Assembly: GCA_902795045.1 (NCBI GenBank)
Contig: CADBJU010000015.1
Span: forward strand, 41,514 to 105,513
Reading direction: 5' to 3'
DNA length: 64,000 bases
Source of the DNA: Oscillospiraceae bacterium
GTDB taxonomy: Bacteria; Bacillota; Clostridia; Oscillospirales; Oscillospiraceae
Both the position numbers and the translations under genes were made by a program. This document shows positions 1 to 64,000 of the stretch, one piece after another. Positions within the stretch are counted from its first letter, which is position 1. Each line of letters begins with the position of its first letter. Below the pieces are notes generated by a model that was given only the letters and a program-made list of their open reading frames with translations, was not told the origin of the DNA and searched no databases.

Positions 1-952
1 AGAAGATGATGAGCAGCAGGTAAATGATCGCGTAGGGGATGGAGTTGGTGCCGAACCAGGTGCTGACCCAGCCGCTGGTCTTGCCGGTGAAGGCCGCGAT
101 GGTCGCGGGGACAGAGGCGATGGACTGGGCGAAGATGATGGGCATAACGCCGGACATGTTCACCTTCATGGGCAGGTAGGTGCTCTGGCCGCCGTACATC
201 TTGCGTCCGACGACGCGCTTGGCGTACTGGACGGGGATGCGGCGCTCGGCATCATTGACGAACACGATCAGGATCACGATCGCCAGCGCACCGAGGAACA
301 TCAGGATCGCGACAAAGACGTTGAGCTCGCCGCGGATGATGTTGGAGATGGTGGTGATGATCGCGGTGGGGAAGCGGGAGATGATGCTGGCAAACAGGAT
401 CATGGAGATGCCGTTGCCGATGCCGAACTCGGTGATCTGCTCGCCGAGCCACATGATCAGCGCGGAGCCGGAGGTGAAGGTCAGGATGATGACAATCGCG
501 GCCCAGACGTTGCCGGTGGCCTCGGGGGTGAGGATGCCGTAGTTCTTGATGAGCATGTAGAAGCCGAAGCCCTGCAGCAGGCCGATCGCCACGGTGGCGT
601 AACGGGTGATGGAGGCGATCTTCTTGCGGCCCTCTTCGCCCTCTTCCTTGCTCATGCGCTCAAGGGCAGGGATGGCGATGCAGAGGAGCTGAATGATGAT
701 GCTCGCATTGATGTAGGGCTGGATGCTCAGTGCGAAGATGGTGGCCTGGGAAAAGGCGCCGCCGGACATGACGTTCAGCAGGCCCAGGACGGTGTTCTGC
801 AGCTGCATGAAGTAGGTCTGCAGAGCAGCGACGTTGACATAGGGGACAGGGATGGCGTTGCCGAGACGATACAGCGCCAGGATGAGCAGTGTGAAGAGGA
901 TCTTTTTACGGAGCTCTTCGATCTTCCATGCGTTGCGTAATGTCTGAAGCAC
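1..952 (-). CDS. secY: Protein translocase subunit SecY (3' end outside window)
   Basis: SecY is the central pore subunit of the SecYEG membrane channel, through which SecA (encoded at 51862-54639) pushes unfolded preproteins. The reading frame starts with GTG at 952-950, directly after the rplO stop, and the first residues read MLQTLRNAWKIEELRKKI, the usual cytoplasmic N-terminus of bacterial SecY. About 317 residues of alternating hydrophobic segments follow before the window edge, so the last third is missing. It is the last visible gene of the ribosomal operon, with zero spacing to rplO, which implies translational coupling. Identification is from family knowledge of gene order plus the N-terminal sequence. 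Confidence 0.95.
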   Translation of the reverse strand, partial: MLQTLRNAWKIEELRKKILFTLLILALYRLGNAIPVPYVNVAALQTYFMQLQNTVLGLLNVMSGGAFSQATIFALSIQPYINASIIIQLLCIAIPALERMSKEEGEEGRKKIASITRYATVAIGLLQGFGFYMLIKNYGILTPEATGNVWAAIVIILTFTSGSALIMWLGEQITEFGIGNGISMILFASIISRFPTAIITTISNIIRGELNVFVAILMFLGALAIVILIVFVNDAERRIPVQYAKRVVGRKMYGGQSTYLPMKVNMSGVMPIIFAQSIASVPATIAAFTGKTSGWVSTWFGTNSIPYAIIYLLLIIF

Positions 953-1393
953 TTAGACCACCTCTGCCTTTCCGCCGGCCGCCTCGATCTTCTGTTTTGC
1001 GGTTTCGGAAAAAGCAGAAGCTTTTACGGTCAGCTTCTTGGTAACTTCACCGTTGCCAAGGAACTTGACGCCGTACTTGCAGTGGGAGATGATGCCGGCG
1101 TCCTTGATGGCCTGTACATCGACGACGGAGCCGTCCTCAAAACGGTCCAGAACAGAAACGTTAAGAGCGTCAAGGGGCTTCGCAAAGATATTATTGAAAC
1201 CTCTCTTGGGGATGCGGCGTGCCAGAGGCATCTGGCCGCCTTCGAAGCCGATGCGGGTACCGCCGCCGCTGCGGGCCTTCTGGCCCTTGTGGCCGCGGCC
1301 TGCGGTCTTGCCGTTACCGGTGGCGTGGCCTCTGCCCTTGCGCTTGTCGACATGGGTGGAGCCGGCTACGGGAGAAAGATCATGGATATACAT
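953..1393 (-). CDS. rplO: 50S ribosomal protein L15
   Basis: L15 binds 23S rRNA late in large-subunit assembly. The 146-residue length is normal. The N-terminal region carries the Gly/Arg/Lys-rich stretch typical of L15 (residues about 10-50, with GRGHKGQKARSGGG and GFEGGQMPLARRIPKRGF), followed by the globular C-terminal half. It lies 13 bp downstream of rpmD and abuts secY, the standard spc-operon order. Nothing is unusual. Confidence 0.98.
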   Translation of the reverse strand: MYIHDLSPVAGSTHVDKRKGRGHATGNGKTAGRGHKGQKARSGGGTRIGFEGGQMPLARRIPKRGFNNIFAKPLDALNVSVLDRFEDGSVVDVQAIKDAGIISHCKYGVKFLGNGEVTKKLTVKASAFSETAKQKIEAAGGKAEVV

Positions 1394-1406
1394 TCTCTGG
1401 CCCTCC

Positions 1407-1586
1407 TTATTCTTCGGTTACCTGGACGAGATAGCCGATCTTGGCGATCTTGCCGCGGGTCTGGGGATTGTCGGGCTGCAGAGTCTCGTTGCCGATCTTG
1501 TGCAGGCCGAGAGAGTAGGCAGTCGCGATGTGCTTGTCGTGTCTGCCGTTGAGGCTCTTGACGAGCTTGATTCTGAGATTAGCCAT
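1407..1586 (-). CDS. rpmD: 50S ribosomal protein L30
   Basis: A 59-residue frame between rpsE and rplO, beginning MANLRIKLVKSLNGR and ending GYLVQVTEE. It has the single L30 fold: an N-terminal beta strand with IKLVKS, a helix ending GLHKIG, and a C-terminal strand with KIGYLV. Start ATG at 1586-1584 has an AGGGCGAAAG-type ribosome binding site just upstream. Gene order (S5-L30-L15) confirms it. It is easily missed by automated callers because it is under 60 residues. Confidence 0.96.
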   Translation of the reverse strand: MANLRIKLVKSLNGRHDKHIATAYSLGLHKIGNETLQPDNPQTRGKIAKIGYLVQVTEE

Positions 1587-1598
1587 CTTTCGCCCTCC

Positions 1599-2126
1599 TT
1601 AGCCCTGAACTTCTTCAGGAGTCTTGCCTCTGACGGCGGCGACCTGCTGGGCGTTGCGCAGAGACTTCAGGCCTTCCATCGTGGCTGCCACGACGTTGGC
1701 GGGGTTGTTGGTGCGCAGGCACTTGGTACGGATATTGGAGATACCCGCAGCCTCGACGACCGCACGCACGGCACCGCCGGCGATAACGCCGGTGCCTTCG
1801 GGGGCGGGCTTGAGCAGCACGCGGCCGGCACCGAACGCGCCGAGGACCTCATGGGGAATGGTGGTACCCTGGAGGGTGACGGTGACGATATTCTTCTTGG
1901 CGTCCTCGAGGCCCTTGCGGATGGCCTCGGAGACCTCGTTGGCCTTGCCCATGCCGAAGCCGACGCGGCCCTTGCCGTCGCCGACGACGCAGAGCGCGGA
2001 GAACTTCGCCACACGGCCGCCCTTGACGGTCTTGCTGACGCGGTTGAGGGAAACTACCTTCTCGATGAACTCAGAGGGCGCCTCTTCCTTATTGCGGCGG
2101 TCTCTTCTGTCATTGTTGTAAGCCAT
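1599..2126 (-). CDS. rpsE: 30S ribosomal protein S5
   Basis: S5 sits on the back of the 30S head/body junction and helps translational fidelity. The 175-residue protein has the N-terminal double-stranded-RNA-binding S5 domain (residues about 15-80, with [20 protein letters not shown]) and the C-terminal S5 domain ending at [18 protein letters not shown]. It lies 17 bp downstream of rplR and 12 bp upstream of rpmD inside the spc operon. Confidence 0.98.
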
Positions 2127-2143
2127 GTTGTTGTCCCCCTCCC

Positions 2144-2503
2144 TTAGAATTTCAGGCCGCCCTCGCGGGCGCCGTCTGCCAGTGCCTGGACGCGGCCATG
2201 ATAAATGTAGCCGCCGCGGTCAAACACGACTTCTTCGATGCCCTTCTTGAGGGCGCGCTCGGCGACCATGGCGCCGACCTTCTTTGCGGCCTCGACGTTG
2301 CCGCCGTTGCCTTCGAAGCCCTTCTCAACGCTGGAGGCGGACACGAGGGTGTTGCCGGCTACGTCGTCGATGATCTGGGCATAGATGTTGTTCTCGCTGC
2401 GAAATACGCTCAGGCGGGGTCTCTCGGGGGTACCGGAGATCTTGCCGCGTACTCTCTGATGGCGCTTGATGCGCTGGCCTCTGGTATCGGGTCTCTTAAT
2501 CAT
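2144..2503 (-). CDS. rplR: 50S ribosomal protein L18
   Basis: L18 binds 5S rRNA and helps attach it to the large subunit. The 119-residue protein has a basic N-terminus ([38 protein letters not shown]) and the conserved C-terminal [21 protein letters not shown] motif region. It lies 16 bp from rplF and 17 bp from rpsE, in canonical order. Confidence 0.98.
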
Positions 2504-2519
2504 TCAGGCACACCTCCGT

Positions 2520-3062
2520 TTACTTGGCGCCGGTCTTGCCTTCTTTGCGGCGGATCGTCTCGTAGTCGTACTTGATGCCCTTGCCCTTGTAAGGCTCGGG
2601 AGGTCTCTTACCACGGACTTCGGCTGCAAACTGGCCGACCTTCTGCTTGTCGATACCCTTGATGACGATGTGGTTTGCGTCGGGGACGTCGATCTGGATG
2701 TCCTCGTTCTCGCTCATGATGACCTGGTGGGAATAGCCCAGGTTCATGACCAGGTTCTTGCCTTCCTTCTGGGCGCGGTAGCCGACGCCGTTGATCTCCA
2801 GCTTCTTCTCAAAGCCGTGGGTCACGCCGATGACCATGTTGTCGATCAGCGTACGGGTCAGACCGTGCAGGGAACGGTTTTCCTTGGTGTCGTCGGGACG
2901 GGAGACATGGATGACGCCGCCTTCGATGTCGATCTTCATCTGGGGGACGAGGGTGCGCTCGATGCTGCCCTTGGGGCCCTTGACGGTGACGTGGTTGTGC
3001 TCGTCGACCTTGACTTCAACGCCGGCGGGGATGGTGATGGGTGCTCTACCGATTCTAGACAT
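2520..3062 (-). CDS. rplF: 50S ribosomal protein L6
   Basis: L6 lies near the GTPase centre and the sarcin-ricin loop. The 180-residue product starts [17 protein letters not shown] and contains the duplicated L6 fold. The second repeat carries the diagnostic [16 protein letters not shown] signature at about residues 151-166. It is 12 bp downstream of rpsH and 16 bp upstream of rplR. Confidence 0.98.
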
Positions 3063-3074
3063 TGTGTTCCCTCC

Positions 3075-3473
3075 TTACCATACGAATGCCAGGACTTCGC
3101 CGCCGACATGCTCCTTGCGAGCCTGCTTGTCGGTCATGACGCCCTTGGAGGTGGAGATGATGGCAATGCCGAGACCCTTGAGCACGCGGGGGAGCTCATC
3201 GGCGCCCGCGTAAACGCGGAGACCGGGCTTGCTCACGCGGCGCAGGCCCTGGATGGCCTTCTCTTTGCCGGGGAGATACTTGAGGGTGATGCGGATGATG
3301 CCCTGGGTACCGTCGTCGATGACCTGGTAGTTCTTGATGTAGCCCTCGCTCAGAAGGATCTCGGCGATGGCCTTCTTCATCTTGGACGCAGGCACGTCAA
3401 CGGACTCATGCTTGGCGCTTCCGGCGTTGCGGATGCGGGTCAGCATATCGGCAATGGGGTCGGTGATCTGCAT
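3075..3473 (-). CDS. rpsH: 30S ribosomal protein S8
   Basis: S8 is a primary 16S rRNA binder and, in many bacteria, the translational regulator of the spc operon. The 132-residue protein starts [17 protein letters not shown] and ends with the family C-terminal pattern [20 protein letters not shown]...[10 protein letters not shown] strong AGGAGGAAAACC site precedes ATG. Unusually, it is the first gene of the run: rpsN, rplE, rplX and rplN, which normally precede it, are absent and are replaced by non-coding sequence and then a plus-strand gene. Confidence 0.97.
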
Positions 3474-4091
3474 GTGGTTTTCCTCCTGTATTTAGAGTTA
3501 CCGGGGCTGTGCCCGGTGTGGCGACGGAGGTACTGTGCCAATACATGATTGGCCACAGCCTTTCCGCGTCAGAAGAAGCTCGCTCCACTCCGCTTTCCCG
3601 GTTTCCGTAAGTGCCGCGGAAGCTGCGTATCCGCTCCCTCCTTCTTCCTTTTCAAAACGAACCCGCTTCGCTGGGCTTCGTTTTGATGGGGACGAGAGAC
3701 GCGGACGCTCGCTCCACTCCGCTTTTGCTCTGCCCGTCCGCGTCCCGCTTCGCTCCGCCTGCCTGGGTTTGCCAGCGGTACGGTACTTTCACGCAACGCA
3801 TCCGGGTGTTTCGCGTTTTCGGCTGAACTTTGCGCTGTTTCCGTCGTGAGCTTGAAAACAGCGCTTTGCTCCCCCGAATATCCACGCCAGAAATGTGACC
3901 TGTAAGCGGCGGTCCTTTCCGTCATGCGCGGGATTCGAAAGGGAGTGCAATCGTGCTTCTTTATTCGGTTCGACGGGAGTGATCGGTTCCCGCCGGACAA
4001 ATCCATATATTACAGGAACGACACCGGTTTGTCAATCCTTTTTTCGGCGTTGCGCCGAATTTTTTTGAAAAATTTTGTGAAGGATTTACGA
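3474..4091. other. Non-coding region upstream of the truncated ribosomal operon
   Basis: About 620 bp with no convincing gene. Minus-strand open frames here are low-complexity (Arg/Ser/Gly/Ala) and lack a credible start. Visible structure: a small CCGGG/CCCGG hairpin at about 3511-3526 just ahead of the rpsH ribosome binding site; a strong hairpin with arms CAAAACGAA and TTCGTTTTG around 3653-3685; and GCGGACG/CGTCCGC arms spanning about 3698-3745. These look like intergenic repeats rather than protein. No rpsN (S14) sequence is present in any frame, and no sigma-A promoter of good quality was found for the ribosomal genes. Confidence 0.6.
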
Positions 4092-4367
4092 AAAAGTGAA
4101 AAGTGAAAATTGGAAAGCGGAAAGAAGGAGCGGCTTCGCCGCGATTGAAATTTGGCTCCCTCATTGAGGGAGCTGGCACCAGTGCCGCGGCAGTGGTGAC
4201 TGAAGGAGTCCCCCGTTACTTTAACCGGGCGCAAACCACAGGGACTCCCTCCGTTACGACGGCAAGCCGCCGTGCCACCTCCCTCGGAGAGAGAGGCAAT
4301 TATAATCCGTCCGCGCAGCGGACACCTTCACTTCACTTTTCACTTTTCACTTTCCACTTTCCACTTT
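4092..4367. repeat. Family C inverted-repeat element with nested family A repeat
   Basis: The left end is built of GTGAAAAGTGAAAATTGG-like units (4095-4126) and the right end (4327-4367) is the same sequence inverted (TTCACTTTTCACTTTCCAC). Just inside the ends are GAAGGAGCGGCTTCGCCG at the left and GCAGCGGACACC at the right; both are shared with the copy at 10792-10952. The centre (4152-4300) is a family A palindromic repeat (GGCTCCCTCATTGAGGGAG at its left boundary). No coding sequence inside. Confidence 0.7.
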
Positions 4368-4415
4368 GCCGCTTGCGTGGTATAATACTCCCACTTTAAG
4401 AAAGACGGTATATAC

Positions 4416-5093
4416 ATGTTTTCTGGCTTCAGTGAAAAAACCGGCGGCTTCCTTTGGGAGCTGGCCTTCAATAACGAGCGGCCCTGGTTCCTCGCCCACA
4501 AGCAGGAATTTGAGGACTTTGTCAACACCCCATTTAAAACGCTTGCGTCCGAGTCCTTCGCGCTCTTTACCGGGCGCTGCCCCGATTTTGAGGGGAGCGT
4601 CCACGTCTCGCGCATCTACCGCGACGCGCGGCGGCTCTTCGGGCGCGGGCCGTACAAGGACCATCTGTGGTTCTCCGTCACGGACAGCGCCGTGGTCCAC
4701 AACGGGCCCATGCTCTGGTTTGAGATCTCGCCCGCGCATTACAGCTACGGCATGGGCTGGTACGGGGCGACACCGGTACAGATGGAGGCCTTCCGCCGCT
4801 CGATCGACGCAAACCCCGCCCGCTTCCGCAGGCTCGCCCAGCAGCTTGAGCGCAAGGGCTGGCTACTCGGCGGCGAGAGCTACAAGCGCCCCAAGGCCAT
4901 GCACGGCGACGCGCTCATCGACAGCTGGTATAACCGCAAGTATGCGGGCGTGCACAAGGAGTTCGACCTGGGCGGGGACGCCTATACCGAGGCGCTGCCC
5001 GGCATCGTGGCGGACGCCTTCTCCGAGCTTCTGCCCATGTACCGCTATCTGATGGAGGTCTATCTCTCCTGCCCGGAGGAAATGAAGCGATAA
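4416..5093 (+). CDS. DUF2461 / TIGR02453 family protein
   Basis: A 225-residue soluble protein of the DUF2461 family, whose biochemical function is unknown. Family features visible are the N-terminal FLWELAFNNERPWFLAHKQEFE (in family form: F...L..NN...WF...K..YE), the central RIYRDARRLFGRGPYKDHLWF, and ISPAHYSYGMGWYG. The start at 4416 has only a weak upstream ribosome binding site, but no better in-frame start exists. It is monocistronic: a repeat lies upstream and a hairpin directly follows the stop. Alternative functions cannot be proposed from sequence alone. Confidence 0.85.
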   Translation: MFSGFSEKTGGFLWELAFNNERPWFLAHKQEFEDFVNTPFKTLASESFALFTGRCPDFEGSVHVSRIYRDARRLFGRGPYKDHLWFSVTDSAVVHNGPMLWFEISPAHYSYGMGWYGATPVQMEAFRRSIDANPARFRRLAQQLERKGWLLGGESYKRPKAMHGDALIDSWYNRKYAGVHKEFDLGGDAYTEALPGIVADAFSELLPMYRYLMEVYLSCPEEMKR

Positions 5094-5120
5094 TCAATTG
5101 CGAATACGATTCGCAATTGA
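5094..5120 (+). terminator. Hairpin after the DUF2461 gene
   Basis: Near-perfect inverted repeat TCAATTGCGAA / TTCGCAATTGA with a five-base loop immediately after the stop codon at 5093. There is no clear T-run, so it may be a 3'-stabilising hairpin rather than an efficient terminator. Confidence 0.45.
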
Positions 5121-5309
5121 GAGCTCGCGCTTATCGCACACGGCGGACTGTAACACGCCGTGTTTGGTCGGCGCGAGGCCTCGCTATGCTCGGCTCAGGG
5201 TGTTTTTGAGAAAGCAAAGCTCTCTCAAAAACGATTGAAATTTCTTTGGAACGCGAACCTGGTTTTCACAATTAATGAACGAGATTAAAAGATTGCCCGG
5301 AGGAAGGCC
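5121..5309. other. Intergenic region with two further hairpins
   Basis: Holds a CACGGCG/CGCCGTG hairpin at about 5138-5162 and an AT-rich hairpin with arms GTTTTTGAGA and TCTCAAAAAC at 5202-5232. No promoter of good match was seen. The downstream glycosyltransferase has its own GGAGGAAGG ribosome binding site. Confidence 0.4.
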
Positions 5310-6356
5310 ATGCAGCAACAATGCCCAGCGCCGCGGGCGGCAATCATCATGCCCGCCTACAACGCGGAAAAGACAATCGAACGCACCGTGCGCAGTATCC
5401 TGGACCAGACTGTGGGGGATCTGCTGCTGCTGGCGGTAAACGACGGCTCCACGGATGAAACCGCCGCGATCCTCGAGCGCCTGCACGAAGAGGACGCGCG
5501 CGTCTGCCCGATCACAGTCGAAAACGGCGGCCCCGCCAGAGCGCGAAACCTCGCCCTCGATCTGGTGCCGCCGGGGACGGAGTACCTGATGTTCTCCGAC
5601 GCGGACGACCTGCTCGCCTCCGACGCGCTGGAGTACGCCATCGAAAACGCCGGGGACGCGGATCTCGTGCTGATGGGCTTTTCGATCCTGAACCCGGACG
5701 GCAGCGAGGCCAGGTACAGCGAGCCCGCCGCCCGCTACACGCCGGACACTCTCGGCCCCGCCCTCGGGCGGCTTTACAAGGCAAACCTGTTAAACCAGGT
5801 CTGGGGCAAGCTGTTCCGGGCGGGCCTCGTGCTGGACAACCGTCTGCGCTTCCCCGACTACCGCTGGGGCGAGGACCGGCTGTTCATCTACGACTGCCTC
5901 GAGCGCGCCGGGAGCGTGGCCGTGCTGCCGGAATGCAAATATCAGTACATCATGTACCCCGGCGAAAGCCTCATCACGAGGTATTATAATAGGAAGCTCG
6001 ACATCTGCGTGGAGTCCGACCGGCGCATGGAGGCGCTGTGCGAGCGCTTCGGCGTGACGGACCGGCGGGATCACCGCTATATGTTTGTAAAGAGCATCTT
6101 CTCCTGCCTGACCACGCTCTTCTCCCCCCACTGCACCCTCACGCGGGAGGAAAAGCGCGCCGAGATCCGCCGTGCAATCACGAACGAGCATGTGCAGGAG
6201 CGAAGCCGCGACGTGTTCGGCGGCGCGCCGGTGCAGGCGCTGTGTGCGGTGATGCACACGAAAAACGTCACACTCAACTATCTGGCGTTCCGGTCGGTGG
6301 CCCGGGCCGGGCAGCTTGCGCCGCGGCTGTTCACGGCGATCAAGCACAGGAAATGA
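5310..6356 (+). CDS. Family 2 glycosyltransferase
   Basis: Transfers a sugar from a nucleotide-sugar donor to an unidentified acceptor, probably a cell-surface polymer. The GT-A fold is clear: IIMPAYNAEKTIERTVRSIL near residue 12, VNDGSTDETAAIL near 42, and the metal-binding DXD region MFSDADDLLASDALEYA near 93. A C-terminal part of about 150 residues (WGEDRLFIYDCLERAG) is typical of EpsJ-like GT2 enzymes. There is no transmembrane segment. It stands alone with no other polysaccharide genes nearby, so the acceptor cannot be inferred. Confidence 0.88.
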   Translation: MQQQCPAPRAAIIMPAYNAEKTIERTVRSILDQTVGDLLLLAVNDGSTDETAAILERLHEEDARVCPITVENGGPARARNLALDLVPPGTEYLMFSDADDLLASDALEYAIENAGDADLVLMGFSILNPDGSEARYSEPAARYTPDTLGPALGRLYKANLLNQVWGKLFRAGLVLDNRLRFPDYRWGEDRLFIYDCLERAGSVAVLPECKYQYIMYPGESLITRYYNRKLDICVESDRRMEALCERFGVTDRRDHRYMFVKSIFSCLTTLFSPHCTLTREEKRAEIRRAITNEHVQERSRDVFGGAPVQALCAVMHTKNVTLNYLAFRSVARAGQLAPRLFTAIKHRK

Positions 6357-6362
6357 CTTTAT

Positions 6363-6561
6363 GGGTATCGGCTTCAATCAGCAAGTACCAGCTTATAGCC
6401 TGTCATTGCGAACCAGTGACCGATGTCACTGGTGTGGCAATCCGTACTCCCAGCGGCCAGTTAAGATTTCTGAGTGTTTTAGTGCCTCCGGCGGGCGGAT
6501 TGCCACGACCAGTTTGAGAACTGGTCTCGCAATGACGGGGTTAGCTGAGTTAAGCCGATAC
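6363..6561. repeat. Family B interspersed repeat, complete copy
   Basis: The element begins TATCGGCTTCAATCAGCAAG and ends with the inverted version of that sequence (GCTGAGTTAAGCCGATA, 6544-6560), giving terminal inverted repeats. Inside are TGTCATTGCGAACCAGTGAC at 6401, GTGTGGCAATCCG, GGCGGATTGCCACGACC and CGCAATGACGG. Partial or rearranged copies lie at 28448-28731, 49256-49481, 56437-56636 and 63903-64000. No coding capacity. Confidence 0.75.
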
Positions 6562-6575
6562 GCACAAATGATTTT

Positions 6576-6600
6576 TTGGCTCCCTCAGAGAGGGAGGCAA
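6576..6600. repeat. Family A remnant (minimal hairpin)
   Basis: TTGGCTCCCTCAGAGAGGGA followed by GGCAA is the fused left and right ends of a family A repeat with the interior deleted. It lies just upstream of ruvX and directly adjoins its GGAGGATCAAAT ribosome binding site. Confidence 0.5.
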
Positions 6601-6621
6601 TAAGGAATCGGAGGATCAAAT

Positions 6622-7032
6622 ATGCGAACCATGGCCATCGACTACGGCGATCAGCGCATCGGGCTTGCGGTGTCGGATCTGCTGGGGATGCTGGCGGGCG
6701 AGGCCTGGACCATGCAGGAATGGGATATGGAGCGGGCAGCCAAACGCATCGCCGAAGAGGCGAAGGCCCGCGACGTGGGGACGCTGGTGCTGGGCCTGCC
6801 GAAGAACATGGACGGCAGCGAGGGCCCGCGCGCCGAAAAGAGCCGCGCCTTTCGTGAATTATTAGTAAAGGAAAGCGGTTTGCCCGTGATCCTCTGGGAC
6901 GAGCGGCGCAGCAGCATCGAGGCCCACGCCATTCTGCACTCGGCGGGCAAAAAGGAAAAGCAGCACCGCAAAAACGTGGACGCCGTCGCGGCAAGCCTGA
7001 TTCTCGAGGGCTACCTCGGCAGCGCGCGCTGA
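6622..7032 (+). CDS. ruvX: Putative pre-16S rRNA nuclease / Holliday junction resolvase YqgF
   Basis: RNase H-fold YqgF/RuvX protein, implicated in maturation of the 16S rRNA 5' end. The 136-residue length fits the family. Conserved acidic sites are visible: AIDYGDQRIGLAVSD (residues 5-19), GLPKNMDGSEGPRAEK (58-73), LWDERRSS (90-97) and NVDAVAASLILEGYL near the C-terminus. ATG at 6622 follows GGAGG with good spacing. It is followed by a terminator-like structure, so it is probably monocistronic. Confidence 0.92.
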   Translation: MRTMAIDYGDQRIGLAVSDLLGMLAGEAWTMQEWDMERAAKRIAEEAKARDVGTLVLGLPKNMDGSEGPRAEKSRAFRELLVKESGLPVILWDERRSSIEAHAILHSAGKKEKQHRKNVDAVAASLILEGYLGSAR

Positions 7033-7049
7033 CGAAACCCAAAACTTGA

Positions 7050-7122
7050 CAAAGGGCGGAAGTGCCTGCAATCGCTGGTTTTGCGAAAAAACCGGCGCAA
7101 TTGTCAGACAGTTCCGCCTTTA
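7050..7122 (+). terminator. Composite terminator after ruvX
   Basis: An outer pairing of AAAGGGCGGAA (about 7050) with TTCCGCCTTT (about 7108), followed by ATTTTTG, encloses an inner hairpin CGCTGGTTTT/AAAACCGGCG at about 7071-7097. The outer arm plus T-run has the form of an intrinsic terminator. Confidence 0.55.
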
Positions 7123-7181
7123 TTTTTGCCTCCCGCGCACATAATGATTCTTGTGAAATTGAAGTACGGGAGGCATCCTTT

Positions 7182-8174
7182 ATGAGAAAATGGATCGTGA
7201 CGGGGCTGTGCGCCCTGTTTTTCAGTCCGCTGCTGACGGTGCAGGCCTTCGCCCAGGAGCTGCTGGTGGGCGGCCAGGCGGTGGGCATTCAGATCAGCAC
7301 CGACGGGGTGATCGTGGCGGGCTTCTGCCCGGTGGAGACAGAGGATGGCGCGGTGAACCCGGCAGAGGACGCGGGGCTCAAGGCGGGCGACCTCATCTGC
7401 GGGGCCGACGGGCAGAGCGTCTCGGACGCGGCGGGCCTCATCGCGGCGCTGGAGGAGGCCGGGGACCAGGTGGAGCTGGAGGTCAGGCGCGGCAGCCAGA
7501 CCCTGAGCCTGCCGGTACAGACCGCCGTGGGCGAGGAGGGGCGGCCCATGCTGGGGATTTTGCTGCGCGACGGGCTGAGCGGCATCGGCACCCTCACCTT
7601 CTGTGACCCGGACAGCGGCGTCTTCGGCGCGCTGGGCCACAGCATCAACGACAGCGAGACCGGCCTTGCCGTGCCGCTTCGCGAGGGCAGCGTCACCGAG
7701 GCCCAGATCGTCTCCGTGCACCCCGGCACCGCGGGCACGCCGGGCGAGCTGGACGGCATCTCCGATCTCTCCCGGGTGCTCGGGAGCGTGGAGCGGAACA
7801 CCGACGTCGGCATCTTCGGCCACATCAGTGCCGCCCTCGGCTCCCGCCCGGCAAGGATCGGCGAGCTTGCGGCGGGCCCGGCCTCCATCCTCTCCACCGT
7901 TGAGGGCCGGGAGACCGGGGAGTTTCAGGTGGAGATCAACCGCGTCTACCGCGATGCCGACGGCACCCACGCCATGTTCAGCGTCACAGACCCGGCTTTG
8001 CTGAGCCGCACGGGCGGCATCGTCCAGGGCATGAGCGGCAGCCCCATCCTGCAAAACGGCTGCCTCGTCGGCGCGGTCACACACGTTTTTATCAATGACG
8101 CCTCCCGCGGCTATGCCGTGAGCATCCAGGACATGCTGCGCGCGGCGGGGATTGCCATGGACAAAGCGGCATGA
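7182..8174 (+). CDS. spoIVB: Stage IV sporulation protease SpoIVB
   Basis: SpoIVB is a forespore-secreted serine peptidase (S55) that triggers processing of pro-sigma-K in the mother cell. The 330-residue protein has an N-terminal signal/anchor (MRKWIVTGLCALFFSPLLTV), a PDZ domain (about residues 55-115; AGLKAGDLICGADG) and the S55 domain with GHSI (catalytic His, about 148) and GIVQGMSGSPILQNG (catalytic Ser). The start was placed at 7182 because GGGAGG lies eight bases upstream and the signal peptide begins there; an in-frame ATG 120 bp earlier would add a non-signal leader. This is direct evidence that the organism sporulates. No sigma-G promoter could be assigned. Confidence 0.93.
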   Translation: MRKWIVTGLCALFFSPLLTVQAFAQELLVGGQAVGIQISTDGVIVAGFCPVETEDGAVNPAEDAGLKAGDLICGADGQSVSDAAGLIAALEEAGDQVELEVRRGSQTLSLPVQTAVGEEGRPMLGILLRDGLSGIGTLTFCDPDSGVFGALGHSINDSETGLAVPLREGSVTEAQIVSVHPGTAGTPGELDGISDLSRVLGSVERNTDVGIFGHISAALGSRPARIGELAAGPASILSTVEGRETGEFQVEINRVYRDADGTHAMFSVTDPALLSRTGGIVQGMSGSPILQNGCLVGAVTHVFINDASRGYAVSIQDMLRAAGIAMDKAA

Positions 8175-8204
8175 AAAACAGCCCGGCAGAAAACTGCCGG
8201 GCTG
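8173..8204 (-). terminator. Intrinsic terminator for putP
   Basis: Hairpin CAGCCCGGCAG / CTGCCGGGCTG with an AAAA loop. On the minus strand it is followed by a run of T residues (plus-strand 8174-8178 AAAAA), so it terminates putP. On the plus strand it can act as a weaker terminator for spoIVB. Confidence 0.8.
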
Positions 8205-8226
8205 TGCGTATGTCTGCGGATAAAAC

Positions 8227-9741
8227 TCAGCCGACGCTCTCGAACTCCTTGACGATGGTCTTGCTCGGCTCGGGGGTGCAGAGGGAGACGACCACGATGA
8301 AGATGCAGGAGATCACGAAAGCGGGAAGCAGCTCGTAGATGGCGAAGACGCCGCCTTTGGGGGCGATGAGGAACTTCCAGACGAAAATCATGATCATGCC
8401 GGAGGCCATGCCCGCGATGGCGCCCTGCTTGTTGCAGCGTTTCCAGAACAGGGCAAAGAGCATCACAGGGCCGAAGGTCGCGCCGAAGCCGGCCCAGGCG
8501 AAGGACACCACGCGGAAGATGGAGCTGTTGGGGTTGGAGGCGAAGATCACGCCGAGGATGGCAACGCCGATGACCGTGAGGCGGGCAATGAGCATGTTGG
8601 TCTTGTCGTCGAGCTTCTTGCCCAGCACGTCGTTGAGGAGGTTCTTGGTCACGCCGGAGGCGGCGCCGAGAAGCTGGGCGTCGGCGGTGGACATGGTGGC
8701 GGCGAGGATGCCCGCGAGGATGAAGCCGCCGATGACGGCCGCGAGGAAGCCCTTCTGTGCGATCAGGTGGGCGACGTTCACGATCATGTTCTCGGCCTCG
8801 GGTTCGCTGCCCGGGAGCGCGATGGCGCCGGTTTTGGTCATGCCGAAGCCGATGATGCCGATGAGCACCGCAACGCCCAGGGAGATCACGCACCAGATGG
8901 AACCCACACGGCGGGACAGGGAGAGCTTCTCCTCGTCCTCAACGGCCATGAAGTGGACCAGGATGTGCGGCATGCCGAAGTAGCCGAGGCCCCAGGCCAT
9001 GGTGGAGACGATCATCAGGAAGGTGTAGGAGCCGGGGGTCGTGGACTGGATGTTGGTGCTGGCAAAGAGGCTCAGGTAGCCGGGCACAGAGCGGGCGTTG
9101 TCCATCACGGCGCTCCAGCCGCCGGCGGCGTTGATGCCGAAGAAGCACACGACGATGAGGGCAAAGGTCATGACAATGGACTGAATCAGGCTCGTGACGG
9201 AGGCCGCCATGAAGCCGCCGAGGGCGCAGTAGGCGACGATGACTGCGGCCGAGATGATCATGGAGGGCATGTAGGCAAAGCCGAAGAGGCTGTTGAAGAG
9301 CTTGCCGCAGGCGGCAAAGCCGGAGGCCGTGTAGGGCACGAAGAAGACAATGATGGTCAGCGCGCCGATGGTCTCGATGAGCTTGGTATTGTCACGAAAA
9401 CGCGTGGCGAGAAAGTCCGGCACGGTGATGGAGCCGAGCTTTGCCGAATACCGGCGCAGGCGCTTGGCAACAATGAGCCAGTTGAGGTAGGTGCCGAGGG
9501 ACAGGCCGATGGCCGTCCAGCTCGCTTCGGCCACGCCGCAGAACAGCGCGAGACCCGGCACGCCCATCAGCAGATAGGCGCTCATGTCGGAGGCCTCGGT
9601 GCTCATGGCGGTCACGATCGGGCCGAGCTTTCTGCCGCCGAGGTAGAAGTCCTCGGAGGTTTTGTTGTTGGAGTACTTGAATCCGATGGCCAGCATACCG
9701 ACGAGGTATACGGCGATGGCGATAAGGATGATGGTATTCAT
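8227..9741 (-). CDS. putP: Sodium/proline symporter
   Basis: Sodium:solute symporter family protein of 504 residues with about 13 membrane segments. The N-terminal region YSNNKTSEDFYLGGRKLGPIVTAMSTEASDMSAYLLMG carries the PutP-type sodium-site motifs (SAYLLMGVPG, FLATRFRDN, ADAQLLGAASG). It imports proline with Na+ across the cytoplasmic membrane. It is transcribed divergently from a LysR-type regulator 174 bp away, which suggests local control. It ends at a strong hairpin terminator. Proline is the best-supported substrate; a related solute remains possible. Confidence 0.88.
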   Translation of the reverse strand: MNTIILIAIAVYLVGMLAIGFKYSNNKTSEDFYLGGRKLGPIVTAMSTEASDMSAYLLMGVPGLALFCGVAEASWTAIGLSLGTYLNWLIVAKRLRRYSAKLGSITVPDFLATRFRDNTKLIETIGALTIIVFFVPYTASGFAACGKLFNSLFGFAYMPSMIISAAVIVAYCALGGFMAASVTSLIQSIVMTFALIVVCFFGINAAGGWSAVMDNARSVPGYLSLFASTNIQSTTPGSYTFLMIVSTMAWGLGYFGMPHILVHFMAVEDEEKLSLSRRVGSIWCVISLGVAVLIGIIGFGMTKTGAIALPGSEPEAENMIVNVAHLIAQKGFLAAVIGGFILAGILAATMSTADAQLLGAASGVTKNLLNDVLGKKLDDKTNMLIARLTVIGVAILGVIFASNPNSSIFRVVSFAWAGFGATFGPVMLFALFWKRCNKQGAIAGMASGMIMIFVWKFLIAPKGGVFAIYELLPAFVISCIFIVVVSLCTPEPSKTIVKEFESVG

Positions 9742-9776
9742 GGTTGACGACCTCTCTTTTCTTGGGGATGCTTTGC

Positions 9777-9804
9777 ATTATAGCGGACGGGCACGTTTCT
9801 TCAA
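9777..9804 (-). promoter_or_regulatory. Predicted putP promoter
   Basis: On the minus strand: TTGAAG (-35), 16-bp spacer, TATAAT (-10, plus-strand 9777-9782), 36 bp ahead of the putP start. Confidence 0.55.
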
Positions 9805-9826
9805 TCGTCAATTTTCCCAAAAGGAC

Positions 9827-9854
9827 TTGATAATTCAAAAATTTTTCATATAAT
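9827..9854 (+). promoter_or_regulatory. Predicted promoter of the LysR-type regulator
   Basis: TTGATA (9827-9832), 16-bp spacer, TATAAT (9849-9854), in an AT-rich segment of the divergent intergenic region. Confidence 0.6.
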
Positions 9855-9873
9855 AGAAAAGAAGATAATTTAT

Positions 9874-9889
9874 TTCATGTATGCATGAA
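9874..9889. promoter_or_regulatory. Palindrome, candidate LysR operator
   Basis: TTCATG-TATG-CATGAA is a perfect dyad lying between the predicted regulator promoter and its start codon. LysR regulators usually bind T-N11-A dyads in the divergent promoter region, so autoregulation or co-regulation of putP is plausible. Inference only. Confidence 0.4.
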
Positions 9890-9915
9890 GATTTTTCATG
9901 TAAAGGATGTTTGCA

Positions 9916-10794
9916 ATGGCACTGGACAAGTATCAGACCCTCATGACCGTGGTGGACACCGGGAGTCTCACCCGCGCCGCCGAGCAGCTGGACTGCACCC
10001 AATCGGCGGTGAGCCACTGTCTCGACGCGCTGGAGAAGGAGCTGGGCTTTGCGGTGCTGAAACGAAGCCGCGCGGGAGTCCGGCTCACGAATGAGGGCGA
10101 GCGCCTGCTGCCCGCGGTGCGCGGCTTACTCGGCGCGGCGGAGCAGCTCAGGCAGACGGCGTCCTCCATCCGGGGGCTCGAGTCCGGCACGGTGCGCATC
10201 GGGGCCTTCACCTCGGTGGCCGTGCACTGGCTGCCGCCGATTTTAAAGGAGTTTCAGCACGACTTTCCGAAGGTGGACTTCCGGCTTCTAAACGGCGACT
10301 ACCACGATGTGGAACAGTGGCTGACGGACGGGAGCGTGGACGTGGGCTTTGTGGCCCTGCCTTCGCCGGTGGACTGCGAGTGCATCCCGCTGATGGAGGA
10401 CAGGCTGCTGGCGATCCTGCCGCGCGGCAGCCGCTTTGAAAGCTACCCAAAATTTCCGCTGGTGGAGTGCGAGACCGAGCCGTTTATCAGCCTCCTGGAA
10501 AGCTCCGACCACGACGCGCGCCGCGCCCTCGAGGCCGCCGGGGTCAGGCCCAATGTGCGCTTTTACACCAAGGACGACTATGCGGTCATCGCCATGGTGG
10601 AGCAGGGTCTGGGCGTGAGCATCATGCCGGAGCTGCTGCTCAAAGGGCGAAACTACGACCTGCAGATCCTGCCGCTCATCCCCGAGGCCAGGCGCACCAT
10701 CGGCCTCGCCGTCGCCGCCGGCAGCAAGGCAGGCCCCGCCACGAGAAGGTTTGCCGATTATGTGGTGCGGTACGTCACAGCGAACAAAAATTGA
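9916..10794 (+). CDS. LysR-family transcriptional regulator
   Basis: A 292-residue LTTR with an N-terminal winged helix-turn-helix (ALDKYQTLMTVVDTGSLTRAAEQLDCTQSAVSHCLDALEKELG) and a C-terminal periplasmic-binding-type co-inducer domain (about residues 88-290). ATG 9916 was preferred over the in-frame ATG 9907 because AAAGGA sits eight bases upstream of 9916 and overlaps 9907. It is divergent from putP, a likely target. Its TGA stop (10792-10794) falls in the terminal repeat of a family C element, so the present C-terminus may have been set by insertion of that element. Confidence 0.9.
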   Translation: MALDKYQTLMTVVDTGSLTRAAEQLDCTQSAVSHCLDALEKELGFAVLKRSRAGVRLTNEGERLLPAVRGLLGAAEQLRQTASSIRGLESGTVRIGAFTSVAVHWLPPILKEFQHDFPKVDFRLLNGDYHDVEQWLTDGSVDVGFVALPSPVDCECIPLMEDRLLAILPRGSRFESYPKFPLVECETEPFISLLESSDHDARRALEAAGVRPNVRFYTKDDYAVIAMVEQGLGVSIMPELLLKGRNYDLQILPLIPEARRTIGLAVAAGSKAGPATRRFADYVVRYVTANKN

Positions 10795-10952
10795 AAAGTG
10801 AAAAGTGGAAAGTGAAGGAGCGGCTTCGCCGTGATTATATGAGGCTCCGCCCTCAGAGATGTTCCTTGAATGGAACCAACTTTCGCTTCTGATATAATTC
10901 ATCCACGAAGCGGACACCATCATTTTCACTTTTCACTTTCCACTCTTCACTT
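10792..10952. repeat. Family C inverted-repeat element
   Basis: The left end TGAAAAGTGAAAAGTGGAAA (10792-10817) is repeated inverted at the right end (10924-10952, TTCACTTTTCACTTTCCAC). The interior shares GAAGGAGCGGCTTCGCCG and GAAGCGGACACC with the copy at 4092-4367 but has no coding sequence. It supplies the stop codon of the LysR gene. Confidence 0.7.
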
Positions 10953-11030
10953 TATTTACGGCTATTTCCCTCCCGTTTGCGACCGTTTTCGCATCCCCTC
11001 TCCGCTATAATGACGAGCGGGAGGTGGAAA

Positions 11031-11786
11031 ATGATGAGAAAACGGGAAGCCCTGCTGATCGCCGCATGCTGCCTTGTCTGGTCGTTTTCGCTGCACGGCT
11101 TTGCGGAGACGGCGCTGCTGCCGGAGCACATGCATGTCCGCATCCTGCACCCGCCGGCGGAGACCCCCGAGCCGACACCGACTCCGAGCCCGACGCCCGC
11201 TCCCACGCCGCTCCCGACGCGGACGCCTGAGGAAGGCAATTATCTCTTTCTTGGACATAAGACCTGGAAGACGCCGGTGGACATGGCGGGCTACTACCTG
11301 TTGGACATGCGCGAGGCGGCGGAGAGGGCCGATGTTCCCGAGGGCCGGGCCGCAGAGAAGGCCCGCAATGCCGCCCTCAAGGCGGGCGGCGAGGGGGAGC
11401 CGATCAGCTTTGACGATCTGCTGCTCCTGTCACGGGTGCTCGACGCCATGGCGGGCAGCGACTGGCTGACGGATGATTTCCGCATGTGCGTGGGCGAGGT
11501 GGTCTTAAACCGCGTGGCGTCTCCGGAGTTTCCCGACACGCTGCACGATGTGGTCTATCAGCGGGGACAGTACACGGTGGTGAACACCGCCCGCTTTTCC
11601 ACGATCGTGCCCCGGCGCGAGTGCGTGGACTGCGCGCTGCGCCTGCTGCTGGGGGAGCGGCACATGGTCCCCGCGGTGGTGTACCAGGCCGATTACTTAC
11701 AGGGGGAACTGTTCACCATGTTCCCCGACCGCCAGCTCGGCAGCACCTACTTCTGCCTGAGCAGCAGGCTGGATCTGTATCCGTAA
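11031..11786 (+). CDS. SleB-like cell-wall hydrolase family protein, secreted
   Basis: A 251-residue exported protein: signal peptide (REALLIAACCLVWSFSLHGFA), a Pro/Thr-rich linker at about residues 45-67, then a Hydrolase_2 (SleB/CwlJ-like) domain at about 128-245 with VGEVVLNRVASPEFPDTLHD and VVYQRGQYTVV. In SleB the region before this has GEARGE with the catalytic Glu. Here the aligned stretch is LLSRVLDAMAGSDW, so the Glu position is Met140. It may be inactive or use another residue. The start at 11031 has GGGAGGTGGAAA directly upstream. A role in spore or vegetative peptidoglycan is inferred. Confidence 0.75.
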   Translation: MMRKREALLIAACCLVWSFSLHGFAETALLPEHMHVRILHPPAETPEPTPTPSPTPAPTPLPTRTPEEGNYLFLGHKTWKTPVDMAGYYLLDMREAAERADVPEGRAAEKARNAALKAGGEGEPISFDDLLLLSRVLDAMAGSDWLTDDFRMCVGEVVLNRVASPEFPDTLHDVVYQRGQYTVVNTARFSTIVPRRECVDCALRLLLGERHMVPAVVYQADYLQGELFTMFPDRQLGSTYFCLSSRLDLYP

Positions 11787-11839
11787 GACACAAAGGGCTG
11801 TCTTGAAACGTATACCAATACAAAGCCAACTGCAAAACC

Positions 11840-11921
11840 GTAGGGGCCGATCCCCAGATCGACCCGCCGAACAACGTACATTGTTGATATATGGCGGGCC
11901 GATGAGGGCATCGGCCCCTAC
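11840..11921. repeat. Family D interspersed repeat
   Basis: Bounded by GTAGGGGCCGA and its inverse TCGGCCCCTAC, with a second internal pair (GACCCGCCGA / GGCGGGCC). Two longer copies lie at 28788-28938 and 62815-63012. It is located after the stop of the cell-wall hydrolase gene and may act as a transcript end. Confidence 0.7.
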
Positions 11922-11946
11922 TACATTTTGAGACAGCGCCCTTGTC

Positions 11947-12684
11947 TTATCTCTTTTTCAGCAAAAAGCTCTCGCCGCAGACGTAGGGGGAGCCGTGGAC
12001 ATTGTGGCGCACCTGGGCGGCCATGGCCTCGCGCCCGGTGACAACGAAGCCCCCGAGCCGGTCGATGCCGCAGTCCAGAAGCTCAGGGCACATGGGCACC
12101 GACGGGCCGGTCAGGATCGTGACGGCGTTTTTGCACAGCTCGAGCAAATGAGGCAGGGTTTTGTTGATCAGGCTGCTGCCGGTGATGAGCACCACGTCAC
12201 ACCGCGGCAAAAGCCAGTCGCAGGCGGCGTCCGGGTAGTCGCCGAGGCGCGGACGGCGCTCGAGTACGTACACCGCGCGGGCAATGTCCCGCAGGCCCCG
12301 CGGCCCGTTCATGTGGCCGACGATGCCGACGGTCTTGTCATGAAGGTCAAGGCCCACAGTGGGGTAGACATCCCCCGGCAGGGCACAGCCCAGCGCCGCC
12401 ATGCGCTCCGGCGTGTTATAGAAGGCGTTGCAGGCGGCAAGGCCGAAGCTTGCCTCCGTGAGGTTCCAGCTCCTTGCCGCCTTTGCAGCTTCTTTAAGCG
12501 GCAGGCCGCAAAGGCCGTCGGGGTACAGAGCGGGAATGCTGTTGCCCGGGGTCATCATGCCGAGGCCCATGCCCTCCTCTGCCTCCGCCATGGCCCAGCA
12601 CTCGCCGCCCACGGTTTGGAGCACCGGCGCGGCGCTCGTCACGTTTTCGATCAGCGCGTCATATAAAGCGAGCTTGTTTGACAT
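11947..12684 (-). CDS. DUF4213/DUF364 domain protein
   Basis: A 245-residue protein with an N-terminal DUF4213 region and a C-terminal DUF364 Rossmann-like region (TVGIVGHMNGPRGLRDIA; LERRPRLGDYPDAACDWLLPRCDVVLITGSSLINKTL). Family members are described as putative heavy-metal chelation or metal-handling proteins, sometimes near molybdenum or metal transport genes; no such neighbour is present here. Conserved Asn/Thr/Gly residues of the C-terminal sheet are intact. The real substrate is unknown. Confidence 0.82.
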   Translation of the reverse strand: MSNKLALYDALIENVTSAAPVLQTVGGECWAMAEAEEGMGLGMMTPGNSIPALYPDGLCGLPLKEAAKAARSWNLTEASFGLAACNAFYNTPERMAALGCALPGDVYPTVGLDLHDKTVGIVGHMNGPRGLRDIARAVYVLERRPRLGDYPDAACDWLLPRCDVVLITGSSLINKTLPHLLELCKNAVTILTGPSVPMCPELLDCGIDRLGGFVVTGREAMAAQVRHNVHGSPYVCGESFLLKKR

Positions 12685-12721
12685 ATCGTTCCCCTTTTCT
12701 TTTTCACATAAACTGTTTTCA

Positions 12722-12750
12722 TTGACAAAGCGCTCTGCCTTCTGTAGAAT
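12722..12750 (+). promoter_or_regulatory. Sigma-A promoter of the small hydrophobic ORF
   Basis: TTGACA (12722-12727), 17-bp spacer, TAGAAT (12745-12750). A start near 12757 would give a 5' leader of about 67 nt before the ORF at 12824. Confidence 0.75.
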
Positions 12751-12799
12751 ATCTATGGGGCGTTGCCATTTTCCCAGTATACGGTAGGCGGTTCCGTCA

Positions 12800-12818
12800 C
12801 ACCACCCGAAGGGGGGTG
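12800..12818 (+). promoter_or_regulatory. Hairpin sequestering the Shine-Dalgarno sequence
   Basis: CACCACCC pairs with GGGGGGTG (one A-G mismatch, three-base loop). The purine-rich ribosome binding site of the small ORF lies in the 3' arm, so translation should be blocked unless the structure opens. The adjoining leader segment 12782-12798 can also pair with the transcript's own 3' region 12941-12957 over 17 positions including four G-U pairs. Confidence 0.6.
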
Positions 12819-12823
12819 TTGAT

Positions 12824-12907
12824 ATGCCGATTACAATAACGTTTCACATCTTTGGATGCACTGTTACGATTACTGTAAAAAGCGGAAGCCGCCACTCTGC
12901 CAAGTGA
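12824..12907 (+). CDS. 27-residue hydrophobic peptide, candidate type I toxin
   Basis: The frame reads MPITITFHIFGCTVTITVK followed by SGSRHSAK: a short amphipathic/hydrophobic segment and a basic tail, the layout of small membrane-acting type I toxins. It has its own near-consensus promoter, a strong but occluded ribosome binding site, and a convergent antisense transcript that overlaps its 3' end. It is too short for standard gene calling. I do not recognise a named family with certainty. The alternative is a leader peptide, but no downstream gene on the same strand exists to be regulated. Confidence 0.6.
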   Translation: MPITITFHIFGCTVTITVKSGSRHSAK

Positions 12908-12971
12908 CGGCTTCTTAGTACATATCTAAGACCATAACCGGGCGGAACCGTTTACCGGCAACGCCTTTTCT
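12874..12971 (-). ncRNA. Predicted antisense RNA, candidate antitoxin
   Basis: Expected from the perfect minus-strand promoter at 12978-13006. Transcription would start near 12971 and end at a hairpin (GAAGCCG / CGGCTTC arms, 12885-12914) followed on the minus strand by CGCTTTTT. The product of about 98 nt is fully complementary to the last codons and 3' region of the 27-residue ORF transcript. It also carries a copy of the sequence found in that transcript's 5' leader. Confidence 0.6.
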
Positions 12972-12977
12972 ATTTTT

Positions 12978-13006
12978 ATTATACTTGCAGCAAAGCAAAA
13001 TGTCAA
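12978..13006 (-). promoter_or_regulatory. Perfect-consensus sigma-A promoter for the antisense RNA
   Basis: On the minus strand TTGACA (13006-13001), 17-bp spacer, TATAAT (12983-12978): no mismatch to consensus. It lies just beyond the methylase stop and points into the small ORF. A promoter this strong with no ORF downstream argues for a regulatory RNA. Confidence 0.8.
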
Positions 13007-13015
13007 GGCAGAGGT

Positions 13016-13951
13016 TTATTTCTTCCTTTTCTGCATTGCAAAGGTGTTGCGCTCCCAGAACACGCCGTCCGCGTAGCCCTGGATGGCGGGCGCTTCGTTT
13101 GCCAGCTCCAGGCGCTTTTCGCACCAGACGCAGTAGAGGGGGTTTTGCTCGACGCCCACGAAGTGCCGCCCCAGCTTCTTTGCCGTGACGGCGGTGCTGC
13201 CCGAGCCGAGGAAGGGATCGAGCACGATGCCGCCCGCGGGGCAGCTTGCGAGGATGAGCTTTGCCAGCAGCTTTTCCGGCTTCTGTGTGGGGTGGGCGGT
13301 GTTCTCCGGCATGGACCAGTAGGGCACGGAGATGTCGTCCCAAAAGTTGGAGGGGGCCGTGTCCCGGAAGCGGCCGTCTTCGGTCTCCTCCCAGTCCTTG
13401 GGCTTTCCGCCCTCACGGTAGGGGGCGATGACGCGTCGGCGCTGTCTGACCGCGTCCAGGTCAAAATAATAGTTCTCCGACGCCGTGGCAAACCAGATGT
13501 CCTCCATGGCGTTTTTCCAGTTTTTCTTCGCGCCGCGCCCTTTCTCCCGCTGCCAGGTGATGCGGTTTCGCACCGTGAGTTTTTCCTCCAGCACCCGCCC
13601 GATCACAAGGCTTGAGCGCCAGTCGCAGCAGACATAGACGCTGCCGTCCGGTTTCAGCAAGGGCAGGCAGGCCGCCAGCCAGCGGCGGGTGTACGCCTCG
13701 TAAGTCTCATCGTCCGTGCGGGCAAAGCGGCTGCCGTGGAAGTCCTTGGAGAGATTATAGGGCGGGTCCGCGATCAAGAGATCCGCAAAGCCGCGCGGCA
13801 ACAGCGGCAGCACCGCAAAGCTGTCGCCGCGGATCGTGCGGTTGAGGATCTCGCCAAGTGCCGCGGGGGCGCTCACTTCGACGCAGCGGGCGAGGTATTC
13901 TCTGCCCTGCTCCAGATCCAGATCTATGGTTTTGTTTCTCTCTGCCTTCAA
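13016..13951 (-). CDS. DNA (adenine/cytosine amino) methyltransferase, orphan
   Basis: A 311-residue amino-methyltransferase of the beta arrangement. Catalytic motif IV DPPYNLSKDFHG is near residue 61 and the SAM-binding motif DPFLGSGSTAVTAKKLGRHFVGVE is near the C-terminus (about 246-270), with a target-recognition region between (WQREKGRGAKKNWKNAMEDIWF). It methylates an exocyclic amino group, most likely N6-adenine. No restriction endonuclease gene is adjacent, so it behaves as an orphan. The stop codon of the downstream PPTase gene's 5' neighbour overlaps by 4 bp: the methylase start overlaps the PPTase end (13948-13951), so the two are cotranscribed. Confidence 0.88.
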   Translation of the reverse strand: MKAERNKTIDLDLEQGREYLARCVEVSAPAALGEILNRTIRGDSFAVLPLLPRGFADLLIADPPYNLSKDFHGSRFARTDDETYEAYTRRWLAACLPLLKPDGSVYVCCDWRSSLVIGRVLEEKLTVRNRITWQREKGRGAKKNWKNAMEDIWFATASENYYFDLDAVRQRRRVIAPYREGGKPKDWEETEDGRFRDTAPSNFWDDISVPYWSMPENTAHPTQKPEKLLAKLILASCPAGGIVLDPFLGSGSTAVTAKKLGRHFVGVEQNPLYCVWCEKRLELANEAPAIQGYADGVFWERNTFAMQKRKK

Positions 13952-14613
13952 GCGCAGGCCTCCCCGAAATCCACATATACAAGCGGCGCGTCCTTAACAC
14001 CCTCCAGGCCGCACAGGGCGAGAAAGCAGTCCCCGTCCCGGAAGCTGCACAGCTGCCAGGGCCGCGCGTCCGCCGTCTGCGTGAGCTGCACCGTCTCCCC
14101 CGGGATCACGGCGAAGCTCTCCAGAGGGAGATTGAGCCCCAGGCCGATGGCTTTGATAAAGCTCTCCTTGCAGGTCCAGAGGCGGAGGAAGGCATCGGCC
14201 TGCTCGTCCACCGGATGGGAGAAGAGCCATTCCTGCTCCGCCGGGTGGAAAAAGCGCCGGGCAATCTTCATATCACAAGCGCGCGGTTCTTCGATGTCGC
14301 AGCCGATCTCCTTCGGCGACACCGCGCACAGGGCCGTGTCCCCGCTGTGGGAGAGGCTGAAACGGAAGTCCTGCAGCCCGGGCAGGTACGGCTTGCCGTT
14401 TTCGGTGACGGCGATCTCCGCCGCGCGCAGCCCCTCGTCCCCAAGCGCCCGCACCAGCAGCAGCGATGCCGCCAGCGAAAGCCGCCGCGCGCCGTCGTGT
14501 CGGAAGGCGTCGAGCTTCTCCCGCCGCGCCGGGGGAATCGTCTGTGCCAGGCGCTCAAAGCGCGCCGGGTCCGTGAGCGCCCTGGTGGTCGCGATATAGA
14601 GCCTTGTGCGCAT
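13948..14613 (-). CDS. 4'-phosphopantetheinyl transferase, Sfp-type
   Basis: Loads the phosphopantetheine arm of CoA onto carrier proteins. The 221-residue Sfp-class enzyme shows the metal/CoA-binding GCDIEEPRAC (about residue 108), FFHPAEQEWL, and LRLWTCKESFIKAIGLGL (about 163-180) containing the conserved W-x-x-K-E-x-x-x-K motif. No polyketide or non-ribosomal peptide genes lie nearby, so its carrier partner (ACP or another) cannot be told. It is the first gene of a two-gene operon with the downstream methylase. Confidence 0.9.
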   Translation of the reverse strand: MRTRLYIATTRALTDPARFERLAQTIPPARREKLDAFRHDGARRLSLAASLLLVRALGDEGLRAAEIAVTENGKPYLPGLQDFRFSLSHSGDTALCAVSPKEIGCDIEEPRACDMKIARRFFHPAEQEWLFSHPVDEQADAFLRLWTCKESFIKAIGLGLNLPLESFAVIPGETVQLTQTADARPWQLCSFRDGDCFLALCGLEGVKDAPLVYVDFGEACA

Positions 14614-14728
14614 GGTTTTGCCTCCGCTGTCTTGATGCCCTCACTTTATCACAGCGGGCGGGAAAGCACAAGGGCATGTATTCTTTATAAAATCTTGTCA
14701 AAAAGCGTTTCAATCTCCGTTTCGAGAC

Positions 14729-14757
14729 TTGAAACACTTTTATTATTATAGTATAAT
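14729..14757 (+). promoter_or_regulatory. Promoter of the Mrp-like operon
   Basis: TTGAAA (14729-14734), 17-bp spacer, TATAAT (14752-14757), 71 bp ahead of mnhE. Only this strong promoter was seen for the ten-gene operon. Confidence 0.75.
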
Positions 14758-14772
14758 ACATGGGCTTTTTTT

Positions 14773-14806
14773 GTGCGGTTTATAAAGGCCGCGCTTTTGT
14801 ATTTTT
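14773..14806 (+). promoter_or_regulatory. Leader hairpin with T-run, possible attenuator
   Basis: GTGCGG (14773-14778) pairs with CCGCGC (14789-14794), followed by TTTTGTATTTTT. Located between the promoter and the mnhE ribosome binding site, it has the form of a weak intrinsic terminator that could attenuate the operon. The controlling signal is unknown. Confidence 0.45.
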
Positions 14807-14827
14807 ACCATATGGGAGGGATACCCC

Positions 14828-15286
14828 ATGTTTGTAATCCTGCTTGCCCTCTGGCTGGTCTTCGCCGGGAGTCTGACGGTCACGAATCTGATCCTCGGCG
14901 TGCTGGTCGCGGGGCTGATTACGCTCCTGTGCACAAAGTTCATGGGCTACAGCACAAAGCGCTTTTACGGCGGGCTCAAAAAGGCCCCGGCGATTGCCGC
15001 GTACCTGGCCGAGCTTTTAAAGGAGATCGTAAAAGAGAACTTCGACGTGCTGCGCTTCATCTACCGCAAGGGCCAGCCCAAGCCAATGCTGGTGCACTTC
15101 CGCGGCGAGGTGCAGAGCGATCCGCTGCGCGTGCTGGTGGCCAATTCCATCACCCTCACCCCCGGCACCTACACGGTGCGGCTGGAGGGAGACGAGTACG
15201 CCGTGCACGCCTTGGACGAGTATTTTCAGGTGGACATTGAGTACAGCGCCTTTTTCAAGATGGCGCAGAAGGTGGAGGAGAGCTGA
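14828..15286 (+). CDS. mnhE: Mrp-type antiporter subunit E
   Basis: First gene of the operon. A 152-residue protein with two N-terminal membrane segments (MFVILLALWLVFAGSLTV; LILGVLVAGLITLLC) and a cytoplasmic domain containing NSITLTPGTYTV, the MnhE signature. GGGAGGGATACCCC precedes ATG. In Mrp complexes MnhE is needed for assembly and activity. Its stop overlaps the next start by one base. Confidence 0.93.
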   Translation: MFVILLALWLVFAGSLTVTNLILGVLVAGLITLLCTKFMGYSTKRFYGGLKKAPAIAAYLAELLKEIVKENFDVLRFIYRKGQPKPMLVHFRGEVQSDPLRVLVANSITLTPGTYTVRLEGDEYAVHALDEYFQVDIEYSAFFKMAQKVEES

Positions 15287-15564
15287 TGGAAGACAAGCTG
15301 CTGACCGGGACGCTGATTATTCTTGCGCTGCTGATGCTGGCCCTCATGCCGAAAGTTATCAAGGGCCCGCGCTTTACCGACCGCATCGTCGCCATCAACG
15401 CCATCAACACCATGATCACGGCCTCCATCTGCCTGCTGTCCCGGCTGCACCGGGCGGGCTACCTGCTGGACGTGGCGCTCATCTACGCGCTGCTGGGCTT
15501 TACGGCGACGACGCTGCTGACCCGGCTTTTAGCCGCTGACCGGCAGAAGGAGGGAAAGAAATGA
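15286..15564 (+). CDS. mnhF: Mrp-type antiporter subunit F
   Basis: A 92-residue protein with three predicted membrane helices. The conserved GPRFTDRIVAINAINTMI stretch at about residues 27-44 is the MnhF signature (GP...DR..A.N). It overlaps subunit G by 4 bp, showing tight translational coupling. Confidence 0.92.
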   Translation: MEDKLLTGTLIILALLMLALMPKVIKGPRFTDRIVAINAINTMITASICLLSRLHRAGYLLDVALIYALLGFTATTLLTRLLAADRQKEGKK

Positions 15565-15878
15565 TCAGAACCATTCTCGCTGTGCCGTTTCTGCTCCTCG
15601 CCGTGTTCGTTTTCTTTTCCGAGGTGCTGGGCTTTTATAAGTTCACCTACGTCATGAACCGCATGCACGCGGCCGCCCTCGGCGATACGCTGGGCATCGG
15701 CTGCGTCCTCATTGCGGTGGCGATCCTGACCGGGGAGCTTGTGCCGATTTTAAAGCTTGCGCTGGTGCTGGTGTTCATGTTCCTCACCGGGCCGGTGGTT
15801 ACCCATCTGATCGCCGGGGCTGAGGTGGCAACGCACAAAAACGCCGGGCACGAATACAAGGAGGTGGACAGACGATGA
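15561..15878 (+). CDS. mnhG: Mrp-type antiporter subunit G
   Basis: A 105-residue, three-helix membrane protein. The family signature YVMNRMHAAALGDTLGIG (R-x-H-A-x-x-x-x-D-T-x-G) lies at about residues 30-47, and helix three is FMFLTGPVVTHLIA. It follows E and F, the usual E-F-G order, and overlaps the next gene by 4 bp. Confidence 0.92.
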   Translation: MIRTILAVPFLLLAVFVFFSEVLGFYKFTYVMNRMHAAALGDTLGIGCVLIAVAILTGELVPILKLALVLVFMFLTGPVVTHLIAGAEVATHKNAGHEYKEVDRR

Positions 15879-16129
15879 AAATAGTGGAATGCGTGCTTTT
15901 ATTGCTGCTCATCATCACGGGCGTCACCGCGCCCCTGCAGAAGCACCCCCTCATCATGGTCATCATCTTCACCACCTTTGGTTTGGTCATGAGCGTGATC
16001 TGGATGCTGCTGCAGGCCCCGGACCTCGCCATCACCGAAGCCGCCGTGGGCACGGGCGTGTCGGGCGTGCTGTTCTATCTCTGTCTCAGGCGCATCAAAC
16101 AGCTTGGGGGAACGGAGGATGAGAAATGA
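15875..16129 (+). CDS. MbhD-like (DUF4040) subunit of the antiporter complex
   Basis: An 84-residue protein with helices around LLLLLIITGVTAPLQ, PLIMVIIFTTFGLVMSVIWM and a conserved segment LLQAPDLAITEAAVGTGVSGVLFY. The QAPDvAiTEAavG motif is that of MbhD / the C-terminal part of MrpA. In classical Mrp this segment is fused to MrpA; here it is a separate gene, as in membrane-bound hydrogenase (Mbh) clusters. Confidence 0.88.
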   Translation: MKIVECVLLLLLIITGVTAPLQKHPLIMVIIFTTFGLVMSVIWMLLQAPDLAITEAAVGTGVSGVLFYLCLRRIKQLGGTEDEK

Positions 16130-16965
16130 GCGCTTTTACGAAATGGGTCGACGGCGAAAATGCCGTCCCGCTCAAGACAGACTTTAAGCCCGTCAAAGAG
16201 AAGAAGCCGCAGGAGAAGCATTCGTCCCTCGGCGACAAGCAGCGCCTTGACGGCTTTCTGAAGCTCTACGCGAAATGCGCCGTGGTCATCAGCGTCCTGA
16301 TGCTGATTGTCCTGCTCATCGGCGCGGTGGCCCTGCCCACCTTCGCCGAGCCGGGAAACCCCACGGACAATGAGGTCGTCCACCGCTACGTGGGCTCCGC
16401 CGAGGAGGAGACGGGCGCGGAGAACGTCATTGCGGGCATGATTCTGAATTACAGAGGCTTTGATACCTTCGGCGAAAGCTGCGTGCTGTTTCTGGCTGTC
16501 TGCTGCGTGATGCTCCTGCTCTGGGCAACCAACGACAAGATCAAGGCCGAGGCGAAGGCCTGCGAAAAGGAAGCACCCCCCGATGTGATCTTGCAGAAGG
16601 TGGCAAAGCTCCTGCTGCCGTGTGTGCTGTGCTTTGGGATGTGCGTCCTGTTTAACGGCCACGTCTCCCCCGGCGGCGGCTTCTCCGGCGGGTCGATCCT
16701 GGGCGCGGCGCTGATCCTCTTTGCCGTGGCCTTCGGGGCGGACAGTGTGCGCCGCTTCTTCACGGCGAAGGTCTTCAACACCGTGCGCATCACGGGCCTC
16801 ATGATCTACGGCTCCATGTTCGGCGTGTACATCTACCAAGGCGCAAACGGCATCTCGTCGAACCTCGCCCACTACATCGTGCTGGTCATCGACATCGCCG
16901 TGGGTCTCGTCGTCATGAGCACGATGTACGGCTTTTATTCCTTCTACACGAAAGGAGAGCTGTGA
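16126..16965 (+). CDS. mnhB: MbhE-MnhB fusion subunit
   Basis: A 279-residue protein. A charged cytoplasmic N-terminus (residues 1-45) and one helix lead to an MbhE-like part (EEETGAENVIAGMILNYRGFDTFGE, about 87-111), then the MnhB domain from about 150 (LCFGMCVLFNGHVSPGGGFSGGSILGAALILFAVAFG; MIYGSMFGVYIYQGANGI). In Mrp and Mbh clusters MbhE belongs to the end of MrpA and MnhB is the next gene, so here those two are fused. Both flanks overlap neighbours by 4 bp. Confidence 0.86.
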   Translation: MSAFTKWVDGENAVPLKTDFKPVKEKKPQEKHSSLGDKQRLDGFLKLYAKCAVVISVLMLIVLLIGAVALPTFAEPGNPTDNEVVHRYVGSAEEETGAENVIAGMILNYRGFDTFGESCVLFLAVCCVMLLLWATNDKIKAEAKACEKEAPPDVILQKVAKLLLPCVLCFGMCVLFNGHVSPGGGFSGGSILGAALILFAVAFGADSVRRFFTAKVFNTVRITGLMIYGSMFGVYIYQGANGISSNLAHYIVLVIDIAVGLVVMSTMYGFYSFYTKGEL

Positions 16966-17339
16966 TGCTGAGTTTAATCATCAATAACCGCTTTGCCATC
17001 GCGTCGGTGATCCTGTTCGTGACGGGCTTTGTGAACATGATGGTGCACCCGAATCTCATCAAGAAGATCGTGTCCTTCAACATCATGGACTCGGCCACCT
17101 TCCTGATGCTGGCAAGCCGCGGCATGATCGCCGGGCGCACCGCCGCCATCCTCACCGACGGCGGGGCCGACACCTCCCTGTATGTCAATCCCATCCCCGC
17201 GGGGCTCGTCCTCACGGGCATTGTGGTCTCCGTCTCCGTCAGCGCGTTTTCGCTGGCCCTGGTGCAGCGCATCTACGGCACCTACGGTACCGTGGACCTG
17301 CGGGAGCTTCTCGAGGCCATGAAGAAGAAGGGGGAGTGA
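16962..17339 (+). CDS. mnhC: Mrp-type antiporter subunit C
   Basis: NuoK/MnhC-like, 125 residues, three membrane helices. Visible are SVILFVTGFVNMMVHPNLIKKIVSFNIMDSATFLML and NPIPAGLVLTGIVVSVSVSAFSLALVQRIY, which match MnhC (NPIPqALVLTaIVIg.A). A 4-bp overlap with the next gene. Confidence 0.92.
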   Translation: MMLSLIINNRFAIASVILFVTGFVNMMVHPNLIKKIVSFNIMDSATFLMLASRGMIAGRTAAILTDGGADTSLYVNPIPAGLVLTGIVVSVSVSAFSLALVQRIYGTYGTVDLRELLEAMKKKGE

Positions 17340-18841
17340 GCGACATGCCTTTTGCCTGGAACCTCCCCTATATGAGCGTTTTTCTGACCATGATCACAGC
17401 GATTTTGCTCTCCGTCATTCCGGGGGCCAAGCGTGCCTACTGGATCACGGTATGCGTCTCCGCGATCGTAACGGTCATGTCGCTGCGCTTTCTGTCCTTC
17501 ATTGTGAAAGCCGACGCGTCCTATGCCTTTACCATGGGCAAGTTCCCCGCGCCCTTCGGCAACGAGATCAAATTCGGACCCCTCCAGGGGCTTCTCGCCT
17601 CGGTGTTTGCCGCCGTGATGTGCCTGTCGCTTTTAGGCGGGCGGGCGGAGCTTTTCGAGGACGTGGACGAGAAGAAGATGGGCCTTGCCTGCGTGATGCT
17701 GAACATGGTGCTGGCGTCCCTCCTCATCCTCAGCTACACAAACGACGCCTTCACCGCCTACGTCTTTATCGAGATCAGCACCATCGCGGCCTGCGCCCTG
17801 GTCATGATCAAGGACTCGGGCCCGACCCTGGTCGCAACCATCCGTTACTTATTCATGAGCCTTCTCGGCTCCGGCCTGTTCCTGTTCTCCATTATCCTGC
17901 TCTACGCCATCACGGGCCATCTGCTGATGCCCCAGCTCAAGGAAAGTGTGGCCAAGCTCATGGAGACCGGCAATTACACCAGGGTTCTCGCGATGCTGCT
18001 CGGCATGATGACGGCGGGCCTCGGCGTGAAGTCCGCCATGTTCCCCTTCCACCGCTGGCTGCCCGATGCCCACGGTACGGCGACCACCACCTCCTCGGCG
18101 GTGCTGTCGGGTTTGGTGGTCAAGGGCTACGCGGTACTGCTCATCACGATGTATGTCCGCGTCTTCACCCTCGACACCGTGCGGGCGTTTCACATCAATG
18201 ACGCGGTGTTCGTCCTCGGTTTCTGCGGCATGATCCTGGGTTCCGTCCAGGCCATCCGCGAGACGCACGCGAAAAGGATGCTGGCCTATTCGTCCGTTGC
18301 CCAGCTCGGCTATGTGTTTATGGGCATCGGCCTCGGAACAAAAGAGGGTATCGCCGCCGCCTGCTTCCAGATCCTGATCCACGCCTTTACAAAGCCGCTC
18401 CTGTTCGTATCGGTCGGGCGCCTTGCCTCCACCGTACACCACGACAAGCAGCTCAGAGCCCTGCGCGGCACGGCGTGGCAGACCCCGCTTGCGGGCATCG
18501 GCTTCGGCATCGGCGCGCTCTCCATGGTGGGCATCCCGCTCTTCGGCGGCTTTGCGGCAAAGGTGAACTTCGCCACCGCCTCCGTGTTCACCGATACCAA
18601 GATCGTCCTGACCCTCGCGGTGCTGGCGATCTCCTCTGTTCTGAACGCGCTTTACTACATCCCGGCCGTCATCAACATCTGGAGCATCCGCAGGGAGGCC
18701 GCGCTGCCTGAGGCCGGGAAGGTCAAAAAGGACCCGACCGCGACCGCCGCGATCATTCTCCTTGCCTGCGGGGTGCTGTTTCTCGGCGTCTGCTTCACCC
18801 CGGTGATGGACATCATCGTCCGCGGGCTGGAGCTCATGTGA
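17336..18841 (+). CDS. mnhD: MnhD/NuoN-like antiporter subunit 1
   Basis: Proton-translocating membrane subunit of the ND2/4/5 family (501 residues, about 14 helices). The functional charges are present: Glu in VFIEISTIAACAL (helix 5), Lys in GLGVKSAMFPFHRWLPDAH (helix 7), Lys in LVVKGYAVLL, and Lys in HAFTKPLLF. ETHAKRMLAYSSVAQLGY is the conserved broken-helix region. The start is GTG 17336 in a 4-bp overlap with mnhC. It is the first of four such proteins in the operon. Confidence 0.9.
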   Translation: MSDMPFAWNLPYMSVFLTMITAILLSVIPGAKRAYWITVCVSAIVTVMSLRFLSFIVKADASYAFTMGKFPAPFGNEIKFGPLQGLLASVFAAVMCLSLLGGRAELFEDVDEKKMGLACVMLNMVLASLLILSYTNDAFTAYVFIEISTIAACALVMIKDSGPTLVATIRYLFMSLLGSGLFLFSIILLYAITGHLLMPQLKESVAKLMETGNYTRVLAMLLGMMTAGLGVKSAMFPFHRWLPDAHGTATTTSSAVLSGLVVKGYAVLLITMYVRVFTLDTVRAFHINDAVFVLGFCGMILGSVQAIRETHAKRMLAYSSVAQLGYVFMGIGLGTKEGIAAACFQILIHAFTKPLLFVSVGRLASTVHHDKQLRALRGTAWQTPLAGIGFGIGALSMVGIPLFGGFAAKVNFATASVFTDTKIVLTLAVLAISSVLNALYYIPAVINIWSIRREAALPEAGKVKKDPTATAAIILLACGVLFLGVCFTPVMDIIVRGLELM

Positions 18842-18857
18842 AAGGAGGGGTGACGAT

Positions 18858-20300
18858 ATGCTGATACTCCTTGCCGTTCTGATCCCCGTTGTGGGCGCGG
18901 CGCTTGTCTTCCGCACGGAAAATGAGAACCTACGCCGCAGACTCTGCATGGCGTCCATCGTGTTTGCCTGGCTCTGCGCTTCGCTTGCGGTGATCCCCGG
19001 CGGCAGCGACATCACGCTTTTGCGTTTAAGCGACACCCTGACCCTGCGCTTTGCCTCCGACGGGCTGAGCCTGTTCTTTGTCAATCTGGTGTGCTTCATC
19101 TGGTTCTTCGTGGAGTTCCACGCCTTCGGCTACATGAAGCACGAGGGGAGCGAGCCGCAGTTTTTCGGCTTCTTCCTGCTGACCTTTGCGGCCCTCATCG
19201 CCCTGGCCTCTGCCTGGAACGCGGTGACGCTCTACATGTGCTTCGAGCTCATGACGCTGTGCTCCATGCCGTTGGTGCTGCACAACGGCTCGGAGCAGTC
19301 AAGGCGCGCAAGCTTTGCCTACCTCGGCTACTCCACCCTCGGCGCGTCGCTTGCGCTGCTGGGCTTCTTCATGCTGGCCTCTCAGGGCAATGATTTGAGC
19401 TTCGCCCTCCACGGCGGACAGCTCGTCGGCGATCAGAAGACCCTGCTCGTTGCCGCGTTTCTGATTATCCTGGGCTTCGGCGCGAAGGCCGGTATGGTGC
19501 CGCTGCAGATGTGGCTGACCGAGGCCCACCCCGTGGCCCCGTCCCCCGCGAGCGCGGTGCTGTCGGGCCTCATCACCAAGGGCGGTGTGCTCGCGATCAT
19601 TCGCTGCACCTTCCAGCTCTTCGGGCGCGACATGCTCCGGGGCACCTGGGTACAGACCGCGATCCTGGTCCTTTCGATCATTACGATTTTCACCGGCTCC
19701 ATGCTGGCCCTGCGCGAAAAGCTCCTCAAAAAGCGCATGGCCTACTCCACCATTTCCAACGTCTCCTATGTGCTCTTCGGCCTCTTCGTGCTGGACGAGG
19801 CGGGGGTCGGCGTGATAGGCGCGCTTTTGCAGATGGTGTTTCACGCCCTTGCCAAGGACGCGCTCTTCCTCTGCGCGGGCTCCATCATCTTTGCAACCGG
19901 CAAAACGCGCGTGGACGAGCTCAAGGGCATCGGGCGGCAGATGCCGGTCACCATGTGGTGCTTTGCGATTGCCTCCCTGTCCCTGATCGGCATTCCGCCG
20001 ATGGGCGGCTTTGTCGCCAAGTATTATCTCGCCTCAGGCGCGCTCGCAACCGGCTCCACACTTGCGACCGTCGGCGTCGTGGTGCTGATGGTGTCCGCCC
20101 TGCTCACGGCCTTTTACCTGCTGCCCATCGTCGCCGCGGCCTTCTTCCCGGGGCGCGACTTTGAGGCGGGCGAAAAGTGCGAGGTGGAGAAAAAGATGCT
20201 CGTTCCGCCCATCGTGTTCTCCGGGCTCACGGTGATCCTCGGCATGTTCCCGATCGGGCTTCTGCTCCACTTCTTCGTTATCGACGGCTGGCTGCTGTAA
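18858..20300 (+). CDS. MnhD/NuoM-like antiporter subunit 2
   Basis: 480 residues, the second ND-family channel. Key residues are kept: Glu in MCFELMTLCSMPLVLHN, Lys in GFGAKAGMVPLQMWLTEAHPVAPSPASAVLSGLITKGG, and Lys in FHALAKDALFLCAG. AGGAGGGGTG sits before the start, 16 bp after subunit 1. Paralogy with its neighbours points to tandem duplication followed by divergence. Confidence 0.9.
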   Translation: MLILLAVLIPVVGAALVFRTENENLRRRLCMASIVFAWLCASLAVIPGGSDITLLRLSDTLTLRFASDGLSLFFVNLVCFIWFFVEFHAFGYMKHEGSEPQFFGFFLLTFAALIALASAWNAVTLYMCFELMTLCSMPLVLHNGSEQSRRASFAYLGYSTLGASLALLGFFMLASQGNDLSFALHGGQLVGDQKTLLVAAFLIILGFGAKAGMVPLQMWLTEAHPVAPSPASAVLSGLITKGGVLAIIRCTFQLFGRDMLRGTWVQTAILVLSIITIFTGSMLALREKLLKKRMAYSTISNVSYVLFGLFVLDEAGVGVIGALLQMVFHALAKDALFLCAGSIIFATGKTRVDELKGIGRQMPVTMWCFAIASLSLIGIPPMGGFVAKYYLASGALATGSTLATVGVVVLMVSALLTAFYLLPIVAAAFFPGRDFEAGEKCEVEKKMLVPPIVFSGLTVILGMFPIGLLLHFFVIDGWLL

Positions 20301-20312
20301 GGAGGGGATACC

Positions 20313-21788
20313 ATGCATAATACCTTAACACTATTCAGCCTGATATTCCCCGTGTTCTCGGGTATCGGCCTGCTGATTGCGCGTCCGCAGGACCGGCAAA
20401 GACGTAATTTCTTCGTGATGATTTTCGTCTGCGTCAGTGCTTTCTTTGTGCTGGGCACGGCGCTTTGCTCAGCGCTGAATGGCCCGGATTCCGTATATCT
20501 GCACGTGGCTGATCTCAGCGATAAGCTGGTGATCGCCTTCCGCCCGGACGGCGTGAGCCTCGTCTTCGGCTGCATCATCGGCGTTCTCTGGCCCGTGACC
20601 ACCGTCTACGCCTTCTCCTACATGGAGCATGAGGGACGGGAGAACATGTTCTTCGGCTTCTTCCTCATCACCTTCGGGGTGGTGGCGGGCATTGCCTACT
20701 CCGCAAACTTCTTTACCCTCTACCTCTGCTATGAGTTCATGACCCTTGTCACCCTGCCCCTCGTCATGCACGAGATGGACGGCAAGGCAAGAGCCGCGGG
20801 CAAAAAGTACGTGCTCTACTCCATGACCGGCGCGGCCCTTGTCTTCATCTGCCTGATGTACTTCCTGCGCTATGCCGATACCCTCGCCTTCACCTACGGC
20901 GGCATTCTCAACATGGAGAAGGTGAAGGGCCACGAAAGGGAGCTCATGACCGTGTTCGTGCTGGGCTTCTTCGGCTTCGGCGTCAAGGCCGCGATCTTCC
21001 CCTTGCACCGCTGGCTCCCGGCGGCGTCGGTGGCCCCGACCCCGGTCACGGCGCTGCTGCACGCGGTGGCGGTGGTCAAGTCCGGCGCTTTTGCGGTGAT
21101 GCGCCTTGTGTACTTCGGCTTCGGCTGCGAATTTCTGCGCGGCACCTGGGCGCAGTACGTGGTGCTCGCGGCCTCGGCTTTCACGGTGATGTTCGGTTCC
21201 GCCATGTCGCTTCGCATGCCGCACCTCAAGCGGCGGCTTGCCTACTCCACGGTCTCCAACCTGAGCTATATTCTGGTGGCCTTCGCCTCCATGAGCCCGG
21301 TGGGCCTTGCGGGCGGACTGCTGCACATGGTGTTCCACGCGGTTATTAAAATCTCCCTCTTCTTCTGCGCGGGCGCGATGCTCCACCACAACAAGCTCGA
21401 GTACGTATACGACATGGAAGGGCTGTCCAAAAAGATGCCCGTCACCTGCGGGGTGTTCCTCATTGCGTCGCTGGCTCTGATGGGCGTGCCTCCGCTGGGC
21501 GGCTTTCTTTCCAAGTGGACCATTGGCACGGCAGCCGCCGGAAACGCGAACTGGGCTGGGTATCTCGGCGCGGCTTCCCTCATCGTCTCCGCGATTCTTA
21601 CCACGCTCTATATGCTCTCCGCCGCGGTGCGCTTCTACTTCCCGCTCAAGGATGCCCCCGCGCAGCCGGAGCACATCCATGAGGCCGACAGGCTCATGAC
21701 CGGCCCGCTGGTGTTCCTGATGGTCCTGCTGCTGGTGCTGTCGCTCTGCTCCGCTCCTTTGAGCGCCTGGATAGGAGGTCTGGTCTGA
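20313..21788 (+). CDS. MnhD/NuoM-like antiporter subunit 3
   Basis: 491 residues, the third ND-family channel. Charged sites: Glu in LCYEFMTLVTLPLVMHE, Lys in GFGVKAAIFPLHRWLPAASV, Lys in VAVVKSGAFAVMR, and Lys in FHAVIKISLFFCAG. GGAGGGGATACC precedes the start, 12 bp after subunit 2. The canonical LPxAH at the end of helix 7 is changed to LPAAS, so the helix-7 His is replaced by Ser, unlike the other three paralogues. Confidence 0.9.
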   Translation: MHNTLTLFSLIFPVFSGIGLLIARPQDRQRRNFFVMIFVCVSAFFVLGTALCSALNGPDSVYLHVADLSDKLVIAFRPDGVSLVFGCIIGVLWPVTTVYAFSYMEHEGRENMFFGFFLITFGVVAGIAYSANFFTLYLCYEFMTLVTLPLVMHEMDGKARAAGKKYVLYSMTGAALVFICLMYFLRYADTLAFTYGGILNMEKVKGHERELMTVFVLGFFGFGVKAAIFPLHRWLPAASVAPTPVTALLHAVAVVKSGAFAVMRLVYFGFGCEFLRGTWAQYVVLAASAFTVMFGSAMSLRMPHLKRRLAYSTVSNLSYILVAFASMSPVGLAGGLLHMVFHAVIKISLFFCAGAMLHHNKLEYVYDMEGLSKKMPVTCGVFLIASLALMGVPPLGGFLSKWTIGTAAAGNANWAGYLGAASLIVSAILTTLYMLSAAVRFYFPLKDAPAQPEHIHEADRLMTGPLVFLMVLLLVLSLCSAPLSAWIGGLV

Positions 21789-23773
21789 TGCTTATATTAA
21801 TGGTTTTCCTGCCCATGATCGCGGCGCTGGTGTGTTATCCCATCTGCCGCAACTCGGAGCGGGCGTGGTTCACCCCCGCGATCGTGATCTCCGGCGCGGT
21901 GTTTCTGATGGGCCTGTTCCTGGTTCTGGAGCCCGAGCTTGCAGACAGCATTGACTTCTTCTGCGGCAACGGCATCTACTTCAAGGCAGGCGGCCTGCGC
22001 ACTGTGATGGCGACGCTGGCGGGCTTCATGTGGGTCATGACGGCGCTGGCCTCCCCCGAGTATTTCTCCGGCGCTCGCGCCAACGGCCGCTACTTCCTGT
22101 TCTATCTCTGGACCCTCGGCGCCCTCGAGGGCGTGTTCCTCGCCGCCGACCTCATGACGCTCTTTGTCTTCTTTGAGATCATGAGCTTCACCTCCTACGT
22201 CTGGGTCGTACAAAACGAGACGCCCGAGGCAATCCGCGCGAGCGAAACGTATTTGTTTATTGCGGTCATCGGCGGTCTTACGATGCTGATGGGCCTGTTC
22301 CTGCTGGATAACGCCATCTCAAAGCTTGTCCTGGCGGAAATCGAGCTTGAAAGCGGCTTGCCGTATTATAGTACGCTGCGCTTTGAGGACATTGTCCGCT
22401 ATGCCCCCGCGCTGAGCCCGCGCCTGCGCTGGACCGTGGGCGTCTGCGCCCTCGTCGGCTTCGGCGTGAAGGCGGGCATGTTCCCGCTGCACATCTGGCT
22501 GCCCAAGGCCCACCCCGTGGCCCCCGCGCCCGCAAGCGCCCTGCTGTCCGGCATCCTGACCAAGAGCGGCGTGTTCGGCATCATCGGCATCTCCTGCTGG
22601 CTCTTTGACGGTGTGCCCGGCTGGGGCAATTTCCTGCTCGTCCCCGCGGTCATTACGATGTTCCTCGGCGCGGTGCTGGCGGTCTTCTCGGTAGACTTAA
22701 AGCGCACGCTTGCCTGCTCGTCCATGAGCCAGATCGGCTTTATTCTCACAGGCATTTCGATGTGCGTTCTGCTCGGCGAGCATGGCTCCATCGCCGCCTG
22801 CGGCGCGGTGCTGCACATCCTCAACCACTCGCTCATCAAATTGACCCTCTTTGTGGCGGCGGGCGTGGTGTACTTCAATGTCCACTCCCTGGACCTCAAC
22901 GACGTGCGCGGCTTCGGCAAGGACAAGCCGCTGCTGAAGCTGGCCTTCCTCTCCGGTGCGTGCTCCATTGCGGGCATCCCGGGCTTCGGCGGCTACATCA
23001 GCAAGACGCTCCTGCACGAGGGGATCGTGGAATACTGCGAGTACCTCACCGAGCACGGCTTTTCCGCTGCGCCTTACCGGGCGGTGGAGTGGATCTTCCT
23101 CCTGTCCGGCGGTCTGACGCTTGCGTACATGACACGGCTTTTCTACATCATTTTCGTCGCCGACAAGCCCGAGCACCAGCATCAGAAGACGCCGTACATG
23201 AGCCCTATGACCGGCGCGGTGCTGGTGATCGGCGGGCTGCTCATGCCCCTGCTCGGTCTCACCGCACACCTGACCATGGACAAGATCGCGGCCTACGCCC
23301 TGCCCTTCTTCCGCCGGGAGCCCATGGCCCACGCGGTCAACTACTTCTCGCCGGGGAATCTCAAGGGCGCTGCCATCTCCATCACGATCGGCGTGCTGGT
23401 CTTCCTCCTTGTCGGCATGAAGTGGCTGACGCGCAAAGAGGACGGGCACGAGGTCTACCGCAATGTCTGGCCGAAGGGCCTCGATCTCGAGGACGCGGTG
23501 TACCGCCCCGCCCTTCGCGGTTTGAGCTTTGCGGGCGGCGCTGCGGCGAGATTCGTGGAGTCTGTCGGTGCGCTGCTGATTTACGGCACAGTCGATCTCC
23601 TGTTCCTCGGCGCCAAGGACAAGGTCGTCCCGCCCGAGGATGAGCAGTTCTCGGCCTACTCGAAGCAGAGCGAGCGAAGCCGCGTCGAGCGGAGCTTCTC
23701 CGCAGACCTGCTTTACGCCGCCTGCGGCGTACTGGCGCTGATGGCGCTTGCCGCCTGGAACATGCTGCGGTAA
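21788..23773 (+). CDS. MnhA/NuoL-like antiporter subunit 4
   Basis: 661 residues, the largest ND-family subunit and last gene of the operon (one-base overlap with subunit 3). Core sites: Glu in FVFFEIMSFTSYVWVV, Lys in GFGVKAGMFPLHIWLPKAHPVAPAPASALLSGILTKSG, and Lys in LNHSLIKLTLFVAAG. A C-terminal extension of about 150 residues adds two or three more helices with a soluble segment between (WPKGLDLEDAVYRPALRG), as in NuoL/HyfB-type proteins. It lacks the MbhD/MbhE/MnhB tail of true MrpA, which is supplied by separate genes upstream. Confidence 0.88.
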   Translation: MLILMVFLPMIAALVCYPICRNSERAWFTPAIVISGAVFLMGLFLVLEPELADSIDFFCGNGIYFKAGGLRTVMATLAGFMWVMTALASPEYFSGARANGRYFLFYLWTLGALEGVFLAADLMTLFVFFEIMSFTSYVWVVQNETPEAIRASETYLFIAVIGGLTMLMGLFLLDNAISKLVLAEIELESGLPYYSTLRFEDIVRYAPALSPRLRWTVGVCALVGFGVKAGMFPLHIWLPKAHPVAPAPASALLSGILTKSGVFGIIGISCWLFDGVPGWGNFLLVPAVITMFLGAVLAVFSVDLKRTLACSSMSQIGFILTGISMCVLLGEHGSIAACGAVLHILNHSLIKLTLFVAAGVVYFNVHSLDLNDVRGFGKDKPLLKLAFLSGACSIAGIPGFGGYISKTLLHEGIVEYCEYLTEHGFSAAPYRAVEWIFLLSGGLTLAYMTRLFYIIFVADKPEHQHQKTPYMSPMTGAVLVIGGLLMPLLGLTAHLTMDKIAAYALPFFRREPMAHAVNYFSPGNLKGAAISITIGVLVFLLVGMKWLTRKEDGHEVYRNVWPKGLDLEDAVYRPALRGLSFAGGAAARFVESVGALLIYGTVDLLFLGAKDKVVPPEDEQFSAYSKQSERSRVERSFSADLLYAACGVLALMALAAWNMLR

Positions 23774-23782
23774 ACACAGGCG

Positions 23783-23885
23783 TGTCATTTTCCTAAAAGG
23801 CATAGAGATCCTAAGCGGCAAGCCGCCAAGAATCTTCTGCTTCCTCTCACCGTAAATAGATCCTTCGCTGGCGCTCAGGATGACA
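23783..23885. repeat. Family E interspersed repeat
   Basis: Begins GTGTCATTTTCC, contains AAGCGGCAAGCCGC, GAATCTTC and TCCTTCGCTGGCGCTCAGG, and ends GGATGACA. The copy at 54831-54916 has TGTCATTCTGAGCCGCTTAA and CTCAGAATGACA ends. No coding sequence. Confidence 0.55.
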
Positions 23886-23927
23886 AACAAGGGGCTGTGG
23901 AAAACCTTCCACAGCCCCTTGTTTTTG
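23886..23927. terminator. Bidirectional intrinsic terminator
   Basis: Arms AACAAGGGGCTGTGG and CCACAGCCCCTTGTT with an AAAACCTT loop, then TTTGA on the plus strand. It ends the Mrp-like operon and the convergent small membrane-protein gene. Confidence 0.85.
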
Positions 23928-23937
23928 ATCTTTGTGT

Positions 23938-24132
23938 TCAATGTCGGTTTGCGTAGCGGAACATCCAGATCACGATGACCACCAGCGCGATGATTACAAT
24001 CAGGCCGATGACGGTGTTGACCGTGCCGCTGAGCAGGGTGAAGGCCCCGCTCACCACCTTGATGAGCAGCACGATCAGGGCGATGGCAACGAGCGCTGCC
24101 AGAGCTGCATAGACGATCTTTTTGTTGTTCAT
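23938..24132 (-). CDS. Small two-helix membrane protein
   Basis: A 64-residue protein beginning MNNKKIVYAALAALVAIALI. Two hydrophobic segments (about 6-27 and 38-58) are separated by a short loop with GAFTLLSGTVN, and the C-terminus is basic (FRYANRH). AGGAGGCCCGCAT precedes ATG. I do not recognise a family. It has good coding character and a terminator, and it sits downstream of nadE on the same strand with a family A repeat between, so it may be independent. Confidence 0.6.
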   Translation of the reverse strand: MNNKKIVYAALAALVAIALIVLLIKVVSGAFTLLSGTVNTVIGLIVIIALVVIVIWMFRYANRH

Positions 24133-24153
24133 ATGCGGGCCTCCTTATTCTAC

Positions 24154-24250
24154 TTGGCTCCCCTGAAAGGGGAGCTGTCGCGGCGGCAAGCCGCCGTGAC
24201 TGAGGGGTCAACCCCTCCGGCCTTCGGCCACCTCCTCTTTCAGGGGAGGC
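24154..24250. repeat. Family A interspersed repeat
   Basis: Left end TTGGCTCCCCTGAAAGGGGA, right end TCTTTCAGGGGAGGC, with GGCGGCAAGCCGCC and CCGGCCTTCGGCC hairpins inside. It lies six bases after the nadE stop and probably doubles as the nadE transcript end. Confidence 0.7.
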
Positions 24251-24255
24251 ATTTT

Positions 24256-26145
24256 TTATATTTTCTCCAGATCGGCCAGAAACAGCGCGGCTTCGCCGTC
24301 GGAGGGGATCAAGAAACCTGTGCGCGGGGAGACGCTGAACGCCTGCACGGCCGGGCCGTCCATCAGGCAGGAGCGCTTGAACTGCTGGGAGAAGAGGCGC
24401 TTGCACCAGCTGGTGAGCCAGCGCTTGAGCTCCTCGTCCGTAAACTCGTCCCCGTAGGCGGCCTTGGCAAGGCGGAAGACCTTGGACGGGGCAAAGCCGT
24501 TGATGAGGATATGGTGGGTGAAGAAGTCCTGGAGGGAGTAGGAACCGACAGCGTCCTCGCTCTTCTGCTCGATCATGTCGTCATGGATGGGCAGCAGCTC
24601 CGGCGTCACGGGGCAGTCGAGCACGTCATAGAGCGCGGCCTTGAGGACCTTATCCTCCGTGGTCGCGGCGATATGACTGACATTCGCGCGCACCTGGGTC
24701 TTGGTCAAGCCCATGTTCACGTCGTACATGCTGGTGTGGTCGCCGTTGTAGGTGCACCAGCCGTCGATGAACTCGCTCAAGTCCTCGGTGCCGACGTCGA
24801 GACCGTTGCACTTGTTGGCAATGTCCATCAGGACCTGGGTGCGTTCGCGCGCCTGGGCGTTTTCAAAGGCCAGGGAATAGTCGTCGTGGGCATGGCCGAT
24901 GTCGTCAAAGTGCTGGAGAACGGACTTGGTGATGTCGATGACGCGCACATCGCAGCCCCACTGCTCGGCCACGATCACGGCGTTTGACTTGGTGCGGCTG
25001 GAGGTGCCGAAGCAGGGCATGGTGCAGGCGATGACGTTGGTGCTGGGATAGCCCATGCGCTTGACCGCCATGGCGGAGACCATGACCGCGAGGGTCGAGT
25101 CCACGCCGCCGGAGATGCCCACGACGCAGTGGTCGAGATTTGCGTATTTCATGCGCTTTACAAGAGCGGAGACCTGGATATCCAGCACGCGCTCGCAGTA
25201 GGCGGGCAGATCGGCGGGATTTTCCGGCAGATGGGGGTGCTTGTTGAAGTGCCGGGTGAGGGCGGTGTCGACAGGCGTGCAGTTCCACGCAATGGCAGTG
25301 TAGTCCTCGTCGATCCAGTCAAAGTCCCCACTCTGGCGGCGGAGGTTTTCAAGGTATTCCACGTCGATCTCCGTGACGGCGAAGCTGTCCTCGCCCTCGG
25401 TCTCGGCGAGAATGTCGCCGTTTTCCGCCACCAGGCAGAGGCCGGAATAGGCATTGTCGGTGCTGCTCTCGCCCTTGCCGGGGGCGGCGAGCATCACGGC
25501 GGCGGTGTTGTGGCGGGATTCGTATTTTGCGTTCAGCTCCGCGTCCCGGGTGGAATAGACCGTCTGCGGGAAGTCCGCCATCTTGACGATGAGCGTCGCG
25601 CCCGCGCGGGCATTCTTCGCCTCACGGGACCAGACGCTGTCCGCGTCGGGCCCAAGCTCCACCGCGATGCCGAGAGTCGGCAGGCCCTGGCACCAGATGA
25701 TGGAATCGGCGCTGTAGGGCACGGCATCAAAGCCTGTCTGCTCGCTGTCGATGGCGCTGGGCTGACCGTCATCGCCGACAAACTGCCTGGTTTGTGTCCG
25801 CTGGGGGATGAAGCCCAGAAGCTTGCCGTCAGACACCACGGCGGCGGCGCTGTTGACCGCATGGCCGAGGGAAACTGGCGCGCCGACAAGCACGAGCATA
25901 TCCTTGCCCTTCGTTGCGGCGACGACCTTGGCGAGAGCTTTCTCTGCTCCGTCGAGCAGGACGCGGTGCCGGAAGAGGTCGCGGCACTCCACGCCGGTGA
26001 GCGTCAGGGCCGGGAAGGCCAGCACCTTCACACCCAGCTTATCCGCCTTTTCGATGGTTTCGATGACCCTGTCCGCATTATAGTCGCAGTCGCAGACCTT
26101 AATGACGGGCGCTGCGGCGGCAACCTTGATAAATCCGTTTTTCAC
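24256..26145 (-). CDS. nadE: NAD(+) synthetase with degenerate glutaminase domain
   Basis: Catalyses the final step of NAD biosynthesis, amidation of nicotinate adenine dinucleotide with ATP. The 629 residues comprise an N-terminal nitrilase/glutaminase domain (1-270) and a C-terminal synthetase (about 330-629) with the ATP PP-loop VVGISGGVDSTLAVM. In active glutaminases the triad is Glu (FPEL), Lys (after PP..P, PK) and Cys (GVEICED). Here the aligned residues are Ala46 (FPALTLTG), Gln115 (GFIPQRTQ) and Gly165 (AVELGPDA). The domain is therefore predicted inactive and the enzyme probably uses free ammonia. Start is GTG. Confidence 0.9.
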   Translation of the reverse strand: MKNGFIKVAAAAPVIKVCDCDYNADRVIETIEKADKLGVKVLAFPALTLTGVECRDLFRHRVLLDGAEKALAKVVAATKGKDMLVLVGAPVSLGHAVNSAAAVVSDGKLLGFIPQRTQTRQFVGDDGQPSAIDSEQTGFDAVPYSADSIIWCQGLPTLGIAVELGPDADSVWSREAKNARAGATLIVKMADFPQTVYSTRDAELNAKYESRHNTAAVMLAAPGKGESSTDNAYSGLCLVAENGDILAETEGEDSFAVTEIDVEYLENLRRQSGDFDWIDEDYTAIAWNCTPVDTALTRHFNKHPHLPENPADLPAYCERVLDIQVSALVKRMKYANLDHCVVGISGGVDSTLAVMVSAMAVKRMGYPSTNVIACTMPCFGTSSRTKSNAVIVAEQWGCDVRVIDITKSVLQHFDDIGHAHDDYSLAFENAQARERTQVLMDIANKCNGLDVGTEDLSEFIDGWCTYNGDHTSMYDVNMGLTKTQVRANVSHIAATTEDKVLKAALYDVLDCPVTPELLPIHDDMIEQKSEDAVGSYSLQDFFTHHILINGFAPSKVFRLAKAAYGDEFTDEELKRWLTSWCKRLFSQQFKRSCLMDGPAVQAFSVSPRTGFLIPSDGEAALFLADLEKI

Positions 26146-26178
26146 AGATATTTACCTGTCTTTCGTTTATACTCTAAG

Positions 26179-26423
26179 ACCCTCTCCGCCCCAGTGCTGC
26201 GACACTGGGGCACCTCCCCCGAAGGGGGAGGCAAGGGCTTGGTTCCCCCCTTCGGGGGAGCTGGCACGGCGCGTCTCACGGAAGCACCATGACTGAGGGG
26301 GTTCTGTTGGTCACGGTATAACCCCTCCGGCCTCCGGCCACCTCCCCTTGCAGGGGAGGCAAGGGCTTGGCTCCCCCTTCGGGGGAGCTGGCACGGCGGC
26401 TTGCCGCCGTGACTGAGAGGGCC
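26179..26423. repeat. Two tandem family A repeats
   Basis: First copy: ACCCTCTCCGCCCCAGTG, GGCACCTCCCCCGAAGGGGG, ending near GACTGAGGGGG. Second copy: ACCCCTCCGGCCTCCGGCC through GACTGAGAGGGCC. Each is a string of hairpins (GGCGGCTTGCCGCC and others). Located between nadE and glyS. Confidence 0.7.
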
Positions 26424-26425
26424 TG

Positions 26426-27850
26426 TTAAAACTTCACTCTCTCGGCGATATAGTCCTTGACCTCGGAAATCGGGATGCGGACCTGCTGCATGGTGTCGCG
26501 CTCGCGGATAGTGACGCAGTGGTCGGCGACATCGGTCTCGGTGCCGACAGTGTTGAAATCGAAGGTGATGCAGAACGGGGTGCCGATCTCATCCTCGCGG
26601 CGGTAGCGCTTGCCGATGGAGCCGGTCTCGTCGTAGTCGCACATGAATTCCTTGCTCAGCTCGCGGTAGAGCTCCATGGCGGGGCCGGTGAGCACTTCCT
26701 TCTTAGAAAGCGGCAGGATCGCGCACTTGAAGGGAGCGAGAGCCGGGTGCAGGTGCAGGACGGTGCGCACGTCGGGGTTGCCCTTCTTGTCCTGGCCCAC
26801 GACCTCCTCATCGTAGGCCTCGCACAGGAAGGCGAGGGCCACGCGGTCACAGCCGAGGGAGGGCTCGATGACGTAGGGGATGTAGTGCTCGTTGGCATCC
26901 TGGTCGTAGTAGGTCAAGTCCTTGCCGCTGGCCTCCTGGTGGCGGCCCAGGTCGTAGTCGGTGCGGTCGGCGATGCCCCACAGCTCGCCCCAGTCGGTGA
27001 ACGGGAAGGCATACTCGATATCGGTGGTGGCGCGGGAGTAGAAGGCAAGCTCGGCCTTCTCATGGTCGCGCAGTCTGAGATGCTCCTCCTTGATGCCGAG
27101 GGAGGTCAGCCACTGTTTGCAGTAGTCCTTCCAGTAGGCAAACCACTCGAGGTCGGTGCCGGGCTTGCAGAAGAACTCGCACTCCATCTGCTCGAACTCT
27201 CTGGTTCTGAACGTGAAGTTGCCCGGGGTGATTTCGTTGCGGAAGGCTTTGCCCACCTGGCACACGCCGAAGGGGAGCTTGCGGCGGGTGGTGCGCTGGA
27301 TGTTGGCGAAGTTGACGAAGATGCCCTGTGCGGTTTCGGGGCGCAGGTAGCAGACGGAGGAGGAGTCCTCGGTCACGCCGATGGCGGTCTTGAACATGAG
27401 GTTGAACTTGCGGATGGGGGTGAAGTCGTGCTTGCCGCAGACGGGGCAGAGGATATCGTCATGAGAGGCAATGAACGCGTCCATCTCGTCAAAGCTCATG
27501 GCATCGACGTTGACGTCGTGGTGCACGTCGCCGATGAGCTTGTCGGCTCTGTGTCTGGCCTTGCAGGCCTTGCAGTCGAGCAGGGGGTCGGAGAAGCTGG
27601 AGACGTGGCCGGTGGTGACCCAGGTCTGGGGGTTCATGAGGATGGCGGCGTCGAGGCCGACGTTGTACTCGCTCTCCTGCACGAACTTCTTGAGCCATGC
27701 CTTCTTCACGTTGTTCTTGAACTCCACGCCGAGGGGGCCGTAGTCCCAGGAGTTTGCAAGCCCGCCGTAGATCTCGCTGCCCGCGTACACAAAGCCGCGG
27801 TTCTTGCACAGCGCTACGATCTTGTCCATTGTCTTTTCGTTGTGTTCCAT
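26426..27850 (-). CDS. glyS: Glycyl-tRNA synthetase (single-chain, alpha2 type)
   Basis: Charges tRNA-Gly. The 474-residue class II synthetase of the eukaryote-like/Gram-positive type has motif 1 around [32 protein letters not shown], motif 2 around [25 protein letters not shown] (residues about 195-220), motif 3 around [11 protein letters not shown], and an anticodon-binding domain at the C-terminus ([12 protein letters not shown]). Many Firmicutes control this gene with a glycine T-box; none was recognised here. Instead a 72-bp tandem array lies between a good promoter and the start. Confidence 0.96.
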
Positions 27851-27921
27851 TTTCTTTTACATCCTTTCCCACGGCTGGCCGCCGCGGAGATTTTAATAAC
27901 GCCGGACATTGGGTGCAGATC

Positions 27922-28310
27922 GGTGGTTGGTCGTCCGCCCTGGTACATGGTACAGGTGATGACATCCCGCACACATACTCTGGGTGATAGTCGGAGCGGT
28001 TGGTCGTCCGCCCTGGTACATGGTACAGCTGGTAACATCCCGCACACGTACACGGGCGATATTCCGAGCGGCTGGTCGTCCGCCCTGGTACATGGTACAG
28101 CTGGTAACATCCCGCACACGTACACGGGCGATATTCCGAGCGGCTGGTCGTCCGCCCTGGTATATGGTACAGGCGGTGACATCCCGCACATGTACACGGG
28201 CGGTAGTCGGGCCACCTGGTCGTCCGCCTTTGGACTTCGTACAGGTGGTGACATCCCGCACACGTACACAGGTGATTATCGGGGCGGCTGCTTGTCCGCC
28301 TGCGCTTCTT
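27922..28310. repeat. 72-bp tandem repeat array upstream of glyS
   Basis: The anchor TCGTCCGCC recurs at 27931, 28004, 28076, 28148, 28220 and, degenerate, at 28292: five full units and a partial one, spaced 73, 72, 72, 72 and 72 bp. Units 2 and 3 are identical; the others differ at scattered positions. TCGTCCGCC, GTACAG and CATCCCGCACA are the most constant parts. Because 72 is a multiple of three, several frames stay open on both strands, which gives misleading repetitive ORFs. On the minus strand (glyS sense) each unit can form CTGTAC-CAT-GTACCAG and CCCGTG...TGCGGG hairpins. Confidence 0.85.
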
Positions 28311-28326
28311 GTTCCGGCAACACTAC

Positions 28327-28355
28327 ATATTAGCAGAAAAGATACCGGTATTCAA
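28327..28355 (-). promoter_or_regulatory. Predicted promoter reading through the array into glyS
   Basis: On the minus strand TTGAAT (28355-28350), 17-bp spacer, TAATAT (28332-28327). Transcription would start near 28320 and give glyS an untranslated leader of about 470 nt made almost wholly of the 72-bp repeats. Confidence 0.55.
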
Positions 28356-28447
28356 CACAAAAAGCCATTTGCGAAAAAGATAACAGGCAAAACAAGGAGC
28401 CCGGCTGATACCGGGCGGCTTCAGACTGTAGACAAAGTCCGTTTCTC

Positions 28448-28731
28448 GTCATTGCGAACCCGCCTGGGGTGTAAGTTCGCGTTAGCCAAATCAAAGATTT
28501 GGACGCTCACTTAAGTGACCGACGTCACGACAAGCAAGGATCGCGTCACGGTCAAGCCTTGAATGTCGCGCGTAAATCGCGCGTCAGAATGTTTCTCGCG
28601 CGTCGCGTTGGTGTGGCAATCCCTCCTCGCTGAATGGCAAACCATTGATACAAGCCACTTCTTAAGCTGGCCGCTGGGAGAACGGATTCCCACGCCAGTG
28701 TGCGCACTGGCTCGGAATGACTCCCTATTTA
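28448..28731. repeat. Rearranged family B repeat with inserted module
   Basis: Starts GTCATTGCGAACCCGCC and ends CGGAATGAC. It contains GTGTGGCAATCC and the inverted CAGTGTGCGCACTGG, plus an inserted module from ACGACAAGCAAGGATCGCG to TCTCGCGCGTCGCGTTG (28528-28610). The same module occurs inverted at about 56535-56622 and, shortened, at about 49325-49370. Confidence 0.65.
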
Positions 28732-28787
28732 TGGTTTGTCGACACATTGAAGGACGCGTTGCAAAACACATTTTTCATACGTTAAGC

Positions 28788-28938
28788 GTAGGGGCCGACG
28801 CCCTCGGCAGCCCGCGCGGCACAGCTTAATTCTATACAGAAATCCCCGGCAAAAAATGCACAACCATTGCGAATTTGCCGGGGATATATGCAGTTGTTGA
28901 GATTTCTCTGTCGGGCCGCCGAGGGCGTCGGCCCCTAC
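28788..28938. repeat. Family D interspersed repeat with internal hairpin
   Basis: Ends GTAGGGGCCGACGCC and GGCGTCGGCCCCTAC. The interior has a CCCCGGCAAA / TTTGCCGGGG hairpin. The region 27851-29003 holds this, the array and the family B copy, and no gene. Confidence 0.7.
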
Positions 28939-29003
28939 AGCGATATGAGAGTTTTTACGATAGACAAGGTTATAACATCATTTTGCAACGCGCCCTTTTC
29001 TCT

Positions 29004-29924
29004 TCATATCCTCGGCCCGAGTCTTGCGAGCACCTCCCGGAAATAGTCCGGCAGGGGGGCTTCAAACTGCATTTCCTCGCCCGTGCGGGGGTGGACGAGG
29101 CGCAGGCGCCTTGCGTGCAGGCACTGGCCCTCCAGGCCCTTGTCCGGGCATTTGGCCCCGTAGAGCCCGTCGCCCAGCAGGGGGTGGCCGATGCTCGCCA
29201 TGTGTACACGGATCTGGTGGGTGCGCCCGGTCTCCAGGCGGCAAAGGACGCGGGCATAGCCGCGGTAGCTCTCCAAAAGCTCCCAGTGGGTGACGGCGCG
29301 CTTGCTGTTTTTCTCGGTCACGGCCATGCGCTTGCGGTCCACGGGGTGCCGGCCGATGGGTTTGTCCACCGTGCCGCTCTGTTCGCGCAGCACCCCGTTG
29401 ACCACCGCCTCATACTCCCGGCAAAGGCTGTGATCGCTCAGCTGGGCGGACAGGCCCTGGTGGGCAAAGTCGTTCTTTGCCACGACAAGCAATCCCGAAG
29501 TGTCCTTGTCAATGCGGTGGACGATGCCGGGCCGCTGCACCCCGCCGATGCCGGAGAGGCTGTCGCCGCAGTGAAAGAGCAGGGCGTTTACCAGCGTGCC
29601 GTCCGGATGTCCCGGCGCGGGGTGGACCACCATGCCGCGCGCCTTGTTGATGACCGCGAGGTCCCCGTCCTCGTACACGATGTCGATAGGGATATTCTGG
29701 GCCTCGACGGGCAGGGCCTCGGTCTCGGGGAAGGCGAAGACGATCTCGTCCCCGGCGCAGGCCCGAGCGTTCTTTTTCACCGCTTTCCCGTTTACTGTCA
29801 CCGCGCCCGCCTCCATGCATTTCTGGATGAGACTGCGGGAAAGGACCGGGAAGGCGCGCGCGAGGAGAGCGTCGATCCTCTCTCCGCTCTCCTCGGCTGT
29901 TATCTGTATCCGTTCTTCGTCCAT
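29004..29924 (-). CDS. 23S rRNA pseudouridine synthase, RluD/RluA family
   Basis: Isomerises uridines in rRNA. The 306-residue protein has an N-terminal S4 RNA-binding domain (ERIDALLARAFPVLSRSLIQKCMEAGAVTVNGKAVKKN) and the RluA catalytic domain with the nucleophilic Asp in VHRIDKDTSGLLVVAKN (about residue 139). Other motifs are RTHQIRVHMASIGHPLLGDGLYG. It lies 8 bp downstream of lspA, equivalent to B. subtilis ylyB. The exact target uridines cannot be told. Confidence 0.92.
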   Translation of the reverse strand: MDEERIQITAEESGERIDALLARAFPVLSRSLIQKCMEAGAVTVNGKAVKKNARACAGDEIVFAFPETEALPVEAQNIPIDIVYEDGDLAVINKARGMVVHPAPGHPDGTLVNALLFHCGDSLSGIGGVQRPGIVHRIDKDTSGLLVVAKNDFAHQGLSAQLSDHSLCREYEAVVNGVLREQSGTVDKPIGRHPVDRKRMAVTEKNSKRAVTHWELLESYRGYARVLCRLETGRTHQIRVHMASIGHPLLGDGLYGAKCPDKGLEGQCLHARRLRLVHPRTGEEMQFEAPLPDYFREVLARLGPRI

Positions 29925-29932
29925 TTCGGTCC

Positions 29933-30955
29933 TTACTTGAACTCTGCCAGGATATCGTCCAGATTGTACTCGTCCTCCGCCGGGGCCGGGGCGGGCTTCG
30001 GCTTTTCGACCGGTGCAGGCGCCGGGGCGGCAGCCTTCGGCTGGGGCGCGGGGGCCGGGCGGGCGGCAGGCTTGGGCGTATCCATGAGGCGGCCGGCGTA
30101 GGACCGGGCCTCGCTCTTCTCGGCCCTGGCGTTGGCCTTCTCCCAGGCGTCGAAGGGGTCGGGGCCGTCGGCCTTTGCGTCGGTCTTCTCGGCGCTCTTT
30201 GCCTGGGGCGCGGGGACCTCGACGGGTGCGGCGGGCTGCTCCTGCGCTGCCTTCTGGTTCATGGCGGCGCGCTGCTGGGCCTTGTATTCCTCATATTCCT
30301 GCTCGTACTTCTCCTGGCGGGACTTGCGGGCAGAGCGCACCTTGCTCTTCTTCTCCGGCTCCGGCGCGGGCAGGGCCTCGGTGCCGGTCTCGGCCTTGGC
30401 CTCGAGCGCGGCGGCCTTCTCGGCCTTCTTCTCCTTGCGGGACTTCTTCTCCTTCTTGGGCTTCTCGTCCTCGTCGTCGATCTCGTACAGCACGTCGTTG
30501 AGATCGCTCTCGGGGCGCTCGAAGATCATGGACAGGGCAAAGAGGATGGAAAAGACCGTGATGAACACGTCCGCCACGTTGAAGATGGCGAAGTTGAACA
30601 GCTCCACCTTGAACATGTCCTGCACATAGCCGTAGAGCACGCGGTCGATCATGTTGGCAAGGCCGCCCGCCGCCACGAACACCAGGCACCAGCGGGAGAA
30701 CTTGCCGCGGATGAAGTTGGTGGCCAGAGCAATGATGACCAGCAGCACGAACACGACGGTGGCGATGATGAAATAGATACGCGCGCCCTGGCCGCTCAGG
30801 AAGCTGAAGGCGGCGCCGTCGTTATGGACGTTGACGAGGCTGATGACCCCGGGGATAAAGCGCACCACGTCCGTGCCGAACAGGGTATCGGAGACCCAGA
30901 ATTTCACGGCCTGGTCCAGAATGATGACAAGGATGCCGACGATTGAATACAGCAT
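29933..30955 (-). CDS. lspA: Lipoprotein signal peptidase with long C-terminal tail
   Basis: Cleaves prolipoprotein signal peptides in the membrane. The first 145 residues are a normal LspA with four helices; the catalytic Asp pair is in GGLANMIDRV (Asp104) and FNVADVFITVF (Asp129). AGGAGTTACC precedes ATG 30955, the chosen start. An unusual tail of about 190 residues follows: Lys/Glu-rich (KKEKKSRKEKKAEKAA), then Ala/Pro-rich, ending in EDEYNLDDILAEFK. Normal LspA ends near residue 160. The tail is predicted cytoplasmic and disordered, apart from its acidic-hydrophobic terminus, which resembles a docking motif. Confidence 0.93.
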   Translation of the reverse strand: MLYSIVGILVIILDQAVKFWVSDTLFGTDVVRFIPGVISLVNVHNDGAAFSFLSGQGARIYFIIATVVFVLLVIIALATNFIRGKFSRWCLVFVAAGGLANMIDRVLYGYVQDMFKVELFNFAIFNVADVFITVFSILFALSMIFERPESDLNDVLYEIDDEDEKPKKEKKSRKEKKAEKAAALEAKAETGTEALPAPEPEKKSKVRSARKSRQEKYEQEYEEYKAQQRAAMNQKAAQEQPAAPVEVPAPQAKSAEKTDAKADGPDPFDAWEKANARAEKSEARSYAGRLMDTPKPAARPAPAPQPKAAAPAPAPVEKPKPAPAPAEDEYNLDDILAEFK

Positions 30956-31000
30956 GGTAACTCCTATCTGCCGGGTGATGACCCGACGCGGAAGAATGGG

Positions 31001-31130
31001 CTTGCCTCCCCCTTTGGGGGAGGTGTCCCAGTGCGCACACTGGGACGGAGAGGGCAAACGTCGGACACCCTCTCAGTCACGGCCTCGCGGGAGATCGGCC
31101 GTGCCAGCTCCCCCAGAGGGGGAGCCAAGG
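31001..31130. repeat. Family A interspersed repeat
   Basis: Runs from CTTGCCTCCCCCTTTGGGGG to CCCCAGAGGGGGAGCCAAGG, with CCAGTGCGCACACTGG and CACGGCC/GGCCGTG pairs inside. It separates ileS from lspA, which abut in most relatives. Confidence 0.7.
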
Positions 31131-31131
31131 T

Positions 31132-33930
31132 TTACATCTTCGCAATAACCGCCTTGCAGCGCGGGCAAAGGCCCGTCTCGGGGTCTGCGTCGGCGGAGTG
31201 CATCCAGCAGCGCGGGCACTTTACGCCGGGGGCCTCGAAGACGGAGATCTCAAGGCCGGGGTTCTTCACGCCGCGGCCGGTGACGTGCTCTTCCTGCGGC
31301 TCGTCGTCCGCAATGAGGCATTGAGACACGATGAAGAGCTCGGACAGGTTCATGGAGGAAACGGCGGCCAGGGTGCTCTTGGCATCCTCGTCCTTCGCGC
31401 GCAGGATGACGGCGGCCTCGAGAGGCTTGCCGATGCGCTTGTCGGCGCGGGCGGACTCCAGCACACCGTTGACATCGTCGCGCAGGGCGATGAGCCTGTC
31501 CCATTTTGCCATCTCGGCATCCTCGAGGGCGTAGTCGACAAAAGCCTTGTTCATGGTGTTGAACAGGACGTTTCGCTTGTCGTCGCTCTCGCGGTGGGGC
31601 ATGGCCTGCCAGATCTCGTCGCAGGTGAAGGCGAGGATGGGGGCAAACATCTTGGTCAGGGTGTCAAGGATCAGGAACAGAGCGGTCTGAGCGCTGCGGC
31701 GCTTAAGCCCGTCGCGCTCTTCGCAGTAGAGGCGGTCCTTGATGATATCGAGGTAGAAGGAACTCAGCTCCACGACGCAGAAGTCGTTGACCGCGTGGGA
31801 CACGGTGTGGAACTCGTAATTGTCGTAGGCCTTCTCCACCTGGGCGATCAGCTCATTGAGCTTGGTCATGGCCCAGCGGTCCAGGGGCAGCATGTCCTCC
31901 GGGGCAACCAAATGGTCCGCGTCAAAGCCCTCGAGGTTTCCGAGGCAGTAGCGGGCGGTGTTGCGGAACTTCAGATAATTCTGGCTCAGCTGCTTGAAGA
32001 TTTCCTTGGAGCAGCGCACGTCCACATGGTAGTCGGCGGAGCCGGCCCAGAGGCGGATCATGTCCGCGCCGAACTCCTTGATGATGTCGGCCGGGTCGAT
32101 GCCGTTGCCGAGGGACTTGTGCATGGCCTTGCCCTCGCCGTCGACGGTCCAGCCGTGGGTCAGGCACTCTTTATAGGGCGCGCCCTGGTTCAGTGCGCCG
32201 ACCGCGGTCAGCAGCGAGGACTGGAACCAGCCTCTGTACTGGTCGCCGCCCTCCATGTACATGTCGGCGGGCCAGAAGCCCTGGTCGCGCTTCATGGCGG
32301 CAAAGTGGGTGGAGCCGGAGTCGAACCAGCCGTCGAGGGTGTTGGTCTCTTTGCTAAAGTGCGTGCCGCCGCAGTGGGGGCACTTGAAGCCTGCGGGCAG
32401 CAGCTCGGACGCCTCCTGCTCAAACCACGCGTTGGAGCCCTTTTCTTCGAAGATCTTCGCCACCGACTCGATGCTCTCGTCGGTGCAGACGGGCTTCTTG
32501 CAGTCCTCGCAGTAGAACACGGGGATGGGCAGGCCCCAGCGGCGCTGACGGGAGATGCACCAGTCGGCGCGCTCGCGGATCATGGCGGCCATGCGCTCCT
32601 TGCCCCAGGCGGGCAGCCACTTCACGTCGTCGCAGGCCTTGACGGCCTCCTCCTTGAAGGAGTCGACGGAGCAGAACCACTGGGGGGTGGCGCGGAAGAT
32701 GATGGGATTCTTGCAGCGCCAGCAGTGCGGGTAGCTGTGGACGATCTTTTCGCTGGCGAAAAGGACGCCGCTTTCCTGCATGTCGGCGTAGATAACGGGG
32801 TTGGAGGCCTCGGTGGTCAGCCCCGCGTACTTGCCGGCGTATTCGGTGTGGCGGCCCTGGTCGTCCACGGGCACAACCATCTCGAGGCCGTAGCGGGTGC
32901 AGGTGTTGTAGTCGTCGGCGCCGAAGCCGGGGGCGGTGTGGACGCAGCCGGTGCCGGAATCCATGGTGACATAGTCGGCCAGCATCACAAGGCTCGTCTT
33001 GTCAAGGAAGGGGTGGCGGGCCAGCATGTACTCAAAGAAGCTTCCCTCATGGATCTCCACGATCTCCCAGTGCTCGACCTTGCCCGCCTTCATGACGGAC
33101 TCGATGAGCGCCTCGGCCATGATGAGCATTTCGCCGTTATCCAGCTTCACGATCGCGTAGCTGTCGCCCGGGGAGAGGGTGATGCCGAGGTTGCCGGGCA
33201 GGGTCCAGGTGGTGGTCGTCCAGATGAGGAAGGAGAGCTTGGACTTGTCGAGGTGAGAAAGCTTGCCCTTGTCATCGAAGATGGGGAACTTGACGTAGAC
33301 GGTAGTGACAGGGTCGTCCTGGTACTCGATCTCGGCCTCGGCGAGAGCGGTCTCGTCGTGGGCGCACCAATAGACGGGCTTAAAGCCCTTGTAGATGTGG
33401 CCGTTGCGGTACATCTTGCCGAAGATGCGCACCTCGTCCGCCTCGAAGCCCTTGTTCATGGTGAGGTAGGGGTGCTCCCAGTCGGCCACGACACCCAGGC
33501 GCTTGAAGCCCTCCATCTGCTTGCCGACGTACTTTTCGGCGTACTTGTGGCAGGCGGAGCGGAAATCCGCCACGCTCATGGCCTTGTGGTTGAGCTTCTG
33601 CTCCTTGATGATGGCGGACTCAATGGGCATGCCGTGGTTGTCCCAGCCGGGGATGTAGGGGGTATAGTAACCGCGCATGGCGTAGGAGCGGGTGATGAAG
33701 TCCTTGATGCACTTATTGAGGGCGTGGCCCATGTGGATGTTGCCGTTGGAGAAGGGAGGGCCGTCGTGGAGGTTGAAGCGGGGGTGCCCCTCGTTGACTT
33801 TAAGCATCTCGTTGTAGATGTCCTGCTCCTGCCACTTTTTGAGCATCTCGGGCTCACGCTTGGGCAGGCCTGCGCGCATGGGAAAGTCTGTTTTCGGAAG
33901 ATTCAGTGTGGCGTTAAAGTCCTGTGACAT
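31132..33930 (-). CDS. ileS: Isoleucyl-tRNA synthetase
   Basis: A 932-residue class I synthetase. The HIGH-type motif is PFSNGNIHMGHALNK (about residue 58-72), the KMSKS-type loop is GKAMHKSLGNG, and the C-terminal zinc-binding segment is CPRCWMHSADADPETGLCPRC. The editing (CP1) domain is present in between. It lies in the divIVA-ileS-lspA arrangement of Firmicutes. No T-box leader was recognised upstream; a family A repeat fills that space. Confidence 0.97.
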   Translation of the reverse strand: MSQDFNATLNLPKTDFPMRAGLPKREPEMLKKWQEQDIYNEMLKVNEGHPRFNLHDGPPFSNGNIHMGHALNKCIKDFITRSYAMRGYYTPYIPGWDNHGMPIESAIIKEQKLNHKAMSVADFRSACHKYAEKYVGKQMEGFKRLGVVADWEHPYLTMNKGFEADEVRIFGKMYRNGHIYKGFKPVYWCAHDETALAEAEIEYQDDPVTTVYVKFPIFDDKGKLSHLDKSKLSFLIWTTTTWTLPGNLGITLSPGDSYAIVKLDNGEMLIMAEALIESVMKAGKVEHWEIVEIHEGSFFEYMLARHPFLDKTSLVMLADYVTMDSGTGCVHTAPGFGADDYNTCTRYGLEMVVPVDDQGRHTEYAGKYAGLTTEASNPVIYADMQESGVLFASEKIVHSYPHCWRCKNPIIFRATPQWFCSVDSFKEEAVKACDDVKWLPAWGKERMAAMIRERADWCISRQRRWGLPIPVFYCEDCKKPVCTDESIESVAKIFEEKGSNAWFEQEASELLPAGFKCPHCGGTHFSKETNTLDGWFDSGSTHFAAMKRDQGFWPADMYMEGGDQYRGWFQSSLLTAVGALNQGAPYKECLTHGWTVDGEGKAMHKSLGNGIDPADIIKEFGADMIRLWAGSADYHVDVRCSKEIFKQLSQNYLKFRNTARYCLGNLEGFDADHLVAPEDMLPLDRWAMTKLNELIAQVEKAYDNYEFHTVSHAVNDFCVVELSSFYLDIIKDRLYCEERDGLKRRSAQTALFLILDTLTKMFAPILAFTCDEIWQAMPHRESDDKRNVLFNTMNKAFVDYALEDAEMAKWDRLIALRDDVNGVLESARADKRIGKPLEAAVILRAKDEDAKSTLAAVSSMNLSELFIVSQCLIADDEPQEEHVTGRGVKNPGLEISVFEAPGVKCPRCWMHSADADPETGLCPRCKAVIAKM

Positions 33931-33957
33931 GGTTTCTGTTGCTCCTGTACTCTATAT

Positions 33958-34091
33958 ATGCCTCCCTCTCTGAGGGAGGTGGCCGAAGGCCGGAGGGAGT
34001 CCTCTTATCCTGCACCCAGCTGAAGCGGGGCGCTGACTCCCTCAGTCATCGCCGCAAACGGCGATGACAGCTCCCTCAAAGAGGGAGCCAG
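33958..34091. repeat. Family A interspersed repeat
   Basis: Runs from GCCTCCCTCTCTGAGGGAGG to CCTCAAAGAGGGAGCCAG, containing GGCCGAAGGCC and CATCGCCGCAAACGGCGATG hairpins. It sits between divIVA and ileS. Confidence 0.7.
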
Positions 34092-34140
34092 AATAATGGA
34101 TAAAGGGGGCGCGCAGGATACGCGCCCCTGTTTTATTCTA

Positions 34141-34815
34141 TCAGAAGGTGAAGGGCTGGGTGTTCTCGAGCTTGTGCTTTTTGGGGCGGTAGCTGGTGGT
34201 GTCGTCGGCCATGTCCAGCTTCAGGCCGTCGTCGGCCTGCAGGCGGGCGGCGCTCTTCTCGATGGCGCTGACGGCGTCGTCGATGCTGGGCTGCTTGGGT
34301 TCCTCGACCGGCACGGGCTCTTCCGCCGGCGCGGGTGCGGCGGGGGGGGCAGGCTCCTCAACGCCCATCTCGTCGGCGATCTTGTCGAGCTTGCCGAGCT
34401 GGGTGTGGCAGAGGGCCTTGGCGGCCTCGATGAACTTGGCGGCGGCAGCCTTGGCGTCGGCCAGGCGTTTTTCCTCGGCCTCGGCGCGGGCGGAGATGGA
34501 GCCCAGGGTCTCCTGTGCCTTCTCCTCGGCCTCGGCGATGGTGGCGGCGGCGCGCTGTCTTGCCTCGCTCTCGATCTGGACGGCGAGCTTCTGGGCGGAG
34601 AGGATGGCGGCGTTGAGCGCCTCTTCATTGGAACGGTACTCCTCGATCTTGTCGACGAGGACCTTCATCTTGCTCTTGAGGACGGCGTTCTCCTTCTGGG
34701 TCGCGGCGACGTCGTCGGCCAGCTCCTCGAGAAAATCATCCACAGAGGCCATGTCGTATCCGCCCATGCGTGCTCTCTCAAAGCCCTTCTCACGAATATC
34801 CTGTGCAGTAATCAT
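34141..34815 (-). CDS. divIVA: Cell-division initiation protein DivIVA
   Basis: A pole- and septum-localised coiled-coil protein that senses membrane curvature. The 224 residues start MITAQDIREKGFERARMGGYDMASVDDFLEELADDVA, the DivIVA lipid-binding domain, followed by a coiled coil (about 40-150) and a Pro/Ala/Glu-rich tail ending in TSYRPKKHKLENTQPFTF. Normal neighbours are sepF upstream and ileS downstream. The tail is longer than in B. subtilis DivIVA. Confidence 0.93.
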   Translation of the reverse strand: MITAQDIREKGFERARMGGYDMASVDDFLEELADDVAATQKENAVLKSKMKVLVDKIEEYRSNEEALNAAILSAQKLAVQIESEARQRAAATIAEAEEKAQETLGSISARAEAEEKRLADAKAAAAKFIEAAKALCHTQLGKLDKIADEMGVEEPAPPAAPAPAEEPVPVEEPKQPSIDDAVSAIEKSAARLQADDGLKLDMADDTTSYRPKKHKLENTQPFTF

Positions 34816-34860
34816 AGCTTATCCACCTTTCGTATCTTATGCGACCTCTTTTTTTATCGG

Positions 34861-35454
34861 TCAAAAATAGTGTCCGGAGTTCTCCGGCTGCTGTTGTTCA
34901 CTCTGCTGCTGCGGCTGTGTTCCCAAAATGTCTACGTTCTGCGGGGTGATGAAATAGGTCTTTGCGGAAACGGGGGTGATCTTCCCGCCGAGGGCAAAGG
35001 CGATGCCGGACAGAAAATCCAGAAGCCTTCGCGCGGTCTCCGCCGGGACGGTCTCGAGCGTCATCACGCAGGTCATGTCCTGCTGCAGGTAGCTGACCAG
35101 CTCCCCGGCCTCGTCAAAGGTCTTGGGGCTGAAAAGGAGGACCGAGGTATCCTTGCCGCCGAAGTTGACGGTGCGCTCCCGTTTGGGTCTGGACGCGCTC
35201 TGCGCCGCCTTCTTGAAGCCGCCGAAAATACCGCCGGAGCTCTCCGCCGGTTTCTTGGGCTGGGCCTCCTCCGCGGGCGCGGGTGTGCCGCCCTGGTCGG
35301 CGAAGGCGTTTTCAAAGGCCATCTGGGCTGCGCTCACCGCCGCCTTCTGCTCGGGCTTGGGCTGCGGGCGCAGGCTCTGGTCGGCGCCCTCGAAGAAATC
35401 CTCGTCGTCATCGTAGGGCTGCGTCAGTTTTTTCAATCCATCCATGAAACCCAT
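34861..35454 (-). CDS. sepF: Cell-division protein SepF
   Basis: SepF anchors FtsZ filaments to the membrane. 197 residues: N-terminal amphipathic helix MGFMDGLKKLTQ, a disordered acidic/Pro-rich linker (about 14-95), and the SepF core (NFGGKDTSVLLFSPKTFDEAGELVSYLQQDMTCVMTLETVPAETARRLLDFLSGIAFALGGKI). ATG 35454 was chosen because the membrane-binding helix starts there; an upstream in-frame ATG would add an unrelated leader overlapping yggS. It sits between yggS and divIVA as expected. Confidence 0.93.
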   Translation of the reverse strand: MGFMDGLKKLTQPYDDDEDFFEGADQSLRPQPKPEQKAAVSAAQMAFENAFADQGGTPAPAEEAQPKKPAESSGGIFGGFKKAAQSASRPKRERTVNFGGKDTSVLLFSPKTFDEAGELVSYLQQDMTCVMTLETVPAETARRLLDFLSGIAFALGGKITPVSAKTYFITPQNVDILGTQPQQQSEQQQPENSGHYF

Positions 35455-35479
35455 GGCAATCCTCCAGTACTCGCTCAGG

Positions 35480-36187
35480 TCACGCCTGTTTTTCGGGGTA
35501 GTGCCGCCGGCCGAAGATGGCCGTGCCGACGCGCACGATGTTCGCGCCGCAGGCGATGGCGGCCTCATAATCGCCGCTCATACCCATAGACATAAAATCC
35601 ATGCGTACATTATCGTATTTTTTTTCGCCATTGTCAATAAAAAGCTGTCGCAAAAGATCGAAATATGGCAGATTTTCCTCCGGGGCCCGGCAGATCGGGG
35701 GGATCGTCATGAGTCCGCGGACGAAAATGCCGGGAAATTCTCCCGCTTTTTCCAGTATTTCGGCAAGCTCCCCGGGTGCAAGTCCGGACTTGGACGCCTC
35801 GCCCCCGGTGTTGACCTCGATCAGGATGTCCTGCCGGATGCCGCGCTTTACCGCCTGTCTGCTGATCTCCTTCATGAGCTCGATGCTGTCCACGCTGTGG
35901 ATGAGGGACACGAGCCCCACCAGGTATTTGGCCTTGTTTTTCTGGAGCGTGCCGATAAAGTGCAGCTGCGCGCCCTCATAGGCCCCGGCTTCGTTTTTCT
36001 CCAGAAGCTCCTGCACGCGGTTTTCCCCGCAGCAGGGCAGTCCCGCTGCGATGGCCTCCTTCACGCGCGAAGCGTCGTTCATTTTGGTCGCGCCGACGAG
36101 CAGGATCTCCTTCGGGTCCCGCCCGGCAGCCAGTGCTGCGCGTTCGATATTGGCCTTGACCTGCGCGATATTTTCCGCAATGCTCAT
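35480..36187 (-). CDS. yggS: YggS-family pyridoxal phosphate homeostasis protein
   Basis: Single-domain PLP-binding alanine-racemase-fold protein that buffers PLP. 235 residues, with the PLP Lys in EILLVGATKMNDA (about residue 35), HFIGTLQKNKAKYL, EVNTGGEASKSGL, and MGMSGDYEAAIACGANIVRVGTAIFG near the end. Start ATG 36187 has GGAAACAA upstream; the longer frame begins inside a family A repeat and was rejected. Equivalent to ylmE next to sepF/ylmF. Confidence 0.93.
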   Translation of the reverse strand: MSIAENIAQVKANIERAALAAGRDPKEILLVGATKMNDASRVKEAIAAGLPCCGENRVQELLEKNEAGAYEGAQLHFIGTLQKNKAKYLVGLVSLIHSVDSIELMKEISRQAVKRGIRQDILIEVNTGGEASKSGLAPGELAEILEKAGEFPGIFVRGLMTIPPICRAPEENLPYFDLLRQLFIDNGEKKYDNVRMDFMSMGMSGDYEAAIACGANIVRVGTAIFGRRHYPEKQA

Positions 36188-36227
36188 AGTTTGTTTCCTT
36201 CTTTGTCTGTAAGATTGTACAGCTGTC

Positions 36228-36417
36228 TTGGCTCCCCCTCTGAGGGAGCATAGTGACGCGCGAGAAACGCGCGACGATCCAAGCTTGCTGTCACGGCGCG
36301 TCTCCCGCAAGCGCCGTGACTGAGAGGGTTGTCGGTCCTTTGCCGGGGGTGCAGGACACGGGACCCTCTCTGCCCCAGTGTGCGCACTGGGTCACCTCCC
36401 CCAGAGGGGGAGGCAAG
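36228..36417. repeat. Family A interspersed repeat with shared module
   Basis: Runs from TTGGCTCCCCCTCTGAGGGA to CCCCAGAGGGGGAGGCAAG. It carries GACGCGCGAGAAACGCGCG and GATCCAAGCTTGCTGTCA, recognisable as the module otherwise found inside family B copies. Located between yggS and the upstream membrane protein. Confidence 0.68.
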
Positions 36418-36418
36418 T

Positions 36419-37036
36419 TTAAGATTTGATTTCCCCCTCCACCGTCCGCAGCTCATAAAGCTTTTCCGGAAAGTCCGTAAGTCTTATGACCAGCATGCGC
36501 CTTCCCAGGGCATCGGCGGTGACGGAGAGGATGTCGCCCGCGAGCTCGCCCTGCGCGCCGTCGATGGTCAGGCGGCAGGGGCCGGGGAGCGGGGATACGT
36601 CCCCCTCCGTAAGGGCGGCGCAGAGAAGGGAAAAGCCGTAGACCAGACGCGCGGCGTCTCCGGTCTCCGGAGGCTCTGCGTCCAGGAGCCTTTCCAGCCC
36701 TGCGGGGGTGAGTCTCTCGGCGTCCTCGGGCTTTAGTCCCTCCCAGCCGTCGCATGCGGGAAAATACAGGGCACTCTCGGTGCCGGTGTCGGCGGCACTC
36801 AGGCGCGCGCCGGGCGCGGCATCCGGGAAGGCCCCGGCGGGCAGGCGCTCCTCCTGCCGGATGAGCAGGCCGCGAAAGCGCAGCGCCGCCGGGGCGGCGG
36901 TCGGCGCGGGCGCCGGCGCAGGAAGCGCCGGGGCATCCATGTGCCGGTAGAGCGCCGCGAGGCTCCACGCGCAGGCGGCGGCAAAGAGCAGCGCCGCCAG
37001 CGCGTGATAAAAGGCCCGCTCAGTCCTCCCCATCAA
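36419..37036 (-). CDS. Membrane-anchored protein of unknown function
   Basis: 205 residues with one N-terminal helix ([22 protein letters not shown]), a Pro/Ala linker ([18 protein letters not shown]), then an extracellular part starting [15 protein letters not shown] and ending [50 protein letters not shown]. The position next to yggS-sepF and the RGLLIRxEE stretch resemble the HlyD-like adaptor-type proteins found at this locus in Clostridia, but the match is weak. It overlaps the end of hfq by 17 bp, so the two are cotranscribed. Confidence 0.6.
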
Positions 37037-37256
37037 AGGGGATGGGCCGCGGCGGCACGACGGTGGAGATCGCGTGCTTGTAGATCAGCTGCTGCCGCCC
37101 GTCGGAGTCGAGCACCACCGTGAAGCCGTCAAAGCCGCGCACGATGCCGTGCAGCTGGAAGCCGTTCATCAGAAACATGGTGACCACGGCCCGATCCTTG
37201 CGCAACTGGTTGAGGAATTGATCCTGGAGATTTTGCGTTTTCTGCATTTCAGCCAC
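37020..37256 (-). CDS. hfq: RNA chaperone Hfq
   Basis: Hexameric Sm-like protein that binds U- and A-rich RNA. 78 residues with Sm1 ([43 protein letters not shown]) and Sm2 ([13 protein letters not shown]), including the conserved YKHAIST proximal-site motif. It lies 66 bp downstream of miaA, the classical miaA-hfq order, with AGGAGTGGCTG before the start. Confidence 0.95.
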
Positions 37257-37322
37257 TCCTTTTTTTGCGGAGCGGCATGTCCTTCACCGCTCCGTCATAA
37301 GTAATTCGTGTTTTGGCACGTA

Positions 37323-38273
37323 CTACTCATGATACCCGCGGCTTTGTAAAAACGCTGTCGAAATTTGGAGGGCGGCACCAAAATCGGGCGCCGTGTCCCA
37401 GAGGATGCGCAGGGCTCCCTCCCAGCGGCCAAACCAGGTGATCTGCCGCTTGGCATAGCGGCGGCTGCCCTGTCGGATGAGGTCGAGGGCCTCGTCCTCC
37501 GTGAGCTCCCCTCTGAGGGCCAGCACCGCCTCCTTATAGCCGATGGCTTGCATGGCGGTACACTCGGCCGAGAGGCCCGAATCCAGGAGCCGCCGCACCT
37601 CGTCAAAGAGCCCGTCGGCGGCCATCTGCGTCACGCGCTCGTCGATGCGCGCGTATAGGTCTGCGCGGTTTTTGTAATTGAGCACGATCCGCGCCGCGTC
37701 ATACCTTGGCGGGCGGCGGCGGGTCTCCTCATCGTGTTCGGTGGCGGTTTTGCCGGTGAGGCGGTAGATCTCGACAGCACGCACGATGCGGCGCTTATCT
37801 CCCGCGCCCAGCTTTGAAGCCCGCGCGGGGTCGAAGGCGGCAAGCTTATTCAGCATCGCCTCTCCGCCGAGGCGGTCATATTCCGCTTCAAGCTCTGAGC
37901 GCAGGGCTTTGTCCTCCTGGTTGTCGGCAAAGTCCCGCCCCGCGATGAGCGAGTCGATATAAAGCCCCGTGCCGCCGACCAGGATGGGCACCCGCCCGCG
38001 CGATAAGATGTCGTCGCAGACGGCCCCGGCCTCGTCGACATAGCGGGCCACGGAGTACGCTTCCGAGGGGTCTATAACGTCGAGCATGTGGTGGACGGCC
38101 TCGGCCTGCTCCTCTTTTGTAGCCTTGGCGGTGCCGATGTCCATGCCGCGGTAGAGCTGCATGGAGTCGGCGGAGACGATCTCGCCCCCGTACTTTTTGG
38201 CAAGCTCGATGCCGAGCCTTGTCTTCCCGGAGGCGGTCGGCCCCGCGACGACGATGATGGAATTGTCAGGCAT
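37323..38273 (-). CDS. miaA: tRNA dimethylallyltransferase
   Basis: Adds an isopentenyl group to N6 of A37 in UNN-reading tRNAs; MiaB (40759) then methylthiolates it. 316 residues with the P-loop VVAGPTASGKTRLGIELA, the acceptor-site GEIVSADSMQLYRGMDIGTAKAT, VGGTGLYIDSLI, and C-terminal RRYAKRQITWFGR. It lies between mutL and hfq, the usual arrangement. Confidence 0.95.
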   Translation of the reverse strand: MPDNSIIVVAGPTASGKTRLGIELAKKYGGEIVSADSMQLYRGMDIGTAKATKEEQAEAVHHMLDVIDPSEAYSVARYVDEAGAVCDDILSRGRVPILVGGTGLYIDSLIAGRDFADNQEDKALRSELEAEYDRLGGEAMLNKLAAFDPARASKLGAGDKRRIVRAVEIYRLTGKTATEHDEETRRRPPRYDAARIVLNYKNRADLYARIDERVTQMAADGLFDEVRRLLDSGLSAECTAMQAIGYKEAVLALRGELTEDEALDLIRQGSRRYAKRQITWFGRWEGALRILWDTAPDFGAALQISTAFLQSRGYHE

Positions 38274-38289
38274 GGCGGAGCCTCCTTCC

Positions 38290-38416
38290 TTGGCTCCCCC
38301 TATGGGGGAGCTGTCAGCGCCGCTTGCGGCGATGACTGAGAGGGCTGTCAGTCAACAAACGACCCTCTCCGCCCCAGTGTGCGCACTGGGGCACCTCTCC
38401 CAAAGGGAGAGGCAAG
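38290..38416. repeat. Family A interspersed repeat
   Basis: Runs from TTGGCTCCCCCTATGGGGGA to CTCCCAAAGGGAGAGGCAAG, with CAGTGTGCGCACTG inside. It separates mutL and miaA. Confidence 0.7.
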
Positions 38417-38432
38417 TGCCTTGGTGCAGTTT

Positions 38433-40340
38433 TTACACGATCCTCTTGAACAGTTTATCCAGATCCCGTCTGCCGAGCACGGCGGAGACCGGTCTGCCGT
38501 GCGGGCAGTATTTCACGTCGCCGGAGAGGACCGCCTGCACGATGCGGTCAAGCTCGGCTCTGTCGGTGATGTAGCCCGCCTTGATGGCCGCCTTGCAGGC
38601 CACCGTGTGCAGGATCTCGTCCCGGGCGCTCTTGGGGTCCGGGGCCTTGCCGCCGCGCAGCTTTTCAAAGATTTCCTCCACCGCCGCGCGCGCGTCCGAG
38701 GGGTTCATATCCGCGGGCACGGTGCGGAGAATAAAATCATCCTCGCCGTAGGCTTCGATCTCGAAGCCGAGCTCGGAAAGCAGCTCCCCGTTCTGCTCCA
38801 GAAGCTCCCGCTCCTCCCCGTCAAGGCGGAGGGTCACGCCCTCGAGCAGGGTCTGGGCCATGACGCTGCGGTCCTGCCGTTTGAGGCGGTCAAAGATCAT
38901 ACGCTCGTGGGCCGCGTGCTTGTCGATGAGCATGAGCTCGTCCCCGGTCTCCACCAGGATGTATAGGTGCAGGGCCTCGCCGATGAGTTTGTAGTCCGGA
39001 AGCGTAGGTTTTTCAACACTTTGAACAGAGTTTTCCACAGTTTTACCAGAAAGACCGGGCTCGTTCGGCGCGATTTTTGTCGATTCCTGCGGCTTGACAG
39101 CGGGGGTCGGCGGCGGAGTCATATCCAGGCGCGTCTGGTAGGGCTGCTCATAGGCCCTGAGCGGCATGGCGGCCTCGACTGGCTTTGCGGGAGCCGAGGG
39201 ACGGACGCTGTAGTTGGAGGCGCGAAAGTCCGCCGCGCTCATGGAGCGGTAGAAGTCCGGGCGCGGATTGGGCTTTGCCGTCGGCGTCGGTGCCGTGTAT
39301 ACCGGTGCGGGGGCGGGCTTCGGCTTTTCCTCCCCGGCGGCGGCGGTGCGGTCCTCTGTTGACAGCGCAGCCAGCACCGCGTGGTACACGAGATCGAAGA
39401 CCCGCTTTTCCTGGGAGAACTTGACCTCGGTCTTCGCCGGGTGGACGTTCACGTCGACGGCGGCGTTAGAGAGCTTGAGATACACAACGCACGCGGGATA
39501 GCGCCCCACGAGCAAGGTGTTCTTATACGCCTGCTCCACGGCGGTCTGCAAAAGGGCGGAGCGGATGTAGCGGCCGTTGCAGTAGAAAAACTGCATGCCC
39601 CGGTTGCCGCGCCCGGCGGAGGGGGAGGACACGAAACCCGAGACGGACATGTCCCCGTCGCTGAGCTCGATGGGCAGAAGGTCCTTCGCCGTGTCCCGGC
39701 CCAGGAGCGCGTACACGCAGGAGAGAGCCTTGCCGTCGCCGGGGGAGAAAAACTCCTCCTTCCCGTCGCGCAGAAGCCGCACGGAGACCTCGGGCCGTCC
39801 CAGAGCGCAGCGCAGCGCCGTCTGCACGCAGGCAGAGGCCTCGGCCCGGTCGGATTTTAAGAACTTGAGGCGCGCGGGCGTGTTGAAGAACAGGGACCTG
39901 ACCTGCATGACGGTGCCCTCGGGGCAGCCGGTCTCGCCCATGTCCTGGATATCCCCGGCGGAGAGGGTGACGCGGGTGCCGCTTGCGTCCCCGTGCCGAC
40001 GGGTGAGAAGCTCGACCTCGCTCACGGCGGAGATGGCGGCGAGGGCCTCGCCGCGAAAGCCCATGGTGCCGATGGCCTCCAGGCCCGTCTCGTCACGGAG
40101 CTTGGAGGTGGCGTGGCGCATGAAGGCGATGCCCGCGTCCTCGGGGGCCATGCCCTTGCCGTCGTCCTGGACGCGGATATAGGTCGCGCCGCCGTCGCGG
40201 ATCTCGACGGTCACGCTGTGGGCGCCTGCGTCAAAGGCGTTCTCCATGAGCTCCTTGATGACGGAGGCGGGGCGCTCCACCACCTCGCCGGCGGCGATCA
40301 TATCCGCCACGTGCGGGGAGAGGATGTTGATTTCGGACAT
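38433..40340 (-). CDS. mutL: DNA mismatch repair protein MutL
   Basis: 635 residues. The N-terminal GHKL ATPase has motifs VADMIAAGEVVERPASVIKELMENAFDAGA, DDGKGM, ATSKL and GFRGEALAAISAV. A Pro-rich linker follows (about 345-430), then the C-terminal dimerisation/endonuclease domain. The endonuclease motif, DQHAxxERxxYE in B. subtilis, reads DKHAAHERMIFD here, so the terminal Glu is Asp. CKAAIKAG and CPHGRP complete the metal site. It works with MutS (42325). Confidence 0.95.
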   Translation of the reverse strand: MSEINILSPHVADMIAAGEVVERPASVIKELMENAFDAGAHSVTVEIRDGGATYIRVQDDGKGMAPEDAGIAFMRHATSKLRDETGLEAIGTMGFRGEALAAISAVSEVELLTRRHGDASGTRVTLSAGDIQDMGETGCPEGTVMQVRSLFFNTPARLKFLKSDRAEASACVQTALRCALGRPEVSVRLLRDGKEEFFSPGDGKALSCVYALLGRDTAKDLLPIELSDGDMSVSGFVSSPSAGRGNRGMQFFYCNGRYIRSALLQTAVEQAYKNTLLVGRYPACVVYLKLSNAAVDVNVHPAKTEVKFSQEKRVFDLVYHAVLAALSTEDRTAAAGEEKPKPAPAPVYTAPTPTAKPNPRPDFYRSMSAADFRASNYSVRPSAPAKPVEAAMPLRAYEQPYQTRLDMTPPPTPAVKPQESTKIAPNEPGLSGKTVENSVQSVEKPTLPDYKLIGEALHLYILVETGDELMLIDKHAAHERMIFDRLKRQDRSVMAQTLLEGVTLRLDGEERELLEQNGELLSELGFEIEAYGEDDFILRTVPADMNPSDARAAVEEIFEKLRGGKAPDPKSARDEILHTVACKAAIKAGYITDRAELDRIVQAVLSGDVKYCPHGRPVSAVLGRRDLDKLFKRIV

Positions 40341-40358
40341 TCAATCACCTTCCTTACA

Positions 40359-40503
40359 GCCTCCCTCTCTGAGGGAGGTGGCACGGCGCGTGTCCGCCCG
40401 CGCCGTGACGAAGGGAGTTGTCAGTCGTCGTGCCGGTAATGGGGAGACTCCCTCAGTCACGGCGGCAGAGTCGCCGCGACAGCTCCCTCAAGGAGGGAGC
40501 CAA
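40359..40503. repeat. Family A interspersed repeat
   Basis: Runs from GCCTCCCTCTCTGAGGGAGG to CCCTCAAGGAGGGAGCCAAA, with CACGGCGCGTG and CACGGCGGC pairs inside. It lies just upstream of the mutL start, in the divergent mutL/miaB interval. Confidence 0.7.
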
Positions 40504-40558
40504 AGTTCATTTTCCCTATTATACAGGATTTCAGTTGAAACTTCCATAGTATTTATGC

Positions 40559-40588
40559 TAAAATAAAACGTCGAGACGTTTTATTTTA
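40559..40588. promoter_or_regulatory. AT-rich perfect palindrome upstream of miaB
   Basis: TAAAATAAAACGTC / GACGTTTTATTTTA with a two-base centre. The preceding TTGAAA (40535-40540), an 18-bp spacer and TAAAAT (40559-40564, extended TGC before it) could form a promoter whose -10 box lies inside the palindrome, so the palindrome could be an operator. Confidence 0.4.
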
Positions 40589-40683
40589 TTTGATCTAAGT
40601 CGTTTTTCTCGCCGCTGGCGCGGCAATGGCCCAGGCCAGCTTCTCTTGGCCTTCGGCCAATTCACCTTCCCGAAAAACATGAC

Positions 40684-40721
40684 ATATTTTAGCATGCCCG
40701 TTTACGGCCATGCTAAAATAT
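40684..40721. promoter_or_regulatory. 13-bp inverted repeat directly upstream of miaB
   Basis: Arms ATATTTTAGCATG and CATGCTAAAATAT are perfect, separated by 12 bases. The core ATGCTAAAATA occurs three times in this interval (40554, 40710 and inverted at 40685). It is 37 bp before the miaB start, so it may be an operator or a leader hairpin. Between this and the previous palindrome are GC-rich hairpin sequences only. Confidence 0.45.
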
Positions 40722-40758
40722 AAAGACTGAGTTCTGGAAAAGCAAGGAGAATACCCCC

Positions 40759-42171
40759 ATGCCGATTGAGAGAAAAGTCATTGATATAGAGAAAATCGAA
40801 AAGCAGCGGGCGATCTGCGCGCAGATTTTTGAGCGTGTCACCGCGGACGGGCAGCGGCCCCTTGCCATGGTGGACACCTACGGCTGCCAGCAGAACGAGG
40901 CCGACAGCGAGAAGATCCGCGGGTATCTGGCCGAAATGGGCTACGGCTTTACAATGGACGAATTTCAGGCGGACGTGATCGTCGTCAACACCTGCGCCGT
41001 GCGCGAGCATGCGGAGATGCGGGTGCTGGGAAATGTCGGCGCGCTCAACCACTCCAAAAAGGCGCGGCCGGGGCAGATCGTCGCCGTCTGCGGCTGCATG
41101 GTGCAGCAGGCGCACATGGCCGAGAAGATCAAGATGTCCTACCCGGTGGTGGACCTGGTCTTCGGCCCGCACGAGCTCTGGCGCTTCCCCGAGCTTTTGA
41201 ATCAGGTGATGGAAAAGCACAGGCGCGTCTTCGCCATCGACAAGGCCGAGTCCGTGGCCGAGGGCATTCCCCTCCGGCGTGACGGGAAGGTCAAGGCGTG
41301 GCTTTCCATCATGTACGGCTGCAACAATTTCTGCACCTACTGCATCGTCCCCTACGTACGCGGGCGTGAGCGCTCGCGCAGACCGGAAGACGTCCTCGCC
41401 GAGGCGCGGCAGCTTGTCGCCGAGGGCTACAAGGATATCACCCTGCTGGGTCAGAACGTCAATTCCTACGGCAAGGACCTCGACTGCGGGGTGGATTTTG
41501 CCGATCTCATCCGTATGATCAACGATATCCCCGGCGACTTTCTCATCCGCTTCATGACAAGCCACCCGCGCGACGCAACAGAGAAGCTTTTCAAGACCAT
41601 GGCAGAGTGCGAGAAATGCGCCCACCATATCCACCTGCCCGTCCAGTCCGGCAGCGACCGCATCTTAAAGCGCATGAACCGCCACTACGACCGTGCGAAA
41701 TATCTGGATGAGATCGCTATCGCCCGGCGCTATATGCCGGACCTCGTCATCACCACCGACATCATTGTGGGCTTCCCCGACGAGACGGAGGAGGACTTTG
41801 CCGACACCCTGAGTCTCTGCGAGCAGGTGCGCTATGACGCCATGTTCACCTTCATCTACTCCAAGCGCGTCGGCACCCCGGCGGCGACGATGCCCGACCC
41901 CTACACGCGGGCCGACAAGCAGGTGCACTTCGATCAGCTCACCGAGCTTGCCAACCGCATTTCCGGCGAAAAGCACAAGGAGTACGAGGGCAAAACCGTG
42001 CGCGTGCTCGTTGACGGCGAAACAGGCAAGGAGGAATACAATCTCTCCAGCCGCACAAACGGCGGCAGGCTTGTGCATTTGCACGGCGACAAGAGCCTCA
42101 TCGGGCAGTTTATCGACGTGAAGATCACGGCGTCGAACACCTGGGCCCTGTACGGAGAAGTCGTGGGATAG
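40759..42171 (+). CDS. miaB: tRNA-2-methylthio-N6-dimethylallyladenosine synthase
   Basis: Radical-SAM methylthiotransferase acting on i6A37. 470 residues: an N-terminal UPF0004 domain with three cluster Cys (DTYGCQQNEAD, VNTCAVREHA, VCGCMVQQ), a radical-SAM domain with CxxxCxxC in MYGCNNFCTYCIVPYVRGRERSR, and a C-terminal TRAM domain (about 405-470). AAGGAGAATACCCCC precedes ATG. It pairs functionally with miaA on the other strand. Confidence 0.96.
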   Translation: MPIERKVIDIEKIEKQRAICAQIFERVTADGQRPLAMVDTYGCQQNEADSEKIRGYLAEMGYGFTMDEFQADVIVVNTCAVREHAEMRVLGNVGALNHSKKARPGQIVAVCGCMVQQAHMAEKIKMSYPVVDLVFGPHELWRFPELLNQVMEKHRRVFAIDKAESVAEGIPLRRDGKVKAWLSIMYGCNNFCTYCIVPYVRGRERSRRPEDVLAEARQLVAEGYKDITLLGQNVNSYGKDLDCGVDFADLIRMINDIPGDFLIRFMTSHPRDATEKLFKTMAECEKCAHHIHLPVQSGSDRILKRMNRHYDRAKYLDEIAIARRYMPDLVITTDIIVGFPDETEEDFADTLSLCEQVRYDAMFTFIYSKRVGTPAATMPDPYTRADKQVHFDQLTELANRISGEKHKEYEGKTVRVLVDGETGKEEYNLSSRTNGGRLVHLHGDKSLIGQFIDVKITASNTWALYGEVVG

Positions 42172-42172
42172 T

Positions 42173-42285
42173 GCCCTCTCAGTCATCGCCGCAAGCGGCG
42201 CTGACAGCTCCCCCAAGGGGGGAGCCAAGCCTTGCCTCTCCCTTTGGGAGAGGTGCCCCAGTGCGCACACTGGGGCGGAGAGGGC
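42173..42285. repeat. Family A interspersed repeat
   Basis: Runs from GCCCTCTCAGTCATCGCCGC to CACACTGGGGCGGAGAGGGC, with GCTCCCCCAAGGGGGGAGC and CTCTCCCTTTGGGAGAG hairpins. It separates miaB and mutS. Confidence 0.7.
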
Positions 42286-42324
42286 TCATGTTTTCAAAAA
42301 TCCTGACAGAAAGAGGAAACCACT

Positions 42325-44928
42325 ATGCCAGAGCTGACCCCCATGAAGCGGCAGTATCAGGAGATCAAGCAGCAGTATTCCGACTGCCTGCTCTTCTTCC
42401 GCCTCGGGGATTTTTATGAGATGTTCGATGGCGACGCGAAGACCGCCTCGAAGGAACTCGACCTGACGCTCACCACCCGTGACCGCTCGGTGGAGGACCC
42501 GGAGGAGCGCACCCCCATGTGCGGCGTGCCCTACCACAGCGCCGAGGCCTACATCGCCCGCCTCATCGCCAAGGGCTACAAGGTCGCCATCTGCGAGCAG
42601 ACCGAGGACCCGGCGCTTGCCAAGGGTCTCGTCAAGCGCGATGTCATCCGCATCATCACCCCCGGCACCGTGACGGAAAGCTCCATGCTGGAGGAAGGGA
42701 AGTCCAACTATCTCGCCGCCGTGTACCTTGCGGGCAGGGAGGGGGGCGTCGCGTTCTGCGACGTGTCCACGGGCGAGTTCTGCTGCGCCGCCTTTGAAAA
42801 CGACGCGGTCTCCCATCTTGTCAACGAGCTGGGCCGCTTCTCCCCGCGCGAGGCGCTGCTGTCCCCCAGCGCAAGGGAGCTGCCGGAGATTTACGACTTT
42901 GTGACCAAGAAGCTTTCCGCCATGCCCGAAGAGGGCGCGGAGAGCTTTGAATACATGCCCGCCGCGGCTCGCGTGTGCGAGCAGTTCGGCTTCAAGGACA
43001 TCGACGAGGCGTCCCTCGGCGATCAGCCGGGCGCTGTCTGCGCCGCCGGTGCGCTTTTGGAATACATCCAGCGCACGCAGAAATTTGACCTGAGCCACAT
43101 CCGCCGTCTCGACGTGTTCTTCGGCGGGCGCTTCATGGAGCTTGACTATGTCACCCGGCGCAATCTGGAGCTGACGGAATCCCTCCGGAGCGGAGAGAAA
43201 AAGGGCTCGCTCCTCTGGGTGCTCGACCGCACGAAGACCCCCATGGGCGGCAGGCTCCTGCGCGCCTGGGTGGAAAGGCCGCTCCTCTCCGCCGTCGCCA
43301 TCCGCCGCAGGCTCAACGCGGTGCAGGAGCTTGTAAACGACAATGTCACGCGCGCCGAGCTGATGGAAACGCTCAGAGGCATCGGCGACATGCAGCGCCT
43401 GGTCGGCAGGGCCGTCTACGGCACGGCGGGCGGGCGCGATCTCCGGGCCCTGAGCCTCTGCGCGGCCTGTCTGCCGAGGCTCAAAGAGCTGCTGCAAAAC
43501 GCTCAGTGCCTCGAATTAAAGGACATCGCCTCCATGGACGCGCTGGAGGATCTGCGCTATGAGATCGACCGCGCCATCTGCGACGATCCCCCCTTCTCCG
43601 TGCGCGAGGGCGGCATCCTCCGCCCCGGCTACTCCGAGGAGGTGGACAAGCTCCGCAATGTACGCGACAACGGCGCGAAGATGGTGCAGGACCTGGAGGC
43701 CCGCGAGCGGGAGCGCACCGGCATCAAAAAGCTCAAGGTGGGCTACAACAAGGTTTTCGGCTACTATATCGACGTGCCCAAGTCCGCGGGGCTTGAAAAC
43801 GTACCCGAGGACTACATCCGCAAGCAGACGCTGGTTTCCAACGAGCGCTACTTCACCCAGGAGCTCAAAGAGCTGGAGAACACCCTGCTCACCGCCCGGG
43901 ACCGCATCAACGATCTCGAGTACCGCTATTTCTGCGAGGTGCGCGACAGCGTGGCGGCCTCGGTAGAGCGCGTGCAGCAGGCGGCCGACGCCGTGTCAAG
44001 GCTCGACGTGCTCTGCTCGCTTGCCGAGGTCGCGGTGCGCGGCAGCTACACCTGCCCGGAGATCGACACCTCCCGCACGCTGCACATCGTCCAGGGCCGC
44101 CACCCGGTGGTGGAGAAGGCCATGAAGGACGTGCTCTTTGTCCCGAACGACACGTACTTAAACGACGCCGATGACCGCGTCGCCATCGTCACCGGCCCGA
44201 ACATGGCGGGCAAATCCACCTACATGCGCCAGACGGCGCTGATCGTCCTGATGGCGCAGATGGGCTCGTTTGTCCCGGCAAAGTCCGCCACCGTCGGCAT
44301 TGTCGACCGGGTGTTCACCCGCATCGGCGCGTCCGACGATCTGGCCTCCGGGCAATCCACCTTCATGGTGGAGATGAGCGAGACGGCGTCCATCTTAAAG
44401 CACGCCACGGCCCAGTCGCTGCTCATTCTCGACGAGATCGGGCGCGGCACCTCCACCTTTGACGGCATGGCGATCGCGCGGGCGGTGCTGGAATTTTGCG
44501 CCGACAAGCGAAAGCTCGGCGCCAAGACCATGTTCGCCACGCACTACCATGAGCTGTCCGCCCTCGAGGGGGAGCTTTCCGGCGTGCGCAACTACAACAT
44601 CACCGCCAAGAAGCAGGGCGGTGAGCTTGTCTTCCTCCGGAAGATCGTCCGCGGGGCCGCCGACGACAGCTACGGCATCGAGGTCGCAAAGCTCGCGGGC
44701 CTGCCCGACAGCCTCATCTCCAAGGCCAAGGGTTATCTGAAAGAATTGGAAAGCGAGGGCGTCTCCGTCATGGCCCCCGCCGCCCGGCCCGACGACGGGC
44801 AGATCAGTCTCGCCGACGTGGGCAGCGACGAGGTGCGGGAAATTCTGCAGAACACCGATCTCAACACCTTAACGCCCATTGAGGCCATGAACCTTCTCTT
44901 TGAGCTGCAGAGAAAGGCGCGTGCCTGA
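42325..44928 (+). CDS. mutS: DNA mismatch repair protein MutS
   Basis: 867 residues. The N-terminal mismatch-recognition domain has FFRLGDFYEMF (Phe-x-Glu wedge), followed by connector, core and clamp domains. The ATPase has Walker A TGPNMAGKSTYMRQ (about residue 625-638) and Walker B LLILDEIGRGTSTFDG, then FATHYHEL. The C-terminus has a conserved helix ending LTPIEAMNLLFELQRKA. The start follows GAGGAAACCACT. It overlaps the next gene by one base. Confidence 0.97.
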   Translation: MPELTPMKRQYQEIKQQYSDCLLFFRLGDFYEMFDGDAKTASKELDLTLTTRDRSVEDPEERTPMCGVPYHSAEAYIARLIAKGYKVAICEQTEDPALAKGLVKRDVIRIITPGTVTESSMLEEGKSNYLAAVYLAGREGGVAFCDVSTGEFCCAAFENDAVSHLVNELGRFSPREALLSPSARELPEIYDFVTKKLSAMPEEGAESFEYMPAAARVCEQFGFKDIDEASLGDQPGAVCAAGALLEYIQRTQKFDLSHIRRLDVFFGGRFMELDYVTRRNLELTESLRSGEKKGSLLWVLDRTKTPMGGRLLRAWVERPLLSAVAIRRRLNAVQELVNDNVTRAELMETLRGIGDMQRLVGRAVYGTAGGRDLRALSLCAACLPRLKELLQNAQCLELKDIASMDALEDLRYEIDRAICDDPPFSVREGGILRPGYSEEVDKLRNVRDNGAKMVQDLEARERERTGIKKLKVGYNKVFGYYIDVPKSAGLENVPEDYIRKQTLVSNERYFTQELKELENTLLTARDRINDLEYRYFCEVRDSVAASVERVQQAADAVSRLDVLCSLAEVAVRGSYTCPEIDTSRTLHIVQGRHPVVEKAMKDVLFVPNDTYLNDADDRVAIVTGPNMAGKSTYMRQTALIVLMAQMGSFVPAKSATVGIVDRVFTRIGASDDLASGQSTFMVEMSETASILKHATAQSLLILDEIGRGTSTFDGMAIARAVLEFCADKRKLGAKTMFATHYHELSALEGELSGVRNYNITAKKQGGELVFLRKIVRGAADDSYGIEVAKLAGLPDSLISKAKGYLKELESEGVSVMAPAARPDDGQISLADVGSDEVREILQNTDLNTLTPIEAMNLLFELQRKARA

Positions 44929-45644
44929 TGGAGAGACCTGTCATCAAGCGCACGCCCCCGCCGCCCTTCACAAGCAGGCTCACAAAGCGCGAGGCGATCA
45001 TGGTCCTTTTGTATCTGCCGGTACACCTTGTGCTTTTGCAGCTGGGCTTCACGGCGCTCGTGGAGCGCGGCGTCCTGCCCGAGGCGCGGGCCACGCTTTT
45101 ATACTATGTGGTGGGCTTTCTTTACATGGTGCTCAGTGCCTTCGGCTTTCTGCGCCGGGACTTTGACGCCCTCATCGACGCGCCCTTTTACTGCGTCCGG
45201 GAGATTTTGCGCGGCTATCTCTGGATGCTGGGCTTTAACCTCATCCTCGGCCTGCTTCTGCTGCTGGTGTCGGACGGGGCGGAGAACCCCAACAACCAGA
45301 GCGTCATGAACGTCTATGTCCAGGACATGGGCAGCATGAAGGCGGCCGTCATCTTCCTCGCCCCGATGGTGGAGGAGATGATGTTCCGGGCCGGGATCTT
45401 CGGCGTGCTGCGCAGGAGAAACCGCCGCGCCGCCTACATTGTCTCGGCGCTGTGCTTTGCGCTCTACCATGTGGTGCCCTACGCGCTCATGGAGCCCCTC
45501 AACTGGGTGTTCGTTTTGCAGTACATCCCGGTGTCCCTGCTGCTGGCAAGGTGCTACGAGCGCACCAACTCCATCTGGTGCAGCATCTTTTTCCACATGC
45601 TGGTCAACGGCGTCTCCCTGAGCGCCCTGGGCGCGGTGGGATAA
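44928..45644 (+). CDS. CPBP-family intramembrane metalloprotease
   Basis: A 238-residue membrane protein with about six helices and the CAAX/CPBP motifs: EEMMFRAGIFGVLRRR (Glu-Glu plus Arg), ALYHVVPYALM (His) and FFHMLVNGVSL (His). Family roles include prenyl-protein-type cleavage, bacteriocin self-immunity and protein processing; no bacteriocin gene is nearby, so the substrate is unknown. It is translationally coupled to mutS through ATGA. Confidence 0.88.
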   Translation: MERPVIKRTPPPPFTSRLTKREAIMVLLYLPVHLVLLQLGFTALVERGVLPEARATLLYYVVGFLYMVLSAFGFLRRDFDALIDAPFYCVREILRGYLWMLGFNLILGLLLLLVSDGAENPNNQSVMNVYVQDMGSMKAAVIFLAPMVEEMMFRAGIFGVLRRRNRRAAYIVSALCFALYHVVPYALMEPLNWVFVLQYIPVSLLLARCYERTNSIWCSIFFHMLVNGVSLSALGAVG

Positions 45645-46098
45645 AGCCGGCCCATGGCCCGCTTGCCTAAAGGGGCATCCCTGTTCCGGTCACGCGATTT
45701 GGCCCCCTTGCCTAAAGGGGCATCCCTGTTCCGGTCACACGATTTGGCCCCCTTGCCTAAAGGGGGCTGGCACGGCGCGTCCCCCGCAAGCGCCGTGACT
45801 GGGGGATTCCGGATTAGCGGAGATGTGCGATGAACCGGTATTTGCCCGCCTTGCCGCGTTTACCGTTTCCGTGCAGGCATTAGAGCCTGCCCGAAAAGCG
45901 GTGCGGCTGCGGAGATTCCGTGCCGCCTTTTTCTGCCACAGGCAGCGACGCGAAGCTAGTCCTTTAGGGCGGCGGCCCGCAATCCCCCCGCCCCAGTGTG
46001 CGCAGAAGGTGAATTGCCCCGAAGGGGCAAGAGAAGCCGGCCTGGGCCGCTGGGGCCCCCCCTTTAGGCAAGGGGGGCGTATACAAAAGGAGCAAGCT
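45645..46098. repeat. 45-bp tandem repeats and family A/D mosaic
   Basis: CTTGCCTAAAGGGGCATCCC recurs at 45662 and 45707, with a third partial unit at 45752, a 45-bp period. This runs into a family A-like part (GGCACGGCGCGTCCCCCGCA), then about 190 bp without recognisable features, and ends with AAGGTGAATTGCCCCGAAGG to GCCGGCCTGGGCCGC (46006-46050). That last segment is also found at 62957-63000. The mirrored CCTTTAGGCAAGGGGGG at 46069 closes the whole as a large inverted structure. No gene. Confidence 0.6.
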
Positions 46099-46812
46099 AT
46101 GACGTATACCCTCCGCCCCATCGCCCATATCGTGAGCGACTTTCCCGGAAAATTCGGCATCCCGCGCCAGGCGGGAGTGGTGCCGGAGCTGGAAAGCGCC
46201 GTCGTGTTCGAGCCCGAGTACCGGGACCCGGAGGCCCTGCGGGGCATTGAGGGCTTCAGCCATCTCTGGCTTATCTGGCAGTTTTCCGAGAGCGTGACCT
46301 CGGCCTTCTCCCCCACGGTGCGCCCGCCGCGGCTCGGCGGGAACGTGCGCATGGGGGTCTTCGCCACGCGCTCGCCGTTTCGCCCCAACTCCCTGGGGCT
46401 GAGCTGCGTGGAGCTTGTGCGGACGGAGAGCCGACCCGGACTCGGGACGGTGCTGGTGGTGCGGGGGGCCGACCTCATGGACGGCACGCCCATCTTTGAT
46501 GTCAAGCCCTACATCCCCTACGCCGACGCGCATCCCGAGGCCCGCTCCGGCTTTGCGCCCGACGCGGGGGCGACGCTTTCGGTGTGTATCTCTGACCAGC
46601 TCTTAATGAAAATTCCCGAGAACAAGCGCGAGGCCCTGCGCGGCGTTTTGGCAAACGACCCCCGGCCCCGCTACCAGCGCGATCCCGAGCGGGTCTACGC
46701 GATGGACTTTGCAAATCTCACCGTGCGCTTTACCGTGGCGGACGGGGTGCTGACGGTAACGGAAATAATCCCCTTGGAGGCGACGCAAGATGATAAAAAC
46801 GAAAAATCATGA
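46099..46812 (+). CDS. TrmO/TsaA-type tRNA methyltransferase
   Basis: Methylates N6 of t6A37 in certain tRNAs using SAM. 237 residues with the TsaA/YaeB beta-barrel: RPIAHIVSDFPGKFGIPRQAG at the N-terminus, SHLWLIWQFSE, RMGVFATRSPFRPNSLGLSCVEL (the hallmark, about 88-110) and DGTPIFDVKPYIPYAD. ATG 46099 follows AAAGGAGCAAGCT; a longer frame upstream lies in repeats and was rejected. It overlaps the esterase gene by 23 bp, so the two are coupled. Confidence 0.9.
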   Translation: MTYTLRPIAHIVSDFPGKFGIPRQAGVVPELESAVVFEPEYRDPEALRGIEGFSHLWLIWQFSESVTSAFSPTVRPPRLGGNVRMGVFATRSPFRPNSLGLSCVELVRTESRPGLGTVLVVRGADLMDGTPIFDVKPYIPYADAHPEARSGFAPDAGATLSVCISDQLLMKIPENKREALRGVLANDPRPRYQRDPERVYAMDFANLTVRFTVADGVLTVTEIIPLEATQDDKNEKS

Positions 46813-48577
46813 CGTGCTGTTCTGGATCTTCTTCGTGCTGCTGTGCGCGGTGAGCCTGACGCTTTTGGAGCTCAATAAAAACTCTCTCGCCGCCTGGGTC
46901 GGGACCCTTGCGCTGCTGATCGGATACGCGGTCTTGCGTCTCAAGAAGCTGAAAGGCAAGCACTTTTATCTGCGCGCCGCCGCCTTTCTCGCGATCTCTG
47001 CCCTGCTGCTTTCGATCCTGCTGCATGTGGGCAGGCCCTACCGCTTCCGCCCCGCCGTGGAGAAAAGCGGCGGCATGACCGGCGTTATCGAGCTGCGCGA
47101 CGGCAAGGTCCAGGGCGTTTTGACTGCCGATAAGGCGGTGGAGGTCTATACCGGCATCCCCTACGCGAAGCCCCCGGTCGGGGAGCTGCGCTGGAAGGCC
47201 CCCCAGGACCCGGAGCCCTGGGGCGGCGTGCGCACCTGCACGCATTTTGCCGCCATGGCCATGCAGCCGAGGTCCTCGGAAATCTACAATTCCCTGTCCC
47301 AGATCGTGGGCTTCCACGACTTTGAGGTGAGCGTACACGACAATTTCCGCGACGCGGTGAGCGAGGACGCGCTGTACCTGAACATCTGGAAGCCCGCCGG
47401 GGCGGGGGAGAAGCTGCCGGTGCTGGTGTACATCCACGGCGGCTCGCTCCAGACCGGGCAGCCCTGGTACGCCGACTACTCGGGCGAGGGCCTGGCCCGC
47501 AAGGGGATCCTTGTTGTAAACCTCGGCTACCGCCTGGGCGTGTTCGGCTTTCTGGCCACCGAGGAGCTGGCAGCCGAGGACCCGAATCACTCCACCGGCA
47601 ACTACGGCCTCATGGATCAGATCAAGGCCCTCGAGTGGGTGCGGGACAACATCGCGGCCTTCGGCGGCGATCCCGACAATGTGACGCTCTCGGGCGAGTC
47701 CGCGGGCGCCGCCTGCGTGACGGCGCTGTGCACCTCCCCGGAGGCGAAGGGGCTTTTCAGGCGCGCCATCGCCGAGAGCTCCACCACGACCGCGCCCGTG
47801 CCGCAGCACTCCTTCCGCCTGATGGACGAGGCGCTGAAAACCGGACGCGAGACTATGGAGCGCTTCAAGGCATCGAGCATTGAGGAGCTGCGCGCTCTGC
47901 CCGCCGAGCAGCTTGTCGCGGCGGCGGACACAAACCACCACATCACGGTCGACGGCTACATTCTGACGAAGACGCCCTACGAGTCCTATCTTGCGGGCGA
48001 GCACAATGAGGAAGCGCTGCTCCACGGCTTCAACGCCGAGGAGGGCACGCCCTTCATTCTCTTTGACCAGGCCAATCTCAAGAACTACGAGACCAAGGTG
48101 CGTGCCTATTTCAAGGACCGGGCCGACGAGGTGCTGGCGCTGTACAGGCCGACCACCGACACCGAGGCGAAGACCATGTGGGTCGACCTCTATTCCTCTG
48201 TCTACTTCACCCACGGCCATTACTGCCTGAGCCGCCAAGCCATCGCGGCAAAGGAGCCCGTGTGGGAGTACCTCTTTGCCAAGACCAACGGCCGTCTCTC
48301 CGCCTGGCACAGCGGCGAGGAGGTCTACTGCTACAACAACATCCCGGCGGACTCGAAGCTCTATGACGAAAGTGACCGCAAGCTTGCGGATCTTTTCAGC
48401 GACTACTTTGCAAACTTCATCCGTTTTGGCGACCCCAACGGCGAGGGCCTGCCCGCCTGGGAGCAGAGTGCCGACGGCACGAACGTCATGCTTCTGGGCG
48501 ACGAGCAGAAGATGACCGCCGACCCCTACCTCCCCATTGACGGCATCCTCGACCGTATGCAGGGCTGGGGCGCGTAA
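46790..48577 (+). CDS. Type B carboxylesterase with N-terminal membrane anchor
   Basis: 595 residues. Three N-terminal hydrophobic segments (about 8-27, 34-52, 62-80) anchor an extracellular alpha/beta-hydrolase of the carboxylesterase type B family. It contains the oxyanion region VLVYIHGGSLQTG, the nucleophile elbow VTLSGESAGAAC (catalytic Ser) and the C-terminal catalytic His region SAWHSGEEVYCYNN. EDALYLNIWKPA is the family signature. Secreted type B esterases rarely carry three helices. The substrate is unknown. Confidence 0.88.
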   Translation: MIKTKNHDVLFWIFFVLLCAVSLTLLELNKNSLAAWVGTLALLIGYAVLRLKKLKGKHFYLRAAAFLAISALLLSILLHVGRPYRFRPAVEKSGGMTGVIELRDGKVQGVLTADKAVEVYTGIPYAKPPVGELRWKAPQDPEPWGGVRTCTHFAAMAMQPRSSEIYNSLSQIVGFHDFEVSVHDNFRDAVSEDALYLNIWKPAGAGEKLPVLVYIHGGSLQTGQPWYADYSGEGLARKGILVVNLGYRLGVFGFLATEELAAEDPNHSTGNYGLMDQIKALEWVRDNIAAFGGDPDNVTLSGESAGAACVTALCTSPEAKGLFRRAIAESSTTTAPVPQHSFRLMDEALKTGRETMERFKASSIEELRALPAEQLVAAADTNHHITVDGYILTKTPYESYLAGEHNEEALLHGFNAEEGTPFILFDQANLKNYETKVRAYFKDRADEVLALYRPTTDTEAKTMWVDLYSSVYFTHGHYCLSRQAIAAKEPVWEYLFAKTNGRLSAWHSGEEVYCYNNIPADSKLYDESDRKLADLFSDYFANFIRFGDPNGEGLPAWEQSADGTNVMLLGDEQKMTADPYLPIDGILDRMQGWGA

Positions 48578-48698
48578 GGCCGCGCTGATTTTACAAAGGT
48601 GAAACAAATTTTGTATTATCTGCGAAACATCTTTGCGGTATTCTATACTCGCAAGCAGGAAAGAACTTCATAAGGAACGAAAGTTCTTCTTAAACTAA
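48578..48698 (+). other. Possible small-RNA leader between esterase and cdd
   Basis: Has a TATACT box at about 48642 and a hairpin AAGAACTT / AAGTTCTT (48663-48688) leading into the terminator at 48699-48734. A short untranslated RNA of about 90 nt is conceivable, but no good -35 box is present. Alternatively it is the 3' untranslated region of the esterase transcript. Confidence 0.3.
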
Positions 48699-48734
48699 AA
48701 GCAGAGTGGTCAGGCACTCTGCTTTGGTTTTTTA
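48699..48734 (+). terminator. Intrinsic terminator
   Basis: Arms AAGCAGAGTG and CACTCTGCTT followed by GGTTTTTT. It ends the esterase transcript or a small RNA. Confidence 0.85.
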
Positions 48735-48748
48735 AACGATAAACAGCA

Positions 48749-48786
48749 AATCACCTGCCGGGCTTTTCGCCCCGGCAGGTGATTTG
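48749..48786. terminator. Bidirectional hairpin terminator before cdd 3' end
   Basis: Arms AAATCACCTGCCGGGG and CCCCGGCAGGTGATTT are nearly perfect over 15 bp. On the minus strand it is the likely terminator for cdd. Confidence 0.75.
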
Positions 48787-48847
48787 TTGCTCCCGCTCAT
48801 ACTGTTCCTTGATAAGAAGCCTTAAAGATTTCTATCAAGGGATAGTA

Positions 48848-49228
48848 TCAATAATTGAACGTATGCGGCAGCAGCTCCGAGAGCTTGTAGCTGACATAGC
48901 GGTCGCCAGCCTTGGCGCACAGCACCTCCATATCCGGGGAAAACTCGGCCAGGAACTGGCGGCAGGCGCCGCAGGGGGTGCACCAGTTTTCGCTGTCGGC
49001 GTAGATGGCGATGCGCGTAAATTCGCGGTGTCCCTCGCTGACGGCCTTGCAGCAGGCGGTGCGCTCGGCGCAGATGGTGCTGCCGAGGGCGGCGTTTTCC
49101 ACGTTGCAGCCGGTGAAGACTGCACCGTCCGTGCACTCGAGCGCGGCGCCGACGGCGAAGCGGGAATAGGGCACATAGGCGTTCAGCGACGCCGCCTTGG
49201 CCCGGGACAGGAGTTCTCTGTCTGTCAT
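48848..49228 (-). CDS. cdd: Cytidine deaminase
   Basis: Zinc enzyme converting cytidine and deoxycytidine to uridine forms in pyrimidine salvage. The 126-residue length is that of the homotetrameric type. Zinc-site motifs are CAERTACCKAV (Cys-Ala-Glu, about 52-62) and CTPCGACRQ (about 83-91). N-terminal SRFAVGAALECTDGAVFTGCNVENAA is the substrate site. The start follows GGGAGGAAAGAAC. Monocistronic. Confidence 0.95.
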   Translation of the reverse strand: MTDRELLSRAKAASLNAYVPYSRFAVGAALECTDGAVFTGCNVENAALGSTICAERTACCKAVSEGHREFTRIAIYADSENWCTPCGACRQFLAEFSPDMEVLCAKAGDRYVSYKLSELLPHTFNY

Positions 49229-49255
49229 GTTCTTTCCTCCCTTTTTTAAATTATT

Positions 49256-49481
49256 AGTGGATATCGGCTTAACTCAGTAAGAACCGGCTTCCGGTCTGTC
49301 ATTGCGAACCAGTGACCGATGTCACGACAAGCAAGGATCGCGTCACGCGTTTCTCGCGCGTCGCGTTGGTGTGGCAATCCGTACTCCCAGCGGCCAGTTA
49401 AGATTTCTGAGTGTTTCAATGCCTCCGGCGGGCGGATTGCCACGACCAGTTTGAGAACTGGTCTCGCAATGACGGGATTAG
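49256..49481. repeat. Family B interspersed repeat, right end lost
   Basis: Left end ATATCGGCTTAACTCAGTAA, then TGTCATTGCGAACCAGTGAC, the inserted module ACGACAAGCAAGGATCGCG (shortened), GTGTGGCAATCCG, and CGCAATGACGG. The matching right terminal repeat seen in the 6363 copy is missing. Confidence 0.7.
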
Positions 49482-49485
49482 CACT

Positions 49486-51054
49486 TTATTCCAGCATGAT
49501 CTCCCAGTTCTGGAAATCGAAAAACGGGTTGCCGAGGTTCGGGTTCAATCCGCGGATGACACCGCGGTGGACGATGAGCTGCTGGTCCTCAAAGCCGATG
49601 GAGATGAGCGCGCCGTTTGTGTTGATGTACTCGCAAAGCTGCTGGTACACCGCCGAGCGCTGGGAGGGCGAGCAGGCGAGATAGTTGTTGATCATGGCGA
49701 CATAGCCGGTGTCGATGCTGCGGGAGTAGTTGAGGCTGGAGTCGGGGTCCAGAAGCTCGGTGAGGTCAAAGTTGTTGCGCAGCTTCACCTCGCCGTAGTA
49801 CATGTCGAAGTCGCCCTCCTCCAAGGCGGTCAGATACTCTTCCCAGGTGAGCTCCCGCACCGTGACCTTCATGCCGATGGACGCCATGTCCTCGGCAAAG
49901 CGCCGCGCCACGCCGGTCTTCGCGCTCGAGTCGGAGCAGACGATGAAGTTCACGTCGATATCCTGGGCCGTGCCGGACATGTACTCCAGCATCCCGTCGT
50001 CGTCATAGTCGCGGATGCCCGCGTTTTCCAGCACGATGCGGCAGGTATCCAGGTTGTAGTTAAGCTGTGAGGCGTATTCCAGCGGGTAGTCGGCGCATGC
50101 CGGGTGCATGGGCACCGCCGCCGCCGTCGCGTTGCCGTGCATGAGGTTCTCGGCCCAGTTCACGCGGTCGAAGGCATAGACCATCGCCTGCCTGAAGCCG
50201 CTGTAGCGGCCGATGAGCCCCTCCTCGTTGAACATGATGTAGTGGAGATTGGTGGTGTTGAAGTTGCGGATCTCGTTGGAGGAGGAGTAGCCGATGTTGG
50301 TGTAGCTGGAGGGGTCGTTCGTGACCGCGTCGATGACGCCGTCCTCGAAGTTTGACAGGATCTCGTCGGCGGTGGAATAGCTTACGAGGTGGATGGTCTT
50401 GATGGGCAGATCGTCATAACCCGGGTAGCCCTCGTAGGCCTCCAGCGTCTTGCCGTAGTCGCCGTAGTCATAGGGCCCCGAGCCCATGGGGGGCTTGTCG
50501 TCCATGGTGCCGGACTTGATGATGGGGATGTTCAAAAGCTTTGCAAACTGGGTGTCGCCGATGCCGAGGGTGACATAGAAGTGGTTCTCGTCATAGCCCG
50601 AGCCCTGGTAGCTGGCAAAGCGGCCCCGGTAGCGGTCCTGCGTGGCGACCGCGCGCTCGAGGGAGTAGCGGATGTCCGCGCCGGTGACGGGGGTACCGTC
50701 GTGGAAGACGTGGCCCGGATTGATGGTGAAGGTCCAGTAGGTGGCGGTGTCGTTGGGAAGCCCCGCATCCAGGACGTTCGGCACGACTTCAAAGTTGTCG
50801 TCCAGCTCCACCATGTTCTCGTACACCAGATCGCACAGGAGCTGGTTGGAGTGGTTGGTGGCGAGGATGGGGTTTAAGCTGAAGTCCTCGTTATAGTTCA
50901 AGGAGAAGTAGTTGTCGGCGGCCTTGGCGCGCGTCACGTCCTTGCCCCTGGTGGACTCGGGGATCAGGGAGTTGGGGTCCGAGGCGGCGCGTCTGCCGCA
51001 GCCCGTGAGCAGCAGCATCGCCGCGAGCAGAAAACACAGCAGTCTTTTCTTCAT
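49486..51054 (-). CDS. ABC transporter substrate-binding lipoprotein, family 5
   Basis: Extracellular solute-binding protein of the oligopeptide/nickel type (SBP_bac_5), 522 residues. The lipoprotein signal is MKKRLLCFLLAAMLLLTGCG, with Cys19 as the lipid-attached residue. The family signature region is around FSLNPILATNHSNQLLCDLVYENMVELDDNFEVVPNVLD and TYWTFTINPGHVFHDGTPVTGADIRYSLERAV. No permease or ATPase genes are nearby, so it is an orphan; the ligand (peptide or other) cannot be inferred. It follows pgeF after 9 bp and is probably cotranscribed. Confidence 0.9.
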   Translation of the reverse strand: MKKRLLCFLLAAMLLLTGCGRRAASDPNSLIPESTRGKDVTRAKAADNYFSLNYNEDFSLNPILATNHSNQLLCDLVYENMVELDDNFEVVPNVLDAGLPNDTATYWTFTINPGHVFHDGTPVTGADIRYSLERAVATQDRYRGRFASYQGSGYDENHFYVTLGIGDTQFAKLLNIPIIKSGTMDDKPPMGSGPYDYGDYGKTLEAYEGYPGYDDLPIKTIHLVSYSTADEILSNFEDGVIDAVTNDPSSYTNIGYSSSNEIRNFNTTNLHYIMFNEEGLIGRYSGFRQAMVYAFDRVNWAENLMHGNATAAAVPMHPACADYPLEYASQLNYNLDTCRIVLENAGIRDYDDDGMLEYMSGTAQDIDVNFIVCSDSSAKTGVARRFAEDMASIGMKVTVRELTWEEYLTALEEGDFDMYYGEVKLRNNFDLTELLDPDSSLNYSRSIDTGYVAMINNYLACSPSQRSAVYQQLCEYINTNGALISIGFEDQQLIVHRGVIRGLNPNLGNPFFDFQNWEIMLE

Positions 51055-51063
51055 GGCCTTTCC

Positions 51064-51852
51064 TCAGAGCATGATGACCGCCGCCTGGCTGCCGCGCCTG
51101 CCTTTGGTATAGCGGTGGGACCAGTACTTGTCATGGCTGCAGAAGGTGCACTCGCCGGAAATATCGATGTTCCGTACCGGCACGCCGAGCTGACAGAGCC
51201 TTCGGGCGTTGGCAAGGCGCAGATCGACCATGGTCTTGCCGTCCGGGCGGCGGACAAAGAGGCCGCCGGTCTCCCCACCGAGCCATTCGGAAATCGCGTC
51301 GGGCACATCGTCGTCGGTCTCGAAGCAGCAGGCCCCGATGGAGGGACCGATCGCCGCGCGGATGTCCTTCGTCTCTGCACCAAGGCTCGTCATGCCCGCA
51401 AGGGCATGCATTAAAATATCGCCCACGCTGCTGCGCCAGCCGCAGTGTACGGCCCCGGCGGCGCGGTTTTTCGCGTCCCACAGCAGCACCGGCACGCAGT
51501 CGGCCACGAAGCAGAAGATGGGCAGGCCCTTTTCTGCCGTGACGATGCCGTCCGCCTCATAGGGGGTCGGGCCGAGACAGGTATGCTTGTCCGCCGCCGT
51601 GACGATGCGCACGTCGGTCTTATGTACCTGGTTTGTGACGCAGGCGTCGTTTTCTCCCACGCCGAACAGGGCGCAGACCCGGCGGTAATTTTCCCGCACG
51701 GACTCGGGGTCGTCCCCGCGATTGGAGCCGAGGTTGAGGGACGCAAACTCCCCCGTGCTCACCCCGCCGAAACGCGTGGTGAAGGCGTGCTTTGCCCCGA
51801 TGATATCGGAGCGCATATAGATCAGGCCGTTAGAATTTTCTTCAATGAACAT
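51064..51852 (-). CDS. pgeF: Laccase-domain protein (PgeF/YlmD family)
   Basis: Purine nucleoside-acting copper/zinc-site protein family once called multicopper polyphenol oxidase; PgeF removes misincorporated L-Ser from UDP-MurNAc in E. coli. 262 residues with NLGSNRGDDPESVRENYRRV, TNQVHKTDVRIV, FVADCVPVLLWDAKNRAAGAVHCGWRSSVGDIL and IGPSIGACCFE: the conserved His, Cys and His zinc ligands are all present. In B. subtilis (ylmD) it neighbours yggS-sepF; here it is 15 kb away, upstream of a binding-protein gene. Confidence 0.9.
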   Translation of the reverse strand: MFIEENSNGLIYMRSDIIGAKHAFTTRFGGVSTGEFASLNLGSNRGDDPESVRENYRRVCALFGVGENDACVTNQVHKTDVRIVTAADKHTCLGPTPYEADGIVTAEKGLPIFCFVADCVPVLLWDAKNRAAGAVHCGWRSSVGDILMHALAGMTSLGAETKDIRAAIGPSIGACCFETDDDVPDAISEWLGGETGGLFVRRPDGKTMVDLRLANARRLCQLGVPVRNIDISGECTFCSHDKYWSHRYTKGRRGSQAAVIML

Positions 51853-51861
51853 GGTTTATCC

Positions 51862-54639
51862 TTACTTCTCGTTTCTCCCGCAGCACTCTTTGTATTTGAG
51901 TCTTCTGCTGCCGTCCGGCTTCATTTTGCCGCAGGGGCAGGGGTCGTTGCGGCCCGGCTTGGGGAGCTTCTTGACCGGCTGCTTCTTGACCGGCTCGTCC
52001 CCGCCGACGTTTGCGGCTGCGTTTTTGGCGACAGCCTTGCGCTCGATGGGGGCCTCGCGGCGTATGCGCACGGTGTAGAGACGGCGCACGGTCTCCTCGC
52101 GGATGCCGTGGACCATGGCCTCGAACATGTCGAAGCCTTCCTGCTTGTAGGCGTCGATGGGCTTGGTGGAGCCGTAGCCGCGCAGCCCGATGCCGCGCTT
52201 TAGCTCATCCATGGCGTCGATGTGGTCCATCCAGTACTCGTCCACCACGCGCAGCATGATGACGCGCTCAAGCTCACGCATGAGGGGCGTGCCGTTGGGG
52301 GCGAGACCGAAGGCCTCCTCGCGCGCGGCATAGACCTTCTCGGCGAGCTTCTGCACGGCCTCCGAGAGCTTGTCCGGCTTTACCGAGCCGCCGAACTGCG
52401 AGAGCTTAAACGTGCCGCGGGGCATGAAGAGCTTTTCAAAGGGCGACAGCGTGTCGTCCAGCTGCGCCTGATCGTCGCAGGCCGTGCCGGAGAGGGCGTC
52501 GTTTACGGTGGAGGAGATGTACTCGGAGATCATGCTCATGATCTGGGCGCGGATGTCCTCGCCGTCAAGGACCTTGCGGCGCTCGCCGTAGATGATCTCA
52601 CGCTGCTGGTTCATCACGTCGTCGTACTCCAGCACCGCCTTGCGGGTCTGGAAGTTGCGGCTCTCGACCGTCTTCTGGGCCTGCTCGATGGCGCCGGAGA
52701 GCATCTTGGCGTCAAGGGGCGTGTCGTCGTCGACCTTGAGGGCGTCCATCATGCCCATGACGCGCTCGGAGCCGAAGAGGCGCATCACGTCGTCCGTCAT
52801 GGCGAGGTAGAAGCGGCTCTCGCCGGGGTCGCCCTGACGGCCCGCGCGGCCTCGGAGCTGGTTGTCGATGCGGCGCGACTCGTGCCGTTCGGTGCCGAGG
52901 ATGAAGAGACCGCCCACCGCGCGGACCTTCTCGGCCTCGGCGTCGGTGTCCTTCTTGTGGGCCTCCATGCGCTCCCGGAACATCTGGCGCGCGGCGAGGA
53001 TATTTTCGTCCGTGGTCTCGGCAAAGCCGGTGGCCTCGGCGATCACGTCCTCCTCAAAGCCCGCCTTTCTCAGATCTGCCTTGGACAGGAACTCCGCGTT
53101 GCCGCCGAGGGTGATGTCGGTGCCGCGGCCGGCCATGTTGGTGGCGATGGTGACGGCGCCGAGCTTGCCCGCCTGGGCGACGATCTCGGCCTCCTTCTCG
53201 TGGTACTTGGCGTTGAGGACCGTATGGGGGATGCCCTTCTTTTTCAATAAGGAAGAGATATACTCGCTCTTTTCGATGGACACGGTGCCCACCAGCACGG
53301 GCTGGCCCTTTTCATGGCAGGCCACGATCTGCTCGACGATGGCGTGGTTTTTGCCGCTGTCGTTTTTGAACACCACGTCCGGGTGGTCCTGGCGGATGAC
53401 GGGCTTGTTGGTGGGGATCTCGATGATGTCCAGCTTATAGATGGCGCCGAATTCCTCCGCCTCGGTGGCGGCGGTGCCGGTCATGCCGGAGAGTTTTCCG
53501 TAAAGTCTGAAATAGTTCTGGAAGGTGATCGTGGCAAGGGTCTTGTTCTCCTGCTGCACGTCCACATGCTCCTTGGCCTCGATGGCCTGGTGCAGGCCCT
53601 CGGAGTAGCGCCTGCCCAGCATGAGGCGGCCGGTGAACTCGTCGACGATGATGATCTCGCCGTCCTTGACGATGTAGTCGATATCCCGCTTCATGATGCC
53701 GTGGGCCTTGAGGGCCTGGTTGATGTGGTGGGCAAGGGTGGCGTTTTCCATGTCGGCGAGGTTTTCAAGCCCGAAGGCCTTCTCGGCCTTGGCGATGCCG
53801 CGGGCGGTGAGGGTGGCGCTGCGGGCCTTCTCGTCGACCACGTAGTCGGCGTCCAGATCCTCGCTCTCCTCCTCCTTCTCGTCGACGGAGGCGTACACGA
53901 CCTTCTTGAGGCGGGAGACAAAATCGTCCGCCTTGCGGTAGAGGTCGGTGCTCTCGTCGCCCTGGCCGGAGATGATGAGGGGGGTCCTCGCCTCGTCGAT
54001 GAGGATGGAGTCCACCTCGTCGACGATGGCGAAGGCGTGGCCGCGCTGGACCATGTCGGCTTTATACAGGGCCATGTTGTCGCGCAGGTAGTCAAAGCCC
54101 ATCTCGTTGTTGGTGCCGTAGGTGATGTCACAGTTGTAGGCCTCACGGCGCTGGTTGTTGTCCAGGTCATGGACGATGAGGCCCACGGTGAGGCCGAGGA
54201 AGCGGTGCACCTTGCCCATCCACTCGCTGTCGCGGCGCGCCAGGTAATCGTTGACCGTTACGATATGTACCCCCTCGCCGGTCAGGGCGTTGAGGTAGGC
54301 GGGCAGCACGGCGACGAGGGTCTTGCCTTCGCCGGTCTTCATCTCGGCGATGCGGCCCTGGTGCAGCACGATGCCGCCGATGAGCTGGACTCTAAAGGGG
54401 CGCATGCCCAGCACGCGCCAGCTTGCCTCCCGCGCGACCGCGAAGGCCTCGGGCAGCAGGTCGTCCAGGGTCTCGCCGTTTTGAAGGCGCTCTTTAAATT
54501 CGTCGGTCTTGGCGCGAAGCTGCTCGTCCGTGAGCGCCGCCATCTTGTCGCCGAGCGCCTCGATTTTGTCCGCGATGGGGTTGATGCGCTTGAGCTCCCG
54601 CTCGGAGTAGGTGCCGAATAATTTGTCAAACAGTCCCAT
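51862..54639 (-). CDS. secA: Protein translocase ATPase SecA
   Basis: Motor of Sec export. 925 residues, with Walker A in [20 protein letters not shown] (about residue 95-115), [38 protein letters not shown] and [17 protein letters not shown], and a C-terminal zinc-binding SEC-C motif [13 protein letters not shown]...CCGRN. ATG 54639 (MGLFDKLFG) was chosen over the in-frame TTG 54660 because relatives begin there. It acts with SecY at the left of the window. Confidence 0.96.
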
Positions 54640-54769
54640 GTATGTCTTAACCTTTCTCAAAGAGTTTCGTATTCCTTATAAAGTGGAGAATCTCATTTTT
54701 ATTTTTCGCACTTATTCAGTTTGTACTATATCACAAGAATGTGAATAAAAAAAGTCTAAATCTGTCATC

Positions 54770-54798
54770 TTGCCCTCGGGCGTATGCTGTGGTAAAAT
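54770..54798 (+). promoter_or_regulatory. Predicted promoter of the DUF1846 gene
   Basis: TTGCCC (54770-54775), 17-bp spacer, TAAAAT (54793-54798). On the opposite strand an extended TGATATAGT box near 54725 may serve secA. Confidence 0.5.
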
Positions 54799-54830
54799 AG
54801 CGATCGTTAATTGAAAATTTTCAACCCCCT

Positions 54831-54916
54831 TGTCATTCTGAGCCGCTTAAGCGGCGAAGGATTTCTGCCCGGAACCTTTATACTGATATAGATTCTTCGC
54901 TTCGCTCAGAATGACA
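54831..54916. repeat. Family E interspersed repeat
   Basis: TGTCATTCTGAGCCGCTTAA at the left and CTTCGCTCAGAATGACA at the right are inverted, with GGCGAAGGATTTCTG and GATTCTTCGC inside. It sits in the leader of the DUF1846 gene. Confidence 0.65.
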
Positions 54917-54941
54917 GAGGAGGAACGGGGGAGAGAGGACC

Positions 54942-56426
54942 ATGAACCGCATCGGCTTTGACAATGAGAAATATTTGAAGCTCCAGTCCCAGAAGATCCG
55001 CGACCGCATCAGCAAGTTCGGCGGCAAGCTGTACCTGGAATTCGGCGGCAAGCTCTTTGACGACTACCACGCCGCCCGCGTGCTGCCGGGCTTTGAGCCG
55101 GACAGCAAGGTGCGGATGCTGCTGGAAATGAAGGACGACGCCGAGATCGTCATCGCCATCTCCGCCGACGACATTGAGCGCTCCAAGCGGCGCGGCGACC
55201 TCGGCATCACCTACGAGGACGATACCCTCCGCCTCATCGACGCCTTTCGCGGCATCGGGCTCTACATCGGCTCCGTGGTCATCACCCACTACCGCGGCCA
55301 GGCCATTGCCGACGCCTTCCGCAAGCGCCTCGAGGCCCTGGGCGTGCGCACGTACCTGCACTACATCATCCCCGATTATCCCGCAAACGTGCCCCTCATT
55401 GTCTCCGACGAGGGCTTTGGGAAGAACGACTACATCGAGACCGAGCGCAGCCTCATCGTCGTGACCGCTCCCGGCCCCGGCAGCGGCAAGATGGCCACCT
55501 GCTTAAGCCAGCTCTACCACGAGCACAAGCGCGGCATCGACGCGGGCTACGCCAAGTTCGAGACCTTCCCGGTCTGGAACCTGCCGCTCAAGCACCCGGT
55601 GAACCTGGCCTACGAGGCAGCCACCGCGGACCTTGACGACGTGAACATGATCGACCCCTACCACCTCGAGGCCTACGGCGAGACCGCCGTCAACTATAAC
55701 CGCGATGTGGAGATCTACCCCGTGCTCCAGGCCATCTTCAAATCCATCTACGGCGAGTGCCCCTACAAGAGCCCCACGGACATGGGGGTCAACATGGTGG
55801 GCTTCTGCATCTCGGACGACGAGGTGTGCAGGGAAGCCTCGAAGCAGGAGATCATCCGCCGCTGGTACGCCGCCGCCGTCGCCGCCCGCAAGGGCCTCGG
55901 CAAGCCGACCGAGATGCGGCAGATCGAGCTGATCATGAACTCCCTCGACATCTCCTCCGCCGATCGCCCGGTGGTCAAGGCGGCGCTTGACAAGGCCGAG
56001 GCCACCGACGGTCCCGCCGTCGCCATTGAATTAAACGACGGGCGCATCGTCACGGGCAAGACCACCTCGCTTCTCGGCGCGTCCTCGGCGGCGCTCATCA
56101 ACGCCCTCAAGGCCCTCGCGGGCATCGACAAGAAGCTGCCCCTCATCGCCCCCGGCGTTATCAAGCCCATCCAGCACCTCAAGGTGGAGCACCTGGGCAA
56201 CCACAACCCCCGCCTGCACACGGACGAGCTTTTGATCGCGCTGACCATCTGCGCGGTCACAAACCCCATGGCGGACCTCGCCATCGACCAGCTCGCCAAG
56301 CTCAAGGGCGCCGAGGCCCACTCCACGGTCATTCTCTCCCACGTGGACGAGGACCTGTTCAAAAAGCTCGGCGTCAACATCAGCTTCGAGCCCAGGTATC
56401 AGGCAAAAAAGCTGTATCACAAGTAA
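54942..56426 (+). CDS. DUF1846 domain protein
   Basis: 494 residues, of the DUF1846 family widespread in Firmicutes; its members have known structures but no firmly assigned activity. Conserved stretches visible are IGFDNEKYLKLQSQKIRDRISKFGGKLYLEFGGKLFDDYHAARVLPGFEPDSKVRMLLEMKD and VVTAPGPGSGKMATCLSQLYHE, the latter a glycine-rich, P-loop-like turn near residue 175. LKHPVNLAYEAATADLDDVNMIDPYHLEAYG is typical. The start follows GGGAGAGAGGACC. Monocistronic between repeats. Confidence 0.9.
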   Translation: MNRIGFDNEKYLKLQSQKIRDRISKFGGKLYLEFGGKLFDDYHAARVLPGFEPDSKVRMLLEMKDDAEIVIAISADDIERSKRRGDLGITYEDDTLRLIDAFRGIGLYIGSVVITHYRGQAIADAFRKRLEALGVRTYLHYIIPDYPANVPLIVSDEGFGKNDYIETERSLIVVTAPGPGSGKMATCLSQLYHEHKRGIDAGYAKFETFPVWNLPLKHPVNLAYEAATADLDDVNMIDPYHLEAYGETAVNYNRDVEIYPVLQAIFKSIYGECPYKSPTDMGVNMVGFCISDDEVCREASKQEIIRRWYAAAVAARKGLGKPTEMRQIELIMNSLDISSADRPVVKAALDKAEATDGPAVAIELNDGRIVTGKTTSLLGASSAALINALKALAGIDKKLPLIAPGVIKPIQHLKVEHLGNHNPRLHTDELLIALTICAVTNPMADLAIDQLAKLKGAEAHSTVILSHVDEDLFKKLGVNISFEPRYQAKKLYHK

Positions 56427-56436
56427 TACCCAATCC

Positions 56437-56636
56437 TGTCATTCCGAGCCAGTGCGCACACTGGCGTGGGAATCCGCCCGCCGGAGGCCGTACCCCATTG
56501 CATTTCGTAAACCGGCCGCAGGGAAAACGGATTGCCACACCAACGCGACGCGCGAGAAACATTCTGACGCGCGATTTACGCGCGACATTCAAGGCTTGAC
56601 CGTGACGCGATCCTTGCTTGTCGTGATCGCAATGAC
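56437..56636. repeat. Rearranged family B repeat with inverted module
   Basis: Starts TGTCATTCCGAGCCAGTG and ends GATCGCAATGAC. The inserted module is in the reverse orientation (CAACGCGACGCGCGAGAAAC ... CGCGATCCTTGCTTGTCG). It fills the gap between the DUF1846 gene and xpt, so the xpt promoter may lie in or beside it. Confidence 0.65.
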
Positions 56637-56679
56637 GGCGGAGGTTACATTTCATCATACTTGCGGAGGACAACAAATC

Positions 56680-57249
56680 ATGGAGCTTCTGGAGCAGCGC
56701 ATCCTTTCCGACGGACAGCTTTTGCCGGGCGGCATCCTGAAGGTCGACAATTTTCTCAACCATCAGATGGACCCCATGCTTTTGGAGGCCATGGCAAAGG
56801 AGTGGCACCGCCTGTTTGAGCATGACGGCGTCAACAAGATCCTCACCATCGAGGCCTCCGGCATCGCCCTGGCGATCCTGACGGGGCTGGAGTTTGGGTG
56901 CCCGGTGGTCTTTGCCAAAAAGAGCAAGACCAAAAACATCTCCGACAATCTCTACCAGACCGAAATCCCCTCCTTCACCCACGGCAACACCAACACCGTC
57001 GTGGTGTCGAAGGATTATCTGCTGCCCTCAGACCGCGTGCTGCTGATCGACGATTTTCTCGCCACCGGCGCGGCCCTCGTGGGGCTCAAAGACCTGGTGG
57101 AGCAGGCGGGCGCGACGCTCGTGGGCGCGGGCTGCGCGATCGAAAAGCGCTTCCAGGGCGGCGGCGACGAGCTGCGCAAGATGGGCGTGCGGGTCGAGTC
57201 GCTGGCAAGGATCGTGGAGATGGACGACAGCGGCATCGTGTTTGGCTGA
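56680..57249 (+). CDS. xpt: Xanthine phosphoribosyltransferase
   Basis: Salvages xanthine to XMP. 189 residues starting MELLEQRILSDGQLLPGGILKVDNFLNHQMDP, the Xpt N-terminus. The PRPP-binding motif is VLLIDDFLATGAALVGL (about residues 124-140), and KILTIEASGIALA is the other family motif. ATG 56680 follows GCGGAGGACAACAAAT; a longer frame runs into the repeat and was rejected. It is followed by its own terminator, then by the riboswitch-controlled purine transporter. Confidence 0.95.
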   Translation: MELLEQRILSDGQLLPGGILKVDNFLNHQMDPMLLEAMAKEWHRLFEHDGVNKILTIEASGIALAILTGLEFGCPVVFAKKSKTKNISDNLYQTEIPSFTHGNTNTVVVSKDYLLPSDRVLLIDDFLATGAALVGLKDLVEQAGATLVGAGCAIEKRFQGGGDELRKMGVRVESLARIVEMDDSGIVFG

Positions 57250-57278
57250 AAACACTTCAAAACCTTGAACATCATGCG

Positions 57279-57302
57279 CCGCAAGGCTTTGCGGGTTTTT
57301 CC
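57279..57302 (+). terminator. Intrinsic terminator of xpt
   Basis: CCGCAA / TTGCGG stem with a short loop followed by GTTTTT. Confidence 0.75.
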
Positions 57303-57374
57303 AGAAAAGGGTAATTTGTGCATCTTCGCCAAATTTTGCTTTGCAATTCTGGCCAGTTCTTACAAGAAATACAG

Positions 57375-57403
57375 TTGACTTTTGCCGAAAAGCCTGCTAT
57401 TTT
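57375..57403 (+). promoter_or_regulatory. Promoter of the purine-transporter operon
   Basis: TTGACT (57375-57380), 17-bp spacer, TATTTT (57398-57403), about 35 bp before the riboswitch aptamer. Confidence 0.6.
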
Positions 57404-57436
57404 ATATGCATCCCGCGCGTGACAACTGAATACCGT

Positions 57437-57505
57437 CTCGATATATAGCAAATGATATGGATTTGAAGTTTCTACCCGGACGCCGTAAATGACCGGACTA
57501 TCGAA
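57437..57505 (+). promoter_or_regulatory. Purine riboswitch, guanine-type aptamer
   Basis: The purine-aptamer consensus is clear: P1 arms TCGATA (57438-57443) and TATCGA (57499-57504); ATATGGATTTGAAGTTTCTACC covers P2/L2 and J2/3; CGCCGTAAATG is L3. The specificity base just before TAT is C (57498), which reads guanine (adenine sensors have T). It is expected to shut off the downstream transporter when guanine or hypoxanthine is abundant. Confidence 0.92.
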
Positions 57506-57514
57506 GTACCCATC

Positions 57515-57538
57515 AGGGGCGAGCGATCGACCCCTTTT
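57515..57538 (+). terminator. First hairpin of the riboswitch expression platform
   Basis: AGGGGCGA-GCGA-TCGACCCCT: an eight-base-pair stem with one bulged A and a GNRA loop, then TTTT. A plausible ligand-controlled terminator. Confidence 0.6.
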
Positions 57539-57551
57539 GGTATATATGCAT

Positions 57552-57586
57552 TGGTACCGGGCGCCGATCGTCCGCGCCAGTGCCTT
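57552..57586 (+). terminator. Second hairpin with T6 run
   Basis: GGTACCGGGCGC pairs with GCGCCAGTGCC (one bulge, one mismatch, one G-U pair), followed by TTTTTT. The segment GTACC just after P1 (57506-57510) could pair with GGTAC at its base (57552-57556), a possible antiterminator. A further hairpin, GCCATGAAA / TTTTCATGGC, lies at 57618-57640, before the ribosome binding site. Confidence 0.65.
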
Positions 57587-57681
57587 TTTTATCCCCGCAC
57601 TGACGCTGCCATGAAAGGATATGTGTGCTCTTTTCATGGCGGCGCCGCACCCCAAATTCTTTTTTTACAAGGAGAACGAAC

Positions 57682-58866
57682 ATGAAAAAGATCTTTTCTC
57701 TGCTCCTCGCTCTGACCATGATCTTTGCCCTCGCCGCTGTCTCCGCCCCCGCCGCCTCTGCCGAGACGACCGTCAAGGCAGGCTTCATTTTCCTGCACGA
57801 CGAGAACTCCACCTATGACCTCAACTTCATCAACGCGGCCAAGGAAGCCTGCGAGAAGCTGGGCGTCGAGTACCTGTTCAAGACCGGCATCCCCGAGGGT
57901 CAGGAATGCGCTGACGCCGCCGAGGAGCTCATCGACGAAGGCTGCAACTTCATCTTTGCCGACTCCTTCGGCCACGAGCCCTTCCTGCTCCAGGTCGCCA
58001 AGGAGTACCCCGAGGTCCAGTTCTGCCACGCCACCGGCACCCAGGCCCACACCGCGGGTCTTGACAACTACCACAACGGCTTTGCCTCCATCTACGAAGG
58101 CCGCTTCCTCGGCGGTGTCGCCGCGGGCCTGAAGCTCAACGAGATGATCGAAGCCGGCACCATCACCCCCGAGCAGGCCAAGGTCGGCTACGTCGGCGCT
58201 TTCCCTTATGCCGAAGTGAAGTCCGGCTACACCTCCTTCTTCCTCGGTGTCCGTTACGTCTGCCCCTCCGCCACCATGGAGGTCACCTTCACCAACTCCT
58301 GGTACGACCCCACCCTTGAGAAGGAAGGCGCCACCAAGCTCATCAACAACGGCTGTGTCCTGATCTCCGAGCATGCCGACTCCATGGGCGCTCCCACCGA
58401 GTGCGAGGCCAACAATGTCCCCTTCGTGTTCTACAACGGCTCCGCCGCTGACGCCTGCCCCAACACCTTCATCGTCGCCTCCCGCATCGACTGGGCTCCC
58501 TACATGGAGCACGCCATGACCTGCACCGCCAACGGCGAGGCCATTGAGGCCGACTGGACCGGCACCCTGGCCACCGGTTCCGTCAAGATGACCGAGATCA
58601 ACGAGAACGCTGCCGCTGCCGGCACCGCCGAGAAGCTTCAGGAGGTTGAGGCCATGCTTGCCTCCGGCGAGCTCAAGGTCTTCGATACCGCCACCTGGAC
58701 CGTCGGCGGTCAGACCCTCACCGAGTACCTGGCCGACGTCGACGACATGGGCGACTTCCAGCCCGAGACCAACGTCATTGCCGACGGCTACTTCCACGAG
58801 TCCGAGTACCGCTCCGCGCCGTACTTCGACATCGACATCGACGGCATCACCAACATCGACGCGTAA
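57682..58866 (+). CDS. BMP-family nucleoside-binding protein of ABC transporter
   Basis: Extracellular binding protein of the BMP/Med family (purine nucleosides), 394 residues, first gene of the riboswitch-controlled operon. The signal peptide MKKIFSLLLALTMIFALAAV ends at an ASA-E type cleavage site and has no lipobox Cys. BMP features: VKAGFIFLHDENSTYDLNFINAAKEAC, FADSFGHEPFLLQVAKEYPEVQFCHATG, IYEGRFLGGVAAGLK, VGYVGAFPYAEVKSGYTSFFLGVRYV. ATG 57682 follows AAGGAGAACGAAC. Strongly C-ending codon use suggests high expression. Confidence 0.92.
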   Translation: MKKIFSLLLALTMIFALAAVSAPAASAETTVKAGFIFLHDENSTYDLNFINAAKEACEKLGVEYLFKTGIPEGQECADAAEELIDEGCNFIFADSFGHEPFLLQVAKEYPEVQFCHATGTQAHTAGLDNYHNGFASIYEGRFLGGVAAGLKLNEMIEAGTITPEQAKVGYVGAFPYAEVKSGYTSFFLGVRYVCPSATMEVTFTNSWYDPTLEKEGATKLINNGCVLISEHADSMGAPTECEANNVPFVFYNGSAADACPNTFIVASRIDWAPYMEHAMTCTANGEAIEADWTGTLATGSVKMTEINENAAAAGTAEKLQEVEAMLASGELKVFDTATWTVGGQTLTEYLADVDDMGDFQPETNVIADGYFHESEYRSAPYFDIDIDGITNIDA

Positions 58867-58889
58867 GTACATCCTATCCTCTCATATGG

Positions 58890-58915
58890 GAACTCCCGGC
58901 CTCGGTCGGGAGTTC
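58890..58915 (+). terminator. Hairpin between binding-protein and ATPase genes
   Basis: GAACTCCCG / CGGGAGTTC, no T-run. It probably protects the binding-protein mRNA 3' end so that it is made in excess over the membrane components. Confidence 0.55.
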
Positions 58916-58927
58916 TCAACACTTTAT

Positions 58928-59113
58928 AAAGTGAAAAGTGGAAAGTGAAAAGTGAAGATATGGGTTAAGGAAACGGATTATCTGTCCCGGGAACAGTACC
59001 AATCCTTGCACGATGACTGCGAGGGCCTGAGAAGAATCCTCTCCGCCACCACAAGAACCCTGAGTAAAAAAGAGACAATATAACTTCACTTTCCACTTTC
59101 CACTTTTCACTTT
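58928..59113. repeat. Family C element carrying a gene remnant
   Basis: A 186-bp element. The left end AAAGTGAAAAGTGGAAAGTG (58928-58957) is matched by the inverted right end (59083-59113, ACTTTCCACTTTTCACTTT) with few differences over 30 bp. Between them is the 3' part of a four-helix-bundle protein gene. The element lies between two genes of the transporter operon. Confidence 0.75.
58955..59083 (+). pseudogene. 3' remnant of a four-helix-bundle (23S rRNA IVS-type) protein gene
   Basis: Forty-two codons and a stop read KIWVKETDYLSREQYQSLHD, then DCEGLRRILSATTRTLSKKE and TI. The pattern hydrophobic-ETDYLs-EQY-sLh-dceeL-RiL is the C-terminal helix pair of the TIGR02436/S23 four-helix-bundle family, known from 23S rRNA intervening sequences and from DGR accessory proteins. 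The usual first 70-80 residues are missing, an in-frame TGA (58946) closes the frame upstream, and the left inverted repeat takes the place of the 5' part. Confidence 0.65.
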
Positions 59114-59130
59114 CTCCAAAGGAGTACACT

Positions 59131-60660
59131 ATGGACAACAAGATCGCCGCTGTTACCATGCGCAATATCACCAAGCGCTTCGGGCCGACGCTTGCCAACG
59201 ACAAGGTCTGGCTCAATATCTACCGGGGCGAGATTCTGGCCCTGCTGGGCGAGAACGGCTCCGGCAAGACGACGCTCATGAACATGCTCTCCGGCATCTA
59301 TTTCCCCGATGAGGGCGAGATCGCCATCGACGGCAAGCCCGTCGTCATCCGCTCGCCCAAGGACGCCTTTGCCCTCGGAATCGGCATGATCCACCAGCAC
59401 TTTAAACTCGTGGACGTGCTGACGGCGGCGGAGAACATCGTGCTGGGCCTGCCGGGAAAACTGGACTTGAAGGCTGCCTCCAAAAAAATCAAGGAGATCT
59501 GCGACACCTACGGCTTCGAGGTCGACCCCGACCAGAAGATCTACGACATGTCGGTGAGCCAGAAGCAGACCGTGGAGATCGTGAAGGTCCTCTACCGCGG
59601 GGCGGATATCCTCATCCTCGACGAGCCCACGGCGGTGCTGACCCCGCAGGAGACCGACAAGCTCTTCGCCGTGCTGCGCAACATGCGCGACGACGGCAAG
59701 GCCATCGTCATCATCACCCACAAGATGCACGAGGTGGAGTCCCTGTCCGACCGCGTCGCTATCCTCCGCCACGGGCAGTTCATCGGCGACATGCCGACAA
59801 AGTCCACCAACGCCCAGGAGATGACCAACATGATGGTGGGCCACCCGGTCACGCTGAACATCGACCGGCCCGAGCCCGTAGACCCCCATCCCCGCATCGA
59901 GGTCAAAGACCTCACCGTGCGCGACATTGAGGGGACCGTCAAGCTTGACCATGTGAGCTTCACCGCAAACTCCGGCGAGATCCTCGGCATCGCTGGCATC
60001 TCCGGCAGCGGGCAGAAGGAGCTGCTGGAGGCCATCGCCGGTTTGCAGCCGGTGGAGTCCGGCAGCATCGAATATGTCGACGACAGCGGCAAGCGCGAGC
60101 AGCTGATCGGCAAGGACCCCTTCGCCATCCAGGAGATGGGCGTGGCCCTGTCCTTCGTGCCGGAGGACCGCCTGGGCATGGGTCTGGTCGCGAACATGGA
60201 CCTCGGCAACAACATGATGCTCCGCTCCTACCGCAAGGGCCGCGGCGTCTTTACCAACCGCAAGGCGCCCTACAAGCTGGCCCACCAGATGGTGGACTTT
60301 CTGGAGATCTCCACCCCCAGTGTCGAGACGCCGGTCAGAAGGCTCTCCGGCGGCAACGTGCAGAAGGTGCTGGTGGGCCGCGAGATCGCCAACGCCCCCT
60401 CTGTCCTGCTGACCGCCTACGCCGTGCGCGGCCTGGACATCAACTCCTCGTACCTCATCTACGACACCATCAACAGTCAGAAGATGCGCGGCGTCGCCGT
60501 CATCTACGTGGGCGAGGACCTGGATGTGCTGCTGGAGCTTTCGGACCGCATCCTGGTGCTCTGCGGCGGCAGGGTCTCCGGCATCGTGCCGGGCCGCAGC
60601 GCGAAGAAGCGCGAGGTCGGCATGATGATGACAAAGCTCGGAGGAGAAGCCGATGAATAA
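59131..60660 (+). CDS. Nucleoside ABC transporter ATPase (double-domain, YufO/NupO-like)
   Basis: Energises purine-nucleoside import. 509 residues with two ABC domains. Domain 1 has Walker A GENGSGKTTLMN (residue 36-), signature YDMSVSQKQTVEI (degenerate) and Walker B ILILDEPTAVLTPQE. Domain 2 has a non-canonical Walker A GISGSGQKELLEA, signature RRLSGGNVQKVLVGRE and a Walker B SVLLTAYAVRGLD lacking the catalytic Glu. This asymmetry is normal for the family. The start follows AAAGGAGTACACT, right at the edge of the family C element. Confidence 0.93.
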   Translation: MDNKIAAVTMRNITKRFGPTLANDKVWLNIYRGEILALLGENGSGKTTLMNMLSGIYFPDEGEIAIDGKPVVIRSPKDAFALGIGMIHQHFKLVDVLTAAENIVLGLPGKLDLKAASKKIKEICDTYGFEVDPDQKIYDMSVSQKQTVEIVKVLYRGADILILDEPTAVLTPQETDKLFAVLRNMRDDGKAIVIITHKMHEVESLSDRVAILRHGQFIGDMPTKSTNAQEMTNMMVGHPVTLNIDRPEPVDPHPRIEVKDLTVRDIEGTVKLDHVSFTANSGEILGIAGISGSGQKELLEAIAGLQPVESGSIEYVDDSGKREQLIGKDPFAIQEMGVALSFVPEDRLGMGLVANMDLGNNMMLRSYRKGRGVFTNRKAPYKLAHQMVDFLEISTPSVETPVRRLSGGNVQKVLVGREIANAPSVLLTAYAVRGLDINSSYLIYDTINSQKMRGVAVIYVGEDLDVLLELSDRILVLCGGRVSGIVPGRSAKKREVGMMMTKLGGEADE

Positions 60661-61753
60661 CAAAACCAAAACACCGCTGTTCCACGTCTCCAGACGGGCG
60701 GCGCTGCCCTGGCACAAGACCTGGGCTATCCGAGGCGCGGCACTGCTGCTGGCCCTGGTGCTCAGCGGCATCATCACAAGCCTTGTCACCGGCGAGGACC
60801 CCTTCGCCGTCTACGGGGCCATCTGGAAGGGCTCCTTCGGCACCACAAGAAAGTTCTGGGTGCTGATGCAGAATATCGCGATGCTGCTGTGCGTGTCGCT
60901 GGCGGTGACGCCCGCCTTCCGCATGCGCTGCTGGAACCTCGGGGCCGAGGGTCAGGCGCTCATCGGCGGTCTCGCCTCGGCGGCCTGCATGATCACCCTC
61001 GCGGACAAGCTCCCCAACTGGGCGGTCATCCTCTGCATGATCGTGACGAGCCTGCTGGCAGGCGCGATCTGGGCCGGCATCCCCGCCTTCTTCAAGGCAA
61101 AGTTCAACACCAACGAGACGCTCTTCACCCTCATGATGAACTATGTCGCCACCCAGCTTGTGGCCTACTACTGCGTCGTGTGGGAGAGCCCCAAGGGCTC
61201 CGGAACCATCGGCATCATCAACCCCAAGACCCAGATCGGCTGGCTGCCCCAGTTCCCGAGCCAGAAGTACCTGATGAACGTGGTGGTCGTGGCTGTCGTC
61301 TGCGTGCTGGTGTACATCTACCTCAACTACTCCAAGCACGGCTATGAGATCGCCGTCGTCGGTGAATCCGAGCGCACCGCGCGCTACGTCGGCATCAAGG
61401 TCGAGAAGGTCATCATCCGCACCATGCTTCTCTCCGGTGCGATCTGCGGCCTTGCGGGTCTGCTGCTCGTCGGCAGCACCAACCACACCCTCACCACCAC
61501 CATCGTCGACGGGCGCGGCTTCACGGCGGTCATGGTCTCCTGGCTTGCCAAATTCAATCCCGTCTGGATGATCCTCACGAGCTTCCTGCTGGTCTTCCTC
61601 GGCCGCGGCGCAGGCGAGATCGCCACCAAGTTCGGCCTCAACCGCAGCTTCGGCGATATCCTCACCGGCATCATCCTCTTCTGCATCATCGGCAGCGAGT
61701 TCTTCATCAACTACGAAATCAAGCTCACCCGCGGCGCGGGAAAGGAGGGTTAA
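60653..61753 (+). CDS. Nucleoside ABC transporter permease 1 (YufP/NupP-like)
   Basis: A 366-residue membrane component (BPD_transp_2 family, 8-10 helices), with family signature FRMRCWNLGAEGQALIGGLASAACM at about residues 86-110 and YVGIKVEKVIIRTMLLSGAICGLAGLLLVGS near 245. It overlaps the ATPase gene by 8 bp and precedes permease 2 by 3 bp. Confidence 0.93.
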   Translation: MNNKTKTPLFHVSRRAALPWHKTWAIRGAALLLALVLSGIITSLVTGEDPFAVYGAIWKGSFGTTRKFWVLMQNIAMLLCVSLAVTPAFRMRCWNLGAEGQALIGGLASAACMITLADKLPNWAVILCMIVTSLLAGAIWAGIPAFFKAKFNTNETLFTLMMNYVATQLVAYYCVVWESPKGSGTIGIINPKTQIGWLPQFPSQKYLMNVVVVAVVCVLVYIYLNYSKHGYEIAVVGESERTARYVGIKVEKVIIRTMLLSGAICGLAGLLLVGSTNHTLTTTIVDGRGFTAVMVSWLAKFNPVWMILTSFLLVFLGRGAGEIATKFGLNRSFGDILTGIILFCIIGSEFFINYEIKLTRGAGKEG

Positions 61754-61756
61754 GCC

Positions 61757-62749
61757 ATGTTCGATATTGTATCCTTTATCCCCCGCGCCGTCGTGCAGGG
61801 CATCCCGCTGCTGCTCGGCAGCACCGGCGAGACCCTCACCGAGAAGTCCGGCAACTTAAACCTCGGCATCCCCGGCATCATGTACGTCGGCGGCATCAGC
61901 GGCGTGATCGGCTCCTTCTACTACGAGGCGGGCAAGACCGCCCAGGACATGAACACCGCCCTGACCATCCTGATCCCCCTGGGCTGCTGCCTGCTTGGGA
62001 GCCTGCTGATGGGCCTTCTGTACTGCTTTCTGACCGTCACCCTCCGCGCAAACCAGAACGTCACCGGTCTTGCCCTCACCACCTTCGGCGTGGGCTTCGG
62101 CAACTTCTTCGGCGGCTCCTTGATAAAGCTCTCGGGGAGCAGCCTGCCGTCCATCATCATGACCAACACCTCCAACGTCTTCCGCCGCACACTGCCCTTC
62201 GCGTCGAAGGCCGGGGTCTTCGGAAAGCTCTTTCTCAACTACGGCTTTCTCGCCTACGCGGCGGTGGCGATCGCGCTGGCGGCGGCCTATGTGCTGAACC
62301 ACACCCGCACGGGCCTGCACCTGCGCGCGGTGGGCGAAAGCCCCAACACCGCCGATGCCGCCGGTATCAACGTCTCCCGCTACAAGTACGCGGCCACCTG
62401 CATCGGCGCGATGATCGCGGGCCTCGGCGGCCTGTACTACGTGATGGACTATGCCTGCGGCGTCTGGACCAACGACGCCTTCGGCGACCGCGGCTGGCTT
62501 GCCATCGCGCTGGTCATTTTCACGATCTGGCGGCCGAACGTGGGCGTGCTCGCCTCCTTCCTCTTCGGCGGGCTCTACATCCTGCACATGTACATCCCCT
62601 CGGGCATGAACCTCGCGGTCAAGGAGCTTTACAAGATGGCGCCCTATGTGGTGACCATCATCGTGCTGGTGCTCTCCTCCATGCGCAACAAGCGCGAAAA
62701 CCAGCCCCCCGCCTCCCTGGGCCTGGCCTATTTCCGCGAGGAGCGGTAA
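61757..62749 (+). CDS. Nucleoside ABC transporter permease 2 (YufQ/NupQ-like)
   Basis: 330 residues, about nine helices, the second membrane component. Signature GETLTEKSGNLNLGIPGIMYVGG near residue 23-45 and NTADAAGINVSRYKYAATCIGAMIAGLGGLYYVMDYA near 197. The heterodimer with permease 1 forms the pore. Last gene of the operon; no clear terminator follows, only a family D repeat. Confidence 0.93.
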   Translation: MFDIVSFIPRAVVQGIPLLLGSTGETLTEKSGNLNLGIPGIMYVGGISGVIGSFYYEAGKTAQDMNTALTILIPLGCCLLGSLLMGLLYCFLTVTLRANQNVTGLALTTFGVGFGNFFGGSLIKLSGSSLPSIIMTNTSNVFRRTLPFASKAGVFGKLFLNYGFLAYAAVAIALAAAYVLNHTRTGLHLRAVGESPNTADAAGINVSRYKYAATCIGAMIAGLGGLYYVMDYACGVWTNDAFGDRGWLAIALVIFTIWRPNVGVLASFLFGGLYILHMYIPSGMNLAVKELYKMAPYVVTIIVLVLSSMRNKRENQPPASLGLAYFREER

Positions 62750-62814
62750 ACGATCGCATAAAATAGAGACTGTGAAAAAAGTCCCCTCATGCAGAACGCA
62801 GGAATATCAACACC

Positions 62815-63012
62815 GTAGGGGCCGACGCTTATCACGCGGCCCGGCAGAAAAAAGCCAAAAATATGAATTTGTCCCGGGCGAATACGTAGTATCATACGTT
62901 TTCGCCCGGGGCTGTTTGCTATATTCAAGTCTACACCGCACGGGCCGCCGAGGGGAAGGTGAATTGCCCCAAAGGGGCAAGAGAGGCCGGCCTGGGCCGC
63001 GTCGGCCCCTAC
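62815..63012. repeat. Family D interspersed repeat with large internal hairpin
   Basis: Ends GTAGGGGCCGACGC and GCGTCGGCCCCTAC. Inside are CCCGGGCGAA / TTCGCCCGGG arms (62876-62909) and the AAGGTGAATTGCCCCAAAGG...GCCTGGGCCGC segment shared with 46006-46050. It fills the interval between the convergent transporter and HAD genes and may act as their terminator. Confidence 0.65.
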
Positions 63013-63057
63013 ACTGTCAATTGACTTTTTTACGGCCACATTTTTTATATCCGTTTT

Positions 63058-63879
63058 TCAGCAGAACCTTTTCACCGCGTTTGCAAAGCCGCCGTCGTTG
63101 CAGCTCTCGGTCACGTAATCCGCCGCCGCGCGCACCGACGGCGCGCCGTTTGCCATGGCCACGCCGATGCCCGCCTTGCGAATCATGTCGAGGTCGTTGG
63201 TCCCGTCGCCGAGGGCCATGCTGTCCTTCGGGTCAATATTGAGAAGGCCGCACAGCGTCAGCAGGGCGCAGCCCTTGGTGGCCTCGGGGGCGTTGACCTC
63301 GATATTGAAGGGCATGGAGGAGGAGAACGCAAGCTTCGGAAAGCGCAGCGGCAGCTCGTCCAAGAGCTTTGCGCGCAGGGCCATGTCGGTAAAATAGAGC
63401 TGGAGCTTCTGCACTTCGGCCCCCTTTTGACGCAGGTATTCCTTTAACTCCGGCACCGGGGTGCGCAGGGTCTGGATCATCTTTTTCACGGCGGCATCGG
63501 GGATGATGTCCGGGGCAGTTTTGAGCATGTCCGCCGCCATATAGCCCCAGTTGTCCTGGTAGCAGTCGTAGAGGCAGTCAAGGCCGTCGCAGTATGTAAA
63601 GAAGTCCAGGGTCTGCTCCAGCGGGATCTCCGCCCGGGCGGCGGCGCGGTCGGCGACGGCGTCATAGATATACGCGCCGTTTGCGGTGATGAACCAGCGC
63701 ATGAAGGGAAGGGACCTGAGCTCCTCCGGGATGCCCTGATAGACCCGCCCCGTGGCGGGCACGATGTACACACCCTTCGCGGCGGCGTAGGCAAGCGCCT
63801 CGAAATTTTCCGGCGGGATGACTTTTTTGTCGTTTAAGAGAGTATAGTCCAGATCAAAGGCGAGGATTTTGACAGACAT
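63058..63879 (-). CDS. HAD-superfamily Cof-type phosphatase
   Basis: 273 residues of the Cof/YbiV-type (subclass IIB) sugar-phosphatase family. Motif I is FDLDYTLLND (usual DLDGTL, here Tyr replaces Gly), motif II VPATGR, and motif IV ALGDGTNDLDMIRKAGIGVAMANG. The type C2 cap lies between. The substrate (sugar phosphate or cofactor phosphate) cannot be told. AAGGAGTTTCCC precedes the start. Confidence 0.9.
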   Translation of the reverse strand: MSVKILAFDLDYTLLNDKKVIPPENFEALAYAAAKGVYIVPATGRVYQGIPEELRSLPFMRWFITANGAYIYDAVADRAAARAEIPLEQTLDFFTYCDGLDCLYDCYQDNWGYMAADMLKTAPDIIPDAAVKKMIQTLRTPVPELKEYLRQKGAEVQKLQLYFTDMALRAKLLDELPLRFPKLAFSSSMPFNIEVNAPEATKGCALLTLCGLLNIDPKDSMALGDGTNDLDMIRKAGIGVAMANGAPSVRAAADYVTESCNDGGFANAVKRFC

Positions 63880-63902
63880 GGGAAACTCCTTGTAAAAAGT
63901 TA

Positions 63903-64000
63903 TATGGGTATCGGCTTAACTCAGCAAGAACCAGCTCCCGGTCTGTCATTGCGAACCAGTGACCGATGTCACTGGTGTGGCAATCCGTACTCCCAGCGGC
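63903..64000. repeat. Family B interspersed repeat, cut by window end
   Basis: TATGGGTATCGGCTTAACTC, CAGCAAGAACCAGCTCCCGG and TGTCATTGCGAACCAGTGAC match the left half of the copy at 6363-6561. Confidence 0.65.

Follow-up and report, generated by a model that had tools for sequence, protein, structure and literature searches.

A probable type I-kind toxin–antitoxin cassette in Oscillospiraceae chromosomes, with a short candidate toxin faced by a convergent antisense gene

The window analysed here is a stretch of 64,000 nucleotides from an Oscillospiraceae contig. Flanked on one side by a DUF364/DUF4213 gene (11947–12684, minus strand) and on the other side by an N6_N4 DNA methylase gene (13016–13951, minus strand), a compact cassette is found in which a 27-codon open reading frame (ORF) and a predicted antisense gene converge (Table 1). 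The initial annotation had described an ORF at 12824–12907, a near-consensus promoter ahead of it and a perfect promoter on the opposite strand, and all three were recovered at these places, with 11 and 12 of the 12 promoter positions matching (the latter read from 13006 to 12978). Four promoter-like sites are present in 12001–13800, against 0.4 expected from shuffles. The antisense terminator lies over the stop codon of the ORF, as had been proposed; its 13-pair stem (12914–12885) is followed by CGCTTTTTAC and is both conserved and covarying. Scanning the cassette for intrinsic terminators gave none that would end the sense transcript, so the 3´ end of the peptide mRNA is placed by inference. 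The cassette has no Rfam match at the gathering score and, in agreement with its first description as an undescribed locus, the family is without a description in the literature searched, most subscription papers being beyond reach. The neighbouring methylase is orphan-looking, with relatives at E ≤ 1e-30 in only three of the 31 genus genomes searched, its own included. Elsewhere in the window, a purine riboswitch (62.1 bits) occupies 57419–57520.

Table 1. Features of the cassette, in window coordinates.
Feature	Position	Strand	Basis or remark
Promoter of the peptide mRNA, TTGACA-17-TAGAAT	12722–12750	+	11/12 consensus
Predicted peptide mRNA, ~215 nt	12757–12971	+	Start placed from the −10 box; 3´ end putative
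Outer clamp helix, 5´ arm	12759–12767	+	Pairs with 12957–12965; two-sided changes at 7/7 aligned pairs
Inner clamp helix, 5´ arm	12782–12798	+	Pairs with 12941–12957; two-sided changes at 8/15 aligned pairs
Local hairpin masking the Shine–Dalgarno site	12798–12819	+	GGGGGG at 12811–12816
27-codon ORF plus TGA, MPITITFHIFGCTVTITVKSGSRHSAK, candidate toxin	12824–12907	+	In-frame pN/pS, beta-type periodicity, AlphaFold
Predicted antisense RNA, ~90 nt	12878–12971	−	Ends placed from promoter and terminator
Antisense terminator hairpin spanning the ORF stop codon	12885–12914	−	Two-sided changes at 7/12 aligned pairs; 97.3% of cells paired
Variable segment between stop-codon hairpin and clamp	12915–12940		Possible private recognition address
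Clamp helices, 3´ arms	12941–12965	+	Fold and covariation
Promoter of the antisense RNA, TTGACA-17-TATAAT	12978–13006	−	12/12 consensus

The peptide search of relatives recommended by the initial annotation was productive: a set of 200 genomes from the same family contains 54 with a peptide match at E ≤ 1 and 41 with one at E ≤ 0.01. In the own genome, a DNA search gives three copies besides that of the window, and a peptide profile brings the count to nine copies (E ≤ 2.2e-8). In the order, 15 of 295 sampled genomes have a match at E ≤ 0.01, other families among them. In the class, three of 391 genomes match, the own genome included; one of the two other class-level matches is without the architecture and the other without a start codon. 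At least 118 stretches match in nucleotide records. Vescimonas fastidiosa is a named carrier, and the carriers among the matches listed comprise Oscillospiraceae, Oscillibacter, Pseudoflavonifractor capillosus An827, Yanshouia hominis, Agathobaculum massiliense and others. In the Vescimonas fastidiosa record, whose gene table is stated to be incomplete, a matched stretch has no listed gene over it. Nine matches fall in viral contigs. The match in MT835905.1, deposited as a bacteriophage, was discarded as evidence for phage carriage because its ORFs read (by inspection, with no family scan) as ordinary chromosomal genes, and the record is probably mislabelled.

Conservation of the two promoters was scored in 85 elements: 93 of 112 places were used (two of the 19 omitted stand at E ≤ 0.01), one of the 93 is without a start codon, and seven of the remaining 92 have too little flank. 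An antisense promoter with a score of at least 10 is present in 82 of the 85, compared with 24 of 850 dinucleotide shuffles and 16 of 85 opposite strands, and its −10 position lies at a median of 76 nt past the stop codon. The sense promoter attains this score in 59 of the 85 (17 of 850 shuffles, 14 of 85 opposite strands). A second sample, which was picked solely by the pattern at the ORF end and the hairpin and shares some contigs with the first, contains the antisense promoter in 117 of 120 cases, 114 of them at 60–110 nt (15 of 600 mononucleotide shuffles); here the sense promoter score reaches 9.5 in 68 of 106, and one short-flank match and ten lacking a start were partly excluded. Among a further 18 copies from the own genome and the order for which a start was assigned, 17 have an antisense score of at least 10, the exception being a class-level match (G740). 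Three ORF copies are without a good antisense promoter.

The predicted mRNA is strongly folded. The folding check proposed at the outset gave −88 kcal/mol for 12757–12975 against a shuffle mean of −60.4 (z −5.7), and none of 200 shuffles is as low. The leader had been said to pair with the 3´ region over 17 positions, and this pairing stands (14 Watson–Crick and three G–U pairs), but not as the full length of the clamp, which also includes the outer helix. The fold test was applied to the 58 elements in which the two promoters are both present at the standard spacing, leaving out 27 of the 85. At least ten leader-to-3´ pairs form in all 58, and the leader–3´ duplex has z < −2 in 55 of them. 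Across the 46 transcripts that could be aligned, two-sided changes occur at 23 of 38 consensus pairs and 94.7% of cells are paired; no shuffle out of 500 reaches any of the five covariation measures, and sliding the partner by one column lowers pairing to 48–52%. The percentage paired is favoured, because the consensus structure derives from the same alignment and the shuffles lose the relatedness that the slid versions keep. For the antisense RNA, regions from 56 of the 58 elements were prepared and 44 aligned. Since the parts of the cassette recur at similar spacing in relatives and covary, their combination is more than chance.

The Shine–Dalgarno site lies within a hairpin, as first described, and this hairpin is local (four aligned pairs, 91.8% of cells paired, changes mostly one-sided). 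In folds of the 58 relatives, its mean unpaired probability is 0.057 at full length, 0.046 when the 3´ end is trimmed, 0.056 when the 5´ end is cut back to 40 nt and 0.049 when both ends are shortened, and end-trimming opens the site by more than 0.2 in none of the 58. As trimming either end leaves the site paired, the local hairpin by itself masks it. The unpaired probability rises (0.13–0.25) only when the 5´ end is cut to 20 nt, into the hairpin. Activation by trimming of the mRNA ends was therefore rejected, the site staying masked in 58 of 58 folds. The presence of a Shine–Dalgarno site is not in itself independent evidence, since it was one criterion in choosing the start codons.

The analysis of substitutions indicates that the ORF is a gene under coding selection. 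In-frame pN/pS over codons 2–20 is 0.36 in the 27-residue group (33 distinct sequences) and 0.24 in the 25-residue group (21), compared with 0.92–3.45 in the other frames. The three codon positions have, in order, entropies of 0.64, 0.31 and 1.36 in one length group and 0.57, 0.21 and 1.32 in the other, and the aligned peptides differ in length by whole residues, with the frame kept. Frame conservation had been singled out by the initial annotation as a point on which its proposal could fail, and the synonymous bias is seen in this frame only. Most members encode 25–27 residues; in the copies of one genome, G042 (L091, L092, L093 and L362, four of four read), the ORF stops at a TGA before the usual NRH tail.

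The peptide had been called hydrophobic, which holds in part, as its sequence is amphipathic and ends in a basic tail. In 106 of 106 peptides, the core has its maximal hydrophobic moment at 160–170 degrees. An AlphaFold model of the window's own peptide from a single sequence (30-residue read; pLDDT 75, pTM 0.32) contains two strands, residues 4–12 and 15–23, and together the periodicity and the model point to a beta-hairpin. No relatives above threshold were found in Pfam, NCBIfam, PHROGs, PADLOC or PDB sequences. The sub-threshold matches to SM-ATX (E 0.085), to phrog_37177 by one relative (E 0.097) and to a PDB chain (E 0.17) were set aside as chance.

The predicted antisense RNA is found with other peptides as well. 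A covariance model (R1), built only from the antisense RNAs of cassettes with the beta-type peptide, gives 105.9 bits for the copy in the window, which belongs to its training set, and also detects cassettes with unrelated ORFs. One group of these payloads is a membrane-helix-like peptide with a lysine tail, such as MTTSEVLQLCLVIIGICGLFIQAKKK, found in 11 of 150 genomes at E ≤ 0.05. R1 matches 16 of 20 loci from the helix-peptide search at E ≤ 0.01, including one (L331) where the top match is a neighbouring beta copy and the second falls at the helix copy. Inspection of 15 more R1 matches yielded four more payloads (L367, L369, L370 and L371). The L369 peptide scores above the Pfam cut-off for Hol_Tox (30.2 versus 23.3 bits, E 4.2e-7), and 31 bases of its RNA chassis match that of the window at 93.5% (E 6e-9); the other payload peptides have no family match above threshold. 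The nine sister cassettes checked have an antisense promoter score of at least 11.5 at 86–94 nt and the stop codon inside a hairpin. Their leader–tail pairing beats shuffles, with z from −2.4 to −13.7, the latter extreme being inflated by unread bases in L371; one sister cassette whose transcript start was wrongly placed gave no leader–tail signal (z −0.3). Furthermore, one genome (G046) carries both kinds of payload about 240 bases apart.

Some copies have no ORF at all. Among 12 such copies, judged by eye, the leader and the ORF are lost and most keep the antisense promoter, which scores at least 10 in 11 of the 12; in one of the copies with the promoter, G000:C42, only part of the terminator hairpin remains. 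Five copies with ORF remnants have an antisense promoter of 9 to 11.5. In the Vescimonas fastidiosa record, ORF-less antisense units are observed near full cassettes, two of them in tandem (L095 3780–3909; L298, L299, L300). Over the 85 elements, the antisense promoter alone is kept in 26 and the sense promoter alone in three (exact McNemar p 1.5e-5). This uneven retention, together with the ORF-less copies, hints at toxicity of the product. However, the weaker sense promoter may reflect design rather than loss, and the two kinds of loss are sampled unequally, because the ORF search cannot find ORF-less copies and R1 cannot find ORFs without the antisense unit. Homologues with a broken ORF and both promoters had been named as contrary evidence, and these were looked for in part: the ORF-less copies have lost their leader too while most keep the antisense promoter, as would be expected of a toxin, but G014:C7 combines a shortened ORF with two intact promoters. 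Separately, the leader of the G000:C14 copy (L036 602–717) is longer by about 105 bases that its G174 counterpart (L040) does not have, with an apparent terminator-like inverted repeat; this copy may be inactive.

Taken together, the locus is probably a chromosomal cassette of the type I toxin–antitoxin kind, with an antisense-silenced candidate toxin, the word toxin being inferred for the peptide from sequence. Features of the class found here are a short ORF with its own promoter and under coding selection, and a predicted antisense gene, complementary to the mRNA, whose promoter and terminator are conserved and covarying. The anatomy claimed at the outset (convergent promoters, 5´–3´ folding, a masked Shine–Dalgarno site and a terminator over the stop codon) stands and is maintained by selection. 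The type I reading is supported by the in-frame coding selection, the retained antisense promoter and the covarying clamp, hairpin and terminator, as well as by the antisense promoter outlasting the sense one, the ORF-less copies and the use of the chassis by helical peptides. It is weakened by the lack of a helical membrane segment in the peptide and of a trimming route in the folds, by the shortened ORF of G014:C7 and by the three ORF copies without a good antisense promoter.

In the proposed mechanism, the convergent antisense gene, with its stronger promoter, would produce its RNA steadily. This RNA would bind the 3´ half of the mRNA by base pairing, forming a duplex that would be destroyed, probably by RNase III, so that the peptide does not accumulate. 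If the antisense RNA dropped and the masked mRNA were opened by a further step, the 27-residue peptide would be made and would harm the cell, probably at the membrane, as an amphipathic beta-hairpin that is perhaps oligomeric. The RNA part would be the conserved unit, and the peptide exchangeable between cassettes.

The alternative that survives best, an unlikely one, keeps the same RNA control and supposes a peptide that is no toxin to its own cell and acts in signalling, as an antimicrobial or in membrane regulation. Coding selection and RNA control alone do not prove toxicity, and a peptide of the beta type is not a membrane helix; on the other hand, the sister cassettes carry helical membrane peptides, one of them above the Hol_Tox cut-off, and the bias in promoter retention and the ORF-less copies fit a harmful product.

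The surroundings of the cassette bear on its movement. Neighbours are not shared among relatives, the largest cluster comprising three of 80 loci. In the sister genome G174 (L122, G174:C12:95500–98800, compared with window positions 12640–13080), the cassette is inverted between the same two genes, and the homology begins at one −35 box and ends at the other (91.4% over 292 columns). For four of the nine copies in the own genome (C7, C33, C1a and C14b), the stretches compared show no match outside the cassette to any of the nine G174 loci. Dispersal in many copies and inversion of this kind would suit a small mobile or MITE-like repeat with inverted ends that resemble a clamp and promoters by chance, and the clamp arms are inverted repeats in the DNA too. 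Such an element is nevertheless very improbable, given the coding selection on the ORF and the divergence of the promoter spacers while clamp, hairpins and ORF persist, unlike the terminal inverted repeats of a recent transposon.

A reading of the locus as a leader or riboswitch that regulates the DUF364 gene, with the minus-strand promoter and terminator acting as an attenuator, would suit the direction of that promoter towards the gene at 12684. Yet the opposite orientation in G174 between the same genes and the unshared neighbours of the relatives rule it out for practical purposes, and Rfam gives no match at its gathering score. Finally, a structured non-coding RNA with an ORF by chance would account for the strong conserved RNA structure but hardly for pN/pS values that are low in the ORF frame only, and deserves next to no credence.

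The toxin–antitoxin reading may be extended to the segment between the stop-codon hairpin and the clamp. Same-genome copies whose ORFs are at least 0.93 identical form 13 pairs, and in these the segment has a mean identity of 0.70, versus 0.93–0.98 elsewhere; it is the least conserved part in 11 of the pairs and has an identity of 1.0 in the other two. In three G042 pairs the segment as delimited takes in part of the hairpin, and a clamp arm is unrecognisable in nine of 107 elements. Drift suffices to explain most pairs, because the promoter spacers and outer flanks have often diverged just as far. The clear exception is G154 (segment 0.52, spacers 0.94 and 1.0, outer flanks 0.88 and 0.78), and G453 is a weaker one. 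A hairpin within the segment has a mean z of −0.52 (p 0.014), with at least four pairs in 77 of 93 elements versus 64 expected. The case for the variable segment and its hairpin, first judged strong, was weakened by these controls. By analogy with the module-specific IsoA RNAs, the segment is a possible private address of each antisense RNA.

A broader proposal, given somewhat less than even chances, regards the RNA chassis of the Oscillospiraceae, made up of leader, clamp, stop-codon hairpin and antisense gene, as a hereditary unit that captures and swaps unrelated tiny toxins. Its main payload would be a beta-hairpin toxin, for which type I systems offer no described precedent; every copy would have a private antisense address in the rapidly changing segment, and the ORF-less copies would act as spare antitoxins. 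Should the type I reading be true, gut bacteria of a common group would have as many as about nine cassettes per genome that annotation can miss, and a beta-structured peptide would join a class whose described membrane toxins are helical. One RNA control would then drive several unrelated peptides, a natural experiment in which the demands of the RNA part on its payload could be tested. The uneven retention of antisense and sense promoters, a hint of toxicity obtainable from sequence, could also be tried on other candidates.

In the txpA/RatA and bsrG/SR4 systems of Bacillus subtilis, a convergent antisense RNA covers the 3´ part of a small toxin mRNA, and the same layout is found here. The initial annotation had drawn this likeness; it holds for the layout and not for sequence membership, the best sub-threshold Rfam match being BsrG, which scores 12 bits (E 1.3) where the cut-off is 55, so that no sequence relation is indicated. 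The present peptide differs in being of 27 residues and beta type, and the cassette is not tied to prophage genes where examined. According to the available part of the source, the txpA–RatA duplex decays via RNase III (PMC3531473).

The aapA/IsoA modules of Helicobacter pylori, as described in the accessible portion of PMC6733600, occur in several chromosomal copies with a cis antisense RNA and module-specific antitoxins, and their full-length mRNA of 225 nt is inert through a 5´–3´ interaction. The cassette described here resembles them in its multiple copies, its predicted cis antisense RNA and a predicted mRNA of about 215 nt, and folding and covariation suggest a long-distance interaction of the same type. 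From the same portion of that source, 3´ trimming activates the aapA3 mRNA, whereas here it leaves the Shine–Dalgarno site closed in folding (0.057 to 0.046); likewise, the aapA/IsoA antitoxin promoter can be placed inside the ORF because it is mutable within the toxin codons (PMC6733600), whereas here it lies past the stop codon.

As far as the available text of PMC8309996 goes, AapA1 is an alpha-helix and an alpha-helical transmembrane domain is reported for each of the membrane-associated type I toxins described, a feature that the peptide of the window, by its periodicity and AlphaFold model, appears to lack. The type I toxins of Clostridioides difficile, in the part of PMC6563280 that could be consulted, have 34–59 residues and a transmembrane domain and are mostly found in prophages. 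They share with the present family a small ORF, an antisense RNA and a charged C-terminus, and differ from it in length (mostly 25–27 residues here) and in setting, the neighbours here being unconserved among 80 loci. Hol_Tox (PF16935) is matched by the L369 peptide of a sister cassette on a related chassis and not by the peptide of the window. A sequence member of neither system, the cassette is closest to txpA/RatA in layout and to aapA/IsoA in mRNA folding.
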